Assembly: GCF_012769535.1 (NCBI RefSeq)
Contig: NZ_CP046565.1
Coordinates: 1,812,501 to 1,876,500, forward strand
DNA: 64,000 nucleotides
Direction of reading: 5' to 3'
Source: Methylococcus geothermalis
GTDB lineage: Bacteria; Pseudomonadota; Gammaproteobacteria; Methylococcales; Methylococcaceae
The position numbers were made by a program, and so were the translations under genes. Below, one piece after another: positions 1 through 64,000 of this stretch. How positions within the stretch are numbered: position 1 is the first letter of the stretch; each line of letters begins with the position of its first letter. The notes below the pieces were generated by a model that saw only the letters and a program-made list of their open reading frames with translations, searched no databases and was not told where the DNA came from.

Positions 1-581
1 GGCCGATGACGATCGCCCGGCTGGTGGAGCGGCTCGACCGCGCCCTGGCCCCCGACATGATCGTAGTGTGCGACGTCGGCGACTGCCTGTTCGCCGCCGC
101 CGACCTGCGCGTGCACGAGCGCAGCGAATTCCTTGCGTCAGCTTTCTATACCTCGATGGGTTTTGCGGTTCCCGCCGCGCTCGGGGCCCAGGTCGCCCGT
201 CCCGACCACCGGGCGCTGATTCTGGTCGGCGACGGCGCCTTCCAGATGACCGGAACGGAGTTGTCGACCCATGCCCGGCTCGGCCTGGCGCCCATCGTCG
301 TGGTGTTCGACAACCGCGGCTACAACACCGAACGCTTCATCCTCGACGGGGCCTTCAACGACATCGCCGACTGGCGCTTCCACCGGCTGGGCGAGGTGTT
401 CGGCCCCATGCAGGGCTACGAGGCGCCCGATGAAACGGCGTTTGAAAGCGCGCTCAGCGAAGCGCTGGCCAACCGAAGCATGCCGAGCCTCATCAACGTC
501 CGTCTTCCCCCCGGCGATGCTTCGATAGCCATGAAGCGTCTGGCCGGGCATCTGCAGTCCCGGGTCAAGGGCGAGGGCTGA
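1..581 (+). CDS. ThDP-dependent alpha-keto acid decarboxylase-like enzyme, C-terminal part
   Basis: This is the C-terminal catalytic domain of a thiamine-diphosphate enzyme; the reading frame (first full codon at base 3) is open to the left edge, so the gene starts outside the window. The visible ~190 residues carry the ThDP/Mg-binding signature GDG...N (GDGAFQMTGTEL ... DNRGYN), which is placed as in the pyruvate/indolepyruvate decarboxylase branch. These enzymes decarboxylate 2-keto acids in the cytoplasm; substrate cannot be told without the N-terminal domain. The next gene is convergent (stop at 631). The ATG at base 6 is probably internal. Confidence 0.85.
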   Translation, partial: PMTIARLVERLDRALAPDMIVVCDVGDCLFAAADLRVHERSEFLASAFYTSMGFAVPAALGAQVARPDHRALILVGDGAFQMTGTELSTHARLGLAPIVVVFDNRGYNTERFILDGAFNDIADWRFHRLGEVFGPMQGYEAPDETAFESALSEALANRSMPSLINVRLPPGDASIAMKRLAGHLQSRVKGEG

Positions 582-630
582 ATGGGCTTTCCGACTGCCG
601 GGACGCCCCGGCCTCGCGGCCAAGCCGGCG

Positions 631-2595
631 TCACCGCTGGATCGAGGAAAGCCGCGACGGTTCGGCTTGGGCGGCGATGGCCCGTGGGGATACGGCATAG
701 ATGCCGATGTCTCCGGAGGCGAAAACCCGCGGATAGCGCTGCTCGAAATGACGTCCGTCGAGCTTGAACTTGTCCCGCTCATAGCTGCTGAAATAGACGT
801 AGTCGACCCGGTATTGGGCGCTGAGTTCGGGAAAGGCGCCGGGATCGCTGTACATCCTTTCCAGCGCGGACCGGCGCGTCTCATAGCCGATGCCGTGGAA
901 GTACAGGTAAATGGGCGTGCCGACCAGGATATTCCGGCCGGCCAGCGCGGCCACGGGGTTGTTGTGATTGTCCGAGGTGATGAACAGCGCATCCTTCGGC
1001 GTATGGGCCCGGATGAATTCGGCGGCCGCGACCTGGTGACGGTCGAAGAGCCGGTAGTCGGAGACGACCTCTCTGCCGATCGAGAGGATCGCGGAGAAAC
1101 TCGCGATGAACAGGACCAGCGCCGAGGCGATCCAGCGGCCGGGCAGTCCTTCCAGGCGCCGGTGGAGATCGTGCAGGAAGCCGCCGACCAAAATGCAGCT
1201 CAGGACGTACCAGACGTAGAACAGCTTGTTGTTGTCGTATTCGTTGGGCTGGAACAGCACCAGATCGGCCAGCACGAAGATGCCGATGGCGCCGGAATAG
1301 AGGGACAGCAGGCGCCGGTTCGCGGCCCAAAGCGCCGCGGGCAGCAGCACGAACACCAGCCCTACGTTCTTCACCCAGAACCAGGGCCAGATGTCGTCGT
1401 GGTTGACCCAGTCGAAATGGAATTTCAAAAATCTCCCTTCGTCGGCCTGCTGAAAGGTCCAGGCGAAAAGCTGCGGCGCCGCCAGGCCGACCGCAATCGC
1501 GCCGTAGAGGATCCAATGCCGCAGATAAGGCCTGATCGTCCGCCGGCTCTGCTGTGCCATGAACACCCACAGCCAGGTGGCGGAGATGATGCCCAGCCCG
1601 AGGAAGGAATGGGTATGGATCATCGGCAACAGGCCCGCGCCGACACCGGCGGCGATGAAATACTTGCGCCGGTGGCGGGTGAGGCCGAGATACAGCAGCC
1701 ACAGGCACAGCATGAGGAAGCACCAGCCGGCCAGGGTGGTGCGCTGAGGCACGAGCATGTCGCAGATGACGTTCGACCAGCGGATGTTTTCTTCCACCAG
1801 GTTGGTGGGCGTTTGGTAGAAGCCGGTGAAGATGCGGAAGAAATTTTCCGGATTCTTGGTGGCGCCTTCCAGGAAATAGGCAAAGCCGAAACCGCCGTTG
1901 AGAAAGAACAAGACCTGGGCCCACAGCACGGCCGATCGGTTTTGCAGGATTTCCCTCGCCAAGCTGGTGAAGCCGGCGACCACGCAGAAGGCCATGGCGA
2001 AGCTGGGCAGGAGAATGGCCCAGCGCAGCGGCGTGCCGAGCAGGTAGAGGCTGGCGGAGAGCGAATTCACCAGGAACGGATAGTTCAACCGGTGTCCGGG
2101 GAAGATCGAATAATCGGGCGGGAATTCGCCCTGTTCCGCGATGCTGGTGACGATCCCCAGGTGCAAGGCCAGATCGCCATAGGTCGACTGGCCCACGCTG
2201 AGCCCGCCGTCCGCATCGGGGTAGATCACGTGGGTGTAGAGCAGCAGGCAGATCAGCAGGGTGAACAGCGCCACCATGCCTCTTTCCGCCCGGCTCGGCC
2301 TGTCCGAGGGGGCGGAAGCGGCAGCCGGCAGAGGAGCGAAACGCAGCGTGAGCAGGGTGAAGACGCCCATCATGCCGGCCGCGATCCACTGGCAGCGCGG
2401 CGTGAAGCCGGTCAGCAGGGCGGTCGCGGCAGGCAGCCAGATGAGCCCCAAGAGGCCGCCGGCCAGCCCTGCCCAGGCGCGCACCCAGGGGCCGTGCTCG
2501 GCGAGCAGCCGGCGGGACATCGCCAGTCCGCAGCCCAGAAAGAAGACGAACAGTGCAATGCCCATGGGCGAATAACCTGGCCGGTGAATAGTCAC
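631..2595 (-). CDS. multi-pass membrane protein, GT-C glycosyltransferase-like
   Basis: A protein of about 650 residues with roughly a dozen hydrophobic segments followed by a soluble C-terminal stretch of ~120 residues. The layout resembles uncharacterised GT-C/PMT-like integral membrane proteins in which a polytopic domain precedes a small globular domain that begins near an 'FIRAHTPKDALFIT'-type sequence. Two starts are possible: GTG at 2595, nine bases after the methyltransferase stop, or ATG at 2565, which sits just before the first membrane helix. It is probably co-transcribed with the upstream methyltransferase. I recognise the architecture but not the substrate. Confidence 0.7.
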   Translation of the reverse strand: MTIHRPGYSPMGIALFVFFLGCGLAMSRRLLAEHGPWVRAWAGLAGGLLGLIWLPAATALLTGFTPRCQWIAAGMMGVFTLLTLRFAPLPAAASAPSDRPSRAERGMVALFTLLICLLLYTHVIYPDADGGLSVGQSTYGDLALHLGIVTSIAEQGEFPPDYSIFPGHRLNYPFLVNSLSASLYLLGTPLRWAILLPSFAMAFCVVAGFTSLAREILQNRSAVLWAQVLFFLNGGFGFAYFLEGATKNPENFFRIFTGFYQTPTNLVEENIRWSNVICDMLVPQRTTLAGWCFLMLCLWLLYLGLTRHRRKYFIAAGVGAGLLPMIHTHSFLGLGIISATWLWVFMAQQSRRTIRPYLRHWILYGAIAVGLAAPQLFAWTFQQADEGRFLKFHFDWVNHDDIWPWFWVKNVGLVFVLLPAALWAANRRLLSLYSGAIGIFVLADLVLFQPNEYDNNKLFYVWYVLSCILVGGFLHDLHRRLEGLPGRWIASALVLFIASFSAILSIGREVVSDYRLFDRHQVAAAEFIRAHTPKDALFITSDNHNNPVAALAGRNILVGTPIYLYFHGIGYETRRSALERMYSDPGAFPELSAQYRVDYVYFSSYERDKFKLDGRHFEQRYPRVFASGDIGIYAVSPRAIAAQAEPSRLSSIQR

Positions 2596-2604
2596 AAGGA
2601 CGGT

Positions 2605-3381
2605 TTATCGGTACGCCTCCACCTGCAGCCGCACCATGGCGACGTGCACCCGTCCCGAGGCATCCTGCGGGTACGCCGCCAGATAGCGTTCGGTTGCGGC
2701 ATCGATGAAGCGCTCCCGGCGATCCGCCGGAACCCGCGAAGTATAAGGATGCCAGGCGGTCCGCAGCCAGCCGGCGAAGGCCTCGCCGCCGGCGTGGACC
2801 ATGTCCCTGGGGATCGATTCCACCCTTACGACATGCAGGCCGGCTTCGCCGAGCCAGCGGCGATAGCTGTCCGCATCATGGAAACCGTAGCTGGATTCGA
2901 AGTCCGTGAAATGCCCGCGCCATTCGTCTTCTTCCGCGAGGGCCTCGAAAGCGGCGATCACGCCGGCCCCGTTGCCGTGGCCACCCATCTCCATCAGGCA
3001 GCGTCCGCCCGGCTTCAGGGCGCGGGCGATGCCGGCCAATGCCGGCCGGTGGTCCTGGATCCAGTGCAGGGCGGCATTGGAGAAGACGACCGTGAATTCG
3101 GCGTCGAACGGCAGGGCCTGGGCGTCAATCTGCCTGAATGAAAGATGGGCGCGGTGATGGTGCGCCTGGGCATGTCCGATCATGTCGGGTGACCAATCCA
3201 CGCCGACGACCCGGCCTTGCGGCACCCGGTCGGCGATGGCGGCGGTGATGCGCCCGTCGCCGCAGCCGATGTCGAGCACCGAGTCGTCCGGACGCAGCTT
3301 CAATCCGGCCAACAGATCCCGCGCCCAGGCTTCCTGGCCGGCGGAGTGTCGGGCGTAGTCTTCGGGGTTCCAGCGGTACAT
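2605..3381 (-). CDS. SAM-dependent methyltransferase, trans-aconitate methyltransferase-like
   Basis: A 258-residue class I methyltransferase. The SAM-binding motif I (VLDIGCGDGRIT) lies near residue 37 and an acidic residue of motif II follows (VVGVDWSPDM). Size and the opening 'YRWNPEDYARHS' are typical of the trans-aconitate 2-methyltransferase (Tam) group, which methylates carboxylates in the cytoplasm; many relatives have unknown substrates. The ATG at 3381 is preceded by AGGAG at a good spacing. The membrane-protein gene follows 9 bases downstream, suggesting one transcript. Confidence 0.8.
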   Translation of the reverse strand: MYRWNPEDYARHSAGQEAWARDLLAGLKLRPDDSVLDIGCGDGRITAAIADRVPQGRVVGVDWSPDMIGHAQAHHHRAHLSFRQIDAQALPFDAEFTVVFSNAALHWIQDHRPALAGIARALKPGGRCLMEMGGHGNGAGVIAAFEALAEEDEWRGHFTDFESSYGFHDADSYRRWLGEAGLHVVRVESIPRDMVHAGGEAFAGWLRTAWHPYTSRVPADRRERFIDAATERYLAAYPQDASGRVHVAMVRLQVEAYR

Positions 3382-3483
3382 GGCTTGCTCCTGAGCTTGG
3401 ACATTCGGAGGCAGGATGCCGCAGGCGGGAGGGCGGGAAAATTGATTGCTGGCGAGGCCGCCATCGCCGTTGGCGATGGCCGG

Positions 3484-4374
3484 TCAGGAAGACAGGCCGG
3501 CGAGATGGTCCAACAGCCGCCGGGAAGCGGCGGACAGGCTTTCCGGGGAGCGCAGGCAGATGTGCAGGCGGCGCTTGCTCCAGGTGTCTTCCAGCGCGAC
3601 CGGCACCAGCCCGAGCGATGCCGTGTAGGCTGCGGCGGCGGCCCGCGGCACCACGCCGAGGCCCAAGCCCGCCGCCACCATGGCGCAGACGGCGTCGAAG
3701 CTGGTGACCTGTATCTTGAGCTTGAGCGGCCTTCCGGCCTCGGCGGCGGCGCGGAGCATCAGGTAATGCAGGGCGCCGTCCGTGTGCAGTCCGACGAAGT
3801 CCGAATCCAGCGCCTCGCCGAAGGCGATGCTGCCCCGCGCCGCCAGCGGATGGTCCGGCCGAATCAGCAGCACCAGTTCGTCCTCGCGGAAGGGTATCGC
3901 CGCAAGCTTGCTGCCGGCGGGCAGTTCGCTCAGGATACCCAAGTCCGCACGGTTTTCGGCGACGGCCTCCGCGATTTCGGTGCTCACCCGCTCTTCCAGC
4001 TCCACCTCGATTTCGGGATGGGCGGCGAGAAACGAGGCGAGCGCCGAGGGCAGGAATTCCACGATCGCGGAAATATTGGCGAACACCCGCACCCGTCCGC
4101 GCAGCCCTTTCGAATAGCCCCGCAGCTCATGCTCCAGTTGGCCGGCCTGATGCAGCACGGCCCTTGCGCGGCCGAGCAGGGCGAGACCGGCGGCCGTCGG
4201 CACGATGCCCTTGCTGCTGCGCACCAGGAGCGCCGTGCCGTAGGCGGCTTCCAGGTCGGACAGCCGTTTGCTGACGGCGGAGGCCACGGTATGGCAGCGC
4301 TCGGCGGCCTTGGCGATGCTGCCGGCCTCGGTCGCGGCGACGAACAGTTCCAGGTCTTTCAGATCGAAACGCAC
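3484..4374 (-). CDS. LysR-family transcriptional regulator
   Basis: A 296-residue LysR-type regulator: an N-terminal winged helix-turn-helix (residues ~5-60, 'GSIAKAAERCHTVASAVSKR') and a periplasmic-binding-like effector domain. I place the start at the GTG at 4374, directly before 'RFDLKDLELF', the usual N-terminus of this family; the frame stays open further upstream but that extension looks non-coding. It is divergent from the ceramidase/GST pair across a 91-bp region, the classical layout for a LysR protein and its target, so it probably regulates those genes in response to an unknown effector. Confidence 0.88.
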   Translation of the reverse strand: MRFDLKDLELFVAATEAGSIAKAAERCHTVASAVSKRLSDLEAAYGTALLVRSSKGIVPTAAGLALLGRARAVLHQAGQLEHELRGYSKGLRGRVRVFANISAIVEFLPSALASFLAAHPEIEVELEERVSTEIAEAVAENRADLGILSELPAGSKLAAIPFREDELVLLIRPDHPLAARGSIAFGEALDSDFVGLHTDGALHYLMLRAAAEAGRPLKLKIQVTSFDAVCAMVAAGLGLGVVPRAAAAAYTASLGLVPVALEDTWSKRRLHICLRSPESLSAASRRLLDHLAGLSS

Positions 4375-4465
4375 GGCGGGATGATGTCGGGTAGGAACAG
4401 GAGGGCTTTTACGGATTCGAGCATACCGGTTCCGTTGCCCGGAGCGAAGACGATCGGAGGGTGCC
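4375..4465. promoter_or_regulatory. divergent promoter region lysR / ceramidase-GST
   Basis: This 91-bp intergenic stretch lies between the divergent starts of the LysR gene and the ceramidase-family gene and must hold both promoters and any LysR operator. It ends in a strong ribosome binding site, GGAGG at 4456-4460, which is five bases before the TTG at 4466 and fixes that unusual start. I did not find a convincing T-N11-A operator by eye. Confidence 0.5.
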
Positions 4466-5254
4466 TTGCGACAAAAGGAGAGACTGCTGCTGGTCCTGGC
4501 GGCTTTGGCCGTGATAGGCGCCTTATGTGTGCCCGCCATTCCGCAGGACCCTGCTTACCACGGGTTCGCGGACGGCAATGCCCGTTTCGGCATTCCCAAT
4601 TTCTGGAACGTCATGAGCAATCTGCCGTTTCTGTTAATCGGCCTTGCCGGCGTCCTGGAAGTGTGCCGGGGAAGGCCGGCCATCCTGGCGGAGTTCCGCA
4701 TCGCCTACCTGATCTTCTTCGCCGGGGTCGCCCTGGTAGCGCCGGGCTCGGCGTACTACCACCTGAATCCGAACAACGCCACCCTGGTCTGGGACCGGCT
4801 GCCCATGACCGTCGCCTTCATGGCCCTATTCGCCATCGTCGTCGCCGAGTACCTGTCCGTGCCTTTGGGGCGGCGCCTGCTGTGGCCGCTGCTCGCGATC
4901 GGCATCGTTTCGGTGTTCTACTGGGATTTCACCGAAACGCGGGGCCGTGGCGACCTCCGTCTCTACGGCTTGGTCCAGTTCCTGCCGATGGCACTGATTC
5001 CGCTGATCCTCCTCCTGTTCCGGTCGAGGTTCGGCGGCACGGCTTACCTGTGGGCGGTGTTCGGCGCCTATGCCGCCGCCAAGGCCGCGGAACTCCTGGA
5101 CGAGCCCATCTTCCGGATGTTCCATCCCTTGAGTGGACACGCCCTCAAGCATCTGCTGGCGGCCTTGGGGGTGTCTATTTTCCTGGCCGCCATCCGGCGG
5201 CGAAGCACGGTTTCACCGTCCCCCGTCTGCCATCACGAAAAGGAAACCCCATGA
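4466..5254 (+). CDS. alkaline ceramidase-family (CREST) membrane hydrolase
   Basis: A 262-residue integral membrane protein with about seven hydrophobic segments. It shows the CREST-superfamily pattern of conserved metal-binding residues: a Ser and His in 'GSAYYHLNPNN' near residue 93, an Asp in 'VWDRLPM', and paired histidines in 'SGHALKHLLAA' near the C-terminus. Family members are zinc-dependent amidases such as alkaline ceramidases and other lipid hydrolases, acting inside the membrane. The start is TTG, supported by a GGAGG five bases upstream. Its stop overlaps the next ATG (ATGA), so it is translationally coupled to the GST gene. Confidence 0.8.
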   Translation: MRQKERLLLVLAALAVIGALCVPAIPQDPAYHGFADGNARFGIPNFWNVMSNLPFLLIGLAGVLEVCRGRPAILAEFRIAYLIFFAGVALVAPGSAYYHLNPNNATLVWDRLPMTVAFMALFAIVVAEYLSVPLGRRLLWPLLAIGIVSVFYWDFTETRGRGDLRLYGLVQFLPMALIPLILLLFRSRFGGTAYLWAVFGAYAAAKAAELLDEPIFRMFHPLSGHALKHLLAALGVSIFLAAIRRRSTVSPSPVCHHEKETP

Positions 5255-5901
5255 GCCTGACCCTGGTCATCGGCAACAAGAACTATTCGTCCTGGTCCCT
5301 GCGTCCCTGGCTGTACCTGAAGCACCACGGCCTGGCCTTCGAGGAGGTCCGGATTCCTCTGTACCGGGAAGACTCGAAGCCGAAGATTCTGGCGCATTCC
5401 CCGACGGGGAAGGTGCCGGTGCTGATCGACGGCGACGTCGCGGTGTGGGATTCCCTGGCGATCCTGGAATACCTGGCGGAGCGGTTTCCCGAAACATCCG
5501 GCTGGCCGCAAGCGCCCGCGGACAGGGCGCTCGCCCGCTCGCTCGCGGCGGAAATGCACTCCGGCTTCCTGGCGCTGCGCACGCACTGTGGCATGAATTG
5601 CCGCCGGCCTCCCGCGGTCAAGGCGGTGCCGGAGGCCGTGCACCGGGATGTTGCCCGCATCGGCCATATCTGGCGGGACTGCCGGGAGCGTTTTGCCGGC
5701 GATGGACCCTGGCTGTTCGGTCGCTTCAGCATCGCCGATGCGATGTACGCGCCCGTCGCGCTGCGGTTTGCGACTTACCGGCTCGAGGCCGGTAAGTCGG
5801 CGGCCGAGTACGTGAGCACGGTGCTCGGCCACCCGGCGACGCAGGAATGGATGGAAGCCGGTCGGGCCGAGAACGAGGTGATCCCGGCGTTCGAAGACTG
5901 A
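5251..5901 (+). CDS. glutathione S-transferase family protein
   Basis: A 216-residue soluble GST. The thioredoxin-fold N-terminal domain (residues 1-80) has 'NKNYSSWSLRPW' in the active-site position, the cis-proline segment 'TGKVPVLID' and the glutathione-contacting 'VWDSLAI'; an all-helical C-terminal domain follows, with the capping motif 'FSIADAMYAPV'. The family conjugates or isomerises electrophiles with glutathione. The ATG at 5251 overlaps the ceramidase stop by four bases, so the two form an operon. Its 3' end is overlapped on the opposite strand by the open frame of a truncated hydrolase. Confidence 0.9.
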   Translation: MSLTLVIGNKNYSSWSLRPWLYLKHHGLAFEEVRIPLYREDSKPKILAHSPTGKVPVLIDGDVAVWDSLAILEYLAERFPETSGWPQAPADRALARSLAAEMHSGFLALRTHCGMNCRRPPAVKAVPEAVHRDVARIGHIWRDCRERFAGDGPWLFGRFSIADAMYAPVALRFATYRLEAGKSAAEYVSTVLGHPATQEWMEAGRAENEVIPAFED

Positions 5902-6389
5902 CGGGACGCCCGCGTCGCCTCGCGTATGGCCGAGATGACCGCCTCGGGCTTTTCCAACGGAATGGCATGTCCGCTATCGACCCATATTTGCTTGGAGCCG
6001 GGATAAAGCCGGGCGATGTCTTTGCGTTTTGCGTTTGCATCATCCGCCAACGGTGATTTTTCTTTCATCGGTTCAGACGCGCTTAGAACGAACACCGGTT
6101 TATTCAGCAGGGGCGGTAAGCCGAGGACCTGCTCGCCGGTTTGAGGCAGCAGGTCGAGTTCCTCCCTGGCCGTACCCGTCACCAAAATGCCGAGTAAACC
6201 CCGAGTCAAGAATGGCAGCTTATCCAGAGAGCCTTCGCCATCGAGCTGTTTTGGATGAGTGGAGTCGACGAGAATAAGCGCGCTCACCTCGTCCGGGTAG
6301 CGTCGGGCAAAAAGCTGCATATACAAACCGCCGAGCGAGTGCCCTACCAGAACGTAGGGCGGGTTCATACCTTTGCTTCGGAGCAGCAT
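5775..6389 (-). pseudogene. alpha/beta hydrolase, 5' part lost to an IS3-family insertion
   Basis: The frame encodes the C-terminal ~2/3 of an alpha/beta-fold hydrolase. It keeps the nucleophile elbow VGHSLGG (Ser in GxSxG) almost at its new N-terminus, a later acidic residue, and the catalytic His in 'WVDSGHAIP'. About 100 residues before the elbow (first strands and oxyanion hole) are missing because the terminal repeat of the IS3-family element begins at 6389. The remaining frame runs about 127 bases into the GST gene, and that tail looks non-native. The missing 5' part is not on the other side of the IS. The product is almost certainly inactive. Confidence 0.8.
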
Positions 6390-6427
6390 GAACCGCCCCG
6401 GGTTTGGTGGAGGCTGGTTGGTTTAAG

Positions 6428-7333
6428 TTACGCCAGTTGGGCAGCCCGACGGGCTAAGTCGCGATAGTCGCGATAGTAGTTTGCCTCAGCTTCTGCGGGA
6501 GGGATATACCCGATGGGTTCCAGCAGCCTTGAGTGGTTGAACCAGGAGACCCATTCCAGCGTAGCCAGTTCGACGGCTTCCCGGGTTTTCCAGGGGGCCC
6601 GCCGGTGGATCAACTCAGCCTTGTAGAGGCCGTTGATGGTTTCGGCCAACGCGTTGTCGTAGCTGTCGCCTTTGCTGCCCACCGAGGGTTCGATACCGGC
6701 CTCGGCCAGGCGCTCGCTGTAGCGGATGCTGAGGTACTGCGAACCGCGGTCCGAAGGATGGATCAGGGCGCCATCGCGTTCCGGCTGGCGGGCATACAGC
6801 GCTTGCTCCAGCGCATCGAGTACGAAGTCGGTGTGCATGGAAGAACTCACCCGCCAGCCGACAATGCGCCGGGCAAACACGTCGACGACAAATGCCACGT
6901 ACAACCATCCCTGCCAGGTCGAGACGTAGGTGAAATCGGCCACCCACAGCTGATTGGGACGCTCGGCCTTGAAGTCCCGATTGACCCGATCCAGCGGGCA
7001 AGGCAGCGTGCGGTCGCTGACCGTGGTCCGCACCACCTTGCCACGGATGACACCGCGCAGGCCAAGCCGTCGCATCAGCCGCTCGACCGTGCAGCGGGCG
7101 ACGGCGATGCCTTCCCGGTTCCTTTGTCGCCACACCTTGTCGGCGCCATACACCTGCAAATTGACCTGCCAGACGCGTTCGATCTGCGGAACCAGGGCGT
7201 CGTCGCGCTGGGCACGCGCACTGCGCAGTGCCGGGTTGCGTTGCTGTGCCGCGTGACGCCGATAGCCCGACGGGGCGATCTGCAAGACTTTGCAGATCGG
7301 CTCGACCCCAAAGGTATCCCGGTGCACATCCAC
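6428..7333 (-). CDS. IS3-family transposase OrfB (DDE integrase domain)
   Basis: A 301-residue catalytic half of an IS3-family transposase. An HTH_21-like N-terminal segment (residues ~40-95) is followed by the rve integrase core with DDE residues: Asp in 'WVADFTYV', Asp in 'PSDRGSQYLS' and Glu in 'YDNALAETINGLYKA'. The frame appears intact. As in other IS3 members the functional enzyme is probably an OrfAB fusion made by -1 frameshifting near the end of orfA, where the coding strand holds a run of Ts (about 7375-7383). Confidence 0.92.
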   Translation of the reverse strand: MDVHRDTFGVEPICKVLQIAPSGYRRHAAQQRNPALRSARAQRDDALVPQIERVWQVNLQVYGADKVWRQRNREGIAVARCTVERLMRRLGLRGVIRGKVVRTTVSDRTLPCPLDRVNRDFKAERPNQLWVADFTYVSTWQGWLYVAFVVDVFARRIVGWRVSSSMHTDFVLDALEQALYARQPERDGALIHPSDRGSQYLSIRYSERLAEAGIEPSVGSKGDSYDNALAETINGLYKAELIHRRAPWKTREAVELATLEWVSWFNHSRLLEPIGYIPPAEAEANYYRDYRDLARRAAQLA

Positions 7334-7341
7334 GAATTCCC

Positions 7342-7665
7342 TTACGACTTGAATCGGCGGTCGAGCTCCGCCTGGGCGAAAAAAGCGCTGGCCAACCGGA
7401 GGATCTCATTGGCTTTGCGCAGCTCTTTCACTTCCCGCTCCAGTTCCTTGATGCGTTGCTGCTCTGCCGATGTCAGGCCATCACGTTGACCCGTGTCGCG
7501 TTCATGACGTCGCACCCAGCTCAGCAGCGTCTGCGCCGTGCAGCCCATCTTGCCTGCGATCGAAACCACGGCAGCCCATTGTGAAGGATGTTCGTTGCGG
7601 CACTCGAACACTAGGCGAACAGCACGCTCACGGACCTCAGGGGAAAACTTCGTTGACTTCTTCAT
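7342..7665 (-). CDS. IS3-family transposase OrfA (helix-turn-helix)
   Basis: A 107-residue OrfA. An N-terminal helix-turn-helix of the HTH_Tnp_1 type ('[15 protein letters not shown]' onward) binds the terminal repeats, and a leucine-zipper-like helix ('[21 protein letters not shown]') allows multimerisation with OrfAB. The C-terminus '[12 protein letters not shown]' is coded over a T-rich run that is the likely slippage site. It is immediately upstream of orfB on the same strand. Confidence 0.92.
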
Positions 7666-7743
7666 GGCTCCATCTTCTCAAGAGTTGGAGCCTCCACCAA
7701 AGCCGGGGCGGTTCACGTCGATGCACGATCATCGCAGCCCCCA

Positions 7744-8283
7744 CCTCCGCCACGAACGCCGCTCGCGAGCGCGCTCCGGAGATGCACCGGACCAAGAGAG
7801 GAAAGCAGTGGTCCTTCCTGCCTGCAGCAGGCAGGCGGCATGAAGGCGCACATCGGCGCCGAAGTCGACTCCGGTCTGGGTCCATACCGTGGTGACCCTC
7901 CGACCCACGAGGCGGATATCGAAGTCGTCGATGAGCTGCCGTACGGCGAGGAAGAAGTCGTTCATGCCGATGCCGGCCCCACTGGCGCCGAGAAGCAGCT
8001 CTCCTGCAAGGCGCTGCGCTGGGAGATCGCGCAGCGTCCGGTCCGCATCAAGGCCTTGCCGGAAGCTCAACAGGAGAGGCGGCCTGGAAGATCGAGTGCT
8101 GCAAGGCCAGCATCCGTGCCAAGGTCGAGCACCCGTTCCGGATCCTCGAACGCCAGTTCGGCTACGTGAAGGTGCGCTTCAAAGGACCGGCCAAGAACAC
8201 CGCTCAGATCCTGATGTTGCTGGCGATATCGGCCAATTGCGTCCGCAGTTCGCCCATGCGGAGTGATGGAGGGCGAAAATGAC
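7744..8283 (+). pseudogene. IS5-family transposase remnant, frameshifted
   Basis: Three consecutive pieces of an IS5-type transposase are visible in different plus-strand frames. First comes 'ERAPEMHRTKRGKQW' (from ~7765), equivalent to the family's RDPEMHQTKKGNQW segment; then 'MKAHIGAEVDSGLG' onward from 7840, with the ADAG region; finally '[20 protein letters not shown]' continuing into '[15 protein letters not shown]' and a stop at 8281-8283. The usual GTAANVSDV-like stretch is scrambled and the N-terminal half is absent. At least two frameshifts separate the pieces, so this is a dead relic. I could not define its terminal repeats. Confidence 0.85.
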
Positions 8284-8392
8284 GCTTGAACGCCGAACAT
8301 CGGCTACGTCAGCCTCCAGAACCCACTTCAACTCGTTGCGACGCGTTCACCGCCAACGTCCGGCCCGCGGTCGCGTGTCTTGTTCAGACGTT

Positions 8393-8638
8393 CTAGCTTG
8401 GAGCCTTTCCACACTCAAGGATAGCGGTTTTTTTGGTGTAGCCCTTCGGCAAGGGGCCGTTGGTCATGGTATAAACTAAAGAACCGTTACTTCCCGCCGT
8501 CGAACTAACTACTGCCAAATACTGCTCCGACCGTAGCTTGTTTATGGCGTTAACACAAGGCGTTTCGCCAACCACGATGTTCGACGGGACGTCAAACCCT
8601 GCTGCATTGATGAGGAAAACTATCAGAACCGGGCCCAT
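8393..8638 (-). CDS. small hypothetical protein, 81 aa
   Basis: I do not recognise this family. The 81-residue product starts with a hydrophobic stretch ('VLIVFLINAAGF') that could be a signal or membrane anchor and has two cysteines further on. The start is supported by AGGAG(A) at 8645-8649, about five bases before the ATG at 8638. Unlike its neighbours it lies in a stretch of mobile-element debris and has lower GC, so it may be a passenger gene or leftover cargo. Whether it is expressed is unknown. Confidence 0.5.
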   Translation of the reverse strand: MGPVLIVFLINAAGFDVPSNIVVGETPCVNAINKLRSEQYLAVVSSTAGSNGSLVYTMTNGPLPKGYTKKTAILECGKAPS

Positions 8639-8768
8639 TTCATTCTCCTGTTAGTACACCCATGCGCGGGTGTTCACAGACTATAAGTAGTGTCGGGTTT
8701 GCTGGTCAAGAACTATCTGCGTAGATAGGGAGACAAGCTCTGACTTTTTTGAGACAGGAAAGACGATG

Positions 8769-8826
8769 TGAACCGCCCCGGCTTTGGTGGAGGCTCCAAC
8801 TCTTGAGAAGATGGAGCCATGAAGAA
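8769..8826. repeat. solo 58-bp end of the IS3-family element
   Basis: These 58 bases are identical, in inverted orientation, to 7658-7715, the right end of the complete IS3-family element. The match runs from the terminal TGAACC through the orfA leader and stops two bases into the third codon (ATG AAG AA). The rest of that copy is gone, and the boundary falls directly against the truncated OrfA of a different IS3-type element. It is the scar of a second, deleted copy. Confidence 0.9.
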
Positions 8827-9063
8827 CTGCCCGATCTTGGCGTGGAGTTCCTTCACGTCTGGCCCGCTCGACTCACTGCGTTCCGCGGCTGTGGCGAACA
8901 CGTCGCTCGCCCGCTCCTGCAACTGGCTCTTCCACTGCGTGATCTGGTTGACGTGAACTTCAAACTGTTCCGCTAACTCCGCCAACGTCTTATCGCCTTT
9001 GAGCGCTGCCAGGGCCACCTTGGCCTTAAAGGCCGCCGAGTGATTTCTTCTCTTTCTCTTCAT
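8827..9063 (-). pseudogene. truncated OrfA of a second IS3-family element
   Basis: About 79 residues from a typical IS3-type OrfA start ('MKRKRRNHSAAFKAKVALAA') with an HTH ('TLAELAEQFEVHVNQITQWK') and a downstream helical stretch ending '...KELHAKIGQ'. At that point the frame runs into the solo end of the other IS3 element and continues with meaningless sequence to 8713. The partner OrfB is absent, so this is a non-functional fragment. Its start codon and N-terminus are intact. Confidence 0.85.
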
Positions 9064-9507
9064 CTCTGTTCTCCGATTTCAGCCCTTCCTAGGGCCGGTG
9101 ATTAGAACAGAAACCTCACCTAAGCGGCTGTCCTATTTTCCGGGGCCGGCTCTGGTAATGCGCATCCAGACGTTTGAGCAAATCGATAAATTCGCGGCTG
9201 CGATGGAGTTATAGTCGGAACTGGTGTATGAGCCAGGGGGGTGATGGCTTGAACGGGTGGCGTACCCTGCTGACAATTCGGTTGTCGAGACTGAAAAGCA
9301 GCATTGAGGTGAGTACGCCATGAGCAAGGTTACGCAGGACGAGGAGAAAAAGGCAACGGAGCTGGGGCTGGGTCTGGAGGATTTGATCCGAAGGGGTCGG
9401 AAATTGTCAAGGTAGTTGTCGCCTCGGTGGTTAAATCTCAAGCGGCTTTTTTGGCCTCGGTTTTCCCCTCTCTTGGATCGCCTGCTTTCGCATCAGTCTG
9501 ATCCGGA
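9064..9507. other. mobile-element debris with IS630-like and IS256-like fragments
   Basis: No intact gene is seen here. On the minus strand, about 9128-9207 reads 'LHRSREFIDLLKRLDAHY', which resembles an internal segment of IS630-family transposases and ends in a stop after a few unrelated residues. On the plus strand, 9320-9415 reads a 31-codon frame resembling the start of IS256-type transposases. The remainder up to the inverted repeat of the IS1380 element shows nothing I can name. Confidence 0.5.
9320..9415 (+). pseudogene. possible IS256-family transposase N-terminal fragment
   Basis: A 31-codon frame with a plausible ribosome binding site (GAGGTGAG) before its ATG. The product, ending '...LGLEDLIRRGRKLSR', resembles the first residues of IS256/mutator-type transposases, where a similar 'LIRRGAR' segment precedes the catalytic domain. 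A stop follows at once and no catalytic domain is present. The similarity is short, so the family assignment is tentative. Confidence 0.4.
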
Positions 9508-11006
9508 TTCAACCCAAATAATCCATTAGCCATTTTTTCCTGATTTTGATGCAAGCTATTGGCGGGCGTATCGGCGTTTGGGCGAGACGGTTTCTAATGG
9601 CGGTCATTAGAGAAATCTTTTGTGGATCATTGGGATAGGTGGTGCTCATGGCGGGTTCTGTGCTACAGGGAGAGGGATTTTCGGTCAGTTTCAGCCACCG
9701 TGAGGTGACGGCCTGGGGTGGTTTGGCGCTGTTCAAGCAGATGCTTGACAGCATGGGATTTCGGGAAGCAGCGGCGCGCTGGGGATTGCCCGAGCCGAAG
9801 TCGAACCGGGGCTATGCGCCGCTGCAACTGATCGAGCAGTTCATCGTCTCGATCTGGTGCGGCGCCTGCCGCTTCGCGCATGCCGAAACGGTGCGCATGG
9901 ACAGCACGCTGGTGCGGCTGTTTGGCTGGGCACGTGCTGCTGGCCACAAGGCCATCATGCGCCTGTTTGGCCGCTTTGACATGCTCACCAACGAACGGGT
10001 GCAGGCCGAGGCCTACCGCTGGTTCTTTGGCAAGATCAGCGCCTTGAAGCAGGTGACGCTCGACGTGGATTCGACGGTCATCACCCGCAACGGCGAGCAG
10101 GAAGGGGCGGCGCGTGGCTACAATCCCAACCGGCACGGTCGGGCCAGCCATCACCCGCTGCTGGCCTTTGTTGCCGAAGCGCGCATGGTGGCCAACTTCT
10201 GGCTGCGGCCGGGCAATGCGCACAGCGCCAACAACATCCTGCCATTTCTCGAATCGACCCTGCACCATCTGGGCGACAAGGCCGTTGGCCTGCTGCGTGC
10301 CGATAGCGGCTTCTTCGACGAGGCCATCCTGTCGGCCCTGGAAGGCAAACGGATTCCCTACATCATCGCAGCCCGGCTGACCCAGCCGCTGCAACGGACG
10401 ATCTATCAGGCCACCGGCTGGTGGGCGCTGGAAACGGGGCTGGAACTGACCGAACTGCGCTACCACGCGGCAGGCTGGCAGAGTGAACGGCGCTTGATCG
10501 TGGTGCGTCAATCGGTCAAGCGCAAAACGGCGCCGGGCAAGACGCTGTCGTTGTTCGCCGACGATCCGGACATTCAGGGCTGGCGCTATGGAGCCTTCGT
10601 GACCACGCTTGATCTGCCGATGGTGGAGGTCTGGCGCACCTATCGGGGACGAGCGGACTGTGAGAACCGGATCAAGGAACTGAAAGCCGACTTCGGACTT
10701 GATGCGTTCAACATGCGCGACTTCTGGGCCACGGAAGCCGCACTGGGCTTTGCCATGCTCGCCTACAACCTGATGAGCCTGTTTCGGCAGGCCGTCTTGC
10801 GCTCCCGGATTCAGCATACGCTGTCCACCCTGCACGGCCTGGTGCTCGCCATCGGTGGCGCGTGGCATCAAGATACCAGCCAGCATCGTTTGATGCTGTC
10901 CGTGCCACGTAAAAAACGCGCCTGGTTCGCCGGCCTCTGGGCCAATGCCTCCGCTCCCCCCTTCATCCCGGGGCTGCAAAATGGCTAATGGACAATTTGG
11001 GTTGAA
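9508..11006 (+). mobile_element. complete IS1380-family insertion sequence
   Basis: About 1.5 kb bounded by inverted repeats of roughly 28 bases: TTCAACCCAAAT...TCCATTAGCCATTTT at 9508-9536 against its complement at 10979-11006, differing at two central positions. The single transposase gene fills most of the element. The exact ends and a target duplication could not be settled by eye; the conserved CCCAAAT may be the true tip. The right end lies about 165 bp upstream of the gamma-glutamyltransferase start and may have replaced its native promoter. Confidence 0.85.
9648..10988 (+). CDS. IS1380-family transposase (DDE group 1)
   Basis: A 446-residue intact transposase. Catalytic acidic residues are visible in 'VTLDVDSTVI' (~residue 143), 'LLRADSGFFDE' (~225) and a Glu region around 'YRGRADCENRIKELKADFGL' (~335), matching the DDE layout of the IS1380 group. 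I prefer the ATG at 9648, which has AGGTGG at a five-base spacing, over the upstream in-frame GTGs. The C-terminus overlaps the start of the right inverted repeat, as is common for compact IS. Confidence 0.9.
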   Translation: MAGSVLQGEGFSVSFSHREVTAWGGLALFKQMLDSMGFREAAARWGLPEPKSNRGYAPLQLIEQFIVSIWCGACRFAHAETVRMDSTLVRLFGWARAAGHKAIMRLFGRFDMLTNERVQAEAYRWFFGKISALKQVTLDVDSTVITRNGEQEGAARGYNPNRHGRASHHPLLAFVAEARMVANFWLRPGNAHSANNILPFLESTLHHLGDKAVGLLRADSGFFDEAILSALEGKRIPYIIAARLTQPLQRTIYQATGWWALETGLELTELRYHAAGWQSERRLIVVRQSVKRKTAPGKTLSLFADDPDIQGWRYGAFVTTLDLPMVEVWRTYRGRADCENRIKELKADFGLDAFNMRDFWATEAALGFAMLAYNLMSLFRQAVLRSRIQHTLSTLHGLVLAIGGAWHQDTSQHRLMLSVPRKKRAWFAGLWANASAPPFIPGLQNG

Positions 11007-11171
11007 AAGAATGCCAGGTGGCGTCGTGATCAGGGAACCGAGTCCCAGCGGCACGAATTGCCTGGCCGGCGTCAATTTGGGGGCAGCCCATGGGAGCGAT
11101 CCTCTTCCCGGCCGTGGGAATTCTCCGGGCGCGGCACGAAAAGCCATGGATACAGCATCCGGGACCGGCTG

Positions 11172-12932
11172 ATGGCGGACCTCGGCGGGAAGGCGCCGTC
11201 CGTAAGGCGCGTTGAATCGATCCGCTACGGGTTGGGGTGGAACCGGCCCGGCTGGCGGCGTGCTGCTGTGGCCTTCTCGAGATGCCTGCTGCTCGCGGCC
11301 GCCGTTTGCGCCGCCCAGGCTTCCGGCGGACCCGGTCATGCCGCCATCGCCAGCGCCCATCCCCTGGCCACGCAGGCCGGGTTCGAAATTCTGGACCAGG
11401 GCGGCAACGCTTTCGATGCGGCGGTCGCGGTATCCGCGGTGCTGGCGGTGGTGGAGCCGCAAAGCTCAGGGATAGGCGGCGGCGGATTCTGGCTGTTGCG
11501 CCGGGCGGCCGACGGCAAGACCGTGATGCTGGACGGGCGGGAGACCGCGCCGCTTGCGGCCCGGCCCGACATGTACCTGGACGCCCGGGGTGAACCCCGC
11601 CCACGCGCTTCGCTGGATGGCGCGCTGTCAGCCGGGATTCCGGGGCTGCCAGCGGCGCTGGTGCGGCTGTCCAAGGACTACGGGCGCCTGCCTCTGGCCC
11701 AATCCCTGACGCCCGCCATCCGCCATGCCGAAAACGGTTTCGCCGTGGGCCGACGCTATGCGCGCGCCGCCAAAGACCGCGAGGCTGCTTTGCGGCAATC
11801 GCCCGCCGCGAGCGCGATTTTCCTCGATCGGGGCACAGCGCCCCAGGCCGGCTTCCGGCTGGTGCAGAAGGATCTGGCCGAAACCCTGCGGCGCATCGCG
11901 AGACAGGAGCATGCCGGATTCTACGGCGGAATGACCGCACGGCTCCTGGTGCAAGGGGTGAGGGACGGCGGCGGCATCTGGCAAGCCGGCGACCTGGCGG
12001 GCTATCGCGTGGTGGAGAGGGCGCCGGTGCGGGGGCGTTATCGCGGCATCCGGATCACCAGCGCGGCTCCTCCGTCCAGCGGCGGCACGGTCTTGCTGGA
12101 AGCCTTGAACATATTGTCCGCCTATGATCTCGACGGTATGGATGCGTTGACGCGCAAGCACCTGGTGATCGAAGCCGAACGCCGCGCTTATCGCGACCGC
12201 GATCTTTACCTGGGCGATCCGGGCTTCGTCCGGATGCCGCTGAGCCGGTTGCTGAGTCCGGATTACGCGGAGGGGCTGCGCGTCGCCATCCGGCCCGACC
12301 GGGCCCTGCCCAGCTCGGCCTTGAGCGCGCCGCAAGCCTCGTCCAGCCAGGGCGACAACACCACCCACTTCTCCCTCATCGACGGGGAGGGGAATCTGGT
12401 CGCCGCCACCTTGAGCATCAACAACAGCTTCGGTTCCGGTTTCGTCCCGCCGGGCACGGGCGTCCTCCTCAACGACGAAATGGACGATTTCGCGACGGCG
12501 CCCGGCAAGCCCAACGCCTATGGGCTGGTCGGCGGGGGCGCGAACGCCATCGCCCCGGGCAAGCGCATGCTGTCGAGCATGTCGCCCACCTTCCTGGAGA
12601 CGCAGGACCGCACCGCCGTGCTCGGGACGCCCGGTGGCAGCCGGATCATCTCCATGGTGCTGCTGGCCGTGCTCGACTTCGCCCAGGGGCATGGGGCGGA
12701 ATCCTGGGTTTCGGCCGGGCGTTTCCATCATCAATACCTGCCCGACGTCGTGGAGTACGAGCCCGGCGGGCTGTCAGAGGAGGACATCCGGGGGTTGGAG
12801 AGCCGAGGGCACACCCTGAAACCGACCGGGTACCGCTATGGCGACATGCACGCGGTCCAGTGGGACCGGGTGCGGAACAGGCTGAGCGCCGCCAGCGATC
12901 CGCGCGGGGAGGGCGCGGCGGCGGTCAAGTGA
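11172..12932 (+). CDS. ggt: gamma-glutamyltransferase
   Basis: A ~586-residue gamma-glutamyltransferase precursor, which hydrolyses glutathione and other gamma-glutamyl compounds or transfers the glutamyl group in the periplasm. A signal peptide ('RCLLLAAAVCAAQASG') precedes the large-subunit region (ATQAGFEILDQGGNAFDAA). The autoprocessing Thr that becomes the small-subunit nucleophile is in 'DNTTHFSLID' (~residue 397), and substrate-binding 'PGTGVLLNDEMDDF' and 'GKRMLSSMSPT' follow. The start is uncertain: the ATG at 11172 leaves a long n-region, and GTG codons nearer the signal peptide are possible. It is convergent with a peptide transporter that could import the released dipeptide. Confidence 0.9.
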   Translation: MADLGGKAPSVRRVESIRYGLGWNRPGWRRAAVAFSRCLLLAAAVCAAQASGGPGHAAIASAHPLATQAGFEILDQGGNAFDAAVAVSAVLAVVEPQSSGIGGGGFWLLRRAADGKTVMLDGRETAPLAARPDMYLDARGEPRPRASLDGALSAGIPGLPAALVRLSKDYGRLPLAQSLTPAIRHAENGFAVGRRYARAAKDREAALRQSPAASAIFLDRGTAPQAGFRLVQKDLAETLRRIARQEHAGFYGGMTARLLVQGVRDGGGIWQAGDLAGYRVVERAPVRGRYRGIRITSAAPPSSGGTVLLEALNILSAYDLDGMDALTRKHLVIEAERRAYRDRDLYLGDPGFVRMPLSRLLSPDYAEGLRVAIRPDRALPSSALSAPQASSSQGDNTTHFSLIDGEGNLVAATLSINNSFGSGFVPPGTGVLLNDEMDDFATAPGKPNAYGLVGGGANAIAPGKRMLSSMSPTFLETQDRTAVLGTPGGSRIISMVLLAVLDFAQGHGAESWVSAGRFHHQYLPDVVEYEPGGLSEEDIRGLESRGHTLKPTGYRYGDMHAVQWDRVRNRLSAASDPRGEGAAAVK

Positions 12933-12956
12933 CGGCAGCCCCAGGCGGCGCGACGA

Positions 12957-12983
12957 TCCCTCTCGCCTCGGGGCGAGGGGGAG
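12957..12983. terminator. inverted repeat between convergent ggt and POT genes
   Basis: A GC-rich palindrome (CCTCTCGCC, short loop, GGCGAGGGG) lies between the stop of the gamma-glutamyltransferase gene and the stop of the convergent transporter. It could terminate transcription from both sides. There is no clear T-tract, so it may instead belong to a family of short intergenic palindromes; similar ones occur near 31838 and 34268. Confidence 0.4.
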
Positions 12984-13028
12984 GGTGAGGGTATCGATAA
13001 GGATTTCATCTTCCACCGTGCCAGAAAA

Positions 13029-14360
13029 TCAATTTTCCGCCTGGAGATGAACTTCCTCCTTGTATCCCCGGCTGTAGCCGAAAAATCCCAGCGCCGTGAC
13101 CAGCATCAGTCCGGTGAAAAACCAGAAGTACCCGGCGCCCGCCAGCCATGCCGCCTGCGAGCGCTCGATCCAGAAATTCACCAGGGCGGTGAACAGGTTC
13201 CCCAGCGCCACGGCGCCGAGATACAGCGCCATGACGAAGGACTTCATGGTCAGCGGCGCCTGGGTGTAGGCGAACTCCAGCGAGGTGATGGACACCATGA
13301 CCTCGGCCGAGGTCAGCAGCAGGTAAGCCAGCAGTTGCCAGCCGATGGCGGGTTTCAATCCTGCGTCGATTTTCGTCTGTATCCAGGCGGCGAGGGCGAA
13401 GGCCAGCACGGTGAACGACAGGCCCAGCGCGATCTTGTTCAGCGCGGTCATCGGTGCGATGCGTCCCAGCGCCGGGTACAGCAGGCGGTAGAACAGGGGC
13501 GTGAGCAGCACGATCAGCAAGGGATTGGCCGCCTGGATCTGCGAGGGCAGGATCTCGTGCCCGAACAGCACGCGGTCCATGCGCTGGGATTGCAGCACCC
13601 AGGACGAGCCGGTCTGGTCGAACAGCGCCCAGAACATGGTGATGAAGAGAAACACGCCGATCAGCCGGCCCAGTCCGCGCAAGCCCTCGCCGCTCAATGC
13701 CTCCCTGACGAAGCGCATGCCCCCGGGCGGGATGTGCACGAAACGGTGGCGCCCCGACCAGAAAACGATCGTCGCCGTCAGCATCAGGAGGCCGGGCACG
13801 GCAAAGGCGACGGCCGCGCCGTGGTGCTCCAGCAGCCAGGGAATCAACAGCATGGATACGAACGCGCCCAGGTTGATGGAGAGGTAGAACCAGCCGTAGA
13901 CCTTGCTCAGCAAATGCCGGTTGGACTGCCCGAACTGATCGCCCACGTGCGCCGAAACGCAGGGCTTGATGCCGCCGGCCCCCAGTGCGATCAGCGACTG
14001 GCCCAGCATTAGGCCCATCCGGGTGTCGTCCAGGGCCAGGGCGAAGTGCCCGAGGCAATAGACCAGCGAGAGGGCGATGATGGTGCGGTACTTGCCCAGC
14101 ACGCCGTCGGCCAACAGGGCGCCGAGGAACGGCGTGAAATAGGTGAGCGACACGAACAAATGGAAATAGCCCTTCGCCTCGCTTTCCGGCATGGGCGCCG
14201 GGTTGCCCGCCGCGTCCACCAGATAGCGGGTCATGAACACCACCAGGATCGCCCGCATCCCATAGTAGCTGAAGCGCTCGGCCAGCTCGTTGCCGACGAT
14301 GAAGGGAATGCCGGGCGGGAGTTCGGTGGAGGCAAGCGGCGCGGTGCGGTAACGGCTCAT
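13029..14360 (-). CDS. proton-dependent oligopeptide transporter (POT/PTR family)
   Basis: A 443-residue inner-membrane major-facilitator protein with about 12 or more hydrophobic segments. The POT signature ExxERFxYYG is present as 'ELAERFSYYGMRAIL' (~residue 25), followed by the conserved 'PFLGALLADGVLGKYRTI' loop. Family members import di- and tripeptides with protons. The ATG at 14360 matches the usual N-terminus; the open frame continues upstream without coding character. Facing the gamma-glutamyltransferase gene, it could take up Cys-Gly made from glutathione, although the opposite orientation means they are not one operon. Confidence 0.88.
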   Translation of the reverse strand: MSRYRTAPLASTELPPGIPFIVGNELAERFSYYGMRAILVVFMTRYLVDAAGNPAPMPESEAKGYFHLFVSLTYFTPFLGALLADGVLGKYRTIIALSLVYCLGHFALALDDTRMGLMLGQSLIALGAGGIKPCVSAHVGDQFGQSNRHLLSKVYGWFYLSINLGAFVSMLLIPWLLEHHGAAVAFAVPGLLMLTATIVFWSGRHRFVHIPPGGMRFVREALSGEGLRGLGRLIGVFLFITMFWALFDQTGSSWVLQSQRMDRVLFGHEILPSQIQAANPLLIVLLTPLFYRLLYPALGRIAPMTALNKIALGLSFTVLAFALAAWIQTKIDAGLKPAIGWQLLAYLLLTSAEVMVSITSLEFAYTQAPLTMKSFVMALYLGAVALGNLFTALVNFWIERSQAAWLAGAGYFWFFTGLMLVTALGFFGYSRGYKEEVHLQAEN

Positions 14361-14550
14361 GGGTTTTCGGGCGGGGATTAGTGGCAGCAAGACGGCCGGA
14401 GGGCGCATGGTAAACGGAACGTGGCGGTCGAATCTAATGCGAAGCGAAGGAGTCGGCAAAAAAGCCCGAAGGGTCGCCAAAGCGCTCCGCTCCGGCAAAG
14501 ACCGCCTGTAAAATCGCTCGCCAATCCTGATCGACCGAAGCGGCGGACTC

Positions 14551-16167
14551 ATGTGGATTCAAGATCGAGAGACGAGAGGCGGCGTAATTTCCGCATTGCG
14601 CGACGGGCTCATACGCTCGCTGGTTCCGCTACTGCTGATCGCCGGTTCGCCAGGCCCGGCGGCGGCGTGGCCCAAGGACCTGTCCAATCCGGCCGCGGAC
14701 AAGGGCGACCTGATTCTTCCCATGCCTTGCGGCGGCGCCATGGCCTTCCGCAAGGTGCTGATTCCCAACCAGGGGCCGCTCAACGATTACGGCATCGTCG
14801 TGGGCGGGGACGATGCGGACCACGCCTACGCCGAGCACCCGCGGCCGGCCCAGATCGCCGGGAGCTTCGATCAGGACGCCAAGACCCGCTACTACCTCAT
14901 CGGCAAATACGAGGTGAACCGCGCCCAGTACGCCGCTCTGGGCTCGCAATGCCAGCCTCCGGCTGACGATCAGCGGCTGCCGCAGAACAACGTCACCTGG
15001 CTGGAGGCGATGGCGTTCGCCGACCGCTACACCCAATGGCTGCTGAAAAACGCCGCCGACAAGCTGCCGAAGGATGGCCAGCAGCCCGGCTTCTTGCGCC
15101 TGCCGACCGAGGTGGAATGGGAATTCGCCGCCCGTGGCGGTCTCGCCGTGCCGGTCGCGCAGTTCCGGGAGCGGACGTTTCCGATGGAGGATGACATGGT
15201 GCGCTACGTCTGGTTCGAAGGCACCGAATCGGCCAACGGCAAACCCCAGCCCATCGGCATGCTCAAGCCGAATCCGCTGGGTCTGCATGACATCCTCGGC
15301 AACGTGGACGAAATGGTCTTCGAACCCTACCGCTTGAACCGACTCGACCGGCTCCACGGTCAGGCCGGCGGCTTCGTGGTGCGCGGCGGCAACTACTTCA
15401 CCCCGCAGGCCGAGGTGCGTACCGCCCAGCGCATCGAGGTGCCGTTCTACGTCAAAGGCGAGCCGCGGCGGGCCGAGACCACGGGATTCCGGCTGGTCAT
15501 GACGGCGCCGGTGGAATCCTCCCGCGAAAAGCTCAAGTCGCTGCGGGAGGGCTGGAACAAACTGGGCTCGGCGGCGATCGCGGCGGAAGCCTCGCCGGGC
15601 CAGCCCCAGTCCATCGATGCCAAGGCGCTGGACGACCCGGTCGCTGAGCTGGGGGTGATCTCGGACGCGGCGCAGGATGCCAACATGAAGAACCGGCTCA
15701 GGAACGTCCAGAACCGGCTCAAAATGACCATCCAGGAACGCGACGACCAGCGCAAGCTGGCGGCCAAGGCGGCATTGCGTCTGGGGGCTTTCCTCTGCCA
15801 GAAGATGGGGGCAGACGGGAAATGGGTCGATGCCGCGGAAACCCTCCTCAAGCAGCGGGAGGCGGCGTTCGGTGCGGACGACCCGGGCGTCAAGTCCCGC
15901 CGCGACCAGTTGAAGGGCGATCGTGCTGCCCTGACGGAAAATCTCTTGTACTATTCCGAAACGATCCTGGGCGCCGCGGCGATCTACGACGGACCGGTGC
16001 TGGGCGAACAGTTCGAGGTCCTGAAAACCGAGCTGGAATTGAAAAACTACCAGGCCTTGCTCGGCTACGCCGATACCTATTACCGGCAGTTGATGGCGTA
16101 TCGCGGGAATCCGGCGGTCAGGCAGAATGCCTGGCTTAACGACTGCAAGGCGCTGAACAAGAAATAG
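14551..16167 (+). CDS. secreted SUMF1 / formylglycine-generating-enzyme-like protein
   Basis: A 538-residue exported protein. A signal sequence ('LVPLLLIAGSPGPAAA', cleavage near residue 40) is followed by an FGE-sulfatase (SUMF1) domain, ~residues 60-325, with the family landmarks 'YEVNRAQYAAL', 'NNVTWLEAMAFADRY', 'LRLPTEVEWEFAARGG', 'GLHDILGNVDEMV', 'VVRGGNYF' and 'ETTGFRLV'. The active-site cysteine pair of true sulfatase-activating enzymes is not apparent, so this is probably a binding or structural variant. A ~200-residue helical region of unknown role follows. It heads a four-gene run of envelope proteins spaced by 11 bases or less, so it most likely works with them in the periplasm. 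Confidence 0.8.
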   Translation: MWIQDRETRGGVISALRDGLIRSLVPLLLIAGSPGPAAAWPKDLSNPAADKGDLILPMPCGGAMAFRKVLIPNQGPLNDYGIVVGGDDADHAYAEHPRPAQIAGSFDQDAKTRYYLIGKYEVNRAQYAALGSQCQPPADDQRLPQNNVTWLEAMAFADRYTQWLLKNAADKLPKDGQQPGFLRLPTEVEWEFAARGGLAVPVAQFRERTFPMEDDMVRYVWFEGTESANGKPQPIGMLKPNPLGLHDILGNVDEMVFEPYRLNRLDRLHGQAGGFVVRGGNYFTPQAEVRTAQRIEVPFYVKGEPRRAETTGFRLVMTAPVESSREKLKSLREGWNKLGSAAIAAEASPGQPQSIDAKALDDPVAELGVISDAAQDANMKNRLRNVQNRLKMTIQERDDQRKLAAKAALRLGAFLCQKMGADGKWVDAAETLLKQREAAFGADDPGVKSRRDQLKGDRAALTENLLYYSETILGAAAIYDGPVLGEQFEVLKTELELKNYQALLGYADTYYRQLMAYRGNPAVRQNAWLNDCKALNKK

Positions 16168-16178
16168 GCGGGTATGGA

Positions 16179-16928
16179 TTGAACGTTCTGAACCATTCGA
16201 ACAGGGTCGATACGCCTCCCCGGCCTCCGGGACGGCGGCGTCTCATCGCCGGGGCGCTGATCCCGGCGCTGCTCGTCTCCGGCTGCGCCAGCACCGGCGG
16301 CTACCGTCAGTCCTATGCGAGTTCCAGCCAGGCGCGCCTGGCCCAGCTTTCCGAAGCCTACAACCAGACGCTGGCGGAAGGCTGCGTCACCGGGGCCGCG
16401 GTCGGCGGCCTGGCCGGCGGCCTGATCGGCAGAGACTGGAAAGGCGCGGTGGCCGGCCTGCTCGCGGGCGCCGCCTTGGGCTGTGCCGCGGGAAGTTACA
16501 TGGGCAACCTGCAGAACAGCTATGCCCGCGAAGAAGACCGGCTGAATGCGGTGATCATCGACATCCGCCGCGACAACCAGTCTCTCGCCGAGTTGATTCC
16601 CGTCGCCCAGCGGGTCGTCGAGGACAACAAGGCGCGGGTCGCGGAGCTGAACAAAGCCATCGCTTCGGGGCGGATGACCCGCGCGCAGGCCGCCGGCCAG
16701 CTTGCCGATCTCGATGCGAGCCGGTCCCAATTGCAGGCGACGCTGGGCAGCGCCAAGAAGCGCCTGGCCGAGCAGCATGCGGCGATCGCGATGAACACGC
16801 GCAACGCCAATCCCCAATTGGCGAACATCGCGCACGAGGAGCTGGCGCGAAAGGAACAGCAGGTCCAGGCGCTCGAATCGGAACTGAATACGCTCACCCA
16901 ACTGCGGAGTGTGGACCGTGTCGGCTAG
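16179..16928 (+). CDS. glycine-zipper lipoprotein with coiled coil
   Basis: A 249-residue putative lipoprotein: lipobox 'LVSGCAS' near residue 33, a glycine-zipper hydrophobic segment ('GAAVGGLAGGLIGRDWKGAVAG' region, ~70-105), then a long charged helix likely to form a coiled coil (~115-245). Glycine-zipper segments of this kind insert in membranes. The start is a TTG at 16179, 11 bases after the stop of the upstream gene; no ATG lies in a suitable place. It is the second gene of the four-gene envelope operon and its end overlaps the third. Confidence 0.65.
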   Translation: MNVLNHSNRVDTPPRPPGRRRLIAGALIPALLVSGCASTGGYRQSYASSSQARLAQLSEAYNQTLAEGCVTGAAVGGLAGGLIGRDWKGAVAGLLAGAALGCAAGSYMGNLQNSYAREEDRLNAVIIDIRRDNQSLAELIPVAQRVVEDNKARVAELNKAIASGRMTRAQAAGQLADLDASRSQLQATLGSAKKRLAEQHAAIAMNTRNANPQLANIAHEELARKEQQVQALESELNTLTQLRSVDRVG

Positions 16929-17427
16929 ACGCCTCCCGTTTCCCCGCCCAGCGATCGTTCTGCCGGCGGCGCTCGCCATCCTGGCCACCGGCTGCGCCAC
17001 CACCGACTGCGATCCCGGCCGCGGCGGCTTCTTTCGCGGCATCGGCTGTTCGGCGAGCGGCAGCTACGGTCAGAGGCAGCAGCAGATGCAGTCCACCATC
17101 AGCCGGGAGCAGCAGACCCAGGCCGGCTTGCGGAGCGAGTACGCGCAGGCGAACCAGGCCGCCATCGAAACGGACGCCCAGCGGCAAGCCGCCGAAAAAC
17201 AATATGCGGATCTGCAGGGCGACATCGATGCCCTGAACGCCCGATTGGCTCGGTCCAAATCGAAGAAAAAGGATCTGAGCCGCGAGATCAAGAGCGTCCA
17301 GAATCAGCTCGATCTGCTCAAGGCGGATACGATGTCGCCCCGGGCCGAACTCGACAAGCGGCGCGCCGAGCTGGACCGGCGATTGAAGGAACTGGAGCGG
17401 GAAGTCGATCTGGCGCGTGGCAAATGA
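16909..17427 (+). CDS. small coiled-coil lipoprotein
   Basis: A ~170-residue protein with lipobox 'ILATGCAT' (Cys near residue 28) and a predicted coiled coil over most of the mature part, rich in Gln, Ala, Lys and Glu ('LKELEREVDLARGK' at the end). The start is GTG at 16909 or GTG at 16918, both within the preceding gene, giving a 11-20 base overlap and suggesting translational coupling. No known domain is recognised. Its size and design suggest a periplasmic spacer or partner of the other proteins in this operon. Confidence 0.65.
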   Translation: MWTVSARRLPFPRPAIVLPAALAILATGCATTDCDPGRGGFFRGIGCSASGSYGQRQQQMQSTISREQQTQAGLRSEYAQANQAAIETDAQRQAAEKQYADLQGDIDALNARLARSKSKKKDLSREIKSVQNQLDLLKADTMSPRAELDKRRAELDRRLKELEREVDLARGK

Positions 17428-17714
17428 ACGAAAAAACCGAAACTCAAACGGGAATGAAGAAAAGCACTGGATTGCCGGCCGTGCTGGCAATGGCCTTGTT
17501 CGCAGGCACGGGCGTGGCGGCACAGGACGCGCCGAGCCTGCGGGAGCAGATCGAAAAGCAAAAGGCCGAGAACGAGGCGCTCAAGGCGAAAATCGCCAGG
17601 ATCGAGCAGGTTCTGAAAACCGATGTCTGTTCGAATCCCGAAGCGGCCAAACTTCTGGAATCGGGAGAAGCGGCCGATTCGTCCCCGCAAAAGGAACCGG
17701 AAGCGCCGAAGTAG
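17424..17714 (+). CDS. small secreted coiled-coil protein
   Basis: A 96-residue exported protein: signal peptide ('GLPAVLAMALFAGTGVAAQ', cleavage near residue 34), a short heptad-type helix ('LREQIEKQKAENEALKAKIA') and a Pro/Glu-rich tail with a single cysteine in the mature part. The first ATG overlaps the preceding stop (ATGA), but the in-frame ATG at 17454 would give a more typical signal peptide. It is the last gene of the envelope operon. Function unknown. Confidence 0.6.
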   Translation: MNEKTETQTGMKKSTGLPAVLAMALFAGTGVAAQDAPSLREQIEKQKAENEALKAKIARIEQVLKTDVCSNPEAAKLLESGEAADSSPQKEPEAPK

Positions 17715-17845
17715 CGCATGGTCGAAGGGATGGGCCGGTTCAGGACGAAAGCGGGGTCAGCGGGCAGGCAGGACGTGACGCAAAGGCCCTGCACGGCAAT
17801 GTCAAACCCCCCTCAAAGCCGGCCTGCTCGACAAGACCGAAGCCG

Positions 17846-18000
17846 GACTTGGCGAAGTCCTTCGACAAGGTCCAACACGACGTCTTGATGGCGACGCCTG
17901 ACATCGCCACGGGCCCCTTCTCGTGAACCGCTCTTAGGTAGCGGACCCGCATGCCGGGTGGTGTGGGGACCGGGGTCTAGAAACCCCCGGTTACCCGATT
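17846..18000 (+). pseudogene. group II intron remnant: reverse-transcriptase scrap plus 3' RNA domains
   Basis: Two landmarks lie in order. At 17846-17890 the plus strand encodes 'DLAKSFDKVQHDVLM', matching the group II intron reverse-transcriptase motif DLEKFFDRVNHDVLM. At 17923-18000 the sequence GTGAACCGC...GCGGACCCGCATGCC...GGTGGTGTGGGG followed by a stem (ACCGGGG/CCCCGGT) and TTACCCGATT resembles the domain V-VI end of bacterial group II introns. Domain V pairing is degenerate and nearly all of the intron is deleted. It ends 8 bases from the stop of the NYN gene on the other strand. Confidence 0.7.
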
Positions 18001-18007
18001 AGCACTT

Positions 18008-18532
18008 TTACAGTTGCAGGTAATTGAGCCATTGATTCAGCGATATGAACTTTGTTGCGGCTTGTTTTACTTCTTGCGTGGCATGATCCCAGAAGACGAC
18101 GACAACCCTAAATCCTTCGCTCTTCAAGTCTTCAATCACAGGCATGTAGTCTTTGTCGCCAGCAACCAGAACAATTTCAGCATTTGCCTTGTCGATCTTG
18201 GTGTAAGCGTCTTTTGTCATTGCGTGCGCGATTGCAACATCAACCTTCTTTTCCTTCCAGGAAAGGCTTCGGTCATAGGTTTTAACTTCGAAGACCTTTC
18301 GTTCAACCATTTTCCAGAAGCTGTCAGAGGGTGGCGGCGGCCCCCGAAGTTTTGCGCACCCAACCTCCTGTCCGTCACCGCAGAGATATTCGTACAACTT
18401 GCCGTAATCGAGTTTGTAGCTCCAATCAAAAACCCGTCGGTGCGCGGCTTTATCGCGCAGCGTCCGCTGGACCGCCGGGTTGGGCAACTTGGCTGACAAG
18501 GGGGAATCGCTCAGGATGCCGAATTGACTCAA
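18008..18532 (-). pseudogene. NYN-domain nuclease, N-terminus lost at an attC-like site
   Basis: From 'KLDYGKLYEYLCGDG' onward the product matches the NYN/PIN-like RNase fold of the LabA/DUF88 group, including 'KVDVAIAHAMTK' and 'VLVAGDKDYMPVIEDL' with acidic metal ligands. The N-terminal strand that normally carries the first catalytic Asp (IDGxN) is missing. In its place the frame reads 'LPNPAVQRTLRDKAAHRR', a translation of the attC-like site at 18427-18485. The gene therefore looks fused to an integron recombination site and is probably inactive, though the frame stays open. It could be expressed from the cassette upstream. Confidence 0.7.
18427..18485 (-). other. attC-like integron recombination site (2)
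   Basis: Reading on the minus strand, GCCCAAC (18485-18479) starts a ~59-base imperfect palindrome: AACCCGGCGG near the left is matched by CCGACGGGTT near the right, with a core CAGCGGACGCTGCGCG-type sequence found in many chromosomal attC sites. The expected right core GTTGGGC is replaced by GTTTTTG, so the R' box is altered or was exchanged. It lies directly after the DUF2442 gene, as expected for a cassette. Confidence 0.65.
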
Positions 18533-18746
18533 CCGCTAGGTCGACATCTAGTTCCGGCCAGTAGAGATGGTTTTCGGAAGGTAGCTCTATATGCAGGATC
18601 TTTCCAACTGCGACATCCCGAAACCACGGGAACTCAGAAAATGGTAGAAACAACTCTTCTTCGTGCAGCAAGACCCAGAAGCCGTGCAGCGAGATATTTG
18701 TTACCTCAACCGGGGAAATGTCTGCGCCACGCGCTACGGATGTCAT
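18450..18746 (-). CDS. DUF2442 domain protein
   Basis: A short protein that matches the DUF2442 family over 'SPVEVTNISLHGFWVLL ... FPWFRDVAVGKIL ... DVDLAVESIRHPERFPL'. Such proteins are often encoded right after a DUF4160 gene in cassettes and toxin-antitoxin-like pairs; function is not established. I place the start at the ATG at 18746, which has AGGAG six to seven bases upstream; the ATG at 18752 is too close to it. The last ~15 codons read into the attC-like site. It overlaps the DUF4160 gene by about 40 bases. Confidence 0.75.
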   Translation of the reverse strand: MTSVARGADISPVEVTNISLHGFWVLLHEEELFLPFSEFPWFRDVAVGKILHIELPSENHLYWPELDVDLAVESIRHPERFPLVSQVAQPGGPADAAR

Positions 18747-18939
18747 TCTCATGCTCCTGAACTAAACGAAGTGCTTCAGATATTTCCCGCTTCGAAAGAC
18801 CTGTATGCTGCGCAACCTCGATAGTTGGCTCAAGCCAAAACTTGGCTTCACCATTTTGACCTTGGACATGCAACCTCGGCTCATCTCGTGAGAAGAAGTA
18901 GAAGCGGAAACCGCCCTCACGGAAAACTGTTGGACTCAT
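18706..18939 (-). CDS. DUF4160 domain protein
   Basis: A 77-residue protein with the DUF4160 pattern: 'SPTVFREGGFRFYFFSRDEPRLHV', 'GEAKFWLEP' and 'SWRRHF'-like end ('AWRRHFPG'). Family members are paired with DUF2442 proteins and suspected of being toxin-antitoxin-like, but this is unproven. The ATG at 18939 matches the family's N-terminus, although the bases upstream are pyrimidine-rich; a TTG at 18978 is in frame and lies just inside the first attC-like site. It is the first gene of the cassette. Confidence 0.75.
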   Translation of the reverse strand: MSPTVFREGGFRFYFFSRDEPRLHVQGQNGEAKFWLEPTIEVAQHTGLSKREISEALRLVQEHENDIRSAWRRHFPG

Positions 18940-18969
18940 AGGAAGGATGATACGCGTAACGCTGTTGTT

Positions 18970-19061
18970 GCCCAACAACTAATTGAATGGTTTCCGTTTA
19001 TCTTCCGTGAAGCTTCTACCACACCGTCTTCCGGTCGGCAACGCCTTTGATTTTGTTGGGC
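18970..19061 (-). other. attC-like integron recombination site (1)
   Basis: A 92-bp element with perfect 9-base ends GCCCAACAA / TTGTTGGGC (18970-18978 and 19053-19061), fitting the R''/R' core sites of attC (RYYYAAC / GTTRRRY). Inside them a second imperfect pair is visible (AAATCAAAGG on the minus strand against CCATTCAATT), as expected for L''/L'. It sits at the 5' boundary of the DUF4160/DUF2442 cassette, with the cassette genes on the expected side. Confidence 0.65.
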
Positions 19062-19239
19062 TATCCTTCTGTTTATCACCCCTTTTCCGAAGATAGACAG
19101 ATCTGGATACCATCCCATGCTGACTCTCCCCGCAGAACTGACCCATCGCCATGAGACCCGGCTGGCGCGAGATGGCGTTCTTGTCACGGCGCTCGATCGA
19201 CTGTGACGGTAAAGCCGCACTCCTGCGGTCTTCCGGCGG
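19062..19239. other. intergenic stretch with a possible amtB terminator
   Basis: No convincing gene. A 29-codon plus-strand frame (19117-19206, product beginning 'MLTLPAELTHRHETRLARDG') has no recognisable family and may be a gene fragment. Just downstream of the amtB stop, on the minus strand, CCGCA-GGAG-TGCGG followed by CTTT (about 19212-19228) could form a weak terminator hairpin. Confidence 0.35.
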
Positions 19240-20433
19240 TTACCACCCTGCTTCCTTCTCTGGGCTGGCGGTGATCTTGTGAAGGGTGAGATCGGCGCCT
19301 TCGAATTCTTCTTCAGGGTCCAGGCGCAGGCCGACCGATTGCCTCAGGAGGCCATAGACGGCGAAGCCGCCGGTCAGGGCGATTGCAATCCCCAGTCCCG
19401 TCCCCCATACCTGGGCCATGAAGCTGATGCCGCCGATGCCCCCCAGCGCGCTTTGGCCGAAGATGCCGGCGGCCACGCCGCCCCAGGCGCCGCAGAGCCC
19501 GTGCAAGGGCCAGACGCCGAGCACGTCGTCGATTTTCCAGCGGTTCTGGGTCAGGGTGAACAGGGAGACGAACAGGAAGCCGGCGACCGCGCCGACGACC
19601 AGCGCGCCGGCCGGATGCATCAGGTCGGAGCCGGCACAGACGGCGACCAGACCGGCCAAGGGACCGTTGTGGACGAAGCCGGGATCGTTGCGGCCGGCGA
19701 GTAGGGCGGCGAGGGTGCCGCCGACCATGGCCATGAGCGAGTTGACGGCGACCAGGCCGCTGATGCCACCCAAGTTCTGGGCCGACATGACGTTGAAGCC
19801 GAACCAGCCGACGGTGAGGATCCAGGCGCCGAGCGCGAGGAAGGGGATGCTGGACGGCGGGTGGGCGGCGATCATGCCGTCGCGGTGGTAGCGTCCGCGG
19901 CGCGGTCCCAGCAGCAGCACGGCGGTGAGCCCGATCCAGCCGCCGAAGGCATGCACGACCACGGAACCGGCGAAGTCATGGAACTGTGCGCCGAACCGCG
20001 CCTGCAGCCAGCCTTGGAAGCCGAGGTTGGAATTCCAGGCGATGCCTTCGAACAGCGGATAGACGAAGCCGACCAGCAGGAAGGTGGCGGCGAGCTGGGG
20101 ATTGAACTTCGAGCGTTCGGCGATGCCGCCGGAGATGATGGCCGGGATGGCGGCGGCGAAGGTCAGCAGGAAAAAGAACTTGACCAGTCCGTAGCCGTTG
20201 TCCACCGTCAGCGTTTGCGCGTCGTCGAAAAAATGGACGCCATAGGCGAGATAATAGCCGATGAAGAAATAGGCGATGGTGGACATCGCGAAGTCGCTGA
20301 TGATCTTGACCAGCGCATTCACCTGGTTCTTGCGCCGAACGGTGCCGACTTCGAGGAAGGCGAAGCCTGCATGCATGGCCAGCACCATGATGGCGCCGAG
20401 TAGTACGAAGAGTACGTCTGCACTTTTTGTCAT
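19240..20433 (-). CDS. amtB: ammonium transporter AmtB
   Basis: A 397-residue Amt/MEP/Rh channel that moves ammonium across the inner membrane. About eleven hydrophobic segments are seen, with the twin pore histidines in 'VVHAFGGWIG' (~residue 160) and 'WPLHGLCGAWGG' (~305), and the N-terminal 'MHAGFAFLEVG' of the periplasmic vestibule. There is no glnK next to it in this window, which is unusual. The ATG at 20433 follows AGGGAAAAC. A sigma-54-type promoter lies 45 bases upstream, implying nitrogen-limited expression. Confidence 0.95.
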   Translation of the reverse strand: MTKSADVLFVLLGAIMVLAMHAGFAFLEVGTVRRKNQVNALVKIISDFAMSTIAYFFIGYYLAYGVHFFDDAQTLTVDNGYGLVKFFFLLTFAAAIPAIISGGIAERSKFNPQLAATFLLVGFVYPLFEGIAWNSNLGFQGWLQARFGAQFHDFAGSVVVHAFGGWIGLTAVLLLGPRRGRYHRDGMIAAHPPSSIPFLALGAWILTVGWFGFNVMSAQNLGGISGLVAVNSLMAMVGGTLAALLAGRNDPGFVHNGPLAGLVAVCAGSDLMHPAGALVVGAVAGFLFVSLFTLTQNRWKIDDVLGVWPLHGLCGAWGGVAAGIFGQSALGGIGGISFMAQVWGTGLGIAIALTGGFAVYGLLRQSVGLRLDPEEEFEGADLTLHKITASPEKEAGW

Positions 20434-20477
20434 TGTTTTCCCTAAATAGCGGTTTTTTCATTGAGTAACGCGACTAA

Positions 20478-20493
20478 AGCAATCGGCGGGCCA
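20478..20493 (-). promoter_or_regulatory. sigma-54 promoter of amtB
   Basis: On the minus strand TGGCCCGCCGATTGCT fits the sigma-54 consensus TGGCACG-N4-TTGCW with one mismatch and the obligatory GG-N10-GC spacing. The start of transcription would be near 20467, about 34 bases before the ATG of amtB. Sigma-54 control through NtrC is usual for amtB genes. Confidence 0.7.
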
Positions 20494-20568
20494 CTACGAC
20501 GGACTCTGCCATTGCCCTGTTTGGGCGCCATACGTCCAACTGTGGGGCGCAATCGGCGTGATTTGTTA

Positions 20569-20606
20569 TGGTGCATGCCCTGACGGTGCTGGTGTCTATT
20601 GGTGCA
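20569..20606 (-). promoter_or_regulatory. NtrC-like half-sites upstream of amtB
   Basis: TGCACCA occurs twice on the minus strand, at 20606-20600 and 20575-20569, 31 bp apart or about three helical turns, roughly 105 and 135 bases upstream of the presumed start site. This is half of the NtrC palindrome TGCACY-N5-GGTGCA; the second halves are poor. The position fits an enhancer for the sigma-54 promoter but the sites are incomplete. Confidence 0.4.
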
Positions 20607-20625
20607 TGGTCATGAGCATTCCGGC

Positions 20626-23600
20626 ATGAGCATGGAAGGCTTCCACGCCATCGTCGGCGCATGGTTCGAAACCGCCATCGGCACGCCGACACCGGCTCAG
20701 CTCCGCGCCTGGGCGGCGGTGCAGGCCGGGCGCGACGTGCTGGTGGCGGCGCCCACCGGCTCGGGCAAGACCCTGGCCGCGTTCCTTGCCGCCATCGACG
20801 AACTGGTGCGGGAGGGGGAGGTGTTCGGCCTGCCGGACGAGACCCGTATCCTTTATATCTCGCCGCTCAAGGCGCTGAGCAACGACATCCACAAGAACCT
20901 CCAGCTCCCGCTGGAAGGCATCCAGCGGATGCTGTTCGAAGCGGGCCGGACCGCTCTGGCGATCCGCTCCCAGGTCCGCACCGGCGACACGCCGGCCACC
21001 GAGCGCGCCGCGATGAAGCGCCAGCCGCCGCATATCCTGGTGACCACGCCGGAATCCATCTACATCCTGTTGACCAGTGCCAGCGGGCGGCGGATGTTGG
21101 GTTCGGTGCGGACGGTGATCGTCGATGAAATCCACGCCGTGCTGGGCAGCAAGCGCGGCTCGCACCTGGCGCTGTCGCTGGAGCGGCTGGAACGCTTGGC
21201 CGGCCGGGGGCTCAGGCGGATCGGCTTGTCCGCTACCCAGCGTCCGGTCGAGGAGGTCGCGCGTTTCCTCACCGGCGGGCGCGGCGAATGCATCATCGTG
21301 GACGAAGGCCATCGGCGGCGGCTGGACTTAGGGATCGAGCTGCCGGATTTCCCGCTGGAGGCGGTGCTGTCGAACGAGGCGGCCGGGCAGGTCTATGACC
21401 GCATGGCCGAGCTGGTGCGTCAGCACCGCACCACCCTGGTGTTCGTGAACACCCGCCGCATGGCGGAGCGGCTGGCACGGGCGCTGGCCGAACGGGTCGG
21501 CGAGGACAGCGTCACCTCGCATCACGGCAGCCTGTCCAAGGAGCAGCGGCTGGAAGCGGAAAACCGGCTCAAGGCCGGCGCACTGAAGGCCCTGGTGGCG
21601 ACGGCTTCGCTGGAGCTGGGCATCGACATCGGCGACATCGACCTGGTGTGCCAGTTCGGCGCGACCGGGACCATCGCCGCCTTCCTGCAACGGGTCGGGC
21701 GTTCTGGGCATTATGCCGGCGGCCTGCCGAAAGGCAGGTTATTTCCGACCAGCCGAGACGACCTGGTCGACTGCATCGCGCTGGTCGATGCGCTGCGGCA
21801 GGGCGAACTCGACCGCATTCCGATCCCGGCCCAGCCGCTGGACGTGCTGGCCCAGCAGATCGTTGCCATGGTGGCCTGCGAGGAATGGGGCGAGGACGAA
21901 CTCTACGCCGTCGTGCGCGGCGCCTATCCCTACCGCGAGCTGGCGCGCGAAGCCTTCGACGCGCTGCTCGCCATGCTGGCCGACGGCTACAGCACCCGCC
22001 GCGGCATCCGCGGCGCCTACCTGCACCGCGACCGCATCCACGGTCGGCTGCGGCCCCGCAAGGGCGCGCTGCTGACCGCGGTCACCTGCGGCGGCGCGAT
22101 TCCTGACAATGCCGAATACCGGGTGATCGTCGAGCCGAGCGGGGAGGTCGTCGGCAGCGTGGACGAGGATTTCGCCATCGAAAGCATGTCGGGCGACGTG
22201 TTCCAGCTCGGCAACACCAGTTGGCGGGTGCTGCGGCTGGAGGGCGGGGCGCTGCGGGTCGAGGATGCCGCCGGCATCCCGCCCAGCATTCCCTTCTGGT
22301 TCGGCGAGGCGCCGGGACGCTCGCATGAGTTGTCGCTGGCGGTGTCGCGTCTGCGGGCGCGGATCGGGGATGGCCTGGAGCAGTCGGCGCCGGAAAAAGT
22401 CGCCGAGGGGCTGTCCGCCGAACTGGGACTGGCGCCGGGGCCGGTGCAACAGGCGGTCGACTACCTGGCCGCCGCCAAGGCGGTGCTGGGCGTGCTGCCG
22501 ACCTTCGACACGGTGGTGTTCGAGCGCTTCTTCGACGAATCCGGCGGCATGCAGTTCATCATCCACGCCCCCTTCGGCAGCCGGGTCAACCGCGCCTGGG
22601 GGCTGGCGCTGCGCAAGCGCTTCTGCCGCACCTTCAATTTCGAACTCCAGGCCGCGGCGACCGAGAACGCACTGATCCTGTCGCTGGGCGTGGCGCAGAG
22701 TTTCGCCCTGGAAGAGGTCAAGCAGTTCCTGAGCGTCGACACGGTGAGGACCCTCCTGGTCCAGGCGATGCTCGATGCGCCCATGTTCAAGGTGCGCTGG
22801 CGGTGGAACGCGGTCTGCGCCCTGGCGCTCAAGCGCTTCCAGGGCGGCGGCAAGACCCCGCCCTACCTGCTGCGGATGCAGGCGGAGGACCTGGTGACCT
22901 GCGTGTTCCCGGACCAGCTCGCCTGTTTCGAAAACATCGTCGGCGACCGCGAGGTTCCCGACCATCCCCTGGTCAACCAGACCGTGCACGATTGCCTGAC
23001 CGAGGCCATGGACCTGGACCGGCTGATCGAGGTGATCCGGGGCATCCGCGAGGGGACGATCCGGGTCGAATGCCGTGATCTCACCGAGCCTTCGCCGCTG
23101 GCCGCCGAGATCGTCAATTCCAAGGTCTACACCTTCCTCGACGGCGCGCCGCTGGAAGAACGGCGGACCCGCGCGGTATCCATGCGCCGCTGGCTGGAGC
23201 CCGGCGCCGCCGGCGAGCTGGGCCAGCTCGACGCGGCGGCGATCGCCCGCGTGCTCGAGGAGATCGAGCCGCAAGGCGGCGCTGCCGAAGAGGTACACGA
23301 CGCGCTGAGCGTCTCCGGCTACGTCACGGTGCAGGAGGCTGCCCAAAGGGGCTGGATGCGCTTCCTGGCGGAACTCGCGGGCTCCGGCCGTGCCGCCCGC
23401 CTGCCTTGTGGCGGCGCGGGGTTGTGGCTCGCCGCCGAACGCTGGCCGCAGTTCCGGGCCGTCTATCCCGACACCGCGACCGAACCGGCGCTGAGGTTGC
23501 CGCCGGCCCTGGACGCCGCGTTCTGGGAGCCCGGGCCGGCTCTGGTGGAAATCCTGCGCGCCCGCCTCGGCGTCATCGGACCGGCGACCGCGGCGCGGCT

Positions 23601-24870
23601 CGTCGCCCAGACCGGGCTGGCCGCGGCGACGGTCGAGGCGGCCCTTTACGCGCTCGAAAACGAAGGCACGGTGTTGCGCGGCACCTTCACGCCGGGGGCG
23701 AGCGAAACCGAATGGTGCGAGCGCGGCATCCTGGCGCGCATCCACCGCTACACCCTCGGGCGGCTGCGGCAGGCGATCGAGCCGGTCACGGCGGCCGATT
23801 TCGTGCGGTTTCTCTTGCACTGGCAGCATGTGCATCCGGCGGCGAAGGTCCGCGGCAAGGAGGGCTTGGCCCTGGTGCTGGATCGGCTCGAAGGCTTCCA
23901 GGCCACCGCCGCGGCTTGGGAACGGGAGCTGTTGCCCTTGCGGGTGGAGGATTACGATCCGGCCTGGCTGGACGCGCTCTGCGTCTCCGGCCGTATCCTA
24001 TGGCGGCGTCTGCCCCGCGAGGGCTCCGGCGGCGGGTCGCTGCGGGTCGCGCCCTTGGTCTTGCTGCCGCGCGTCCACAGCGCCCGGTGGCTGCCCGCTG
24101 CGTCTCCGGAAGTGTCGGGCATCGCGGCCCGCGTGGCCGAGAGCCTGGAACGGCGCGGCGCGCAGTTCTTTGACGAACTGGTGGCTTCGACCGGCTTGCT
24201 CAAGACGCAAACCGAGGACGCCCTGTCGGAACTGGCTGCGAAAGGCCGGGTCACTTCGGACAGTTTCATGGGCCTGCGCGCCCTGCTGATGCCGGAGCAG
24301 CGCAAGCGGCGCTACCGCGGCGTGACGGGAATCGAGGACGCGGGGCGCTGGAGCCTGGCGCCATCCGGCTCCGGCGAGAGTCAGGCAGACCGCACCGAGC
24401 ATGCCGCCCGGGTGCTGCTGAAGCGCTACGGCGTGGTGTTCCGCAGCCTGCTGGAACGCGAACCGTCGATGCCGGCCTGGCTGGAGCTGGTCCGGGTATA
24501 CCGGCGGCTGGAGGCGCGCGGCGAAATCCGCGGCGGGCGTTTCATCGCCGGCCGCTACGGCGAGCAATTCGCTCTGCCGGAGGCGGTCGAGTCGCTGCGC
24601 AAGCTGCGCAGCCAGCCGCCCGACGGCTTGGTCGTCTCCGTCGACGGCGCCGATCCGCTCAACCTGGCCGGCATCGTGCTGCCCGGCGAGCGCATCGCCG
24701 CCAACAGCGGCAAGCGGCTGGTGCTGCGGGACGGCGTGCCGGTGGCGGTGGGAACGGCGCAAGGGGTGGTGCATCTCGCCACCGACGGGGGGCCGGTCGA
24801 CCCGCGGCAGGCGGCGGCGCGGCCGCCGGTGGCGCCCGGCTTGCGAGCCTACCTGGGCAAGCGCCGATAA
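20626..24870 (+). CDS. lhr: ATP-dependent helicase Lhr (large helicase-related)
   Basis: A ~1414-residue superfamily 2 helicase of the long Lhr type, taking part in DNA repair. Motifs in order: Walker A 'AAPTGSGKTLAAFL' (~residue 38), 'TTPESIYILL', DEIH box 'VDEIHAVLGSKRG', motif III 'LSATQRP', motif IV-V 'FVNTRRMAERLAR' and 'ATASLELGIDIG', motif VI 'QRVGRSGH'. The winged-helix and beta-barrel parts of the Lhr core follow to ~870, and a long C-terminal extension characteristic of bacterial Lhr completes it. Starts at 20599 (TTG), 20626 or 20632 (ATG) are all possible. The beta-glucosidase gene follows 29 bases downstream. Confidence 0.93.
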   Translation: MSMEGFHAIVGAWFETAIGTPTPAQLRAWAAVQAGRDVLVAAPTGSGKTLAAFLAAIDELVREGEVFGLPDETRILYISPLKALSNDIHKNLQLPLEGIQRMLFEAGRTALAIRSQVRTGDTPATERAAMKRQPPHILVTTPESIYILLTSASGRRMLGSVRTVIVDEIHAVLGSKRGSHLALSLERLERLAGRGLRRIGLSATQRPVEEVARFLTGGRGECIIVDEGHRRRLDLGIELPDFPLEAVLSNEAAGQVYDRMAELVRQHRTTLVFVNTRRMAERLARALAERVGEDSVTSHHGSLSKEQRLEAENRLKAGALKALVATASLELGIDIGDIDLVCQFGATGTIAAFLQRVGRSGHYAGGLPKGRLFPTSRDDLVDCIALVDALRQGELDRIPIPAQPLDVLAQQIVAMVACEEWGEDELYAVVRGAYPYRELAREAFDALLAMLADGYSTRRGIRGAYLHRDRIHGRLRPRKGALLTAVTCGGAIPDNAEYRVIVEPSGEVVGSVDEDFAIESMSGDVFQLGNTSWRVLRLEGGALRVEDAAGIPPSIPFWFGEAPGRSHELSLAVSRLRARIGDGLEQSAPEKVAEGLSAELGLAPGPVQQAVDYLAAAKAVLGVLPTFDTVVFERFFDESGGMQFIIHAPFGSRVNRAWGLALRKRFCRTFNFELQAAATENALILSLGVAQSFALEEVKQFLSVDTVRTLLVQAMLDAPMFKVRWRWNAVCALALKRFQGGGKTPPYLLRMQAEDLVTCVFPDQLACFENIVGDREVPDHPLVNQTVHDCLTEAMDLDRLIEVIRGIREGTIRVECRDLTEPSPLAAEIVNSKVYTFLDGAPLEERRTRAVSMRRWLEPGAAGELGQLDAAAIARVLEEIEPQGGAAEEVHDALSVSGYVTVQEAAQRGWMRFLAELAGSGRAARLPCGGAGLWLAAERWPQFRAVYPDTATEPALRLPPALDAAFWEPGPALVEILRARLGVIGPATAARLVAQTGLAAATVEAALYALENEGTVLRGTFTPGASETEWCERGILARIHRYTLGRLRQAIEPVTAADFVRFLLHWQHVHPAAKVRGKEGLALVLDRLEGFQATAAAWERELLPLRVEDYDPAWLDALCVSGRILWRRLPREGSGGGSLRVAPLVLLPRVHSARWLPAASPEVSGIAARVAESLERRGAQFFDELVASTGLLKTQTEDALSELAAKGRVTSDSFMGLRALLMPEQRKRRYRGVTGIEDAGRWSLAPSGSGESQADRTEHAARVLLKRYGVVFRSLLEREPSMPAWLELVRVYRRLEARGEIRGGRFIAGRYGEQFALPEAVESLRKLRSQPPDGLVVSVDGADPLNLAGIVLPGERIAANSGKRLVLRDGVPVAVGTAQGVVHLATDGGPVDPRQAAARPPVAPGLRAYLGKRR

Positions 24871-24899
24871 TTCGAAGTTTTCGACAGACAGGACGTTGC

Positions 24900-26252
24900 A
24901 TGAGCAGATACGAGTTTCCCGAGAATTTTCTGTGGGGCGTGGCCACCTCGGCCTACCAGGTCGAAGGCTCGCCCCTGGCCGATGGCGCGGGGCCCAGCAA
25001 CTGGCACCGCTTTTGCCGCCAGCCGGGGCGGATATTGAACGGCGACACCGGCGACCTCGCCTGCGACCACTACCGGCGTTTCCGGGAGGACATCGCGCTG
25101 ATGAAGGAACTGGGTCTCTCGGCCTACCGTTTCTCGATCGCCTGGAGCCGGGTGTTCCCGGAAGGGAAGGGCAGGCTCAATCCGCGCGGACTCGCCCATT
25201 ACCAGTCCCTGGTCGATACGCTGCTGGCCCACGGCATCCGGCCGATGGCCACGCTCTATCATTGGGACCTGCCGGCGGCGCTCGAGGATGCCGGCGGCTG
25301 GGCGAATCGCGACAGCGCGGGCTGGTTCGCCGACTACGCCCACACCGTCATCCGCGCCCTGGGCGACAAGATCGATTTCTGGGCGACACTGAACGAGCCC
25401 TGGGTCATCATGGACGCGGGCTATATGTCGGGCGTGCATCCGCCGGGCCATGTCTCGCCGAAGGAAGCGCCCTGGGTCTCGCATAACCTGCTGCGCGCTC
25501 ATGCCTTGGGCGTTCAGGCCTTCCGTGCCGACGGCAGGGGGCAGATCGGCCTGGTGGTCAACCTCGAGCCCAAGTACGCCGCGACCAGCAGCCGGGACGA
25601 CCGCGCCGCGACCGAGCGCGCCCATGCCTACATGAACCGGCAGTATCTCGACCCCGTGCTGCGCGGCGCCTATCCGGAGGAGCTGGCGGAAATCTTCGGG
25701 CCGCATTGGCCCCGGTTCGAGAGCGAAGACCTGCGCCTGATCCAGGAACCCATCGATTATCTCGGGATCAACTATTACACCCGTGCGGTGGTGAAGCACG
25801 ACCCGCGGGGCGGGCCGCTCGAGGTCTCGGCCGTTCCCCAGCGCGGCGCGGAGCACACCGCGATGGGCTGGGAAGTCTATCCGCAGGGGCTGAAAGACAT
25901 CCTGCGCTGGGTCAAGGCCCGCTACGGCGACATCCCGCTCTACATCACCGAAAACGGCGCCGCTTTCGCCGATCCGCCTCCGGCAGACGGCCGCATCGAC
26001 GACCGGCGCCGCATTGCCTATTACCGCAGCCACCTGCGCGCGCTGCACGAGGCCATCGCCGAAGGCGTGGACGTCCGCGGCTATTTCGCCTGGTCGCTGC
26101 TGGATAATTTCGAATGGACCTACGGCTATGCCAAGCGTTTCGGCCTGGTGCAGGTCGACCCAGCGAGCCAGCAGCGCAGACCCAAGGCCAGCGCCGGGTT
26201 TTACGCCGAAGTGGCTCAATCCAACGGTGCGGTCTTGGACCGGGAATATTGA
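24900..26252 (+). CDS. beta-glucosidase, glycoside hydrolase family 1
   Basis: A 450-residue GH1 (beta/alpha)8-barrel enzyme without a signal peptide, so cytoplasmic. The acid/base Glu is in 'ATLNEPWVIM' (~residue 165), the nucleophile Glu in 'LYITENGAAF' (~350), and the aglycone/glycone site 'FSIAWSRVFPEG' and 'ARYGDIPLY' are standard. GH1 enzymes release terminal beta-linked sugars, usually glucose from cellobiose-like substrates. The ATG at 24900 starts the typical 'FPENFLWGVATSAYQVEG'. It shares direction and close spacing with lhr and the lipoprotein gene that follows. Confidence 0.93.
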   Translation: MSRYEFPENFLWGVATSAYQVEGSPLADGAGPSNWHRFCRQPGRILNGDTGDLACDHYRRFREDIALMKELGLSAYRFSIAWSRVFPEGKGRLNPRGLAHYQSLVDTLLAHGIRPMATLYHWDLPAALEDAGGWANRDSAGWFADYAHTVIRALGDKIDFWATLNEPWVIMDAGYMSGVHPPGHVSPKEAPWVSHNLLRAHALGVQAFRADGRGQIGLVVNLEPKYAATSSRDDRAATERAHAYMNRQYLDPVLRGAYPEELAEIFGPHWPRFESEDLRLIQEPIDYLGINYYTRAVVKHDPRGGPLEVSAVPQRGAEHTAMGWEVYPQGLKDILRWVKARYGDIPLYITENGAAFADPPPADGRIDDRRRIAYYRSHLRALHEAIAEGVDVRGYFAWSLLDNFEWTYGYAKRFGLVQVDPASQQRRPKASAGFYAEVAQSNGAVLDREY

Positions 26253-26266
26253 CCAGGGAGGCGGTG

Positions 26267-26845
26267 ATGAAACCATCGTTTGCGACATGGGCCATGTTGC
26301 TGCTGGCCGCGTGTGCCGGACCGGCTTTGAAGAGCGGGTTCGACAAGGATTACGACTTCGCCCGGGCCAAGACCTGGAGCTATGCCGTCATGCCCGGCTC
26401 CGACAAGGCGGCCGCCGAGCGGTTGCGACTCGATACCCTGATGAAGGACACGCTCGAACCGCTGCTGGCGGCCAAGGGCTATGCCCGCCGCGAGGACGGC
26501 GCGGATTTCCAGGTCGGCTGGTCCTTCGGCGAATGGAAGATCGACCGCCGTCCCAAATCCAGCGCCGAATGGGGGGCGGTCGGCCTGTTCTACCCCGGCA
26601 TGCATGCCGTGCCCGCGCCGAAAGAGTCCGATGGACGGGCGCTGCCGCCCAGCGTCGATCCCTATGGTTCATCCTACGAAAAAGCCAAGCTGGACTTGGT
26701 GGTGGTGGACGGCAAGACCCAGCGCGTGGTCTGGCATGCCCGTGTCGAAGACGACGGCGACTTCGGCTACGACCCGGACACCCAAAGGACGGAAATCAGG
26801 GAGGCGGTGGAAAAGGCGTTTCAGGCGTTTCCGCCGGGGCGGTGA
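26267..26845 (+). CDS. DUF4136 lipoprotein
   Basis: A 192-residue putative lipoprotein with lipobox 'LLAACAG' (Cys near residue 16) and a DUF4136 domain opening 'DFARAKTWSY' and closing 'EIREAVEKAFQAFPPG'. Proteins of this family are outer-membrane-anchored and of unknown function. The ATG at 26267 is preceded by GGGAGG, which decides the start; an open frame further upstream overlaps the GH1 gene and is not used. It is 14 bases after the beta-glucosidase stop. Confidence 0.8.
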   Translation: MKPSFATWAMLLLAACAGPALKSGFDKDYDFARAKTWSYAVMPGSDKAAAERLRLDTLMKDTLEPLLAAKGYARREDGADFQVGWSFGEWKIDRRPKSSAEWGAVGLFYPGMHAVPAPKESDGRALPPSVDPYGSSYEKAKLDLVVVDGKTQRVVWHARVEDDGDFGYDPDTQRTEIREAVEKAFQAFPPGR

Positions 26846-26869
26846 GATAGAAAAAAGCAGCGGTCTGCG

Positions 26870-27829
26870 TTACGAAAACCGACCATTGACGCGATTGTGC
26901 GGCCCCGTCCTTTTGGTTTTGGCTTCCGGCGGCTCCTGACAACGTTGTTCGAGCTGATAGCAGATGCGCTGCTGTCGGTCTGGAGAGATGGGCGGCTGGC
27001 CATTTGGTGGTTTAAGCATAAAAGCTGAAACCTTGGGGTTGACGACGCGTACATCAGAGCGTCCACAAAGCTCCACAAACCAACCGGGCAAAGCCAAGAC
27101 CGGGACAACCTCGACGGGTTCGCCGGTCGACTTGGCGAGGAATTTGGATAACCAAGCCGCTTGTCGTTTCGCCTGCTCGAGGGGGGCTGTTTCCACCCAA
27201 TCTGGGAAATGTAAGGCGTTTCCGTCGAATCGGACTCGCGCTGCGTTCTTGGGATCAGCGTTGAGAGGCTTCAGCCGGTGCTTCGTTTCTATCGCGAATA
27301 CACCGCCGGGAGCAACCACAACATGATCGATATTGAAGCCCTCGGCCTGCAAGTCGTGAAAAACCCGGCCACCGGCCGCGATGACAGGTTCCAGACACTG
27401 GGCTGTGGCCAACTCTCCAGCTAACGCTTCCCGAAACCTGATTCGCTTGTCGGTCAGCCGCACCAGTTTCCATAGGAAATAGGCAAAGCCCCCAATGCCT
27501 AACGACAGATATAGCCACGCCCTGACTTGGGGACCGCCCGCTTGCTGGTCGAGAAGGCGGGAAAGGTAGACGCAGTACAGGAAAACCGGGAGTAAAGCGC
27601 AGAGAATGAGGTTGAGAATAATATCAGCTTCTATGCCGTCGAGCTGCCGCTGCAGTCCATAACCGGGTGTTCGCAAAAGCTCTATGGTGAGCGGAGATCT
27701 GCGGTTGCGGTTAACTAGCCGACGACGGTAATAAACGACGATGCCTACCGCACTGGCCATCGGGGCCAAAAAAGCAAACACGACTGTCATTTCAGCGTGG
27801 AGCTGTGTCCAAATCCATTGCAGCAACAT
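26870..27829 (-). CDS. membrane-anchored NERD-domain protein
   Basis: A 319-residue protein with an N-terminal transmembrane helix, two more hydrophobic segments (~70-125) and a NERD (nuclease-related) domain at ~residues 138-250: 'GELATAQCLEPVIAAG', 'NIDHVVVAPGGVFAIETKH'. The E-x-K in 'AIETKH' corresponds to the restriction-endonuclease-like core. NERD proteins are linked to DNA processing but few are characterised. The ATG at 27829 has AGAAGGA upstream. It is transcribed alone; no defence-type partner gene is adjacent. Confidence 0.75.
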   Translation of the reverse strand: MLLQWIWTQLHAEMTVVFAFLAPMASAVGIVVYYRRRLVNRNRRSPLTIELLRTPGYGLQRQLDGIEADIILNLILCALLPVFLYCVYLSRLLDQQAGGPQVRAWLYLSLGIGGFAYFLWKLVRLTDKRIRFREALAGELATAQCLEPVIAAGGRVFHDLQAEGFNIDHVVVAPGGVFAIETKHRLKPLNADPKNAARVRFDGNALHFPDWVETAPLEQAKRQAAWLSKFLAKSTGEPVEVVPVLALPGWFVELCGRSDVRVVNPKVSAFMLKPPNGQPPISPDRQQRICYQLEQRCQEPPEAKTKRTGPHNRVNGRFS

Positions 27830-27886
27830 ATTGAATTCCTTCTTGTCGATGCGGTGAGATATCGATTCCTGTCCGATGAGCGTCCG

Positions 27887-30025
27887 CTATTTTAGTCCAC
27901 GCACCTGAAACTTCACCGTATCCAAGATCCGCCCGCGGCTATCCTTCAGCTTCAGCACATGGCTGCCCGGTTCCGGCCGCCATTTCACCGGATTTCCCGC
28001 ACCGCCCATCGGTCTGTCATCAAGCAAGAATGATGTGCCGGACCGGGCCGGCCGGGCACGGAAGACGAGTTTCTGGTTTTGGACGGGAATGTCGGGGTCG
28101 AGGGCGATGGTCATGCCGTCGGCGGGCGATTCGATCCGGGGCGGCTGCGTCGCGGGATCGGGGATTGCCACTTCCGCGGTTTCGGTGCCGGCGATGAACC
28201 ACTCCTGGCGTTCCGGTTCCAGGCCGTCGGCGTAATGGATGCGCCGGCCGACGACCCCGTCCGGCGGCGACGGCGGCTGGCTGGGGAGGTCCGCATGCAG
28301 GCCGTTCATGATTTCGAGCCAGGCCGGGGCGGCGCCGGTGACGCCGGAGACGTCCTGCATGGCATCGCCCTCGAAGTTGCCGACCCAGACGCCGACGGTG
28401 TAGCGCGCGCTGTAGCCGATGCACCAGTTGTCGCGCATGTTCTTGCTGGTGCCGGTCTTGACCGCGGTCCAGTAGCGGGTGGTGAGCGGGTTGTCCAGAC
28501 CGAAGCTGAGGGCGCGGCTGGAGCGGTCGCTGAGGATGCTGCCCACGATGTAGGCCGCGCGCGGGTCGATCAGCGGACGGGAGTCGTCGGCCGCGTCCCC
28601 GGGCAGGATATGAAGAGGCGTCTGGCGGCCGCCGTTGGCGAGGGTCCGGAAGGCGTTCACTTGCTCCCACAGGCTGACCTCGGCCGAACCCAGGGCCAGC
28701 GAATAGCCGTAATACTCGCCATCCTCGGTCAGGCCCCTGTAGCCCGCGTTCCAGAGCCGTTCGTGGAACGGTTCCAGCCCCACCATCATGAGGGTGCGGA
28801 TGGCCGGAATGTTGAGCGAGGCGGCCAGGGCGGTGCGGACGCTGACCCGGCCTTTGAAGTTGCGATCATAGTTCTGTGGCACGTAGAGGCCGGTGCGGGT
28901 TTCCAGGTTGAGCGGCGAATCGTCCAGGATGGAGGCGGCGGTGAGGTAACGCTTCTCCAGGGCCAGCGCATAAAGGAAGGGCTTGAGGGTGGAGCCGGCC
29001 TGGCGTCGGGCGCGGACACCGTCGACCTGACCGGCTCGGCTGGTCACTCCCGCCGAGCCCACGTAGGCAAGCACCTCCCCGCTGCGGTTGTCGACGACCA
29101 GGGCCGCTCCGTCGCGGACGTTGCGCGCTTTCAAGCCCTGGAGCTGTTGTTCCAGGGCTTGGATGGCGCGGCGCTGGACAGGCGCGCTGAGCGTGGTCCG
29201 CACGCTTTCGCCGCGCTTTTTCAGCAACTGGCGGGCGAGATGAGGTGCGAGCGCGATCGAAGGTGGCGGACGATGGGCATGGGTCAGCGCCATCGCCGCA
29301 CGGCGCTCCAGATCGCCGCAGTCCACCGAGAATACGGCGGCCTTGGCGATGGCGCAGGCGCGGCGGGCGATCCGCGCCGGGCCGGCGTTGGGGGAGGGCA
29401 AGATGGCGGCGAGCAGCGCCGATTCGGCCTCGTCCAAACCCGAGGCCTGCTTGCCGAACAGGCCTAAGGCCGTCGCCGGCACGCCTTCCAGTTCGCCCCG
29501 GAATCGGACCCGGTTGAGGTAGGCTTCGAGGATTTCGTCCTTGCTCCAGCGGCGTTCCAGCTTCAGCGCCGCGGCGACCTGCCCGAGCTTCTGCCGGAGG
29601 GAGCGTCCCCCGCCGTGCATGGCGAGCCGCGGATCGAGCAGCGCCGCCAGCTGCATGGTGATCGTGCTGGCCCCGCGCCTGTGGCCGCCGACCGTCCCCC
29701 ATGCCGCTGCGGCCATGGCCCGCCAGTCCACGCCGTGGTGGCGATAAAAGCGCCGATCTTCCGCGGCGACGACGGCCTTCAGCAAGGCCGGGGAAAACGT
29801 CGTTGACAACATCCAGGGTTTGCGGCGGGCGGAAAAATCCACCCGCTGCTCGTGGATGACCTCGCCGTTGCGATCCAGCAGATAGGCTTCGGACGGAATC
29901 CATTCAGCCTTGACGGTTTGGAACTCGGGGATGGAGGCTTCCGGGAAACTTGGTAAAACGATGGCGATGGCCGAGAGTACCAGCAGGGCGATACCCATGA
30001 GCCAACGAGTGGGGTGGCGGGACAT
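27887..30025 (-). CDS. pbpC: penicillin-binding protein 1C
   Basis: A 712-residue bifunctional peptidoglycan synthase anchored by an N-terminal membrane helix (~10-28). The glycosyltransferase domain carries 'AAEDRRFYRHHGVDW' with the catalytic Glu and 'GASTITMQLA'; the transpeptidase domain has the Ser of 'AGSTLKPFLYAL' (SxxK), 'SLN' in 'AASLNIPAIR' and 'VKTGTSKNMRDNW'. A C-terminal PBP1C-type domain follows (from ~600). pbpC is often next to an alpha-2-macroglobulin gene, which is absent here. The ATG at 30025 precedes the anchor; an open extension to 30145 looks non-coding. Confidence 0.93.
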   Translation of the reverse strand: MSRHPTRWLMGIALLVLSAIAIVLPSFPEASIPEFQTVKAEWIPSEAYLLDRNGEVIHEQRVDFSARRKPWMLSTTFSPALLKAVVAAEDRRFYRHHGVDWRAMAAAAWGTVGGHRRGASTITMQLAALLDPRLAMHGGGRSLRQKLGQVAAALKLERRWSKDEILEAYLNRVRFRGELEGVPATALGLFGKQASGLDEAESALLAAILPSPNAGPARIARRACAIAKAAVFSVDCGDLERRAAMALTHAHRPPPSIALAPHLARQLLKKRGESVRTTLSAPVQRRAIQALEQQLQGLKARNVRDGAALVVDNRSGEVLAYVGSAGVTSRAGQVDGVRARRQAGSTLKPFLYALALEKRYLTAASILDDSPLNLETRTGLYVPQNYDRNFKGRVSVRTALAASLNIPAIRTLMMVGLEPFHERLWNAGYRGLTEDGEYYGYSLALGSAEVSLWEQVNAFRTLANGGRQTPLHILPGDAADDSRPLIDPRAAYIVGSILSDRSSRALSFGLDNPLTTRYWTAVKTGTSKNMRDNWCIGYSARYTVGVWVGNFEGDAMQDVSGVTGAAPAWLEIMNGLHADLPSQPPSPPDGVVGRRIHYADGLEPERQEWFIAGTETAEVAIPDPATQPPRIESPADGMTIALDPDIPVQNQKLVFRARPARSGTSFLLDDRPMGGAGNPVKWRPEPGSHVLKLKDSRGRILDTVKFQVRGLK

Positions 30026-30226
30026 GCTTGGCTTCGATTCGGCAGCTCTTCGAGCCGCTATCGTCCTCGCCGGGGGGCGTTTCCAGGACATTGGTGCGGT
30101 CGGCGGCGCCTGGACAAGGCGGCCCTGACCGCAAGATTCGAGCACTTGCTGAGGGTCATGACAGGGAAGGATTGGCGGAAATTCGCAGTCGGTCGGCGGG
30201 AAAACCGAGGAGGGATGAACCCTGTC

Positions 30227-30499
30227 TTACGTCACGATAAGGCCGAGACCCAACGCTTCCGCCGACGCTGGCCATTTCGGCCAAGGTCCAGGCTTGAAAC
30301 CATCAGCTTGCGTTGGCGTAGCCCCTTGGGCGACCCGGGTGCGCAAATCGGACCAGCCGAAACCTTCGGCACGGGGTTCCGCAACCAGACGGGCTACGGG
30401 CTTTCCCCGCCGGGTGATGACAAGCTCTTCACCTGCTTCGATGTCTGCGAGCAGAGCGGACAAATGCGATTTGGTGTCGGCGATGCTGGTGGTTTTCAT
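30227..30499 (-). CDS. Phd/YefM-type antitoxin, apparently orphan
   Basis: A 90-residue protein whose first half is a Phd/YefM DNA-binding antitoxin domain ('TTSIADTKSHLSALLADIEAGEELVITRRGKPVARLVA'-like, with the classic 'RRGKPVARLV' strand-turn). The C-terminal part, which should wrap round a toxin, ends in an unusual Pro/Trp-rich tail and may be frameshifted. No toxin gene (PIN or Doc type) follows on the minus strand before pbpC. The ATG at 30499 matches the family start. It may be a relic or act as a stand-alone repressor. Confidence 0.7.
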   Translation of the reverse strand: MKTTSIADTKSHLSALLADIEAGEELVITRRGKPVARLVAEPRAEGFGWSDLRTRVAQGATPTQADGFKPGPWPKWPASAEALGLGLIVT

Positions 30500-30629
30500 G
30501 GGCAAAGTCATAACATGGTCAGAGATGGTCTTATTGTCCGCTCTATAAGGTCATCCGGCCAAGTGCAACATGACCGTCCATCCCAGCACTGTTCCGCCTG
30601 AAATAACCGTATCTATGGAGGATAGCCAC

Positions 30630-31694
30630 ATGTACACCGCCAACGCCTATGCCGCTCAGAGTGCCCATTCGGCACTGGCGCCAATCGTCTTGCAGCGCCG
30701 CGAGCCGCTGCCGGAGGATGTCCGGATCGACATCCTCTATTGCGGCGTCTGCCATTCCGATCTGCATCAGGCGCGCAACGAATGGAATGCGACCACTTAC
30801 CCTTGCGTGCCAGGACATGAGATCGTGGGAAGGGTGGCGCAGGTCGGCAGCGGCGTGACGAAGTTCAAGCCGGGCGACGTGGTCGCGGTCGGCTGCATGG
30901 TGGATTCCTGCCGGACCTGCCCGAGCTGCGCGGACGGCCTGGAACAGCATTGCGAGCACGGTCCGGTGTTCACCTACAACAGCCCGGACCGTCACAGCGG
31001 CGGCATGACCTACGGCGGCTACGCCGACAGCATCGTGGTCGACGAGGCCTTCGTCCTGCGGCTGCCGGAGAAGCTGGATCTGGCCGCCGCCGCGCCTTTG
31101 CTGTGTGCCGGCATTACCACCTATTCGCCCTTGCGGCACTGGAAGGTGGGGCCGGGACAGCGGGTCGGGATCATCGGCCTGGGGGGACTGGGGCATATGG
31201 CTTTGAAATTCGCCCATGCCTTCGGCGCGGAAGTGGTGCTGTTCACGACTTCGCCGGGCAAGGCTAAGGATGCGCGGCGTTTGGGCGCGGACGAGATCGT
31301 GCTATCGAAAGACCCGGACGCCATGGCTCGGCAGGCCAGCCGCTTCGATTTCATCCTCGATACCGTCTCGGCGCCGCACGACATCGATGCCTATTTGAAC
31401 CTGCTGAAGCGGGACGGCACGCTGACCCTGGTCGGCGTGCCGCCTGAAAGCCTGCCGGTCATGCCTTTCAGCCTGATCGGCGGGCGCCGCCGGCTGGCCG
31501 GCTCGCTGATCGGCGGCATCCGGGAAACCCAGGAGATGCTGGACTTTTGCGGCGAACACGGCATCGTCTGCGACATCGAGCTGATCCCGATCCAGGGCAT
31601 CAACGAGGCCTTCGAACGCCTGCTCAAAAGCGACGTGAAATACCGCTTCGTGATCGATATGGCGACGCTGGGCGGGGAACCGTCCGGGAATTGA
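30630..31694 (+). CDS. zinc-dependent NAD(P) alcohol dehydrogenase (YahK/AdhA-like)
   Basis: A 354-residue medium-chain dehydrogenase/reductase that interconverts aldehydes and alcohols. Catalytic zinc ligands are in 'YCGVCHSDLH' and 'PGHEIVGRV'; the structural zinc cysteines in 'DSCRTCPSCADGLEQHC'; the Rossmann motif is 'GIIGLGGLGHMALK' (~residue 185). Overall it matches the cinnamyl-alcohol-dehydrogenase-like YahK group, generally NADPH-preferring. The ATG at 30630 is fixed by GGAGGAT eight bases upstream. Confidence 0.93.
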   Translation: MYTANAYAAQSAHSALAPIVLQRREPLPEDVRIDILYCGVCHSDLHQARNEWNATTYPCVPGHEIVGRVAQVGSGVTKFKPGDVVAVGCMVDSCRTCPSCADGLEQHCEHGPVFTYNSPDRHSGGMTYGGYADSIVVDEAFVLRLPEKLDLAAAAPLLCAGITTYSPLRHWKVGPGQRVGIIGLGGLGHMALKFAHAFGAEVVLFTTSPGKAKDARRLGADEIVLSKDPDAMARQASRFDFILDTVSAPHDIDAYLNLLKRDGTLTLVGVPPESLPVMPFSLIGGRRRLAGSLIGGIRETQEMLDFCGEHGIVCDIELIPIQGINEAFERLLKSDVKYRFVIDMATLGGEPSGN

Positions 31695-31837
31695 CGAATC
31701 CCGTTTCCCTCATCCGGTCCTACGGGCCACCTTCCGTTTTCGGGCAGTCCTGCCCGACACCCTTCGGGCGAGCCCCGCCCGGCCAGAACCGCTCCTGGCG
31801 GATTGATCCCGGAGGGAGAAGGAAAGACAGCCCCTTT

Positions 31838-31852
31838 CCCTCTGGGAGAGGG
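31838..31852. terminator. short palindrome between adh and deaD
   Basis: CCCTCT-GGG-AGAGGG forms a six-pair hairpin between the stops of the convergent alcohol dehydrogenase and helicase genes. It may serve as a bidirectional terminator. The core resembles the palindromes near 12960 and 34268. No T-tract follows. Confidence 0.35.
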
Positions 31853-31857
31853 GATGG

Positions 31858-33588
31858 TCAGCCGTTCTTCTTCGGATAGCCCTTCTTTTGCTTCGGCTTG
31901 CCGAAGGCCGGCGCGGCAGGCGCGTCGCCGGTCCAGAGCCGGATGTTGATCGGCTTGCCGACGATCCACACTTTCTCCAGCCGCTTCAGCGATTTTTTCG
32001 GCATGTCGGCCGGCAGACTGACCGTGCTGAAGTCGTCGTACAGCTTGATGTGGCCGATGGAGCTGCCGGGAATGTCCGCTTCGTTGGCGATGGCGCCGAC
32101 GATGTCCTTGGGCGCCGCGCCGTCGTTACGGCCCACGTCGATGCGGTAGAGCACGCCTCCGTCTTCGCGCTCCTTGCGCTTGTGCTTCTTGTCCCGCGGT
32201 TCGCTGTCGCGGAATTTTTTCTGCGGCTCGCGGCTGGACGGGGTGTATTCGGCCGGCGCAGGCTTCTCGTCCGGAATCAGCGGTCGGTCCTTCTGGACCA
32301 GGAAGGTGAGGGCCGCGGCGATATCGGTCGGCGAGAGGCCTTGCTCGCGGCCGAGCTGCTGCACCAGGCGGCGGAAGAACTCCAGATCCTCCTCTTCCAG
32401 CGTCGCCATGACCTGGGCCTTGAATTGCTCGACGCGGCGCTCGGCGATGTCCTGGTGGGTGGGCAGGCGCATCTCTGTGATGCGCTGGCGTGTGGCCTTC
32501 TCGATCGCGCTCAGCATGCGCTTTTCGCGGGGGGCGACGAACAGGATGGCTTGGCCTTTACGCCCGGCGCGGCCGGTGCGGCCGATGCGGTGGACGTAAG
32601 CCTCGGTGTCGTAGGGGATGTCGTAGTTCACCACATGGCTGATGCGTTCGACGTCCAGACCGCGTGCGGCGACGTCGGTGGCGACCAGGATGTCCAGGGT
32701 GTTTTTCTTCAAGCGGTCGACCGCCTTTTCGCGCAGCGCCTGGCTCATGTCGCCATTCAGTGCGGCGGCGGAATAGCCGCGGGCCTCCAGTTTTTCCGCC
32801 AGTTCTTCCGTCAGCACCTTGGTGCGGACGAAGATGATCATGGCGTCGAAGTCCTCGACTTCGAGGATGCGGGTCAGCGCGTCGAGCTTGTGCGCGCTCG
32901 AGCCCAGCCAGTAGCGCTGGGTGATGGCCTCGACGGTCGCGGTCTTGGCCTCGATCTTGGCTTCCTTCGGGCTGCGCAGATGGCGCTTGGCGACCTTGCG
33001 GATCACTTCCGGCATGGTGGCGGAGAACAGGGCGATCTGGCGCTGGGGCGGGGTGTGCTCCAGGATCCATTCGACGTCTTCGATGAAGCCCATCCGCAGC
33101 ATCTCGTCCGCCTCGTCCAGCACCAGGGTGCGCAGGCTGTCCAGGCTGAGGCTCTTGCGGCGCAGATGGTCCATCACCCGCCCCGGCGTGCCGACGATGA
33201 CGTGGACGCCGCGGCGCAGGTGGCGCAACTGGGCGTCCATCGACTGGCCGCCATAGATCGGCAGGATGTGGAAATCGGGCAGATGGCGGGCGTAGCTCTG
33301 GAAGGCTTCGGCGACTTGCAACGCCAGCTCGCGGGTCGGCGCCAGCACCAGGGCCTGCGGCTCGCGGCGCTCGAGATCGATGCCGTTCAGGATCGGCAGG
33401 GCGAAAGCGGCGGTCTTGCCGGTGCCGGTCTGGGCCTGGCCCAGCAGGTCATGGCCGGCGAGAAGATAAGGAATGCTCGCGGCTTGAATCGGGGAGGGAA
33501 TCTCGTAGCCGATTTCGCGGATGGCCTGGAGAATGGGGGGCGAGATGGCTAGATCGGAAAAGGAAAAGGTCGTTTCGGTAGATTGCAT
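31858..33588 (-). CDS. deaD: DEAD-box RNA helicase, DeaD/CsdA type
   Basis: A 576-residue cytoplasmic RNA helicase. The Q motif ('FSDLAISPPILQAIREIGYEIPSPIQ'-type), Walker A 'AQTGTGKTAAF', 'PTRELALQV', DEAD box 'VLDEADEML', 'SATMP', and 'HRIGRTGRAG' occupy residues 8-370. A linker and a DbpA-type RNA-binding domain (~490-560) follow, then a basic tail. This layout matches DeaD, which assists ribosome assembly and mRNA turnover in the cold. The ATG at 33588 begins 10 residues before the Q motif. Confidence 0.93.
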   Translation of the reverse strand: MQSTETTFSFSDLAISPPILQAIREIGYEIPSPIQAASIPYLLAGHDLLGQAQTGTGKTAAFALPILNGIDLERREPQALVLAPTRELALQVAEAFQSYARHLPDFHILPIYGGQSMDAQLRHLRRGVHVIVGTPGRVMDHLRRKSLSLDSLRTLVLDEADEMLRMGFIEDVEWILEHTPPQRQIALFSATMPEVIRKVAKRHLRSPKEAKIEAKTATVEAITQRYWLGSSAHKLDALTRILEVEDFDAMIIFVRTKVLTEELAEKLEARGYSAAALNGDMSQALREKAVDRLKKNTLDILVATDVAARGLDVERISHVVNYDIPYDTEAYVHRIGRTGRAGRKGQAILFVAPREKRMLSAIEKATRQRITEMRLPTHQDIAERRVEQFKAQVMATLEEEDLEFFRRLVQQLGREQGLSPTDIAAALTFLVQKDRPLIPDEKPAPAEYTPSSREPQKKFRDSEPRDKKHKRKEREDGGVLYRIDVGRNDGAAPKDIVGAIANEADIPGSSIGHIKLYDDFSTVSLPADMPKKSLKRLEKVWIVGKPINIRLWTGDAPAAPAFGKPKQKKGYPKKNG

Positions 33589-33848
33589 CAGGATGGGGGA
33601 GTAGGGAGTGAAAAGAGCGATGAAAGGCCCATCCCGCCGGAAACCGGATGGCTGGTGGACGCTGGAGGTCTTTGCGGCAGCGGGTCGTCGCCCTCATCGA
33701 TGGAGGTGATCATAACAGAAGCGGCGGATATTCCCGAATCGGCCGACGTACCGCATGCGTCTGGTTTTGATATAGTTGGCCGGTCTTTCGGCCGTGCCCG
33801 AACCAAGGGAGTCAGGCCGCCAGGATAGAATTTTCGAGCGAGGAGTTT
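33589..33848. other. 260-bp intergenic region between divergent deaD and lipoprotein gene
   Basis: This region holds the promoters and leaders of deaD (minus) and the lipoprotein gene (plus). DeaD-type genes often have long regulated leaders but I see no clear structure by eye. No gene or repeat is supported here. Confidence 0.3.
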
Positions 33849-34244
33849 ATGAACATGCTGAAAAACATATCGGTATTGCTGATGGCAGCCGTCGCTGTGT
33901 CCGGTTGCGCCACCTATTCGGGATGGAAGCCGACCTACGACACCTACAAGGATCCCAACGCCGCTCGCATCTCCCTCGACGAAGAGGAATGCCGGATGAT
34001 GGCCAAGGAAGCCGGCAGCGCAGGCACCGAGGCCCTGAAGGGCGGCGCGGTGGGCGGCCTGGTGGGGGCGGCGGCCGGTGCAGCCATCGGCGCGGCGGTG
34101 GGAAACCCCGGTACCGGCGCGGCCATCGGTGCGGCGGCCGGCGGCATCGGCGGTGCCACCCAGCAGGGCGTGTCCGGAGACGAGCAGTACAAGCGCGCCT
34201 TCATCAACTGCATGCGCGGACGCGGCCACAACGTCATCAACTAG
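33849..34244 (+). CDS. glycine-zipper outer-membrane lipoprotein
   Basis: A 131-residue lipoprotein with lipobox 'AVSGCAT' (Cys ~21) and a long Gly/Ala-rich zipper of about 50 residues ('GGAVGGLVGAAAGAAIGAAV' and continuing), the form seen in SlyB/YMGG-type envelope proteins. A C-terminal 'AFINCMRGRGHNVIN' contains a second conserved-looking cysteine. An AGGAG at 33841-33845 is three bases from the ATG at 33849 and nine from the in-frame ATG at 33855, so the latter may be the real start. Confidence 0.8.
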   Translation: MNMLKNISVLLMAAVAVSGCATYSGWKPTYDTYKDPNAARISLDEEECRMMAKEAGSAGTEALKGGAVGGLVGAAAGAAIGAAVGNPGTGAAIGAAAGGIGGATQQGVSGDEQYKRAFINCMRGRGHNVIN

Positions 34245-34267
34245 GCCGGACAGGCCGCATTTTCCAA

Positions 34268-34292
34268 CCTCACCCTCCGGGCGAGGGTGAGG
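34268..34292. terminator. strong hairpin downstream of the lipoprotein gene
   Basis: A perfect nine-base stem (CCTCACCCT / AGGGTGAGG) with a seven-base loop lies 24 bases after the lipoprotein stop. It may end that transcript. There is no T-run, so rho-independent action is uncertain. Confidence 0.5.
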
Positions 34293-34401
34293 GAGCGCAG
34301 GCCATGGACACCCCCTGTGCCGGGCGCCCGTCAAACCGCTGCAGGAAGGTCGAGCAACGACGATCCTCCGGCAGCTCCGAATTCCCCACGAGTGTTCCGT
34401 C

Positions 34402-35934
34402 ATGCCTCATTCTCTTGCGGACGCGCTGCGTGACGCAGCAAGCCGTTATGCTTCGTTTCCGGCGATCCTGACGGCCGATTGCTGCGTCGACTTCGCGGAA
34501 TTCGACCGTTTGTCCGACGCCATTGCCGCCGGCCTCGCCGCCCGCGGCATAGGCAAGGGCGAGCGGATCGGCCTGTACTGCGTCAACTCGGCGGAATTCG
34601 CCCTGGCCTATGCCGGCATCCTCAAGGCCGGCGCCGCGGTCGTGCCCATCAACCTGCTGCTCAGCGTCGAGGAAGTGCGTTACAACCTCGCCGATGCCGA
34701 GGTCAGCGGGCTGATCTATCATGACCAGCTTGCGGCTGATGCCGGCGCGGTACTGGAGCGCCTGTTTCCGCTGAAGATTCGTGCCTGCATCGGCGGCGAC
34801 GGCCCGGACGGGCAGGCTTGGCGGGATTTGCTGGACGAGATGGCAGCACCTCCGATCGTTGACTTCGATGCCTCGGAAGATTTGGCCGCGATCCTTTATA
34901 CCTCGGGCACCACGGGCCGGCCGAAAGGCGCGATGCTGACCCACGGCAACCTGCTGGCGAACACCGCCAGCGTGCGGGAAGCCCTGGACTGGCGGTCCGG
35001 CGAGGACCGGGTACTGGTCGTGCTGCCGATGTTCCACGCCTTCGCCGCCACCGTCGGTATGCTCACTCCGCTCACCCACGGCTGTGCCCTGGTTCCGCTG
35101 GCGAAGTTCGAACCGGATCTGGTGGCCGATACCATCGGCCGGCACGGGGCCACCCTGTTTCTCGGGGTGCCCAGCATGTATGCCTTGCTGTGCCGGCTGC
35201 GTGACGATCGAATCGCCCGGTTCGGAACCATCCGCCTGTGCGTATCCGGCGGTGCGGCCCTCCCGCCCGCGGTGATGCAGCAGTTCCAGGACCGCTTTGG
35301 TCTGCCGATCCATGAAGGCGACGGTCCCACCGAATGTTCGCCGGTCACCTGCGTCAATCCGGTGGGCGGTCCCGTCAAATGCGGCACGGTCGGCTTGCCG
35401 GTGCCGGGCGTGGAAATGAAGATCGTCGACGAGCAAGGCGCCGAACTACCCGTCGGCGAGATGGGTGAAATCGCCGTGCGCGGCGCCAATGTCTTCAAAG
35501 GCTACTGGAAACAGCCCGAAGCCACCGAGGAAAGCTTTCGCGACGGCTGGTTCCTCACCGGCGACCTGGGGCATGTCGACGAGGACGGTTATTTCAGCAT
35601 CGTCGACCGCAAGAAGGACCTCATCATCGTCAACGGCATGAACGTCTATCCAAGGGTGATCGAAGACGTCTTGTGCCGGCATCCGGCGATCCGCGAAGTG
35701 GCCGTGGTCGGCGATCCGGACCCGTTGCACGGCGAGCGGGTGGTGGCCTATGTCGTGTTGGCAACCCCCGTCACCGAGGCGGAAATCCGCGCGTGGTGCA
35801 AACCCTCCCTGGGCCGCCACGAGATTCCCCGCCGGGTCGTGGCGCTCGAACAGCTGCCGCGGAACGCCGCCGGCAAGATATTGAAACGGCAGTTGCGGCG
35901 TCAGGGCGAGGTGGAGCGAGGGGTGGACTCATGA
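34402..35934 (+). CDS. AMP-forming acyl-CoA ligase (long-chain fatty-acid type)
   Basis: A 510-residue member of the ANL superfamily, which activates carboxylic acids as acyl-adenylates and transfers them to CoA. The P-loop-like A3 motif 'ILYTSGTTGRPKGAMLTH' (~residue 170), A5 'EGDGPTECSPV' (usual YG-TE replaced by DGPTE), A7 'GWFLTGDLGHVDEDGYF', A8 'VDRKKDLIIVNGMNVYP' and the A10 lysine in 'NAAGKILKRQLR' are all present. Substrate range is not visible in the sequence. It stands near the carbamoyltransferase/diiron locus and may supply acyl-CoA for it, though on the opposite strand. Confidence 0.9.
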   Translation: MPHSLADALRDAASRYASFPAILTADCCVDFAEFDRLSDAIAAGLAARGIGKGERIGLYCVNSAEFALAYAGILKAGAAVVPINLLLSVEEVRYNLADAEVSGLIYHDQLAADAGAVLERLFPLKIRACIGGDGPDGQAWRDLLDEMAAPPIVDFDASEDLAAILYTSGTTGRPKGAMLTHGNLLANTASVREALDWRSGEDRVLVVLPMFHAFAATVGMLTPLTHGCALVPLAKFEPDLVADTIGRHGATLFLGVPSMYALLCRLRDDRIARFGTIRLCVSGGAALPPAVMQQFQDRFGLPIHEGDGPTECSPVTCVNPVGGPVKCGTVGLPVPGVEMKIVDEQGAELPVGEMGEIAVRGANVFKGYWKQPEATEESFRDGWFLTGDLGHVDEDGYFSIVDRKKDLIIVNGMNVYPRVIEDVLCRHPAIREVAVVGDPDPLHGERVVAYVVLATPVTEAEIRAWCKPSLGRHEIPRRVVALEQLPRNAAGKILKRQLRRQGEVERGVDS

Positions 35935-36212
35935 CACACGGAATCTGATTCACGGGGCTCTTTGTCGCCTCCGGTTTCCGCGGGGATCGGTCCGCCGTTC
36001 CCGCTTCGGTGCCCGTTGATTCGGTCGAACGAGCGCGGCTCGCGCTTCATGATGAACGGTGTCCTGATGTCCGCCGGTATCGATGCGATCAGCGTGTCGG
36101 CGGCGAGGGGCAGGAGTTCAACGAAAAGATGGTGTGCTTCCATTCGACGCGGGACGCCGCGGAAGAATGGATGTTCTCGTCGGCCACGGGATTTTCTTCG
36201 CGTCTGCACGGC
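35935..36212. other. intergenic region between convergent genes
   Basis: 278 bases between the acyl-CoA ligase stop and the diiron-protein stop. I see no gene, RNA or convincing hairpin; the open frames here have no coding character. Confidence 0.3.
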
Positions 36213-38165
36213 TCAAGATCGAGATCGCCAGCGGATTTGCAGAGCCCATTTCAGCGCGGTGGTTTCGAGCGACAGATAGCCGGTCCAGATTCTCTTCCAT
36301 ACCTGGCGCGAGACCTCCGCGCCCCCCTTCCGTTCCATTTCGTCCATGTAAATCATGACGGCATCCCTTGCCCGGGCGGCATGGCCGGAAGCGAGATTGT
36401 CGATGCTGAGGTGCAGCTGGATGATGGCGGGGTCGATCCCATGGTCGCGCAGCAGGTCGATCAGCCGCATGTAGCCGGCGCCGAGTCCGCTGAGTTCGAT
36501 GGCGAGATTGAGGCCGAGCAGTTCTGGGAAATAGCGGCGGGGGTGCTGGCCGATGGCGAGGAGGTAGACCGGTATGTCGAAGGCGGCATCCAGGAAGCGC
36601 GGGTCCTGGGCGAAGGCTTCGCTGGCGAACGGCGGCAGCCGGATGCCGAGGTCGTCGAGCAGGCGGCGGTAGACGTTGGGATGGTTGCGTTCGGGCCGGC
36701 CGTTGCCCAGTTCGTCGGCGTAGATTTTCAGCAGATGGCGGTCGATGGTGTCCAGGTTTTCGGCAGCCGTGGCGATGCCGGCCAGCCAGCAGCCGTCGAC
36801 CAGGATGGTGGGCGCGAGCTGGAGGATGACCCATCGGCAGAAGTCCTTGCCGATCCGGGGTGGTACGGTGAGCGGGCGGTAACGCTCGATGTCGTGCCGG
36901 TATATGGCTTCGATGCGAGCGTGGAAAGCCGCCTCATCGTAGGGAAAAAAACGGCGGTAACCTCGTTGCAGTTGCATGAACAAGCGGGTCAGGCGGAGAG
37001 TCCGTTCCACGACCTCGGTGGCTTGACCGGGGATGTCGGACGTCGATTCGGCACCCAGCAGGGCGGTGTAAAACGCACGCTTCGAGCGCGGACCGGACTT
37101 CGGCCGTTGGTTCACGCGATTCGGCCGTGGAATGAAGGCCGAGCCGGTCGCTGCCATGTCGACGCTCCGGCTCTCATCTTCGATCCAGTCCAGGCAAACC
37201 CGCCGCTCGGCGGCATCGAACACGCCGAACATCGGTCCGCCGAAGTCCATGGCGCGGATCAGGCGGCTTTCTGCCGCGCAGGTTCGGTCCAGGTAGGGCG
37301 AATCGCGCAGCGCGTCGAGCAGCGGTTCCGGACCGGCTTGCGCCAGCCAGTCATCGAGGCTGCGTCCGGCGAGCAAGACCCTGCCGTGATGGCCGAGGGC
37401 ATGGGCCCGTTTGGCCTGGACGATACTGGCCATCGCCTCCCTGGCCTGGAGTCTGCGGGCCAATTGGCCGGCGGTTTCCTGGAGCAGTTCGGTGAACGAC
37501 AGGCAGTAAAGGGACCAGCCGGCATGGACGCGACCTTCGTCGCGATCCGTGCAAGCCTCCAGCGCGGCGCGGGCCAACGCGCGGCAGCGGCCGGTTTCGG
37601 CTGCATCGTCGTCATCCCACCAATCCGGTTCCCGCAGGCCATGGGCCAGAGTCCAGCCCAGCAGTTCCGGGAAGTAGCTGCGTGGGCGATGGAACAGGCA
37701 AAGCTGGACGGCCGGCAGCGTCCAGGCGAAATCGGGAATGTTGGGAGCGTGAAAGAAGGTGGGATCGTCCAGGGGAGGCAGAGTCGCGCCGGCGAGGGTG
37801 AGCTTTGCCCGGAACTTCAAGGGAGCCGAGGTGGCGGGCTCGTCGAGGCCGACGCTGCGGCAATACAGTTCGAACAGCTGGCATTCGGCGAGGCGGTGCG
37901 CCGTGGCCGGCTGCGCGGCGCGGGCCAGCCCGATGCCATCCAGCAAAAGCGTCGGCGCCAGGGCGAGAAGCACGGTGCGCCGTCCGGCTTCTTCTGTGGG
38001 ATTGGGCCGGACCCGTGGCGACCAGGGATTCCCGAAGCTCGGGCGCGTGCTGGCCCCCACGGCCTTGGCCAGCGCCGACTCGAAGAATGCCGATGCCCCC
38101 CGAAGCGTCTCGGCATCGGCGGGACCGTGCAGCAGCGCCCGGCACAGGCTGCGCAGTCCGGTCAT
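36213..38165 (-). CDS. tandemly duplicated haem-oxygenase-like diiron protein
   Basis: A 650-residue protein of the iron-containing redox enzyme group (haem-oxygenase-like fold, Haem_oxygenas_2). The C-terminal half (~residues 370-640) has the family's metal-site segments: 'ERNHPNVYRRLLDDL' and 'IIQLHLSIDNLASGHAARAR' with Glu, His and Asp ligands. The N-terminal half repeats the same scaffold, for example 'APTLLLDGIGLA' against 'APTILVDGCWLA' and 'RPRSYFPELLGWTLA' against 'HPRRYFPELLGLNLA', but lacks the clear ligand motifs. Relatives include UndA- and BesC-like oxidases. The ATG at 38165 overlaps the carbamoyltransferase stop by four bases, so the two are coupled. Confidence 0.75.
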   Translation of the reverse strand: MTGLRSLCRALLHGPADAETLRGASAFFESALAKAVGASTRPSFGNPWSPRVRPNPTEEAGRRTVLLALAPTLLLDGIGLARAAQPATAHRLAECQLFELYCRSVGLDEPATSAPLKFRAKLTLAGATLPPLDDPTFFHAPNIPDFAWTLPAVQLCLFHRPRSYFPELLGWTLAHGLREPDWWDDDDAAETGRCRALARAALEACTDRDEGRVHAGWSLYCLSFTELLQETAGQLARRLQAREAMASIVQAKRAHALGHHGRVLLAGRSLDDWLAQAGPEPLLDALRDSPYLDRTCAAESRLIRAMDFGGPMFGVFDAAERRVCLDWIEDESRSVDMAATGSAFIPRPNRVNQRPKSGPRSKRAFYTALLGAESTSDIPGQATEVVERTLRLTRLFMQLQRGYRRFFPYDEAAFHARIEAIYRHDIERYRPLTVPPRIGKDFCRWVILQLAPTILVDGCWLAGIATAAENLDTIDRHLLKIYADELGNGRPERNHPNVYRRLLDDLGIRLPPFASEAFAQDPRFLDAAFDIPVYLLAIGQHPRRYFPELLGLNLAIELSGLGAGYMRLIDLLRDHGIDPAIIQLHLSIDNLASGHAARARDAVMIYMDEMERKGGAEVSRQVWKRIWTGYLSLETTALKWALQIRWRSRS

Positions 38166-39925
38166 GGCAGTGTCTCCGGTTTGGTGAAGAGATGATCGCC
38201 GGCGACCAGGGCATCCATGCCCGATCCCAGGAACACGGCGAAGGCGTCTTCCATGCTGTGCACCATGGGTTTCCCCATGACGTTGAAACTGGTGTTGAGC
38301 AATACCGGCACCCCGCTCAGCCGGTGGAATGCTTCCAGAAGGGCATGAAAGCGCGGATTCCAACTCTGTTTGACGGTCTGCAACCGGCCGGTACCGTCCA
38401 CATGCACCACCGCCGGCACCCGCTCCCGTGCCTCCGGCCGGAACCGCAGGGTGCGCTCCATATACCGGGATTCCTGATAGGCCTCGAACCAGTCCGGGCC
38501 GTATTCGTGCAGGATGGCGGGAGCATAGGGCCGGAAGCGTTCGCGGAACTTGACCTCGCGGTTGATGCGCTCGCCGGTTTCGGCATGCCGGGGATCGGCC
38601 AGGATGGAGCGGTTGCCGAGCGAGCGGGGGCCGAATTCGGCCTTGCCCTGAAGCCAGCCCAGGATCTTGCCTTGGGCCAGCAGTTCGGCGGCGGCGCCGA
38701 TGAGGGCATCGCCGGGGAGGTGCCGAACCGGCACACCGGCGTAGCGGGCGAAGCGTTCGATGTCCGCGGCCGCGATCTCGCTGCCGAGATAAGGGGAGAG
38801 ATGGCCCGGTTCGAAGGATTGCCCGGGGTGATCTTCCCGGAAGGCGAGCCATGCCGCCCCCAGCGCAGTGCCGTCATCGGCCGGCGCCGGCGGTACGTAC
38901 AGCGCCCGGAACGGCGTCCCGCGCGGAATCTGGCCGTTGCAGACCGAATTCAGCGCGCAGCCGCCGGCCAGCGCGAGGTGTCCGGAACATCCGCGAGCAT
39001 GGAAGTTGGTGAGCAGGCGGTTGACGGTTTCGGCGAAAAAAAGCTGGCCCGTATGGGCGAGGTCGGCGGCGGATTCCGGCGCTTGCTCGGGATGCCGCCG
39101 GCGGGATTCGAGCCGTTGCAACCGGTCGAAAAACACAGCGTGGCCGGTCTTCAGGCGCAGGCCGTCCACCTGCATCATGTCCCGCAGCCAGCCCATCACT
39201 TCCGCGTCGGCGCGCCCGTAAGAGGCGAGCCCCATGACTTTCCATTCCTCGCCGCCGAGCCAGTCGAATCCGCAGAGTTCGGTGAGCTTCATATAGTAGA
39301 ATCCCAGGCTCTGCGGTCCGTCGAGTTTGGCCACGGGGCGCAGCCGGCCGTCGCGGTAGTCGAAGAACGCCATCGACCCGGTTTCGCCGTATGAGTCGAT
39401 CACGGCGCAGGCCGCGGTCTCGAAAGGGCTGCCGTAACAGGCCAGCGCGGCATGGCTGAGGTGATGGTCGTAGGCCCGGATACGGACCGGGACGCCGGGA
39501 AAATCGCGGCGCAGGCTCCGAGCCAGGTTGAGCAGACGGCTTTTCAAGGCATGGTGCTGGGCGGCTTGCATATGGTAGAGCTGATAGGGCTCCAGCCAGG
39601 CATGGAGCCGGCGGCCCGCATTGGCGAGAATACCCTCAGGCGACAGCCATCCCGCCCAGCGGGCGAGATGCTCGTGCAGAGGGCGCGGCTCCTGCCAGTT
39701 GCAGGCAATGACGAATTCATCGGCGTCGGCGCAATGCGCCTGCAACAGCGCAGGCGTTTGGAACAGGTCGTCTGGCGGGGCGTTCAAGGCCCGCTTGCTC
39801 TGGAGCCGGCGCTCGGCGGCTTCGGCGAACAGGATGCCGCCGTCCGGACCGACGATCGCCAAGGCCGGATCGTGGTAGGTCAGGCACAGGCCGAGATAAT
39901 AGGTTCTCGCTTTTGATGGCCGCAT
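38162..39925 (-). CDS. NodU/CmcH-type O-carbamoyltransferase
   Basis: A 587-residue carbamoyltransferase, which makes carbamoyl-adenylate from carbamoyl phosphate and ATP and passes the carbamoyl group to a hydroxyl. The N-terminal Kae1-like domain has metal-binding 'YDHHLSHAALACYGS' (~residue 145), 'GGEEWKVMGLASYG' and 'ALAGGCALNSVCNG'; the C-terminal YrdC-like transferase domain begins 'AEFGPRSLGNRSILADPR' and includes 'PVLLNTSFNVMGKP'. The ATG at 39925 is preferred; an in-frame TTG lies at 39940. It is the first gene of a pair with the duplicated diiron protein and is divergent from the AlkB-like gene by 20 bases. Confidence 0.88.
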   Translation of the reverse strand: MRPSKARTYYLGLCLTYHDPALAIVGPDGGILFAEAAERRLQSKRALNAPPDDLFQTPALLQAHCADADEFVIACNWQEPRPLHEHLARWAGWLSPEGILANAGRRLHAWLEPYQLYHMQAAQHHALKSRLLNLARSLRRDFPGVPVRIRAYDHHLSHAALACYGSPFETAACAVIDSYGETGSMAFFDYRDGRLRPVAKLDGPQSLGFYYMKLTELCGFDWLGGEEWKVMGLASYGRADAEVMGWLRDMMQVDGLRLKTGHAVFFDRLQRLESRRRHPEQAPESAADLAHTGQLFFAETVNRLLTNFHARGCSGHLALAGGCALNSVCNGQIPRGTPFRALYVPPAPADDGTALGAAWLAFREDHPGQSFEPGHLSPYLGSEIAAADIERFARYAGVPVRHLPGDALIGAAAELLAQGKILGWLQGKAEFGPRSLGNRSILADPRHAETGERINREVKFRERFRPYAPAILHEYGPDWFEAYQESRYMERTLRFRPEARERVPAVVHVDGTGRLQTVKQSWNPRFHALLEAFHRLSGVPVLLNTSFNVMGKPMVHSMEDAFAVFLGSGMDALVAGDHLFTKPETLP

Positions 39926-39945
39926 CGTGAGGTTCCGCAAAGCCC

Positions 39946-41055
39946 ATGAGCATTCTATCGAAAACCCGATCGGTGGCCATTTGGCCGCTGCCGTGGTGGA
40001 CCGGCTACGGACTCAGCCTGGTGTTTCCTCTGGCCGTCCTCGGCTTTCTCGCCACCGGTCCGCACCGGCCGGCGGCTGCGCTGCTCTGGACCCTGCCCAT
40101 GCTGGGCCTTCTGCTGGCCGAGTATCTCGGGCCGGCGGAAACCCGCGTGGTGCAAGGAGATGCGCCGCATCTTTTCTTCGACGGCATCCTCTATTTGCTG
40201 GCCGGACTGCAGGTGCTGAATCTGATCCTGCTCGGCCGGCTGGTGTCGCAACTCGGCTGGACTGGATTTTCCGAAATCGTGGCGAGCCTGGCCGATTTGT
40301 TCGCGATACGGGCGATGGTCTCCGCCGATTTCGTCTGCGCGGGCATCTGTCCGGCCCATGAGCTGATGCATCGGCGCTCCCGTGTGCAACGAAGGCTGGG
40401 ACGGCTGCTGCTCGCCTCGCTCGGCTACGACCATTTCTACGTCGCGCACAAGCTGGGACATCATGCCCGGCTGGGAACGGCCGACGACCCCTCGACTGCG
40501 CACAGAGGGGAGAGCTTCGAGGATTTCTATCGGCGCGGGCTGCGCCAGCAATGGCGCATCGCCTGGTCGGACCGGCGGGGGGCGGCGGTGGCGGGGCTGG
40601 TGTTCGAACTGGCATGGCTGGCGCTCTACGCCGCGCTGTTCGGCTTGCTGGCGGCGTTGGTGCTGCTGCATCAGGCGCGAGGCGCGGTACGGACCCTGGA
40701 ATCGGTGAATTATTTCCAGCACTACGGCCTGACCGAAGATTCCGGCCAGAGCGGGGCGATCGCATGGCGCAATGATTCGGCCCTCAGCCTGTTCATGTTT
40801 CTCGGGCTCAGCCGCCATGCCGATCACCATCTTCGGCCCGGAGTGAGTTATGCGGAGTTGCGGACGACGCCGGAAGGACCGCGGATGCCTTACGGCTACA
40901 TGGGCATGGCGCTGTGGGTGCAGCGCCGGAACGACAGCTACCGTCGATGGGCCGAAGCGCACCTTGAACGGGTCACTGCTTCAGGGAGCGCTTTGTCGAC
41001 GCGGCGCACACCCGGGGTCAGGTCATCGGAAACGGGTCTCGTGGAGACGTCGTGA
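39946..41055 (+). CDS. AlkB-like membrane diiron hydroxylase
   Basis: A 369-residue integral-membrane non-haem diiron protein. All histidine boxes of alkane hydroxylases are visible: 'HELMHRR' (~residue 138), 'HKLGHHA' (~168), 'NYFQHYGL' (~263, the AlkB hallmark NYxEHYGL with Gln in place of Glu) and 'LSRHADHHLRPG' (~292). About six hydrophobic segments surround them. Family members hydroxylate terminal methyl groups or related positions of lipophilic substrates using O2. The ATG at 39946 lies only 20 bases from the divergent carbamoyltransferase start, so their promoters overlap coding sequence of each other. Confidence 0.85.
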   Translation: MSILSKTRSVAIWPLPWWTGYGLSLVFPLAVLGFLATGPHRPAAALLWTLPMLGLLLAEYLGPAETRVVQGDAPHLFFDGILYLLAGLQVLNLILLGRLVSQLGWTGFSEIVASLADLFAIRAMVSADFVCAGICPAHELMHRRSRVQRRLGRLLLASLGYDHFYVAHKLGHHARLGTADDPSTAHRGESFEDFYRRGLRQQWRIAWSDRRGAAVAGLVFELAWLALYAALFGLLAALVLLHQARGAVRTLESVNYFQHYGLTEDSGQSGAIAWRNDSALSLFMFLGLSRHADHHLRPGVSYAELRTTPEGPRMPYGYMGMALWVQRRNDSYRRWAEAHLERVTASGSALSTRRTPGVRSSETGLVETS

Positions 41056-41276
41056 GAGACGCCTGACGGATTCAGTCCCCCTCGGTTTCCGGGATTTTGC
41101 CACTGACGTCCCATTCGATGGGGTGGGCGTCATCCTCGCTCTTGCCGAGTTTGTTGCCTGGCAGGTGTTCTGGCTGCAAGGCCCTTCGGGACTTTTCGAC
41201 AGGGTTGCCGCCCCGATCGGTTGGGGTGCGCTGCTGGCGCTGTTTCGCTACGACCCGGCGATGTCCAGAGACTGGC
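41056..41276. other. intergenic region, possible gene remnant
   Basis: No gene with a good start is seen. On the plus strand about 41082-41260 stays open in one frame with protein-like composition ('FDGVGVILALAEFVAWQVFW'). On the minus strand a C-terminal-looking piece ends '...HPIEWDVSGKIPETEGD' at 41072. Either could be a decayed gene; I cannot name a family. Confidence 0.3.
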
Positions 41277-41684
41277 CTAACAGCTCGATCCGCAGGACCG
41301 GGAAAGCAGATCATCAAACTTTTGTAGGCTCTTGATGAGTGGAGTGAAAGCAAGACTTAAGCCTATGGACACACCGGTCCCGTTGGCCAGTATATCGAAG
41401 GGGTCGGTCGTCCTGATGCCGGTGAAACCCTGCAGCAGCTCAAGTAGGGTTCCCAGCGCGACGAAGAAAGCCGGCCAGCGCCAGTGGCGGGAATAACTCA
41501 GGCAAAACCAGAAGGTCAGGACCGCGTAGGCGAGGAAATGCTGGGCCTTGTCCCAACCCAGTAGGGATGGCGCCTTGGGCAACTGCGGAACGAGGGATAG
41601 AACGACGACCGCGGCGACCATGGCCCAGCCGATGCCTCGCCATAGGGCGGCGTAGCGGTAGGGGTTCGGCGTCGAATCATTCAT
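41277..41684 (-). CDS. VanZ-like membrane protein
   Basis: A 135-residue protein with about four hydrophobic segments and the VanZ-family pattern 'WDKAQHFLAYAVLTFWFCLSY' and 'GTLLELLQGFTGIRTTDPFDILANGTG' (conserved His, Glu-Leu-x-Gln and Asp-x-x-x-Asn). Function of most VanZ-like proteins is unknown; the founder gives low teicoplanin resistance. It follows nrdB by 114 bases on the same strand and may be read through from the nrd operon. Confidence 0.8.
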   Translation of the reverse strand: MNDSTPNPYRYAALWRGIGWAMVAAVVVLSLVPQLPKAPSLLGWDKAQHFLAYAVLTFWFCLSYSRHWRWPAFFVALGTLLELLQGFTGIRTTDPFDILANGTGVSIGLSLAFTPLIKSLQKFDDLLSRSCGSSC

Positions 41685-41798
41685 GCCCGCTCCCTCGATC
41701 AGGCGAAAAAAGCCGCCGGATCCCCTGCGCGAGCCAGACGGGGGAGAAAGTCTCGCGCATCGTCGGAAACCACGGCGGCCGCGTTGCTCATTGCCCGT

Positions 41799-43019
41799 TC
41801 AGTCCCAGCTCAGGGCGCCGCCGGTCTGGTACTCGGTGACCCGGGTTTCGAAGAAGTTTTTCTCCTTCTTGAGGTCCAGCACTTCGCTCATCCACGGGAA
41901 CGGATTCGACACGCCGGGATATTGCTCGGGCAGGCCGATCTGGGCGCAGCGGCGGTTGGCGATGAACTCGAGGTATTCCTTGAACATCGGTGCGTTGAGG
42001 CCCAGGATGCCGCGCGGCATGGTGTCGTAGGCGTACTGGGTTTCGATCTCCACGGCTTCGCGGATCATCCGGATCATCTCTCCCTTGAAGCCTTCCGACC
42101 ACAGGTGCGGGTTTTCGACCTTGATCTGGTTGATGACGTCGATGCCGAAGTTCATGTGCATGGACTCGTCGCGCATGATGTATTGGAACTGTTCGGCGGT
42201 GCCGGTCATCTTGTTGCGGCGGCCCATGGACAGGATCTGGGTGAAGCCGACGTAGAAGAAGATGCCTTCGAAGATCACGTAGAAGGCGATCAGCTCGCGC
42301 AGCAGGCGCTGGTCGTTCTCCACCGTGCCGGTCTTGAAATGGGGATCGGACAGGTACTGGGTGAAGGGCAGGGCCCACTCGGCCTTGCGCGCCACCGCCG
42401 GCAGCTCCCGGTACATGTTGAACACCTCGCCCTCGTCCAGCCCCAGCGACTCCACCACGTACTGGTAGGCATGGGTGTGCAGCGCCTCTTCGAAGGCTTG
42501 GCGCAGCAGGTACTGACGGCATTCCGGATTGGTGATGTGACGGTACACGGCCAGCACCAGATTGTTCGCCACCAGCGAATCGGCGGTGGAGAAGAAGCCG
42601 AGGTTGCGCTTGATGATGGTGCGCTCGTCTTCGGTCAATCCGTCGGCGCTCTTCCACAGGGCGATGTCGGCGTTCATGTTGATTTCCTGCGGCATCCAGT
42701 GGTTGGCGCAGGCGTCCAGGTACTTCTGCCAGGCCCAGTGGTACTTGAAGGGCACCAGCTGGTTGAGGTCGGCCCGGCAGTTGATGATCTTCTTGTCGTC
42801 CACCTGGATGCGGCGGGCGCCCATCTCGATGTTTTCCAGGCCGGTGGCGCCGGCGGCGGCATCGGGTAGCGCGACACTGTCGAGCGATGGTTCCGAAGCC
42901 GGGGCGGCCGGCATCGGGGCGGGTTCGGCGGCGGATTCGAAATCCAGGGTGAAGGCGGCCTTGGCCGCCGGAGTCGGCCTGGTCGTCAAGCCGGCCAAGG
43001 GATCGTCCCAATTCAGCAT
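41799..43019 (-). CDS. nrdB: ribonucleoside-diphosphate reductase, beta subunit (class Ia)
   Basis: A 406-residue R2 protein that provides the diiron-tyrosyl radical for reduction of ribonucleotides. The metal ligands and radical residue are recognisable in '[17 protein letters not shown]' (E-x2-H...Y, ~residue 181) and '[15 protein letters not shown]' (E-x2-H, ~290), with '[14 protein letters not shown]' between. Compared with E. coli NrdB it has ~60 extra N-terminal residues, rich in Ala and Pro. It is separated from nrdA by two small membrane-protein genes in the same orientation, and very probably shares the nrdA promoter. Confidence 0.95.
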
Positions 43020-43071
43020 GGTATTTGCTCTCTCAAAGTCGTATCGGTGTCGCTCGAGGAAACGACGCGGA

Positions 43072-43626
43072 TCAGTCGGCCGCCGGACGGTGACCCGGCA
43101 GGATTCGTTTCAGGATGCCGTTCCGGTCGACATGGTGATGCTTGATCGCCATCGCGACGTGGCCGAGCACCAGGATGGCCAGGCCCCAGCCAAGCATCGA
43201 ATGGACATCGACGAAGAATTCCGCCAGGGACTCGTTCTTTTCGACCAGGGCCGGCAGGGTGATCAGTCCGATCAGCTTGACCGGATAGCCGGACGCGGAG
43301 CTGACCGCCCACCCGCTCAGGGGCTGGGCGATCATCAGCCCGTACAAGGTCCAGTGCACCGAATGCGCCGCCTGCCTCAGGCCGGGCGACATGCCGTCCG
43401 GAAACTGCGGTGGCGGATTGAGCAGCCGCCAGGCCAGCCGGACGGTTATCAGGGCCAGCACCGCCGTGCCGAAACCCTTATGCCAGGCCATGATCAGGGC
43501 TTTTTCCGGCCCTTTGGGCAGATCGGCCACATAGAGGCCGATGAACCAGGCGAGCACGATGAGCACGGCCATGATCCAATGCAGCCATTTGGCGGTATTC
43601 GTGTATTCGTCGCGAGTCGCGTTCAT
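43072..43626 (-). CDS. cytochrome b561 family protein
   Basis: A 184-residue inner-membrane dihaem cytochrome of the bacterial b561 (CybB/YodB) type. Four hydrophobic helices carry candidate haem-ligand histidines: '[10 protein letters not shown]' (~residue 16), '[10 protein letters not shown]', 'VHWTLYGLM' and '[16 protein letters not shown]', with a final '[10 protein letters not shown]'. Such proteins pass electrons from quinol, for example to superoxide. The ATG at 43626 matches the family's N-terminus. Its place between nrdA and nrdB is unusual. Confidence 0.85.
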
Positions 43627-43663
43627 GCGGGTGCTTCCCGATCGGCAGGTCGCGGCGACGGGC

Positions 43664-44083
43664 TCAGTGGCCGGTGTCGTGCTTGCCGTTGGCCGCGCCG
43701 GCAGCCCGGGACGGCGCATCCGCACCCCGGTCCACGCTGACGTTGCCGACCGGGGCGCCGTCGAGCGTCATCTCGGTGATGCCCTTGTCACGCTCGTAGC
43801 GGCAGGTCAGCACGTGGTCGCCATTGTTGCTGTAGTTCCAGGTCAGGTTCACATAGCTGTTGCCGTCGCTCTGCGACTCGCTCGGCATGTAAAGATGGGT
43901 GCCGGCCTTGGCTTCGCCGGCCTGGGTGCAGGATTCCCGCGCATAGGTGTTCAGCATGTTGCCCGACATCAGCAGCGCCTGGCCGACTTTGTCCTGTTCG
44001 GTTTCCTTGGAGAAATACACGATCCCGAAACCGATGATCATGATGCCGACGAATGCGTAGATGAGTTTGGTCAGTTCGCTCAT
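43664..44083 (-). CDS. hypothetical membrane-anchored protein
   Basis: A 139-residue protein with one N-terminal transmembrane helix ('LIYAFVGIMIIGFGIVYF') and a soluble domain containing two cysteines ('ESCTQAGEA', 'VLTCRYERDKG'), which could form a disulfide in the periplasm. I do not recognise the family. AAGGAG lies seven bases before the ATG. It is the gene directly after nrdA and 37 bases before the cytochrome b561 gene, so it is probably co-transcribed with the nrd genes. Confidence 0.65.
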   Translation of the reverse strand: MSELTKLIYAFVGIMIIGFGIVYFSKETEQDKVGQALLMSGNMLNTYARESCTQAGEAKAGTHLYMPSESQSDGNSYVNLTWNYSNNGDHVLTCRYERDKGITEMTLDGAPVGNVSVDRGADAPSRAAGAANGKHDTGH

Positions 44084-44193
44084 TTGACTCTCCTTACCTC
44101 TCGTGGTTCAGTTATTTTCAGGGGGGCCTTCCGCCAGGGCCTGACGGCCTTTCCGGGCGCCAGGCCCATGATGCACAAGGATGAGCGTTTCGG

Positions 44194-47103
44194 CTACTGG
44201 CACGCTTCGCAAGTGGGATCGTCGATCAGGCAAGCCTTGGGCTCGGCCGGCCTCGTGTCGGCGTGAACGGCGTCCATCTGGCGCAGGCCGGGGATGGCAT
44301 CGTCGATCGGATCGGTCTTGACCGCATTGAGCTTGCCGTCGAAGGCCGTGCTCTTCTCGACGTGGGTGGCGCCCAGCGAACGCAGGTAGTACGTGGTCTT
44401 GAGGCCGCGCACCCAGGCCAGTTTGTAGAGCGTGTCGAGCTTCTTGCCGGAAGGCTCGGCCAGGTACAGGTTCAGGGACTGCGCCTGGTCCAGCCATTTC
44501 TGCCGGCGCGAACCCGCCTCGATCAGCCAGCGGGCGTCGATCTCGAACGCGGTGGAGTAGAGCTGTTTCAGCGGTTCGGGGACGCGCTCGATCTTCTGCA
44601 CGCTGCCGTCGTAGTACTTGAGGTCGTTGATCATGACCGCATCCCACAGTCCCAGCGCCTTGAGGTCCTGGACCAGATAGGGGTTGACCACGGTGAACTC
44701 GCCCGACAGGTTCGACTTGACGAACAGGTTCTGGTACGTCGGCTCGATGGACTGCGAGACGCCGCAGATGTTCGAGATGGTCGCGGTGGGCGCGATCGCC
44801 ATGGTGTTGCTGTTGCGCATGCCGACCGTGCGCACCCGTTCGCGCAGGGCATCCCAGTCCAGCGTCCAGCTCCGGTCCATCTGCAGATAGCCGCCGCGTC
44901 CCTCTTCCAGCAGGGCGATGGAGTCGATCGGCAGGATGCCCCGGCTCCACAGCGAGCCGTCGAAGGTGCTGTAGCGGCCCCGTTCCTCGGCCAGGTCGCA
45001 GGAAGCCTGGATCGCGTAGTAGCTGACCGCTTCCATGCTGAGATCGGCGAATGCGACCGCCTCCTGCGAGGCATAGGGTAGCCGCAGCTGGTACAGGGCA
45101 TCCTGGAAGCCCATGATCCCCAAGCCCACCGGGCGGTGACGCAGGTTGGAGCGGCGCGCCTGCGGCACGCTGTAATAGTTGATGTCGATGACGTTGTCCA
45201 GCATGCGCATGCCGGTGGCGATGGTCTTCTGGAGCTTCACGGTGTCCAGCGCGCCGTCCGGCGTGATGTGCGCCGCCAGGTTCACCGAGCCCAGATTGCA
45301 CACGGCGATTTCGCCGTCGTTGGTGTGCAGGGTGATTTCGGTGCAGAGGTTGGATGAATGCACCACGCCCGCGTGCTGGTTCGTGTAGCGCAGGTTGCAC
45401 GGGTCTTTGAAGGCCAGCCAGGGGTGGCCGGTCTCGAACAGCATGGACAGCATCTTGCGCCACAACTGGCTGGCGGGCAGGCGCTTGTACAGCTTGAGTT
45501 CGCCGCGGTCGGCCTTGGCTTCGTAGTCCAGATAGCGCTGCTCGAAGGCGAGTCCCGTCAGGTCGTGCAGGTCGGGGGTGTCGTTCGGTGAGAACAGGGT
45601 CCAATCCTTGTCTTCCGCCACCCGCTTCATGAACAGGTCCGGCACCCAGTTGGCGGTGTTCATGTCGTGGGTACGGCGGCGGTCGTCGCCGGTGTTCTTG
45701 CGCAGGTCGAGGAATTCCTCGATGTCGATGTGCCAGGTTTCAAGATAGGCGCAGACCGCGCCTTTGCGTTTGCCGCCCTGGTTCACGGCGACGGCCGTGT
45801 CGTTGGCGACCTTGAGGAAGGGCACCACGCCCTGGGATTTGCCATTGGTGCCCTTGATGTGGGCGCCCATGCCGCGCACCCGGGACCAGTCGTTGCCGAG
45901 GCCGCCGGCGAACTTGGAGAGCAGGGCGTTGTCCTTGATGGCGCTGTAGATGCCGTCCAGATCGTCCGGCACCGTGGTCAGGTAGCAGGACGAAAGCTGC
46001 GGCCGCAGTGTACCGGCGTTGAACAGGGTTGGCGTCGAGGACATGAAGTCGAAGGACGACAGGAGGTCATAGAACTCGATCGCGCGATCTTCCCGGTCGA
46101 TCTCCTGGATGGCCAGCCCCATGGCCACGCGCATGAAGAAAGCCTGCGGCAGCTCGAAGCGGATGTCGCCGCTGTGGATGAAATAGCGGTCGTACAAGGT
46201 CTGGAGACCCAAATAGTTGAACTGCAGGTCGCGCTCCGGCTTGAGCGCCTGCCCTAACCGCTGCAGGTCGAAACGGGTCAGCTCCGGCGACAGCAGCTCC
46301 AACTCGGCGCCGCGTTTGATGTAGTCCTTGAAATAGTCGCCGTAGCGCTGGCTCATCTCGTCCTGGGTGGCGGAGACGGCGCCGTGGCCGAGGAAACTCA
46401 GGGCTTCCCGGCGCAGCGCGTCCAGCAGCAAGCGGGCGGAGACGTAGGAGTAGTTCGATTCCTGCTCGATGCGGGTGCGGGCGGTCATCACCAGGGTCGG
46501 CGCCACGTCCTTCTCGGGTACGCCGTCGAACAGGTTGCGGCGGGTTTCCTCGATGATCCATTGCGGCTCGACGTCGGCCAGGCCGCGGCAGGCTTCCTCC
46601 ACGACGCGCTGGAGGCGGGCGGTGTCCAGCGGTTTGCGGCTGCCGTCTTCCAGGGTGACGTGAATAACGTCATCTTCGCGGGCCTGAGTTTTTTCCTCGC
46701 GGCTCTTTTCGGCGCGCAGGCGAGCGCGCTCCTCGCGGTAGAGCACGTAGGCGCGGGCCACTTTCTGGTGGCCGGAACGCATCAGGCCGAGCTCGACCTG
46801 ATCCTGGATGTCCTCGATGTGGATGGTGCCGCCGCCCGGCAGGCGCCGCAGCAGCGCCTTGACCACCTGGTCGGTCAAGGCGTCCACGCTCTCGTGAATG
46901 CGCCGGCTCGCCGCCGCGTTGCCGCCTTCCACTGCGAGGAAGGCCTTGGTGATGGCGACGCTGATCTTGGCGGCGTCGAAGGCCGTGACTTTGCCGTTGC
47001 GGCGGATGACCCGGACTTCGCCCGGAGACAGGCTGCGGAGTTCGGCGGGCGCGGCGTCGAGTGCGGTATCGGGGAGGGGGCGCGCAGCGTTTGGGTTGGA
47101 CAT
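44194..47103 (-). CDS. nrdA: ribonucleoside-diphosphate reductase, alpha subunit (class Ia)
   Basis: A ~969-residue R1 catalytic subunit, longer than the ~760 of E. coli. An N-terminal ATP-cone (~residues 15-110, 'VIRRNGKVTAFDAAKISVAI') is followed by a second, degenerate cone (~125-220). The barrel carries the catalytic cysteines in 'LSSCYLTTV', 'SSNLCTEITLHTN' and 'AVCNLGSVNL', the radical-path tyrosines 'TTYYLRSLG', and the C-terminal redox pair 'DDPTCEACQ'. The start is the ATG at 47103 with AGGAGG eight bases upstream. Two NrdR-type boxes overlap its promoter. Confidence 0.95.
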   Translation of the reverse strand: MSNPNAARPLPDTALDAAPAELRSLSPGEVRVIRRNGKVTAFDAAKISVAITKAFLAVEGGNAAASRRIHESVDALTDQVVKALLRRLPGGGTIHIEDIQDQVELGLMRSGHQKVARAYVLYREERARLRAEKSREEKTQAREDDVIHVTLEDGSRKPLDTARLQRVVEEACRGLADVEPQWIIEETRRNLFDGVPEKDVAPTLVMTARTRIEQESNYSYVSARLLLDALRREALSFLGHGAVSATQDEMSQRYGDYFKDYIKRGAELELLSPELTRFDLQRLGQALKPERDLQFNYLGLQTLYDRYFIHSGDIRFELPQAFFMRVAMGLAIQEIDREDRAIEFYDLLSSFDFMSSTPTLFNAGTLRPQLSSCYLTTVPDDLDGIYSAIKDNALLSKFAGGLGNDWSRVRGMGAHIKGTNGKSQGVVPFLKVANDTAVAVNQGGKRKGAVCAYLETWHIDIEEFLDLRKNTGDDRRRTHDMNTANWVPDLFMKRVAEDKDWTLFSPNDTPDLHDLTGLAFEQRYLDYEAKADRGELKLYKRLPASQLWRKMLSMLFETGHPWLAFKDPCNLRYTNQHAGVVHSSNLCTEITLHTNDGEIAVCNLGSVNLAAHITPDGALDTVKLQKTIATGMRMLDNVIDINYYSVPQARRSNLRHRPVGLGIMGFQDALYQLRLPYASQEAVAFADLSMEAVSYYAIQASCDLAEERGRYSTFDGSLWSRGILPIDSIALLEEGRGGYLQMDRSWTLDWDALRERVRTVGMRNSNTMAIAPTATISNICGVSQSIEPTYQNLFVKSNLSGEFTVVNPYLVQDLKALGLWDAVMINDLKYYDGSVQKIERVPEPLKQLYSTAFEIDARWLIEAGSRRQKWLDQAQSLNLYLAEPSGKKLDTLYKLAWVRGLKTTYYLRSLGATHVEKSTAFDGKLNAVKTDPIDDAIPGLRQMDAVHADTRPAEPKACLIDDPTCEACQ

Positions 47104-47139
47104 GGATAGGACCTCCTGGGGTTGTGGTCGCGAGTGCAA

Positions 47140-47155
47140 ACACTATAGACGGTGT
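47140..47155 (-). promoter_or_regulatory. NrdR-type box 1 (over the -10)
   Basis: ACACTATAGACGGTGT matches the NrdR-box consensus ACACWATATATWGTGT at 13 of 16 positions. It covers the putative -10 hexamer of the nrdA promoter. Together with box 2, placed 32 bp away, it shows the two-box, three-turn spacing typical of NrdR operators. Confidence 0.75.
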
Positions 47156-47171
47156 TTTTTGATGACGTCAA
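47142..47171 (-). promoter_or_regulatory. sigma-70 promoter of nrdA
   Basis: On the minus strand TTGACG (47171-47166) and TATAGT (47147-47142) are separated by 18 bases. The transcript would start near 47135, giving a leader of about 30 bases to the nrdA ATG. The -10 lies within NrdR box 1 and the -35 abuts box 2, so NrdR would block polymerase. Confidence 0.65.
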
Positions 47172-47187
47172 GCACATTATCTTGTGC
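47172..47187 (-). promoter_or_regulatory. NrdR-type box 2 (next to the -35)
   Basis: GCACATTATCTTGTGC fits the NrdR-box consensus at 12 of 16 positions and is itself a near-palindrome. Its start is 32 bp from that of box 1, the spacing seen in characterised NrdR operators. Confidence 0.72.
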
Positions 47188-47311
47188 CAAAGCGGTGGAC
47201 GAGGTGTGGATAGCCTGTGGAAAACCGGCGCCAGGCCGCGCCGGTTCGCAAGTCGGTGCGGCCCGGTGATACAGTTACGCCTCCTGAATTTTTCCCCGCG
47301 ATGGAGTCCCG

Positions 47312-48532
47312 ATGAGCGCCAATTCCGAGCTGACGCCCCCCGAATTTCTCAGTCCGCCGCAGCCGGTCCAGCCGGTCGACGAGGCGCAGGCGGCCGGCAT
47401 GGTCCGGCTCGAAGCCGAGACCCTGGCGAAGCTGGACGTGAAGATCGAGGATTTCATCGCCGCGGTGATCGACCATCCGCTGCAGAGCGAGGAATTCAAG
47501 GCCAGGCTGGCCGGGGCGCATACCCTGGGGAACGAGGAAATCCGGGCGGCCGCCCGCATTTCCAACCGCTTGCTGGAAAAACCCATGCGGGCCATGAGCG
47601 CCGGAGTGTTCGACAGCGGCTCGGACATTTCCCGCGCCCTGCTGGACCTGCGCGCCAAGGTGGAAGAGCTGGACCCCTCGCGCCAGGGCAATCTGCTGGA
47701 GCCGCGCAAGCTGCTGGGGCTGATCCCGATGGGCAGCCGCATCCACGACTATTTCCGCCGGTACGAATCGGCCCAGGCCCACATCAACGGCATCATCCAG
47801 GCCCTCTACGGCGGCCAGGACGAGCTGCGCAAGGACAATGCCGCGATCGAGGAGGAGAAGCTCCAGGCCTGGAAGATCATGGAGAAGCTGGAACAGTACG
47901 CCTATGTCGGCAAGAAGATCGATGCCGCGCTGGAACGGAAGCTGGCCGAGATCGAGGCGCAGGACCCGGAAAAGGCCCGCGTGGTCCGAGAGGAGCTGCA
48001 GTTCTACGTGCGCCAGAAGGTGCAGGACATCCTCACCCAGCTCGCCGTGACCATCCAGGGCTATCTCGCGATGGACATGATCCGCAAGAACAACCTGGAA
48101 CTCATCAAGGGGGTGGAACGGGCGACCACGACCACCCTCTCGGCGCTGCGCACCGCGGTCATCGTCGCCCAGGCCCTGGCCAACCAGAAACTGGTGCTGG
48201 ACCAGGTCGGGGCCCTGCGCGCCACGACCGGCAACCTGATCGAATCCACCTCGGCCATGCTCAAGCAGCAGGCCGGCCGGGTGCATGAGCAGGCCGGCGG
48301 CACCGCCGTCGACCTGAAACAGCTCCAGGCCGCGTTCCAGAACATCTACGAGACCATGGACAGGGTTGCCGGCTACAAGCTCCAGGCCCTGGACAACCTG
48401 CGGCAGACGGTGGACGCCCTGACCCAGGCGGTCGCCAAGTCGAAGACCTATCTGGACCGCGCGCGGGAGGAAACGGTGGCGGAAGTGGCGGGTGCCCTTC
48501 CCGCCGCGAAGGAAGACGAGATCGTTCTGTAG
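47312..48532 (+). CDS. toxic-anion resistance protein, TelA family
   Basis: A 406-residue, mainly helical cytoplasmic protein of the TelA/KlaA family, originally linked to tellurite resistance. Landmarks are 'LLGLIPMGSRIHDYFRRYESAQAHI' (~residue 145), a coiled-coil region 'EELQFYVRQKVQDILTQLAV', and 'VERATTTTLSALRTAVIVAQAL'. The mechanism is not established. The ATG at 47312 follows 'GGAGTCCCG'. The gene is convergent with the MscS-type channel, touching at the stop codons. Confidence 0.85.
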   Translation: MSANSELTPPEFLSPPQPVQPVDEAQAAGMVRLEAETLAKLDVKIEDFIAAVIDHPLQSEEFKARLAGAHTLGNEEIRAAARISNRLLEKPMRAMSAGVFDSGSDISRALLDLRAKVEELDPSRQGNLLEPRKLLGLIPMGSRIHDYFRRYESAQAHINGIIQALYGGQDELRKDNAAIEEEKLQAWKIMEKLEQYAYVGKKIDAALERKLAEIEAQDPEKARVVREELQFYVRQKVQDILTQLAVTIQGYLAMDMIRKNNLELIKGVERATTTTLSALRTAVIVAQALANQKLVLDQVGALRATTGNLIESTSAMLKQQAGRVHEQAGGTAVDLKQLQAAFQNIYETMDRVAGYKLQALDNLRQTVDALTQAVAKSKTYLDRAREETVAEVAGALPAAKEDEIVL

Positions 48533-50863
48533 TCAGGTCCGGCGCGGCACCATCTCCACCTGCAGGGGACGGACGGTATCGAGATGGACGTCGCGCTGCG
48601 GGAAGGCCAGCGCGATGCCTTCCTCGAAGAAGCGTTTCTCGATCATGAAGCGCAGGTCGCTGGCAACCTGGTAGGCGCTCATGGCGGGGTGCATTTCCAG
48701 CCAGTAATAGATGCCGAAGATCAGCGCGCTCTCGCCGAAATCCTCGAACCAGACGAACGGCGCCGGGTCGTCGAGAATCAGGCCGTGGCGGCTTGCGCAT
48801 TCGAGCAGGATGTTGGAGACCCGACGCGAGGGCGAGCCGTAGGCGACGCCGACCTTGAACGAACGCCGAAGCTTCGGCGTGGTATAGGTCCAGTTGGTGA
48901 CCTTGTTTTCGAGGAAGGTCGAATTCGGGATCATCGTTTCCACGCCGTCGAAGCCGCGCACCGTGGACGAACGAACGTCGACGTCGGTCACCGTGCCGAC
49001 GATGCCGTCCACTTCCACGATGTCGCCGACCTTGATCTTGTGTTCGAACAGGATCAGGGCGCCGCTCATGAAATTTTTCAGCAGGGTCTGGGTGCCGAAG
49101 CCCATGCCGATGGCGAGAGCGCCGCCGAGGAAGGCGAAGGCGGTGAGCGGGATGCTCATGAAGTCGAGGACGATCAGCAGCAGGACCAGGATGAAAACGG
49201 CGCGCAACCAGCGGCGGAACAAATTGGCCTGGGGCGGATCGATGCCGAAACGCGAGATCAGGGCGCGCTTGACCCGCTGGGTGACCACCCCGGACAGCCA
49301 ATAGCCGAGCAGGAACAGCAGCACCGCGCCGACGCTCTTGCCGAAAGTCACGCTGCGGCTGATGGCAACCGGCTTGCCTTCGATTTCGATGCTGTCGTCG
49401 ACGGCGAACAGCTCAAATTGCCAGATCGATTTGCCGATGCCGCTGACGGTGGCGAGAAGTTCGCCCAGCCGCTGTTCCATGCCAAGGGTGCTGAGCTGAA
49501 CCTTGTGTTCGTCCCGCCAGCGCCGGAGCATGCGTTCGGTCCGGTCCACGAAGAGCCGCAATTTTTGGTTGGCTTCCTGGCGGGCGCGGTATGCGTCGGC
49601 CGCCGATTGTTCGTAGCCCCGCACCCCGTCGGTGTTGCCTTGCAACTTGGCCAATCGCGCGGCTTGGGCGCGTTCCTCGGCGTACGCCAGATCCGATTCG
49701 CCGGCGAGGTAGGGCAATACAGGCTGCAGCCGTTCGATGCTCTGGCCGATGAGGTCGAGCGCCCGGCGCCGGGCTTCCGGGTCGGCGCCGGTCACCAGGA
49801 TATAGCGCTGGTTCCAGAGGTCGGACAAATAGCGGTTGATCGCCCCCGTCGTGTTCACGGCATAGCTGCGGAACCGAAGGGTTTGCAGCCAGGCGTCGGC
49901 CGCTCTCAGGCGCGCCGCAAGCGCATCGAGGTCCGGCGTTGGCTTGGCCACGTCCGCACCGGCCTTGGCTTGCTGGAGCGCGCGTGCGGCTGCTTCGCGT
50001 TCCTTGCTCCAGCGGTCGTGGTCGGCCAGGACGCTTTGCTGCTCCCGCTCCAGGGGTTGCTGATATTGCCGCAGGCGTTCCTGCACGCTTTCCAGGTCCC
50101 GGAGGGTAAACGAGCTATGGCCCCTGGCCTTGGCGATCTGCCTCTGGAGCAACGCGGCCTCCGATTTCGAGGTCTCGAGGCGGGTCTTGGCGAGGGTGAG
50201 TTCCAGCCCGGTCCAGGCCAAGCGGTTGTCCGTCACCCGTTCGCGCAATTGGGCCAGTGCTTGGTTCGATTTCGCCTTGGCAGCGTCCTCCGGGGTTCGA
50301 GCCCGTTCGGCGGTCTCGGCGGCCAACCGCGCGGCGGCTTTTTCTTGCTTGGCATCGGCCTCGAACCGGAGGGCGTCGCGCTGGAGCTGGACCTGGGCCG
50401 ATTCGAAGGCCGCGGTTTTGGTTCGGGCGGCGTCGAGCGCATCCTGCAGATCGTCCAGCAGCAGCACCGAATAGGGCGGCGGCTGATCGAAACCCGACCA
50501 GGCCGCTTCCCTGGCTTCGGCTTCATCGCGTGTCCGGATCGCCGCTTCCTGTTCCGACAGGGTCTCCAATTCGGCTTGATAGATGTAGACCAGGAGGTCG
50601 GACTGGCGGAGGGCGAGGGCCTTATCCTCGGGCGTAAATTCCCGTGCGTTTTCCTCGCCCGCCAATTGGTCGCGCAGGACGGTCGCGTCTTCCAATTTGC
50701 GCTGGATTTCCGGACGCAGCTCCGCGGGGGCCGGCATCGCGGCCGGAGACGGGGAGGCTTCCACCTGCGCATTGCTTCCCGGTACCGCGGGCATGGCCAA
50801 AGCAAGCAGCGCCAACAGCGCCAACGGCGCACCCATGCCGCCGCGCAGGCCGTGTGTCGCCAT
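48533..50863 (-). CDS. MscS-family mechanosensitive channel with large N-terminal periplasmic region
   Basis: A ~776-residue channel of the large MscK/MscM-like class. A signal peptide ('APLALLALLALAMPAVPGSNAQ') precedes ~450 residues of charged, coiled-coil-forming helices, presumably periplasmic. Hydrophobic segments follow (~500-590), and then the MscS pore and beta domain: 'GGALAIGMGFGTQTLLKNFMSGALIL' region near residue 595, 'DIVEVDGIVGTVTDVDVRSSTVRGFD' and a C-terminal alpha/beta vestibule. These channels open on membrane tension during osmotic down-shock. The start ATG overlaps the PspC stop (TGATG), so the two genes are coupled. Confidence 0.9.
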   Translation of the reverse strand: MATHGLRGGMGAPLALLALLALAMPAVPGSNAQVEASPSPAAMPAPAELRPEIQRKLEDATVLRDQLAGEENAREFTPEDKALALRQSDLLVYIYQAELETLSEQEAAIRTRDEAEAREAAWSGFDQPPPYSVLLLDDLQDALDAARTKTAAFESAQVQLQRDALRFEADAKQEKAAARLAAETAERARTPEDAAKAKSNQALAQLRERVTDNRLAWTGLELTLAKTRLETSKSEAALLQRQIAKARGHSSFTLRDLESVQERLRQYQQPLEREQQSVLADHDRWSKEREAAARALQQAKAGADVAKPTPDLDALAARLRAADAWLQTLRFRSYAVNTTGAINRYLSDLWNQRYILVTGADPEARRRALDLIGQSIERLQPVLPYLAGESDLAYAEERAQAARLAKLQGNTDGVRGYEQSAADAYRARQEANQKLRLFVDRTERMLRRWRDEHKVQLSTLGMEQRLGELLATVSGIGKSIWQFELFAVDDSIEIEGKPVAISRSVTFGKSVGAVLLFLLGYWLSGVVTQRVKRALISRFGIDPPQANLFRRWLRAVFILVLLLIVLDFMSIPLTAFAFLGGALAIGMGFGTQTLLKNFMSGALILFEHKIKVGDIVEVDGIVGTVTDVDVRSSTVRGFDGVETMIPNSTFLENKVTNWTYTTPKLRRSFKVGVAYGSPSRRVSNILLECASRHGLILDDPAPFVWFEDFGESALIFGIYYWLEMHPAMSAYQVASDLRFMIEKRFFEEGIALAFPQRDVHLDTVRPLQVEMVPRRT

Positions 50864-51933
50864 CAGGCACTCCATTCGGCCGGCGAGCGGGCGAACTTTT
50901 CCTTCAAGAACCGGGCATGCACCGCCATAGCCTGGGCGTCGTCCCGGTACAGGCCGTGCAGCATCTGGCGCAGGGACTGGTCCAGTACGTCGAGCTGCTC
51001 GTGCAGCACGGCTTGCGCTGTCTTCCCGTGCAGCAGCGGCTCGCTGCGGGCCAGATCGGCGGGCAGCGCGAGATAGTGCTCCACGGCGTCTGGCAGATAC
51101 TCCAGGGCGATGCGGCGGACGTCGTAGAGCATGGGGTCGGACTCATGGGCCGTGCGCAACAGGCGGTCCAGCGCACCGAGCAGGGATTCCGCGATGCTGG
51201 CGATGCGAGCTTCCGCTTCGGGGTCGACCCGTCCGGCCACCCGGTTCCGCAACGTCTCCAGCCGGACCCGGACCGCCGCCACCGGGTCGCCGTCGAACCG
51301 TTCCCGAAGTTCGTCCAGGTTGCCGGCGGTTCGGGCGAAGCGCTCGCTATAGGTCTCCAGTGCGACCTGCCGCAGGCTCTGTCCCAGCGTATCGAGCTCC
51401 GCGACGAGTTGCTGCTCGGGCGTCCTGCCGTCGTCCAGGCGGTGGCTCGCGGCATCGTGCTCGGGAAGCTCCAGATAATGGCTCAAAAGAGCGGGCAGCT
51501 CTTCCAGCGCCGCCTTGCGCACCGCAATCAGCGCCTGTGGCTGCCGTGAGCGGGGGAGGTCGAGCTGGGGAAGCAACGACTGCACCAGGGCTTCGGTGTC
51601 GGAAAGTTTGGCCTGTAGCGCCGGATGCCTTGCCCGGGCACGGGCGCCATCGAACAGCCGCGCCAGCCGCCGCGCCTTTCTCCGCAGCCGCCAGGACAGC
51701 TCCGTCCCCCGCGCCGGCAACACCAGCCAGAGCACCAGGTAGAGCCAGAAGGTAAAGCTGAAGCTGAAGAAAATCGAGACTAGGAAGATCAGGCGGACCA
51801 GGGACACCTCCAGCCCGAAATAGCGTGCGATCCCCGCGCACACGCCGCCGATGCGGCGCCGGTCGAGGTCGCGTTCGAGGCGGGAAGGACGGGAAAGGGA
51901 AGGAGGGGTCTGCATGGAGCGCATCGAAACCAT
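50863..51933 (-). CDS. PspC-domain membrane protein with long helical C-terminus
   Basis: A ~356-residue protein. The PspC domain lies near the N-terminus ('DRRRIGGVCAGIARYFGLEVSLVRLIF', ~residues 26-80) with one or two membrane helices ('FFSFSFTFWLYLVLWLVLPA'); a ~260-residue helical region with no known domain follows. Classic PspC proteins are ~120 residues and sense envelope stress with PspA/B; here pspA and pspB are absent and the partner is an MscS-type channel, coupled by a TGATG overlap. The start is uncertain (51966, 51933, 51924 or 51915). Confidence 0.8.
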   Translation of the reverse strand: MVSMRSMQTPPSLSRPSRLERDLDRRRIGGVCAGIARYFGLEVSLVRLIFLVSIFFSFSFTFWLYLVLWLVLPARGTELSWRLRRKARRLARLFDGARARARHPALQAKLSDTEALVQSLLPQLDLPRSRQPQALIAVRKAALEELPALLSHYLELPEHDAASHRLDDGRTPEQQLVAELDTLGQSLRQVALETYSERFARTAGNLDELRERFDGDPVAAVRVRLETLRNRVAGRVDPEAEARIASIAESLLGALDRLLRTAHESDPMLYDVRRIALEYLPDAVEHYLALPADLARSEPLLHGKTAQAVLHEQLDVLDQSLRQMLHGLYRDDAQAMAVHARFLKEKFARSPAEWSA

Positions 51934-51994
51934 CGGGTGGCCGTAAACCGGGCAAGCATAACGCAACTCGGCCCGTGCCTGCCCCCTTCACGTC

Positions 51995-54253
51995 TCATTG
52001 AATTGATGGGCCGGCGTGGGCAGTTTCGACGATCTGGCCGTAGCTGATCGCGGCGTCGTTGACAGGAAGGCTGGCGGGCAGGACGACTTCGAACCCGTCG
52101 GTCCGCAGCAGGCGCGCAGCATGTTCGGCGAGAACGCGGTTCTGGAACACGCCACCGGTGAGGCCGGCCAGGTTTACGCCCGATTCGCCGCGGACCGCCC
52201 GGGCCTGGGCCAGAACGGCCTGGGCGAGGCTGGCATGGAGCAGCGCGCTGCGGTCGGCGGCCGGTCGGCTCCCGTTCATCAAAGCGGGGAGCAGGGGTGT
52301 CCAGTCGACGCGGTACAACCCGTTCTCCCGCCGCAGCGGCAGTTCGAGGAAATCCCCGGTGTCGCCGGCCAGCGCTTCCAGCCGCATGCCGGCCTGGCCT
52401 TCGTGGCTTTGATCGAGCGCGACGCCGAGCAGAGCGGCGGCGGCGTCGAACAGCCGTCCGGCAGAGGTCGTGTAGGGACTGTTGATCCCGCGTTCCCAGG
52501 CGTGCCGGAACGGGGCGGCGTCCACCGGGCAGCCGGACCATGCCAGCCCCGCTTCCCAGCAGGCCGCCAGCGCGCAGCGCCAGGGTTCGGCGCTGGCCTT
52601 TTCGCCGCCGATGAGGCGGAACGGACGCAGGCTGCCCACCCGCCGCCAGCCGCCGGGCCGACCGAGGAGGGCTTCGCCGCCCCACAGGGTGCCGTCGCCG
52701 CCGAAGCCGGTGCCGTCCCAGGCGAAGACCAGGATGGGGCCGTCCGGCGTGAACTCGCCGCAAAGCGCCGAGGCGTGGGCGTGGTGGTGGAGGACGCGGT
52801 GGACTGGCAGCCCGCAGGTCCGGGCCCAGCGGCCGGAAAAATAGTCGGGGTGGGCATCGCAGACCACCCGCTTCGGCTCGATTCCGTACAACCCGGACAG
52901 TTCCCGAATCAGTTGCTCGAAGACGTCGAGGCTGCGCGGCGCGCCGAGATTGCCGAGGTGGGGCGAGACGACCACGCGGTCTTCGACGGCCAGGGCGACG
53001 GTGTTCTTGAGATCGGCTCCGAGCGCCAGCGTTGGCACGCTGACGGGGTGCGGCAGCGCGAGCTCCAGTGGTGCTGAGCCCCGGCCGAGCCGAAAGGGCC
53101 GCATAGTCCCCGCGCTGCGCCGGTAGACCGAGTCGTCGGCGGGCCGCCGAATGGGCCGGTCGTGATGCAGGAAGGCGTCGGCGACGTGAGCCAGCCGGCG
53201 CTCGACTTCCGCGCCATCGGTCAGCACCGGCTCGCCGCTGAGGTTGGCCGAGGTGGCGACCAGCGGCGCGCCATAGTCCCCCGCCAGCAGGTGATGCAGC
53301 GGGCTATAAGGGAACATCAGGCCGATTTCGTCCAGGCCCGGCGCGATGAGGCCGGACAGGTCGCTGTCGGCGGAGCGTTTGACGATGACGATGGGCCGGA
53401 GCGGGGATGCCAGCAGATCGCGCTCTTCGGGGCTCGGCTCGGCCAGGCATGCCAGCCAGTCGAGCCCCTCGTCCTCGAACCACGGGATCAGCACCGCGAG
53501 AGGTTTGTCCGGGCGGCGCTTGCGTTCGCGCAGGCGCCCGACGGCGGCATCCGAACGGGCGTCGCAGAGGAGGTGGTAGCCGCCGATGCCCTTGACGGCG
53601 ACGATCCGGCCTCGCCGCAGGGCTTCGATGCAGCCCGAGAGCGCCGGTTCGTTGCCCGGTATAGCGACGCATGCGGACGGCTCGCGAAATTCCAGCACCG
53701 GTCCGCACCGGGGACACGCCAGCGGCTGGGCGTGGTAGCGCCGGTCGTGGATGTCTTCGTACTCGCGCCGGCAGTCTTCGCACAGCGGGAAATCCGCCAT
53801 CGCGGTGTTCGGGCGGTCGTAGGGCAGCCGGTCGATGAGGGTGTAGCGCGGCCCGCACTGGGTACAGTTGATGAAGGGGTAGCGGTAGCGGCGGGAGGCC
53901 GGATCGCGCATTTCGTCCAGACAATCGGGGCAGACGAAGTGGTCCGGCGGTACGTGGATGGGCGTTTCGGTCCCGGAATCGCTGTGCAGGATGTCGAACC
54001 CGGCGCAGCCCCGGAATTCGGCGGGCCGGCGAACGGCCGGCTGCGGATCGGCCAGCGGCGGGGCACGGGAGACCAGCGCCTCGATGAACCGCTCGATCGC
54101 GGCGGGCTCGCCCTCGGCGTGGATCTCGACGCTGCCGCCGCGATTCCTCACCCAGCCATCGAGGTCGAATTCGCGGGCGAGCCGGCAGACGAAGGGGCGG
54201 AACCCCACGCCCTGCACACGGCCGCGGACCTCGACGCGCTGGGCGGTCCGCAT
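51995..54253 (-). CDS. hypF: carbamoyltransferase HypF
   Basis: A 752-residue [NiFe]-hydrogenase maturation factor that turns carbamoyl phosphate into the thiocarboxamide on HypE, precursor of the cyanide ligands. Domains in order: acylphosphatase ('VQGVGFRPFVCRLA', residues 1-90), two zinc fingers ('CPDCLDEM', 'CTQCGPRYT', 'CEDCRREY', 'CPRCGPVLE', ~105-185), YrdC-like (~200-375) and Kae1-like (~385-752, with 'VLHHHAHASALCGE'). It is the last gene of the hyp run, 10 bases after hypD. No hypE is present downstream. Confidence 0.95.
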   Translation of the reverse strand: MRTAQRVEVRGRVQGVGFRPFVCRLAREFDLDGWVRNRGGSVEIHAEGEPAAIERFIEALVSRAPPLADPQPAVRRPAEFRGCAGFDILHSDSGTETPIHVPPDHFVCPDCLDEMRDPASRRYRYPFINCTQCGPRYTLIDRLPYDRPNTAMADFPLCEDCRREYEDIHDRRYHAQPLACPRCGPVLEFREPSACVAIPGNEPALSGCIEALRRGRIVAVKGIGGYHLLCDARSDAAVGRLRERKRRPDKPLAVLIPWFEDEGLDWLACLAEPSPEERDLLASPLRPIVIVKRSADSDLSGLIAPGLDEIGLMFPYSPLHHLLAGDYGAPLVATSANLSGEPVLTDGAEVERRLAHVADAFLHHDRPIRRPADDSVYRRSAGTMRPFRLGRGSAPLELALPHPVSVPTLALGADLKNTVALAVEDRVVVSPHLGNLGAPRSLDVFEQLIRELSGLYGIEPKRVVCDAHPDYFSGRWARTCGLPVHRVLHHHAHASALCGEFTPDGPILVFAWDGTGFGGDGTLWGGEALLGRPGGWRRVGSLRPFRLIGGEKASAEPWRCALAACWEAGLAWSGCPVDAAPFRHAWERGINSPYTTSAGRLFDAAAALLGVALDQSHEGQAGMRLEALAGDTGDFLELPLRRENGLYRVDWTPLLPALMNGSRPAADRSALLHASLAQAVLAQARAVRGESGVNLAGLTGGVFQNRVLAEHAARLLRTDGFEVVLPASLPVNDAAISYGQIVETAHAGPSIQ

Positions 54254-54262
54254 CGCGAAGCT

Positions 54263-55363
54263 TCAGGCGGGAGCCGCGTCCTTGCGCACGCCGGCCGCCC
54301 ACCAGATGCGGCAGGCGCCTTCGTCGGAGACCATGCAGGGACCGACCGGGCTGCGGGGGGTGCAGGGCTTGCCGTAGATGCGGCACTCGTCCGGCTGAAT
54401 CTTGCCGAGCACGACGCGGGCACAGTCACAGCCGGCGGGCATTTCGCCGGCGCGGCTGCGGTCCCCCGCGTTGTAGTCCGGAAAATGCAGGCGGGCGTCG
54501 TGGGCGGCGAATTCCGGCTTCAGCGCGTAGGCCGAATCCGCGATCGGCCCGATGCCGCGCCAGTTGCCGGTGGTGACGTCGAAGCCGCGGTCCAGGAATG
54601 CCCGAGCCTTCGGATTGCCCCCCGGCTTCACCGCCTCCAGATAGCAGTTAGCCAGCCGCGGCGTTTCCTCCAGCCACTGGACGATCGTCGAATGCACGGC
54701 CTGGAGCAGGCTGGCGGGGGTGAAGCCGGCGATCGCCACCGGCAAGCGGTAGTCGTCGGCGACGAAGGCCCACTCCTCCGGACCCATCACCGTGGCCACG
54801 TGGCCGGGCGCGACCAGGGCGTCCAGCACGCATTCGTCGGAATCGAGCAGCAGCTTGACCGCCGGCCAGGTCAGCCGGCCGCTGCACAGGATGTAGAGGT
54901 TGTCGGGCAGGCCTTCCGCCATCAGGGCAGCGACCGGCGCCATGGTGGTCTCGAAGCCGACCGCGAACAGTACCACCGGCTTGCCGGCCGCCTTTTCGGC
55001 GATGATCCGCGCCTCGATGGGCGACGCGATGGGCCGGATGTCGGCGCCCGCCGCCTTGGCCTGATCCAGCGAACGTACGGCCTGGCGTCCGAGATTGACC
55101 GGCACCCGCAGCATGTCACCGAAGGTGGCGACGATGGCATCGCCGTTGAGGCCGAGCTGGATGGCCTGGTAGATGTCCTCTTCCGGGCAGATGCAGACCG
55201 GGCAGCCGGGGCCCGGAATCAGGCGGATGGCCTGCGGCAGCGCGGTACGAAGTCCCGCCATGCTGATCGAGCGCTCGTGCCCGCCGCAGACGTTCATGAT
55301 GCGGATCCCGTCCGGAATCGGCAGCTCCCTGATCCGCTCCAGCCAAAGCCGTGGGTCGCTCAT
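54263..55363 (-). CDS. hypD: hydrogenase maturation protein HypD
   Basis: A 366-residue iron-sulfur scaffold that, with HypC, carries the Fe(CN)2CO group. Visible motifs are 'NVCGGHERSI' (~residue 24), the redox cysteines 'GPGCPVCICPEED' (~50), 'FAVGFETTM' and the C-terminal cluster-binding cysteines in 'GCDCARVVLGKIQPDECRI' plus 'YGKPCTP'. Length and motifs are standard. It is 12 bases downstream of hypB and directly upstream of hypF. Confidence 0.96.
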   Translation of the reverse strand: MSDPRLWLERIRELPIPDGIRIMNVCGGHERSISMAGLRTALPQAIRLIPGPGCPVCICPEEDIYQAIQLGLNGDAIVATFGDMLRVPVNLGRQAVRSLDQAKAAGADIRPIASPIEARIIAEKAAGKPVVLFAVGFETTMAPVAALMAEGLPDNLYILCSGRLTWPAVKLLLDSDECVLDALVAPGHVATVMGPEEWAFVADDYRLPVAIAGFTPASLLQAVHSTIVQWLEETPRLANCYLEAVKPGGNPKARAFLDRGFDVTTGNWRGIGPIADSAYALKPEFAAHDARLHFPDYNAGDRSRAGEMPAGCDCARVVLGKIQPDECRIYGKPCTPRSPVGPCMVSDEGACRIWWAAGVRKDAAPA

Positions 55364-55375
55364 CGCCTGGCTGCT

Positions 55376-56215
55376 TCAGGCCGTTTCGGGCTTGAAACGG
55401 ACGTCCGGCCTGGCGAGGCCATGCAGCCTCCGGCCTTCGGACTGCACCGCCGGGCTCAGGCTGCGGTTTTCGCGCCGCAGGTTCCGGTAGTGCTCCAGCC
55501 GACGGTTCAGCCAATCCAGCCATTCCCGCATGCCTTCGCCGGTCTTGCTGGAGACGCGCAGCACCTGAGCATTCGAGGCCAGCTTGCGCAGGCAGGCTTC
55601 CGCCCGTTCCGGGGAGAATTCGTCGAGCACTGCCAGGAGATCGGTCTTGCTGATGAGCATGGCGTCGGCCGCCCGGAACATCACCGGGTATTTGGCCGGC
55701 TTGTCGTCGCCTTCGGTGACGGAAAGCAGGGTCAGGTTGAGATGGTGGCCCAGGTCGAAACTCGCGGGGCAGACCAGGTTGCCGACGTTCTCGATGAACA
55801 GGACATCGATGTTCTCCAAATCGAGCTTGGGCAATACCTTGGCGACCAGATGCGCGTCGAGATGGCAGGCCGTGCCGGTGGTGATCTGGTGCGCCTCGAC
55901 GCCCAGGGCGCGGATGCGCGCCGCGTCGTTTTCGGTTTCCAGGTCGCCTTCGATGACGGCGATGCGCAACGCGCCGTCCAGCGCCTTGATGGTCGCTTCC
56001 AGCAAGGAAGTCTTGCCGGAACCGGGCGAGGACATCAGATTGATGACCAGTACGCCGTGCCGGTCGAACAGGGCCCGGTTCGCCTCGGCCTGGGCGTCGT
56101 TGTGCTGGAGCAGCTTGTTCAGAACGCTGACCGCCGTGAGCTTCCGGTGCGAGCCGTCGGCGCGCAGCAGATGGCGGTTGCCGTCGGTGATGTTGCAGCC
56201 GCAGGTGTCGCACAT
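55376..56215 (-). CDS. hypB: hydrogenase nickel-incorporation GTPase HypB
   Basis: A 279-residue SIMIBI-class GTPase that delivers nickel to the hydrogenase large subunit with HypA. The N-terminal high-affinity metal motif 'MCDTCGCN' is present, followed by P-loop 'SSPGSGKTSLLE' (~residue 62), 'EGDLETENDA', metal-site 'GTACHLDAH' and the base-recognition 'ISKTDLL'. The histidine-rich stretch found in some HypB proteins is absent. About 45 extra residues follow the usual C-terminus. The ATG at 56215 comes after GAGGT. Confidence 0.95.
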   Translation of the reverse strand: MCDTCGCNITDGNRHLLRADGSHRKLTAVSVLNKLLQHNDAQAEANRALFDRHGVLVINLMSSPGSGKTSLLEATIKALDGALRIAVIEGDLETENDAARIRALGVEAHQITTGTACHLDAHLVAKVLPKLDLENIDVLFIENVGNLVCPASFDLGHHLNLTLLSVTEGDDKPAKYPVMFRAADAMLISKTDLLAVLDEFSPERAEACLRKLASNAQVLRVSSKTGEGMREWLDWLNRRLEHYRNLRRENRSLSPAVQSEGRRLHGLARPDVRFKPETA

Positions 56216-56250
56216 GGTGGGCTTACCTCATACAGTCTCGAAAAGCGGAT

Positions 56251-56604
56251 TCAGTCTGCGGCCTGCAGCAGTTCGACCCGGGCCAGGATCATTTCGTCGC
56301 CGGTGATCAGCGCCGTGTCGGTGCCGAAGCAGGCCGGACAGCGCAGGTCGCTCGGCCCGGCCTCCGCCTCCAGGCCGCAGGCCCGGCAGCGGATGCGGGG
56401 CTCGATCCGCTCGGTGCGCAGGCGCGCATGCTCGGCGACCGTGCCCAGCCGCGCCATTTCGAAGGCGCTTTCCAGGAGGCCGGGTTCGACGCCGGAGAGC
56501 GATCCGATCCGCAGGACGATGGTGTCCACCCGCTCGGCATCGTGGCTGCGGGCGATGGCTTCGACCTGGTCGATCAGCTCCATGCAGACCGACAGCTCAT
56601 GCAT
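56251..56604 (-). CDS. hypA: hydrogenase nickel-incorporation protein HypA
   Basis: A 117-residue nickel metallochaperone. The N-terminal nickel-binding 'MHELSVCMELI' and the zinc site CxxC...CxxC ('CRACGLEAEAGPSDLRCPAC') are intact. It starts at the ATG at 56604, inside the last codons of hypC (8-base overlap), so the two are translationally coupled. Confidence 0.95.
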   Translation of the reverse strand: MHELSVCMELIDQVEAIARSHDAERVDTIVLRIGSLSGVEPGLLESAFEMARLGTVAEHARLRTERIEPRIRCRACGLEAEAGPSDLRCPACFGTDTALITGDEMILARVELLQAAD

Positions 56605-56833
56605 CGGCATCGCCCGCGGCGAGGATCTGGTCGAACAGCTCCCAGGTCGCCTCGGCATCCTCCCGGCTGATCTTCTGGATGGCGTAGCCGACATGGACCA
56701 GCACGAAGTCGCCCGGGACCATGCCTTCGTCCTGCAGCATGAACAGACTGACGTCCCGCTCGACGCCGCGCGCCGTGCAGCGCGCGGAAAAGCCGTCGAG
56801 CCGGGTGATCTGCATCGGGACGGCGAGACACAT
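56597..56833 (-). CDS. hypC: hydrogenase assembly chaperone HypC
   Basis: A 78-residue HypC/HupF-type chaperone starting 'MCLAVPMQI' with the essential second-position Cys, which binds the Fe(CN)2CO moiety together with HypD. A TAGGAGG sits five bases before the ATG. It opens the hypC-A-B-D-F run; its own promoter must lie in the 112 bases upstream. Confidence 0.95.
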   Translation of the reverse strand: MCLAVPMQITRLDGFSARCTARGVERDVSLFMLQDEGMVPGDFVLVHVGYAIQKISREDAEATWELFDQILAAGDADA

Positions 56834-56945
56834 GGCCGCCTCCTAAAGCCCGCGGACCGGAGCCGCGGTCGGTTCGATTCGCAACATGGTCGGCTAGAAT
56901 CCTCGGAGCCGGTTCAACTGCCCGTCAATATACACCGCTTCGGAT

Positions 56946-58418
56946 TCAGCCTAAATCCAGCGGCACGAAAATCCTCATACCGCCGCGCTGCACCAGCAGG
57001 GCCGCATGTTTGTCCACCCGGTCCGCCAGTTCGCGCAATTCACCGGGATTGGCCACCGGATGGCCATTGAGCGCCAGTACCACGTCGCCCGGCCGGATGC
57101 CGGCGCGTTCGGCCGGCCCCGTGATCGCCTCGACCAGCACGCCGCCGCTGACGTCCGCCGCCCGCTGTTCTTCCGGCGACAGCGGGCGCACCGCCAGTCC
57201 CAGCCAGCCCTTGGCCAGGCCGTTGCTGGTCACGGCGGCCTGCTGGGTGTCCGGCATTTCGCCGAGCTGGACCGTCACCTCATCGCGCCTGCCGTTGCGC
57301 CAGATGCCCAGCTTGGCCTCGCTGCCGGGCTTGATGTCCGCGACCAGGGGAGGCAACTGGCCGGCGTTCTCGATCGGCTGGCCATTCAGGCTCAGGATGA
57401 CGTCGCCCGGCTTGATACCGGCCTTGGCTGCCGGTCCGTCGTTCGGCACCGAATCGACCAGGGCGCCCGTGGGCCGTTCCAGGCCGAAGGATTCGGCCAG
57501 CGACTGGTTCAATTCCTGGATGCCGACGCCCAGCCGCCCGCGGCTGACCTTGCCGTCCGCCAGCAGCTGCTTTTCCACCTTCAGTGCCACGTCGATGGGG
57601 ATGGCGAACGACAGGCCCTGGTAGCCGCCGGTGCGGCTATAGATCTGCGAATTGATGCCGATGACTTCGCCGTTCAGGTTGAACAGCGGGCCGCCGGAGT
57701 TGCCGGGATTCACCGCGACGTCGGTCTGGATGAACGGCACATAGGTCTCCTCGGGCAGGCTGCGCGATTTCGCGGAAATGATGCCGGCGGTCACGCTGTT
57801 CTCGAAGCCGAACGGCGAGCCGATCGCCACCACCCAGTCGCCGGGGCCGGACTGCGCCGGCTGTCCCAGCGGCACCACGGGCAGGTTGTCGGCCTCGATC
57901 TTGAGCACCGCGACGTCGGTCGGCTTGTCCACGCCGACGATCTTGGCCTTGTATTCACGGCGGTCGGTCAGTTTGACCGTGACTTCCTGGGCGCCGTCCA
58001 CCACATGGGCATTGGTCAGGATCAGGCCGTTTGGACGGATGATGAAGCCCGAGCCCAGTCCATGCGTGGGAGCACCCTCCCCACGGGGAATCTGCGGCTG
58101 GAACCGCCGGAAAAACTCGCTGAAGGGATCGTTCGGGTCGAACGGGGGCGCATCCGGCATGTTGACTCGGGTGGTCCCGCTCACGCTGATGTTCACCACT
58201 GCCGGTCCGTTGCGCTGAACGATGGCGGCGAAATTGGGCAGGGGCAGGGCGGCGGAGGCCGCAGGCGGCATCGCCGGCTGCTGAGTCGCCTGGGCCATCG
58301 GCTGGACCTGGGACGACTTCGGGACCAGGGTGTAATCTCCGTAACGGGCATAGCCGGCGCCCAGGGCGGCAATAACGGACGCGGCAATCAAGGTGGGACG
58401 CAGAACGTTCTTTTGCAT
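56946..58418 (-). CDS. DegP/DegQ-type periplasmic serine protease (Do family)
   Basis: A 490-residue HtrA protease/chaperone. A signal peptide or anchor ('PTLIAASVIAALGAGYARYG') is followed by a trypsin-like domain with the triad His in 'LTNAHVVDGA', Asp in 'PTDVAVLKI' and Ser in 'VNPGNSGGPLFN' (~residue 235), then two PDZ domains (~275-365 and ~395-485). It degrades misfolded envelope proteins. The ATG at 58418 is preceded by GAGGA. It is 157 bases downstream of the TetR gene, likely with its own promoter. Confidence 0.94.
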   Translation of the reverse strand: MQKNVLRPTLIAASVIAALGAGYARYGDYTLVPKSSQVQPMAQATQQPAMPPAASAALPLPNFAAIVQRNGPAVVNISVSGTTRVNMPDAPPFDPNDPFSEFFRRFQPQIPRGEGAPTHGLGSGFIIRPNGLILTNAHVVDGAQEVTVKLTDRREYKAKIVGVDKPTDVAVLKIEADNLPVVPLGQPAQSGPGDWVVAIGSPFGFENSVTAGIISAKSRSLPEETYVPFIQTDVAVNPGNSGGPLFNLNGEVIGINSQIYSRTGGYQGLSFAIPIDVALKVEKQLLADGKVSRGRLGVGIQELNQSLAESFGLERPTGALVDSVPNDGPAAKAGIKPGDVILSLNGQPIENAGQLPPLVADIKPGSEAKLGIWRNGRRDEVTVQLGEMPDTQQAAVTSNGLAKGWLGLAVRPLSPEEQRAADVSGGVLVEAITGPAERAGIRPGDVVLALNGHPVANPGELRELADRVDKHAALLVQRGGMRIFVPLDLG

Positions 58419-58547
58419 GGCAGGTTTTTCCTCACGAATCAGCGACAACTCGCTGCTTGGTGGTCACGATAGGGCAGGAAACTTAAAACTGGCTTAACCG
58501 GCGAGGCGGAGCTCGCACCAGCGGCCCGGCCGATCCATCCGCGATCG

Positions 58548-58568
58548 CCCCCGAGCATTTTCCGGGGG
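58548..58568 (-). terminator. possible terminator of the RND-TetR operon
   Basis: CCCCCG and CGGGGG pair around a nine-base loop just downstream of the TetR stop on the minus strand. No T-tract follows, so this is a weak call. Confidence 0.35.
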
Positions 58569-58575
58569 ATGCGGT

Positions 58576-59223
58576 TCATGGCGCGGATCGCAGGTGTTTC
58601 AAAGCCGCAATCGAAAAGCGGGCGATGTGCTCGGCGGTCATTTCGATTTCTTCCGGCGTGGCGATGATCTCCGGGTAGACCCGGTCGATCAGCGAGCGGG
58701 AGTGCCGGTACATCAGGCACTGCCCGACGACGCTCAGGCCCAGCCGGTGCCTGTCTGCTTCGCTGTAGCCTGGGCCGATCAGTGCGGCGACGATCTCGTG
58801 CAGAATCGAGCAATGCGGCTTCATCGTGGTCTCGATGACCTGATCGAGTGCCGCCGTGGGATCTGCGATCTCGCGCGCGATCAGTTTTCCGTGGCGGCCG
58901 AGATGGGTCTCGTCCAATAAACGGGCCAGGAAATTGGCGATGAAATGGCGCAGCCGCGTTTCGGGCGGGAGGCCCGGATCGCTGGCCAGCGTGTCGGGAT
59001 AGCGTTCGTGCGCCTCCCGGAAGGCGAAGCCCAAGACCTCGGAATAGAGCGCCTCCTTGCTGCGGAAGTAGTAATTCACGGAAGCGGTATTCACCTCCGC
59101 TCTGGCGCAGATCTCCCGCACCGTTGCGTCGCGAAATCCTTTGTCGGCAAACACGTCGAGCGCGGCTTGCAGCAGCCGTTCGCGGGTCGGGTCGTGGCAA
59201 GGCGCCTCGTTCAGTGTATTCAT
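58576..59223 (-). CDS. TetR-family regulator, CecR-like
   Basis: A 215-residue repressor. The N-terminal TetR helix-turn-helix is 'GFRDATVREICARAEVNTASVNYYFRSK' (~residues 29-56, in shorter pieces typical of the family) and the C-terminal part resembles the CecR/DUF1956 ligand-binding domain ('LIAREIADPTAALDQVIE', 'MYRHSRSLIDRVYPEI'). It lies 53 bases after the RND pump gene on the same strand, so it is probably the last gene of the efflux operon and controls it and itself. Confidence 0.88.
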   Translation of the reverse strand: MNTLNEAPCHDPTRERLLQAALDVFADKGFRDATVREICARAEVNTASVNYYFRSKEALYSEVLGFAFREAHERYPDTLASDPGLPPETRLRHFIANFLARLLDETHLGRHGKLIAREIADPTAALDQVIETTMKPHCSILHEIVAALIGPGYSEADRHRLGLSVVGQCLMYRHSRSLIDRVYPEIIATPEEIEMTAEHIARFSIAALKHLRSAP

Positions 59224-59276
59224 ATGATGATTTTATTGGGGTTCCAGCCGCGTTGTTCAAGCGGGCGACGCGGACC

Positions 59277-62200
59277 TCAGTCCTCGCCGCCGACCGCTTG
59301 CGCGGCGCGGCCGTGGCTCCGGTCGGCGATCCTTTGCAGGACATAGTAAAACACCGGCGTGAACAGCAGGCCGAACACGGTAACGCCGAGCATGCCGAAG
59401 AAGACCGGCACCCCGAGGGCTTGCCGCATCTCTGCCCCCGCCCCGGTCGCGAACATGAGCGGCAAAACGCCCATGATAAACGCGAACGAGGTCATGAGGA
59501 TCGGGCGGAACCTGAGCCTGCACGCTTCGAGAGCCGCCGCCAGTGCGTCCACCCCCTCTTCGCGCCGGGCCTTGGCGAATTCGACGATCAGGATGGCGTT
59601 CTTGGCTGCAAGCCCGACCAGCACGAGCAGGGCGATCTGGGTGAAGATGTTGTTGTCGCCGCTGCGCAGCCATACCCCTCCCAGCGCGCACATCAGGGTC
59701 ATGGGCACGATGAGCACGATGGCCAGAGGCAGGATCCAGCTCTCGTACAAGGCTACCAGGACCAGGAATACCAGCAGGCTGGACAGGGCGAACACATAGG
59801 CCGCGGTATCGCCCGCCAGGATTTGCTGGTACGTCAACTCGGTCCATTCGAAATCCATGGACAGCGGGATGGTCCTGCGCACCAGCTCCTCCATCAAGGC
59901 CACCGCCTGCCCCGAGCTGACGCCGGCCGCGGGAGAGCCGTTGATCTCCGCTGCGGGGTACATGTTGTAGCGGAGCACCCGGTCCGGCCCGCTGATCTCC
60001 CTCACCGCCATCAGCGCCTCCAGCGGCACCATGTCGCCGGCGGCGTTGCGGGTCTTGAGCCGGCCGATGTCCTCGGGCTCGCGCCGGTATTCGCCGTCGG
60101 CTTGGGCTGTCACCTGGAAGGTGCGTCCGAACAGGTTCAGGTCGTTGACGTACAGCGAGCCGAGATAGATCTGCATGGTGTCGAAGATCTCCGACAGCGG
60201 GATGCCCTGGGATTTGGCCTTGACCCGGTCGATATCGGCATAGAGCTGCGGCACGTCGTTCTGGAAGCTGGTGAACAGCCCCATCAATCCAGGCGTCTGC
60301 CGGCCCGCGTTGAGGACGGCTTGCAGCGCGCCGTCCAGCGCATCGAAGCCCTCGTTGCCGCGGTCCTGGATCTGCAGCTTGAAACCGCCGAGACTGCCCA
60401 GGCCTAGGATCGGCGGCGGCGGGAATATGCCGATGAAGGCATCCTTCACGCCGCCGAGTTTGGGCTGCAGTTCGCCCAATATGCGTTGGGCCGACAGGCC
60501 TTTAGCCACCCGCTCCTCGAACGGCTTCAGGGGCACGAAGATGGTGCCGGCATTGGAGGTGTTGGCGCCACTGACGACCGAGAAGCCCGGAAACGCCACT
60601 GTCCCCTGCACGCCCGGCTGGGCCAGGATGATTTCCGAGGCCCTATGCAGCACGGCATCGGTACGCTCCAGGGAGGCGGCTTCCGGCAATTGCGCGAACA
60701 CCACCAGATAGCCCTTGTCCTGCAGCGGAATGAATCCGCTCGGTACCCGCTGAAATTCGAACCCGGTAAAGGCGAGCAGCCCCGCGTACAGCGCCAGCAC
60801 CACGCCGGACATCCTCAGCAGCCGTTTGACCAGGCCGGCATAACCGTTCGAGCTGGCATCGAAACCCCGGTTGAATCCACGGAACAGCCAACCGAACAGC
60901 CGGTCGATCCACAGGCTCAGACGGTCCTCCCGGGCATGGTGCGGCTGGAGCAGGACCGCGGCCAGGGCGGGACTGAGCGTCATGGAGTTGAACGCGGAGA
61001 TGAGAGTGGATGCCGCGATGGTGACGGCGAACTGGCGGTAGAACTGGCCGTTGATGCCGGACACGAAGGCGGCCGGAATGAACACCGCCCCCAGCACCAC
61101 CGAGATGGCGATGATCGGGCCCGTCACCTCCCGCATCGCCTGGCGCGCCGCCGCCTTGACCGACAGCCCGAGGCCGATGTGGCGCTCGACGTTCTCCACC
61201 ACGACGATGGCGTCGTCGACGACGATGCCGATGGCGAGCACCAGCCCGAACAGCGACAGGTTGTTCAGCGAATAGCCCAGCGCCGCCATGACCGCGAAGG
61301 TGCCCACGATCGACACTGGCACCGCCAGCAGCGGGATGATGGCCGCGCGCCAGGTCTGCAGGAACACCAGCACCACCAACACGACCAGGGCCAGCGCCTC
61401 GAAGAACGTGCGGGTGACGGCGTCCAGCGACTGTTCCACGAAGATCGTGGTGTCGTAGACGATCCTGTAGTCCACGCCTTCCGGAAAGCGCTTCTTCAGG
61501 GTCTGCATCATGCCCTTGACCTGCTTGGCCGTGTCGAGCGCGTTGGCGCCGGGCCGCAAGGAAATCGGTATGGCGACGGCGTCCTCGTTGCTCAGCTGGC
61601 TGCGCATGGAATAGCGGTTGGCGCCCAGCTCGATTCGGGCCACGTCGCGCAGACGCACCAGGCTGCCGCCTTCGCCATACTTGACGATGATCGCGCCGAA
61701 CTGCTCGACGCTGGTGAGCCGCCCCATGGTATTGACGTTGAGCTGGAAATCGGGGCTGCCGTCCAGCGGCGGCTGGCCGATCACCCCGGCCGGGACCTGG
61801 ATGTTCTGTTCGCGGATGGCGCGCACCACGTCGCCAGCGGTCATATTCAGGGCCGAGATCCTGGCGGGGTCCAGCCAGACCCGCATGCTGTAGTCGCCGG
61901 CGCCGAAGGTCCTGACGTCGCCCACCCCCGGCAGCCGCAGGAGCTGGTCGCGGATGTTGAGCAGCGCGTAATTGGAAAGGTAAAGCTGGTCGTAGCGCCG
62001 GTTCGGCGATACCAGGTGGATGACCAACAGGATGTCCGGAGAAGACTTCTTGGTCGTCACGGCCTGCCTGCGGACGTCCTCCGGCAGCTTGGGCGCGGCA
62101 TTGGACACCCGGTTCTGCACCTGCATCTGGGCGATGTCCATGTCGGTGCCGATTTCGAAGGTGATCGTGAGCTGCATCTGCCCGTCGCTGGTCGATTGCG

Positions 62201-62444
62201 AAGACATATACAGCATGTGCTCGACACCGTTGACCTCCTGTTCGATGGGGGCGGCCACCGTCTCGGCGATCACCTTGGGGTTAGCGCCGGGATAGGTAGC
62301 CGACACCACGATGGTGGGCGGCACGACTTCCGGATACTGCGCGATCGGCAACGCGAACATGGAAATGCCGCCGATCAGCACCGTGATGACGGAGAGGACG
62401 ATGGCGAAGCGCGGCCGGTCGATGAAGAAATGGGCGAAGTTCAT
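59277..62444 (-). CDS. RND efflux transporter, HAE1 family
   Basis: A 1055-residue inner-membrane proton-driven pump of the AcrB/MexB type. It begins 'MNFAHFFIDRPRFAIVLS', has twelve hydrophobic segments in two halves with two large periplasmic loops, and carries the proton-relay aspartates in 'GIVVDDAIVVVENVER' (~residue 405). Its first codon overlaps the stop of the membrane-fusion gene by four bases. HAE1 pumps export hydrophobic and amphiphilic compounds through a tripartite complex with the two adjacent gene products. Confidence 0.95.
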   Translation of the reverse strand: MNFAHFFIDRPRFAIVLSVITVLIGGISMFALPIAQYPEVVPPTIVVSATYPGANPKVIAETVAAPIEQEVNGVEHMLYMSSQSTSDGQMQLTITFEIGTDMDIAQMQVQNRVSNAAPKLPEDVRRQAVTTKKSSPDILLVIHLVSPNRRYDQLYLSNYALLNIRDQLLRLPGVGDVRTFGAGDYSMRVWLDPARISALNMTAGDVVRAIREQNIQVPAGVIGQPPLDGSPDFQLNVNTMGRLTSVEQFGAIIVKYGEGGSLVRLRDVARIELGANRYSMRSQLSNEDAVAIPISLRPGANALDTAKQVKGMMQTLKKRFPEGVDYRIVYDTTIFVEQSLDAVTRTFFEALALVVLVVLVFLQTWRAAIIPLLAVPVSIVGTFAVMAALGYSLNNLSLFGLVLAIGIVVDDAIVVVENVERHIGLGLSVKAAARQAMREVTGPIIAISVVLGAVFIPAAFVSGINGQFYRQFAVTIAASTLISAFNSMTLSPALAAVLLQPHHAREDRLSLWIDRLFGWLFRGFNRGFDASSNGYAGLVKRLLRMSGVVLALYAGLLAFTGFEFQRVPSGFIPLQDKGYLVVFAQLPEAASLERTDAVLHRASEIILAQPGVQGTVAFPGFSVVSGANTSNAGTIFVPLKPFEERVAKGLSAQRILGELQPKLGGVKDAFIGIFPPPPILGLGSLGGFKLQIQDRGNEGFDALDGALQAVLNAGRQTPGLMGLFTSFQNDVPQLYADIDRVKAKSQGIPLSEIFDTMQIYLGSLYVNDLNLFGRTFQVTAQADGEYRREPEDIGRLKTRNAAGDMVPLEALMAVREISGPDRVLRYNMYPAAEINGSPAAGVSSGQAVALMEELVRRTIPLSMDFEWTELTYQQILAGDTAAYVFALSSLLVFLVLVALYESWILPLAIVLIVPMTLMCALGGVWLRSGDNNIFTQIALLVLVGLAAKNAILIVEFAKARREEGVDALAAALEACRLRFRPILMTSFAFIMGVLPLMFATGAGAEMRQALGVPVFFGMLGVTVFGLLFTPVFYYVLQRIADRSHGRAAQAVGGED

Positions 62445-63610
62445 TGCGCGGCTCCGGTCGCAGACCTGTCGCCCGGCATGGCGGTGCGCGCGGCTTCAAC
62501 CTGTGCGCCGGGCCGGACGAATTGGAGACCGTTGACGATCACCCAGTCTTCGGGCGACAAACCCCCCGACACGATGCGCAGGCCTTCATGCAGGCGCCCG
62601 GTGGTGATGGGGCGGTAGTCCGCCCGGTTGTCGGCCGTCACGACCATCACATATTTCTTTCCCTGATCCATCGCGATCGCCCGGTCGCTGATCAGCAAGC
62701 CTTGGTAGCGGCTGCCGCCGGGAACCCGGGCGCGGATGAACAGTCCGGGCTCCAGCAGTCCGTCGGGGTTGGCGACGACGCCGCGGGCGCGCACCGTGCC
62801 CATGTCGGCATTGACCTGGGGATCCATGTAATCGAGGTAGCCGTGATGGGGAAAACCTTGTTCGTCCATGAGCGCCATCTCGATCGGTATCGCGTTTTTC
62901 CTTTTGCCGTCGATTTCGAGGCGCCGGTATTTAAGCAGCGAGCGCTCGTCGGCGTCGAAATAGAGGTACATCGGATCGACCGAAACGATGCCGGCCAGCA
63001 CGGTGGAATCGGCAGTGACCAGGTTGCCCTCGGTGATGAGCTTGCGGGAAATGCGCCCGTCGATGGGCGAGCGAATCTGGGTGAAGTCGACGTTGAGCTG
63101 GGCCAGATCGACCGATGCCTTGGCCGATTCCACATCGGCCATGGCCTGGATCAGGCTCTGGCGGCGAGTGTCGTATTCCTCTTCCGAAATCGCCTGCTCT
63201 TTCAAAGGGCTTTCGGCGCGCTGGAGGTCGTTCTGCGCCAATTTGAGCTTCGACTTGGCCCGGGCCAGCCCGGCCTGCGCCTGCTGGAGCTGCGCGACAT
63301 AGGGCCGCGGGTCGATGACGAACAGCAAGTCGCCCCTTTTTACCCTGCTACCGTCCGTGAAGAGAATTTGCTTGAGATATCCGGAGACGCGGGCCCGGAC
63401 CTCCACGGATTCCACCGCTTGCAAACGCCCGGTGTACTCATCCGTCTCGATGATTTCGCGCTGCACCGGCTGGCTTACCTCCACCTTCGGCCCGGGTAAT
63501 CCAGGCATGCCGGTGCCGTCGCGGCCGCCGCAGGCGTCGAGCTGGAGCAGACCGACCGCGACCAGCGAATAAAGCGCGACTCTCAATCTGGGATGGATCT
63601 TGTCGTTCAT
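62441..63610 (-). CDS. RND efflux membrane-fusion (periplasmic adaptor) lipoprotein
   Basis: A 389-residue AcrA/MexA-like adaptor. An N-terminal signal with lipobox-like 'LQLDACGG' (~residue 27) is followed by the lipoyl and hairpin region ('VRARVSGYLKQILFTDGSRVKRGDLLFVIDP'-type start, coiled coil ~95-165), the beta-barrel and the membrane-proximal domain. The ATG at 63610 has AGGAG at a good distance. The stop overlaps the RND gene (ATGA) and the outer-membrane factor gene ends 29 bases upstream. Confidence 0.94.
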   Translation of the reverse strand: MNDKIHPRLRVALYSLVAVGLLQLDACGGRDGTGMPGLPGPKVEVSQPVQREIIETDEYTGRLQAVESVEVRARVSGYLKQILFTDGSRVKRGDLLFVIDPRPYVAQLQQAQAGLARAKSKLKLAQNDLQRAESPLKEQAISEEEYDTRRQSLIQAMADVESAKASVDLAQLNVDFTQIRSPIDGRISRKLITEGNLVTADSTVLAGIVSVDPMYLYFDADERSLLKYRRLEIDGKRKNAIPIEMALMDEQGFPHHGYLDYMDPQVNADMGTVRARGVVANPDGLLEPGLFIRARVPGGSRYQGLLISDRAIAMDQGKKYVMVVTADNRADYRPITTGRLHEGLRIVSGGLSPEDWVIVNGLQFVRPGAQVEAARTAMPGDRSATGAAQ

Positions 63611-63639
63611 GAAAAAACACTCCTGAATAGGGGGCCATG

Positions 63640-64000
63640 TCACCCTCCGCCGGCGAATGTCTCTGCCTCGACCGGAGCAGCTTGCCAGCCGCCGCCGAGG
63701 GCCTTGTAGAGCGAGACCAGGTCGGCCGAGACGCTGGCCTGGCTCTGCACCAAATCGCTCTCGGCCGAATACACCGCCCGTTCGGAGTCCAGCACGTTGA
63801 GGAACGAGGTGAGGCCGGAGCGGTAGCGCTCCTTCGACAGCTTGAGGGCCAGCCGGTTGGATGCGACCGCCTGCTCCAGTGCGGCCCGGCGGGCCTTTTC
63901 CTGGGCGTAGGCGACCAGGGCATCCTCGACGTCCTTCAAGGCGCCGAGCACGGCGGATTGATAGGCCAGGAAGCTCTGTTCCTGCTGGGCCTTTTTGGCG
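63640..64000 (-). CDS. outer-membrane efflux factor (TolC/OprM-like), C-terminal part
   Basis: The last ~119 codons of an outer-membrane channel protein; the frame is open to the right edge of the window, so the N-terminus is outside. The visible part has the family repeat 'AYQSAVLGALKDVEDALVAY' and the helical 'YRSGLTSFLNVLDSERAVYSAE' plus '...VSLYKALGGGW', which are typical of the OprM/NodT group. It would complete the tripartite pump with the two genes downstream. Confidence 0.92.
   Translation of the reverse strand, partial: AKKAQQEQSFLAYQSAVLGALKDVEDALVAYAQEKARRAALEQAVASNRLALKLSKERYRSGLTSFLNVLDSERAVYSAESDLVQSQASVSADLVSLYKALGGGWQAAPVEAETFAGGG

Follow-up and report, generated by a model that had tools for sequence, protein, structure and literature searches.

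The window analyzed here, a stretch of 64,000 nucleotides from Methylococcus geothermalis, contains three adjacent genes between positions 36213 and 41055, all of which lie where a previous sequence-only reading of this DNA had placed them. The first (36213..38165, minus strand) encodes a GvgC-like protein of 650 residues that has a tandem haem-oxygenase-like (HOLI) architecture, the second (38162..39925, minus strand) a NodU/CmcH-type O-carbamoyltransferase (CT) of 587 residues when counted from its ATG, and the third (39946..41055, plus strand) an AlkB-like integral-membrane hydroxylase of 369 residues. The CT stop codon overlaps the HOLI start codon (ATGA, region 38162–38165, both genes on the minus strand), and a spacer of 20 bp (39926..39945) separates the divergent ATG codons of the CT and AlkB-like genes; both features agree with the sequence-only reading. 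A TTG at 39940 is likewise open as an alternative CT start. An acyl-CoA/AMP ligase gene (34402..35934, plus strand; 510 residues, PF00501), which had been described as lying 2 kb further, is actually nearer: a gap of 278 bp separates its 3' end from the HOLI stop codon, and the two genes are convergent. We judged this gene to be outside the cassette.

Families and predicted folds of the three proteins

Pfam analysis detected PF02543 and PF16861 in the CT, the two domains that also occur in NovN, GdmN, TobZ and the CTs of PKS and FAAL clusters. Its nearest relatives of known structure were NovN (9s2t), 7xb6 and GdmN. Both domains, the His/Asp motifs and the alignment with NovN and GdmN place it in the NodU/CmcH O-carbamoyltransferase family. 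Residues H154, H155, H158, D177, D350 and D351 were invariant in 16 proteins, and catalytic roles are attributed to such conserved His and Asp residues. Against the NodU equivalog (NCBIfam NF041651) the protein scored 157.9 bits, below the 1000-bit cut-off, and in its own genome it matched itself alone. Among the matches listed (20 of 309 records), it was 33–46% identical to plasmid-borne CTs, and the highest values (45–46%) were found in Eleftheria, Planktothrix and Nostoc. Genes adjacent to these relatives include FAAL-P450-ACP and PKS genes; the five best plasmid-borne relatives comprised two in fatty-acyl-AMP-ligase/ACP clusters, two next to polyketide synthase genes and a fifth within a Rieske/P450 cluster. 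In a phylogenetic tree, for which the program warned of long branches meeting, the methanotroph CT grouped with CTs of fatty-acyl/polyketide clusters, and the methanotroph-type and GvgF-type CTs formed separate lineages. CTs of gvg clusters were not one clade in this tree (3 changes). We know of no solved antibiotic CT that is paired with a HOLI protein.

The AlkB-like protein (PF00487) had two relatives of known structure, 8f6t and 8sbb, both of which are alkane 1-monooxygenases of the same family; the match covers about 210 of its 369 residues. The HEXXH, HXXXHH, NYXXH(Y)G (here NYFQHYG) and RHXXHH motifs are all present, align with those of 8f6t and 8sbb, and place the protein in the AlkB-type alkane monooxygenase family. 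Nine histidines in these motifs (H138, H142, H168, H172, H173, H259, H291, H294 and H295), plus H163, were invariant in 18 AlkB-like proteins, in most of which the tyrosine of HYG is replaced by W. The cassette contains no rubredoxin gene, and one rubredoxin match was found elsewhere in the genome.

In the HOLI protein, PF14518 was detected at residues 444–629 (E=1.6e-24). Profile comparison of its two halves gave a probability of 99.9 (E=4.7e-34), against 0.2–0.3 in three column-shuffled control comparisons, which confirms the duplication noticed earlier. The N-terminal domain (about residues 40–345) is missing most of the candidate metal ligands, and the C-terminal domain (about 345–650) carries a conserved set, E485, H495, E548, E557, H585, D589 and H595. 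In 40 HOLI proteins E485 was present in 39 and each of the other six in all 40, and all seven were invariant in 58 diverse proteins. HDOs bear a 3H/3C or 3H/4C ligand set on their core helices, and here the spacing between D589 and H595 exceeds that of the usual HxxxDxxH. From its sequence, the protein is thus composed of one degenerate and one ligand-bearing domain, the seven residues being candidate ligands.

Sequence searches of solved structures with the HOLI protein returned only designed PPR proteins and a chitinase, which were taken as chance matches. A profile search returned STIM1 and weak RohS matches, the RohS alignment (E 0.09) falling on the E/H motif DELGNG...NH. An AlphaFold2 model of the protein had a mean pLDDT of 92.7. 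When the modeled C-terminal domain was compared with known structures, RohS, HrmI and SznF occupied ranks 1–11 (Z of 21.4, 20.9 and 20.2, respectively), and the same three proteins filled Foldseek ranks 1–13, with just 3 matches at E<=0.001. BesC and UndA followed at Z 13.6 and 13.2, a gap that is partly due to alignment length (about 260 residues for the N-oxygenases versus 208 for UndA). Both PF14518 and these structural matches place the protein in the HDO fold, and the predicted C-terminal domain is nearer the N-oxygenase members than UndA, BesC or PolF (subject to the same length caveat), although similarity of fold is no proof that the reaction is the same. RohS, HrmI and SznF are only about 13–17% identical to it and have a single HOLI domain (SznF with a further C-terminal domain), whereas the methanotroph protein has two such domains in tandem, the first of them degenerate. 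This N-terminal half resembled TenA-like folds at Z of about 12.5, which may reflect a helical-bundle background; its kinship to the C-terminal half was established by the profile self-comparison, not by this match.

Conservation and joint inheritance

We searched for the three genes in 251 genomes of the order. Any of them was present in 95 genomes, of which 82 had all three and 13 had some, and 156 had none. Counted singly, HOLI was found in 91 genomes, AlkB-like in 90 (101 at E<=1e-40, minus 11 weak matches in family f6) and CT in 87 (E<=1e-150). A naive Fisher test of co-occurrence, which leaves ancestry uncorrected, gave p < 1e-54. An earlier, overlapping sample of 61 genomes comprised 43 with all three genes, 14 with none and 4 partial, and the partial genomes were <=89% complete. 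The locus was found in 6/6 genomes of the genus to which the window belongs.

Two layouts were observed. In families f1–f5, CT and HOLI lie on one strand and the AlkB-like gene is divergent: HOLI directly followed CT in all 37 fetched loci that had both, 15 of them with the 4-bp overlap, and the AlkB-like gene was divergent from CT in 38/38 fetched loci with both, in 37 of these within 244 bp (these gaps depend on start codons chosen by our script). In family f8, 39 genomes have the complete trio, and by a hand count 34 of them show the order CT, HOLI, AlkB on one strand; 16 of the 34 loci, chosen because they showed this order, were fetched, which confirmed it. Exceptions were few. In G134, G154 and G176, f8 genomes that belong to a single genus, HOLI and AlkB-like genes were together and CT was on another contig, and in one genome (G006) CT and AlkB-like genes were together and HOLI was apart. 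The neighborhood is therefore conserved far beyond chance in dozens of related genomes, and the absence of such conservation, which the sequence-only reading had named as evidence against a joint pathway, was looked for and not observed. The data support its proposal, and the three genes very probably serve one pathway.

No fourth conserved gene was detected, other families occurring in <=7/43 loci and <=5/16 f8 loci. It should be noted that greedy selection of open frames in the 43 loci retained CT in 42, AlkB-like in 36 and HOLI in 34, and that an antisense frame displaced HOLI in the window itself, so that clustering could have overlooked a further gene that is short or was itself displaced. 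The acyl-CoA ligase, previously considered a possible pathway member, was not supported: its family was found in only 7/43 loci, with 27% identity in two loci of genus g15. A candidate ferredoxin or reductase next to the AlkB-like gene (neighbor family 4, 7 loci) does not look like a reductase when its sequence is read by eye, and is presumably a TraB/GumN-like protein. A radical SAM gene adjacent to CT in some f8 loci appears to be an optional partner, and only weak matches to it were found in the genome of the window.

HOLI and CT also recur together elsewhere. HOLI and a P0002-type CT were found in USCgamma (G061), a planctomycete (G063) and MGR_bin175 (G062), but no AlkB ortholog was detected in the available assemblies: G063 gave one distant AlkB match (36%), and G061 and G062 gave none. 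In a scan of named genomes, CT was located on the same stretch in 69/80 HOLI loci, 33 of which had the distant, GvgF-type CT, and the pair spanned loci from Streptomyces to a cyanobacterium. As two separate CT lineages are each paired with HOLI, the pairing is not just due to shared CT descent. The remaining 11/80 loci, some of them cut by contig ends, had no CT on the stretch. HOLI relatives also occur beside acyl-CoA dehydrogenase genes (Streptomyces, Sinorhizobium); carbamates are thus not the sole setting of these proteins.

Relationship to the gvg cluster

Genes for a tandem HOLI protein and for a CT of the NodU family are also found together in the gvg cluster (PMC8067088, PMC8064604), and gvg-like clusters, as well as the alm homologues, are described in PMC8064604. 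According to PMC8067088, both gvgC and gvgF are required for formation of formylaminooxyvinylglycine (FVG), an antibiotic and herbicide, in Pseudomonas fluorescens WH6. One of our loci (L209) was a gvg cluster by a Pfam check; the methanotroph HOLI was about 26–30% identical to its GvgC, and CT was 33% identical to its GvgF. However, the gvg CT belongs to the other CT lineage, no AlkB-like gene was present on any of 33 GvgF-type stretches, and the GDSL esterase (gvgA), class-III aminotransferase (gvgH), formyltransferase (gvgI) and LysE exporters of gvg are not conserved in methanotroph loci, where only gvgC- and gvgF-like genes recur (43 + 16 loci). The methanotroph cassette is therefore not a gvg cluster. 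The sequence-only reading had called the pathway possibly undescribed, which does not apply to the CT and HOLI pair, already known as GvgF and GvgC. The AlkB-containing version was not found in print in searches of titles and abstract beginnings that covered few subscription journals. With the same limited coverage of such journals, no work joining heme-oxygenase-like, diiron and carbamoyltransferase was found, and besides PMC8064604 the matches listed for aldgamycin comprised only syntheses and unrelated work.

A possible tailoring pathway and its alternatives

The cassette is probably a self-contained tailoring unit of methanotrophs in the order Methylococcales, its product being a single modified, nitrogen-bearing and probably lipid-like metabolite. 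In the pathway we propose, the AlkB-like membrane diiron enzyme would first act on a hydrophobic chain and hydroxylate one of its unactivated carbons. CT would then convert this hydroxyl to a carbamate (-O-CO-NH2) using carbamoyl phosphate and ATP, and the C-terminal site of HOLI alone would oxidize the resulting carbamate compound, with nitrogen as the most likely position (N-oxygenation). The N-terminal half would be a degenerate duplicate that serves a structural or binding role. Capping by CT of a hydroxyl made by the hydroxylase, as suggested previously, stays plausible because the CTs of acyl/PKS clusters group with the methanotroph CT. We consider the chances about even that the first two steps use a hydrophobic substrate and that HOLI catalyzes a later step, and hold N-oxygenation by HOLI to be somewhat less likely than not. 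HrmI and SznF act on amino-acid nitrogens (2026 HDO review). In most methanotroph genomes the unit is either complete or entirely missing, pointing to a specific product in a group relevant to the methane cycle, and with three enzymes and no conserved others it offers a simple system for learning the role of CT with HOLI.

HOLI might instead cleave a C-C bond or desaturate the chain, as UndA, BesC or MboA do, in which case the carbamate would be a protecting or leaving group and the end product may lack it. Characterized HDOs predominantly use fatty or amino acids, members of this fold carry out such reactions on both, and the acyl-CoA dehydrogenase genes beside some HOLI relatives fit acyl chemistry. 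UndA has the HDO fold; its ligands are three histidines and three carboxylates, and to our knowledge it has no CT partner. Its cleavage reaction, one of the options named in the sequence-only reading, is not our first choice because the predicted fold of the catalytic domain is nearest RohS, HrmI and SznF (Z of 20–21 versus 13.2), an argument that hinges on the model and on how many residues could be aligned; the tandem build of 650 residues is also unlike the single-domain UndA, BesC and PolF. We regard this alternative as possible but on the unlikely side.

It is also unlikely, to a slightly greater degree, that the product is an amino-acid-derived relative of FVG, with HOLI and CT acting as GvgC and GvgF and the AlkB-like enzyme adding an oxidation. 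The homology of both proteins, the need for both genes in FVG formation and the amino-acid substrates of many HDOs agree with such a product. However, the other gvg families are not conserved, CT is of the other lineage, beside acyl/PKS CTs, and relatives of AlkB act in membranes on hydrophobic substrates.

A third explanation, that HOLI is a non-catalytic sensor or regulator and that the AlkB-like enzyme and CT alone make a carbamoylated alcohol, is improbable. A regulatory role has been suspected for GvgC, since 548 genes change in expression when gvgC is knocked out in P. fluorescens, but knock-outs of gvgA, gvgR and gvgH likewise lower cluster expression (PMC8067088). One half of the methanotroph HOLI is a degenerate copy of the other, yet the seven invariant candidate ligands would be needless in a pure scaffold. 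That the genes are neighbors by descent only, with separate tasks, is highly improbable: the trio was seen within one order alone and a few genomes have one gene apart, but the genes are kept or lost together in 251 genomes, occur in two different layouts, and the HOLI and CT pairing recurs in other phyla with the other CT lineage.

Returning to N-oxygenation, a speculative extension, which we hold to be doubtful, is that CT and tandem HOLI form a general functional-group module, in which CT adds a primary carbamate and HOLI oxygenates the nitrogen of that carbamate. The product would be an N-hydroxycarbamate, a hydroxamate-like metal binder, or, if this rearranges and releases CO2, an O-NH2 group. 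Such a module would explain why FVG, which has an O-N bond and no carbamate, needs both genes. In methanotrophs, where AlkB would feed the module, a new class of lipids could result, conceivably a membrane-bound ligand of copper or iron. If HOLI does act on carbamate nitrogen, the reaction is absent from the 2026 HDO review, which contains no word beginning with 'carbam'; among the matches listed, judged by title and start of abstract, none concerned N-hydroxycarbamate biosynthesis.

Methylcarbamate hopanoids were considered as the product and ruled out as first choice. PMC5100885 reports methylcarbamate-BHPs in every genus that it screened and, in retrospect, also in Methylomonas methanica and Methylobacter, but no methylcarbamate-aminopentol in Methylococcus capsulatus, whereas all six Methylococcus genomes carry the locus. 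The chemistry differs as well, since CT would give -O-CO-NH2 and not N-CO-OCH3.

Gene arrangement and joint inheritance in Methylococcales

The window's genome is a single contig of 3.37 Mb, in which the genes for the tandem haem-oxygenase-like protein (HOLI), the NodU/CmcH-type carbamoyltransferase (CT) and the AlkB-like membrane hydroxylase each have a single match. The CT gene (38162-39925, minus strand; two Pfam carbamoyltransferase domains; solved relatives NovN, 7xb6, GdmN and TobZ) overlaps the HOLI gene (36213-38165, minus strand; Pfam Haem_oxygenas_2) by ATGA, and the AlkB-like gene (39946-41055, plus strand; Pfam FA_desaturase; solved relatives AlkB 8f6t and 8sbb) is divergent from CT, with 20 bp between their starts. 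Coordinates, overlap and spacing agree with the arrangement first described in the sequence-only reading.

We examined the occurrence of the three genes in the window genome and 60 relatives. Raw matches were found in 45 (HOLI), 52 (CT, any identity) and 48 (AlkB-like) of these 61 genomes. When CTs of approximately 48% identity or more were retained (44 genomes, short fragments from fragmented genomes counted) and three weak AlkB-like matches in family f6 were dropped (45 genomes), 43 genomes had all three genes, 14 had none and four, with completeness of 70-89%, were partial. Profile searches with cut-offs of our choice were also run on 251 genomes of the order, a larger set that shares members with the first sample and is not independent of it; HOLI was detected in 91 genomes, CT in 87 (E<=1e-150) and the AlkB-like protein in 101 (E<=1e-40), or 90 once 11 weak f6 hits were removed. 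The trio was complete in 82, absent in 156 and partial in 13, three of which (G014, G022 and G035) contained CT fragments below the cut. Co-occurrence gave a Fisher p < 1e-54, a statistic that ignores shared ancestry.

Two layouts were observed. In fetched loci of families f1-f5, HOLI was located 3' of CT on the same strand wherever both were present (37/37), at a spacing of -44 to +138 bp (a 4-bp overlap in 15), and the AlkB-like gene was divergent from CT in all 38 loci with both, within 244 bp in 37 and at 4.2 kb in one. In family f8, the trio was complete in 39 genomes, and by hand count 34 of these had CT, HOLI and AlkB in this order on one strand of one contig; 16 of the 34 loci, selected for this layout, were fetched and all confirmed it. 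Three genomes of one f8 genus (G134, G154 and G176) had HOLI followed by AlkB, with CT on a separate contig, and in G236 and G256 (also f8) the trio genes were split over contigs. Open-frame clustering of 43 loci, a rough procedure that retained CT in 42, AlkB in 36 and HOLI in 34, revealed no other family in more than seven loci, and no other family occurred in more than five of the 16 fetched f8 loci. Within the reach of this clustering, the trio stays together across both layouts and in many different surroundings, which is our strongest result. The joint pathway proposed earlier is well supported, and we consider it very probable that the three genes form one pathway; such a nearly all-or-none unit in methanotrophs would surprise a specialist. 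The acyl-CoA ligase (34402-35934; convergent with HOLI, its end 278 bp from the HOLI stop) had been suggested as a further member, a suggestion that was not supported, as its family was seen in 7 of the 43 loci.

Several neighboring genes and exceptions were also observed. A radical SAM and DUF4070 protein (~550 residues) was encoded directly upstream of CT in five of the 16 f8 loci (L239, L240, L242, L251 and L252), and similar genes were present on L170 and L173. Related B12-binding radical SAM proteins (26-32% identical) adjoin the second f2 CT (L222) and are encoded in a roseobacter FAAL-P450-ACP-CT cluster (L100). It is possible that the radical SAM protein is an optional partner of the window-type CT lineage. 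In Methylotetracoccus (L175), the HOLI gene is apart from a CT-AlkB pair on another contig, and in Methylolobus (L181) it is alone, the genome having no CT or AlkB match in the search.

Duplication and predicted fold of HOLI

Profile comparison identified the two halves of HOLI as a duplication (probability 99.9; controls 0.2-0.3). The N-terminal half keeps one candidate ligand, E167 (36 of 40 proteins), which aligns with E548. In the C-terminal half, candidate ligands H495, E548, E557, H585, D589 and H595 were present in 40/40 and E485 in 39/40, and all seven were invariant in a broader set of 58 proteins. An AlphaFold2 model built from the 58-row alignment (mean pLDDT 92.7, pTM 0.89) predicted a helix broken at 589-594, between D589 and H595. 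Both Foldseek (three matches at E<=0.001) and VIA-align ranked SznF, HrmI and RohS at the top. Z scores were 21.4 for RohS, 20.9 for HrmI, 20.2 for SznF, 16.9 for FlcD, 13.6 for BesC, 13.2 for UndA and 11.6 for PolF, the gap being due in part to a longer shared region (~260 versus 208 aligned residues). The UndA-like step proposed earlier is not supported. The N-terminal half matched TenA-like folds at Z ~12.5 only, which may be background for helical bundles.

Carbamoyltransferase lineages and the proposed reactions

In a quick maximum likelihood tree of 73 CTs, a branch with SH-aLRT 93 separated 31 methanotroph CTs from the rest. They were joined, with support of 100, by the second f2 CT and five proteins picked as best plasmid hits (Eleftheria PKS, Nostoc PKS, Planktothrix Rieske/P450 and two roseobacter FAAL/ACP), whereas the 25 GvgF-type CTs and the 11 others lay outside this group; the program warned of long branches meeting. 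The gvg CTs required three changes and so are not one clade, and a tree of 74 HOLI proteins had no clean clades (three changes for the methanotroph set, five for the gvg set). If the CT tree holds, at least two lineages of CT would have come to be paired with HOLI, and this would argue for the two proteins working on one and the same group or one directly after the other. On the same condition, the occurrence of methanotroph CT relatives in PKS/FAAL clusters would suggest that the substrate is an acyl or polyketide chain.

The HOLI and CT pairing is wider than the AlkB-containing trio. Scanning contigs of named genomes with the HOLI alignment yielded 118 relatives; among the best 80, CT was present on 69 stretches and an AlkB-like gene on 31, and the 11 stretches lacking CT include contigs cut short. 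GvgF-type CTs (at least 49% identical to the Agrobacterium vitis CT) occurred on 33 of these 80, none with an AlkB-like gene. In addition, genome-wide checks of 16 genomes found window-type CTs (50-53%) in a planctomycete (G063), MGR_bin175 (G062) and USCgamma (G061), with no AlkB match in the latter two and one distant match (36%) in the planctomycete.

A GvgF-type locus of Pseudomonas paralactis (L209) had the gvg gene set by Pfam, in a check of the genes other than the small ORFs gvgB and gvgG: GntR/aminotransferase, GDSL, Haem_oxygenas_2, arginine-deiminase-like, LysE, CT, class-III aminotransferase, formyltransferase and two LysE proteins. According to PMC8067088, knock-out of gvgC ('Heme-oxygenase 2') or gvgF (NodU-family CT) in P. 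fluorescens WH6 abolished the 4-formylaminooxyvinylglycine (FVG) phenotype; the paper describes the function of GvgC, be it in regulation or in biosynthesis, and the step catalyzed by GvgF as unknown. PMC8064604 gives gvgA, B, C and F as the core of gvg-like clusters. Thus, the CT and HOLI pair is already known as gvgF and gvgC, and the word 'undescribed' in the sequence-only reading is not supported. The simplicity of the three-gene methanotroph unit makes the question of GvgC and GvgF function testable.

In the proposed pathway, the AlkB-like enzyme would hydroxylate the substrate, CT would carbamoylate the new hydroxyl, and HOLI would then carry out an oxidation, most likely at nitrogen. 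We give roughly even chances to a hydrophobic substrate processed in this order. N-oxygenation by HOLI is a more tentative assignment, and it is rather unlikely that the carbamate nitrogen itself is oxidized. If true, however, the latter step, whose chemistry is our own proposal, would be a simple reason why both a CT and a HOLI protein are required for FVG, a compound whose name implies an O-N bond and the absence of a carbamate.

Other settings of CT and HOLI

On a plasmid of Pantoea sp. At-9b (L236, 3187-7006), a CT clustering with some of the gvg-like CTs in the tree adjoins a GDSL protein and, in place of HOLI, a phytanoyl-CoA dioxygenase, an arrangement that looks like the exchange of one iron oxygenase for another. 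Acyl-CoA dehydrogenase neighborhoods are a third setting of the tandem HOLI family: plasmids of Sinorhizobium meliloti and Streptomyces lavendulae (L092/L093) encode HOLI with acyl-CoA dehydrogenases and no CT on the stretch. The S. lavendulae stretch also has an annotated 3-oxoacyl-ACP synthase III, to which a stretch adjoining HOLI in S. meliloti is 39% identical. Finally, part of an annotated LodA/GoxA CTQ-dependent oxidase of Paraburkholderia caribensis (L094, 4249-7659) shares 41% identity with the C-terminal domain of HOLI, and the protein might be a fusion of a quinone-cofactor oxidase and a diiron domain.
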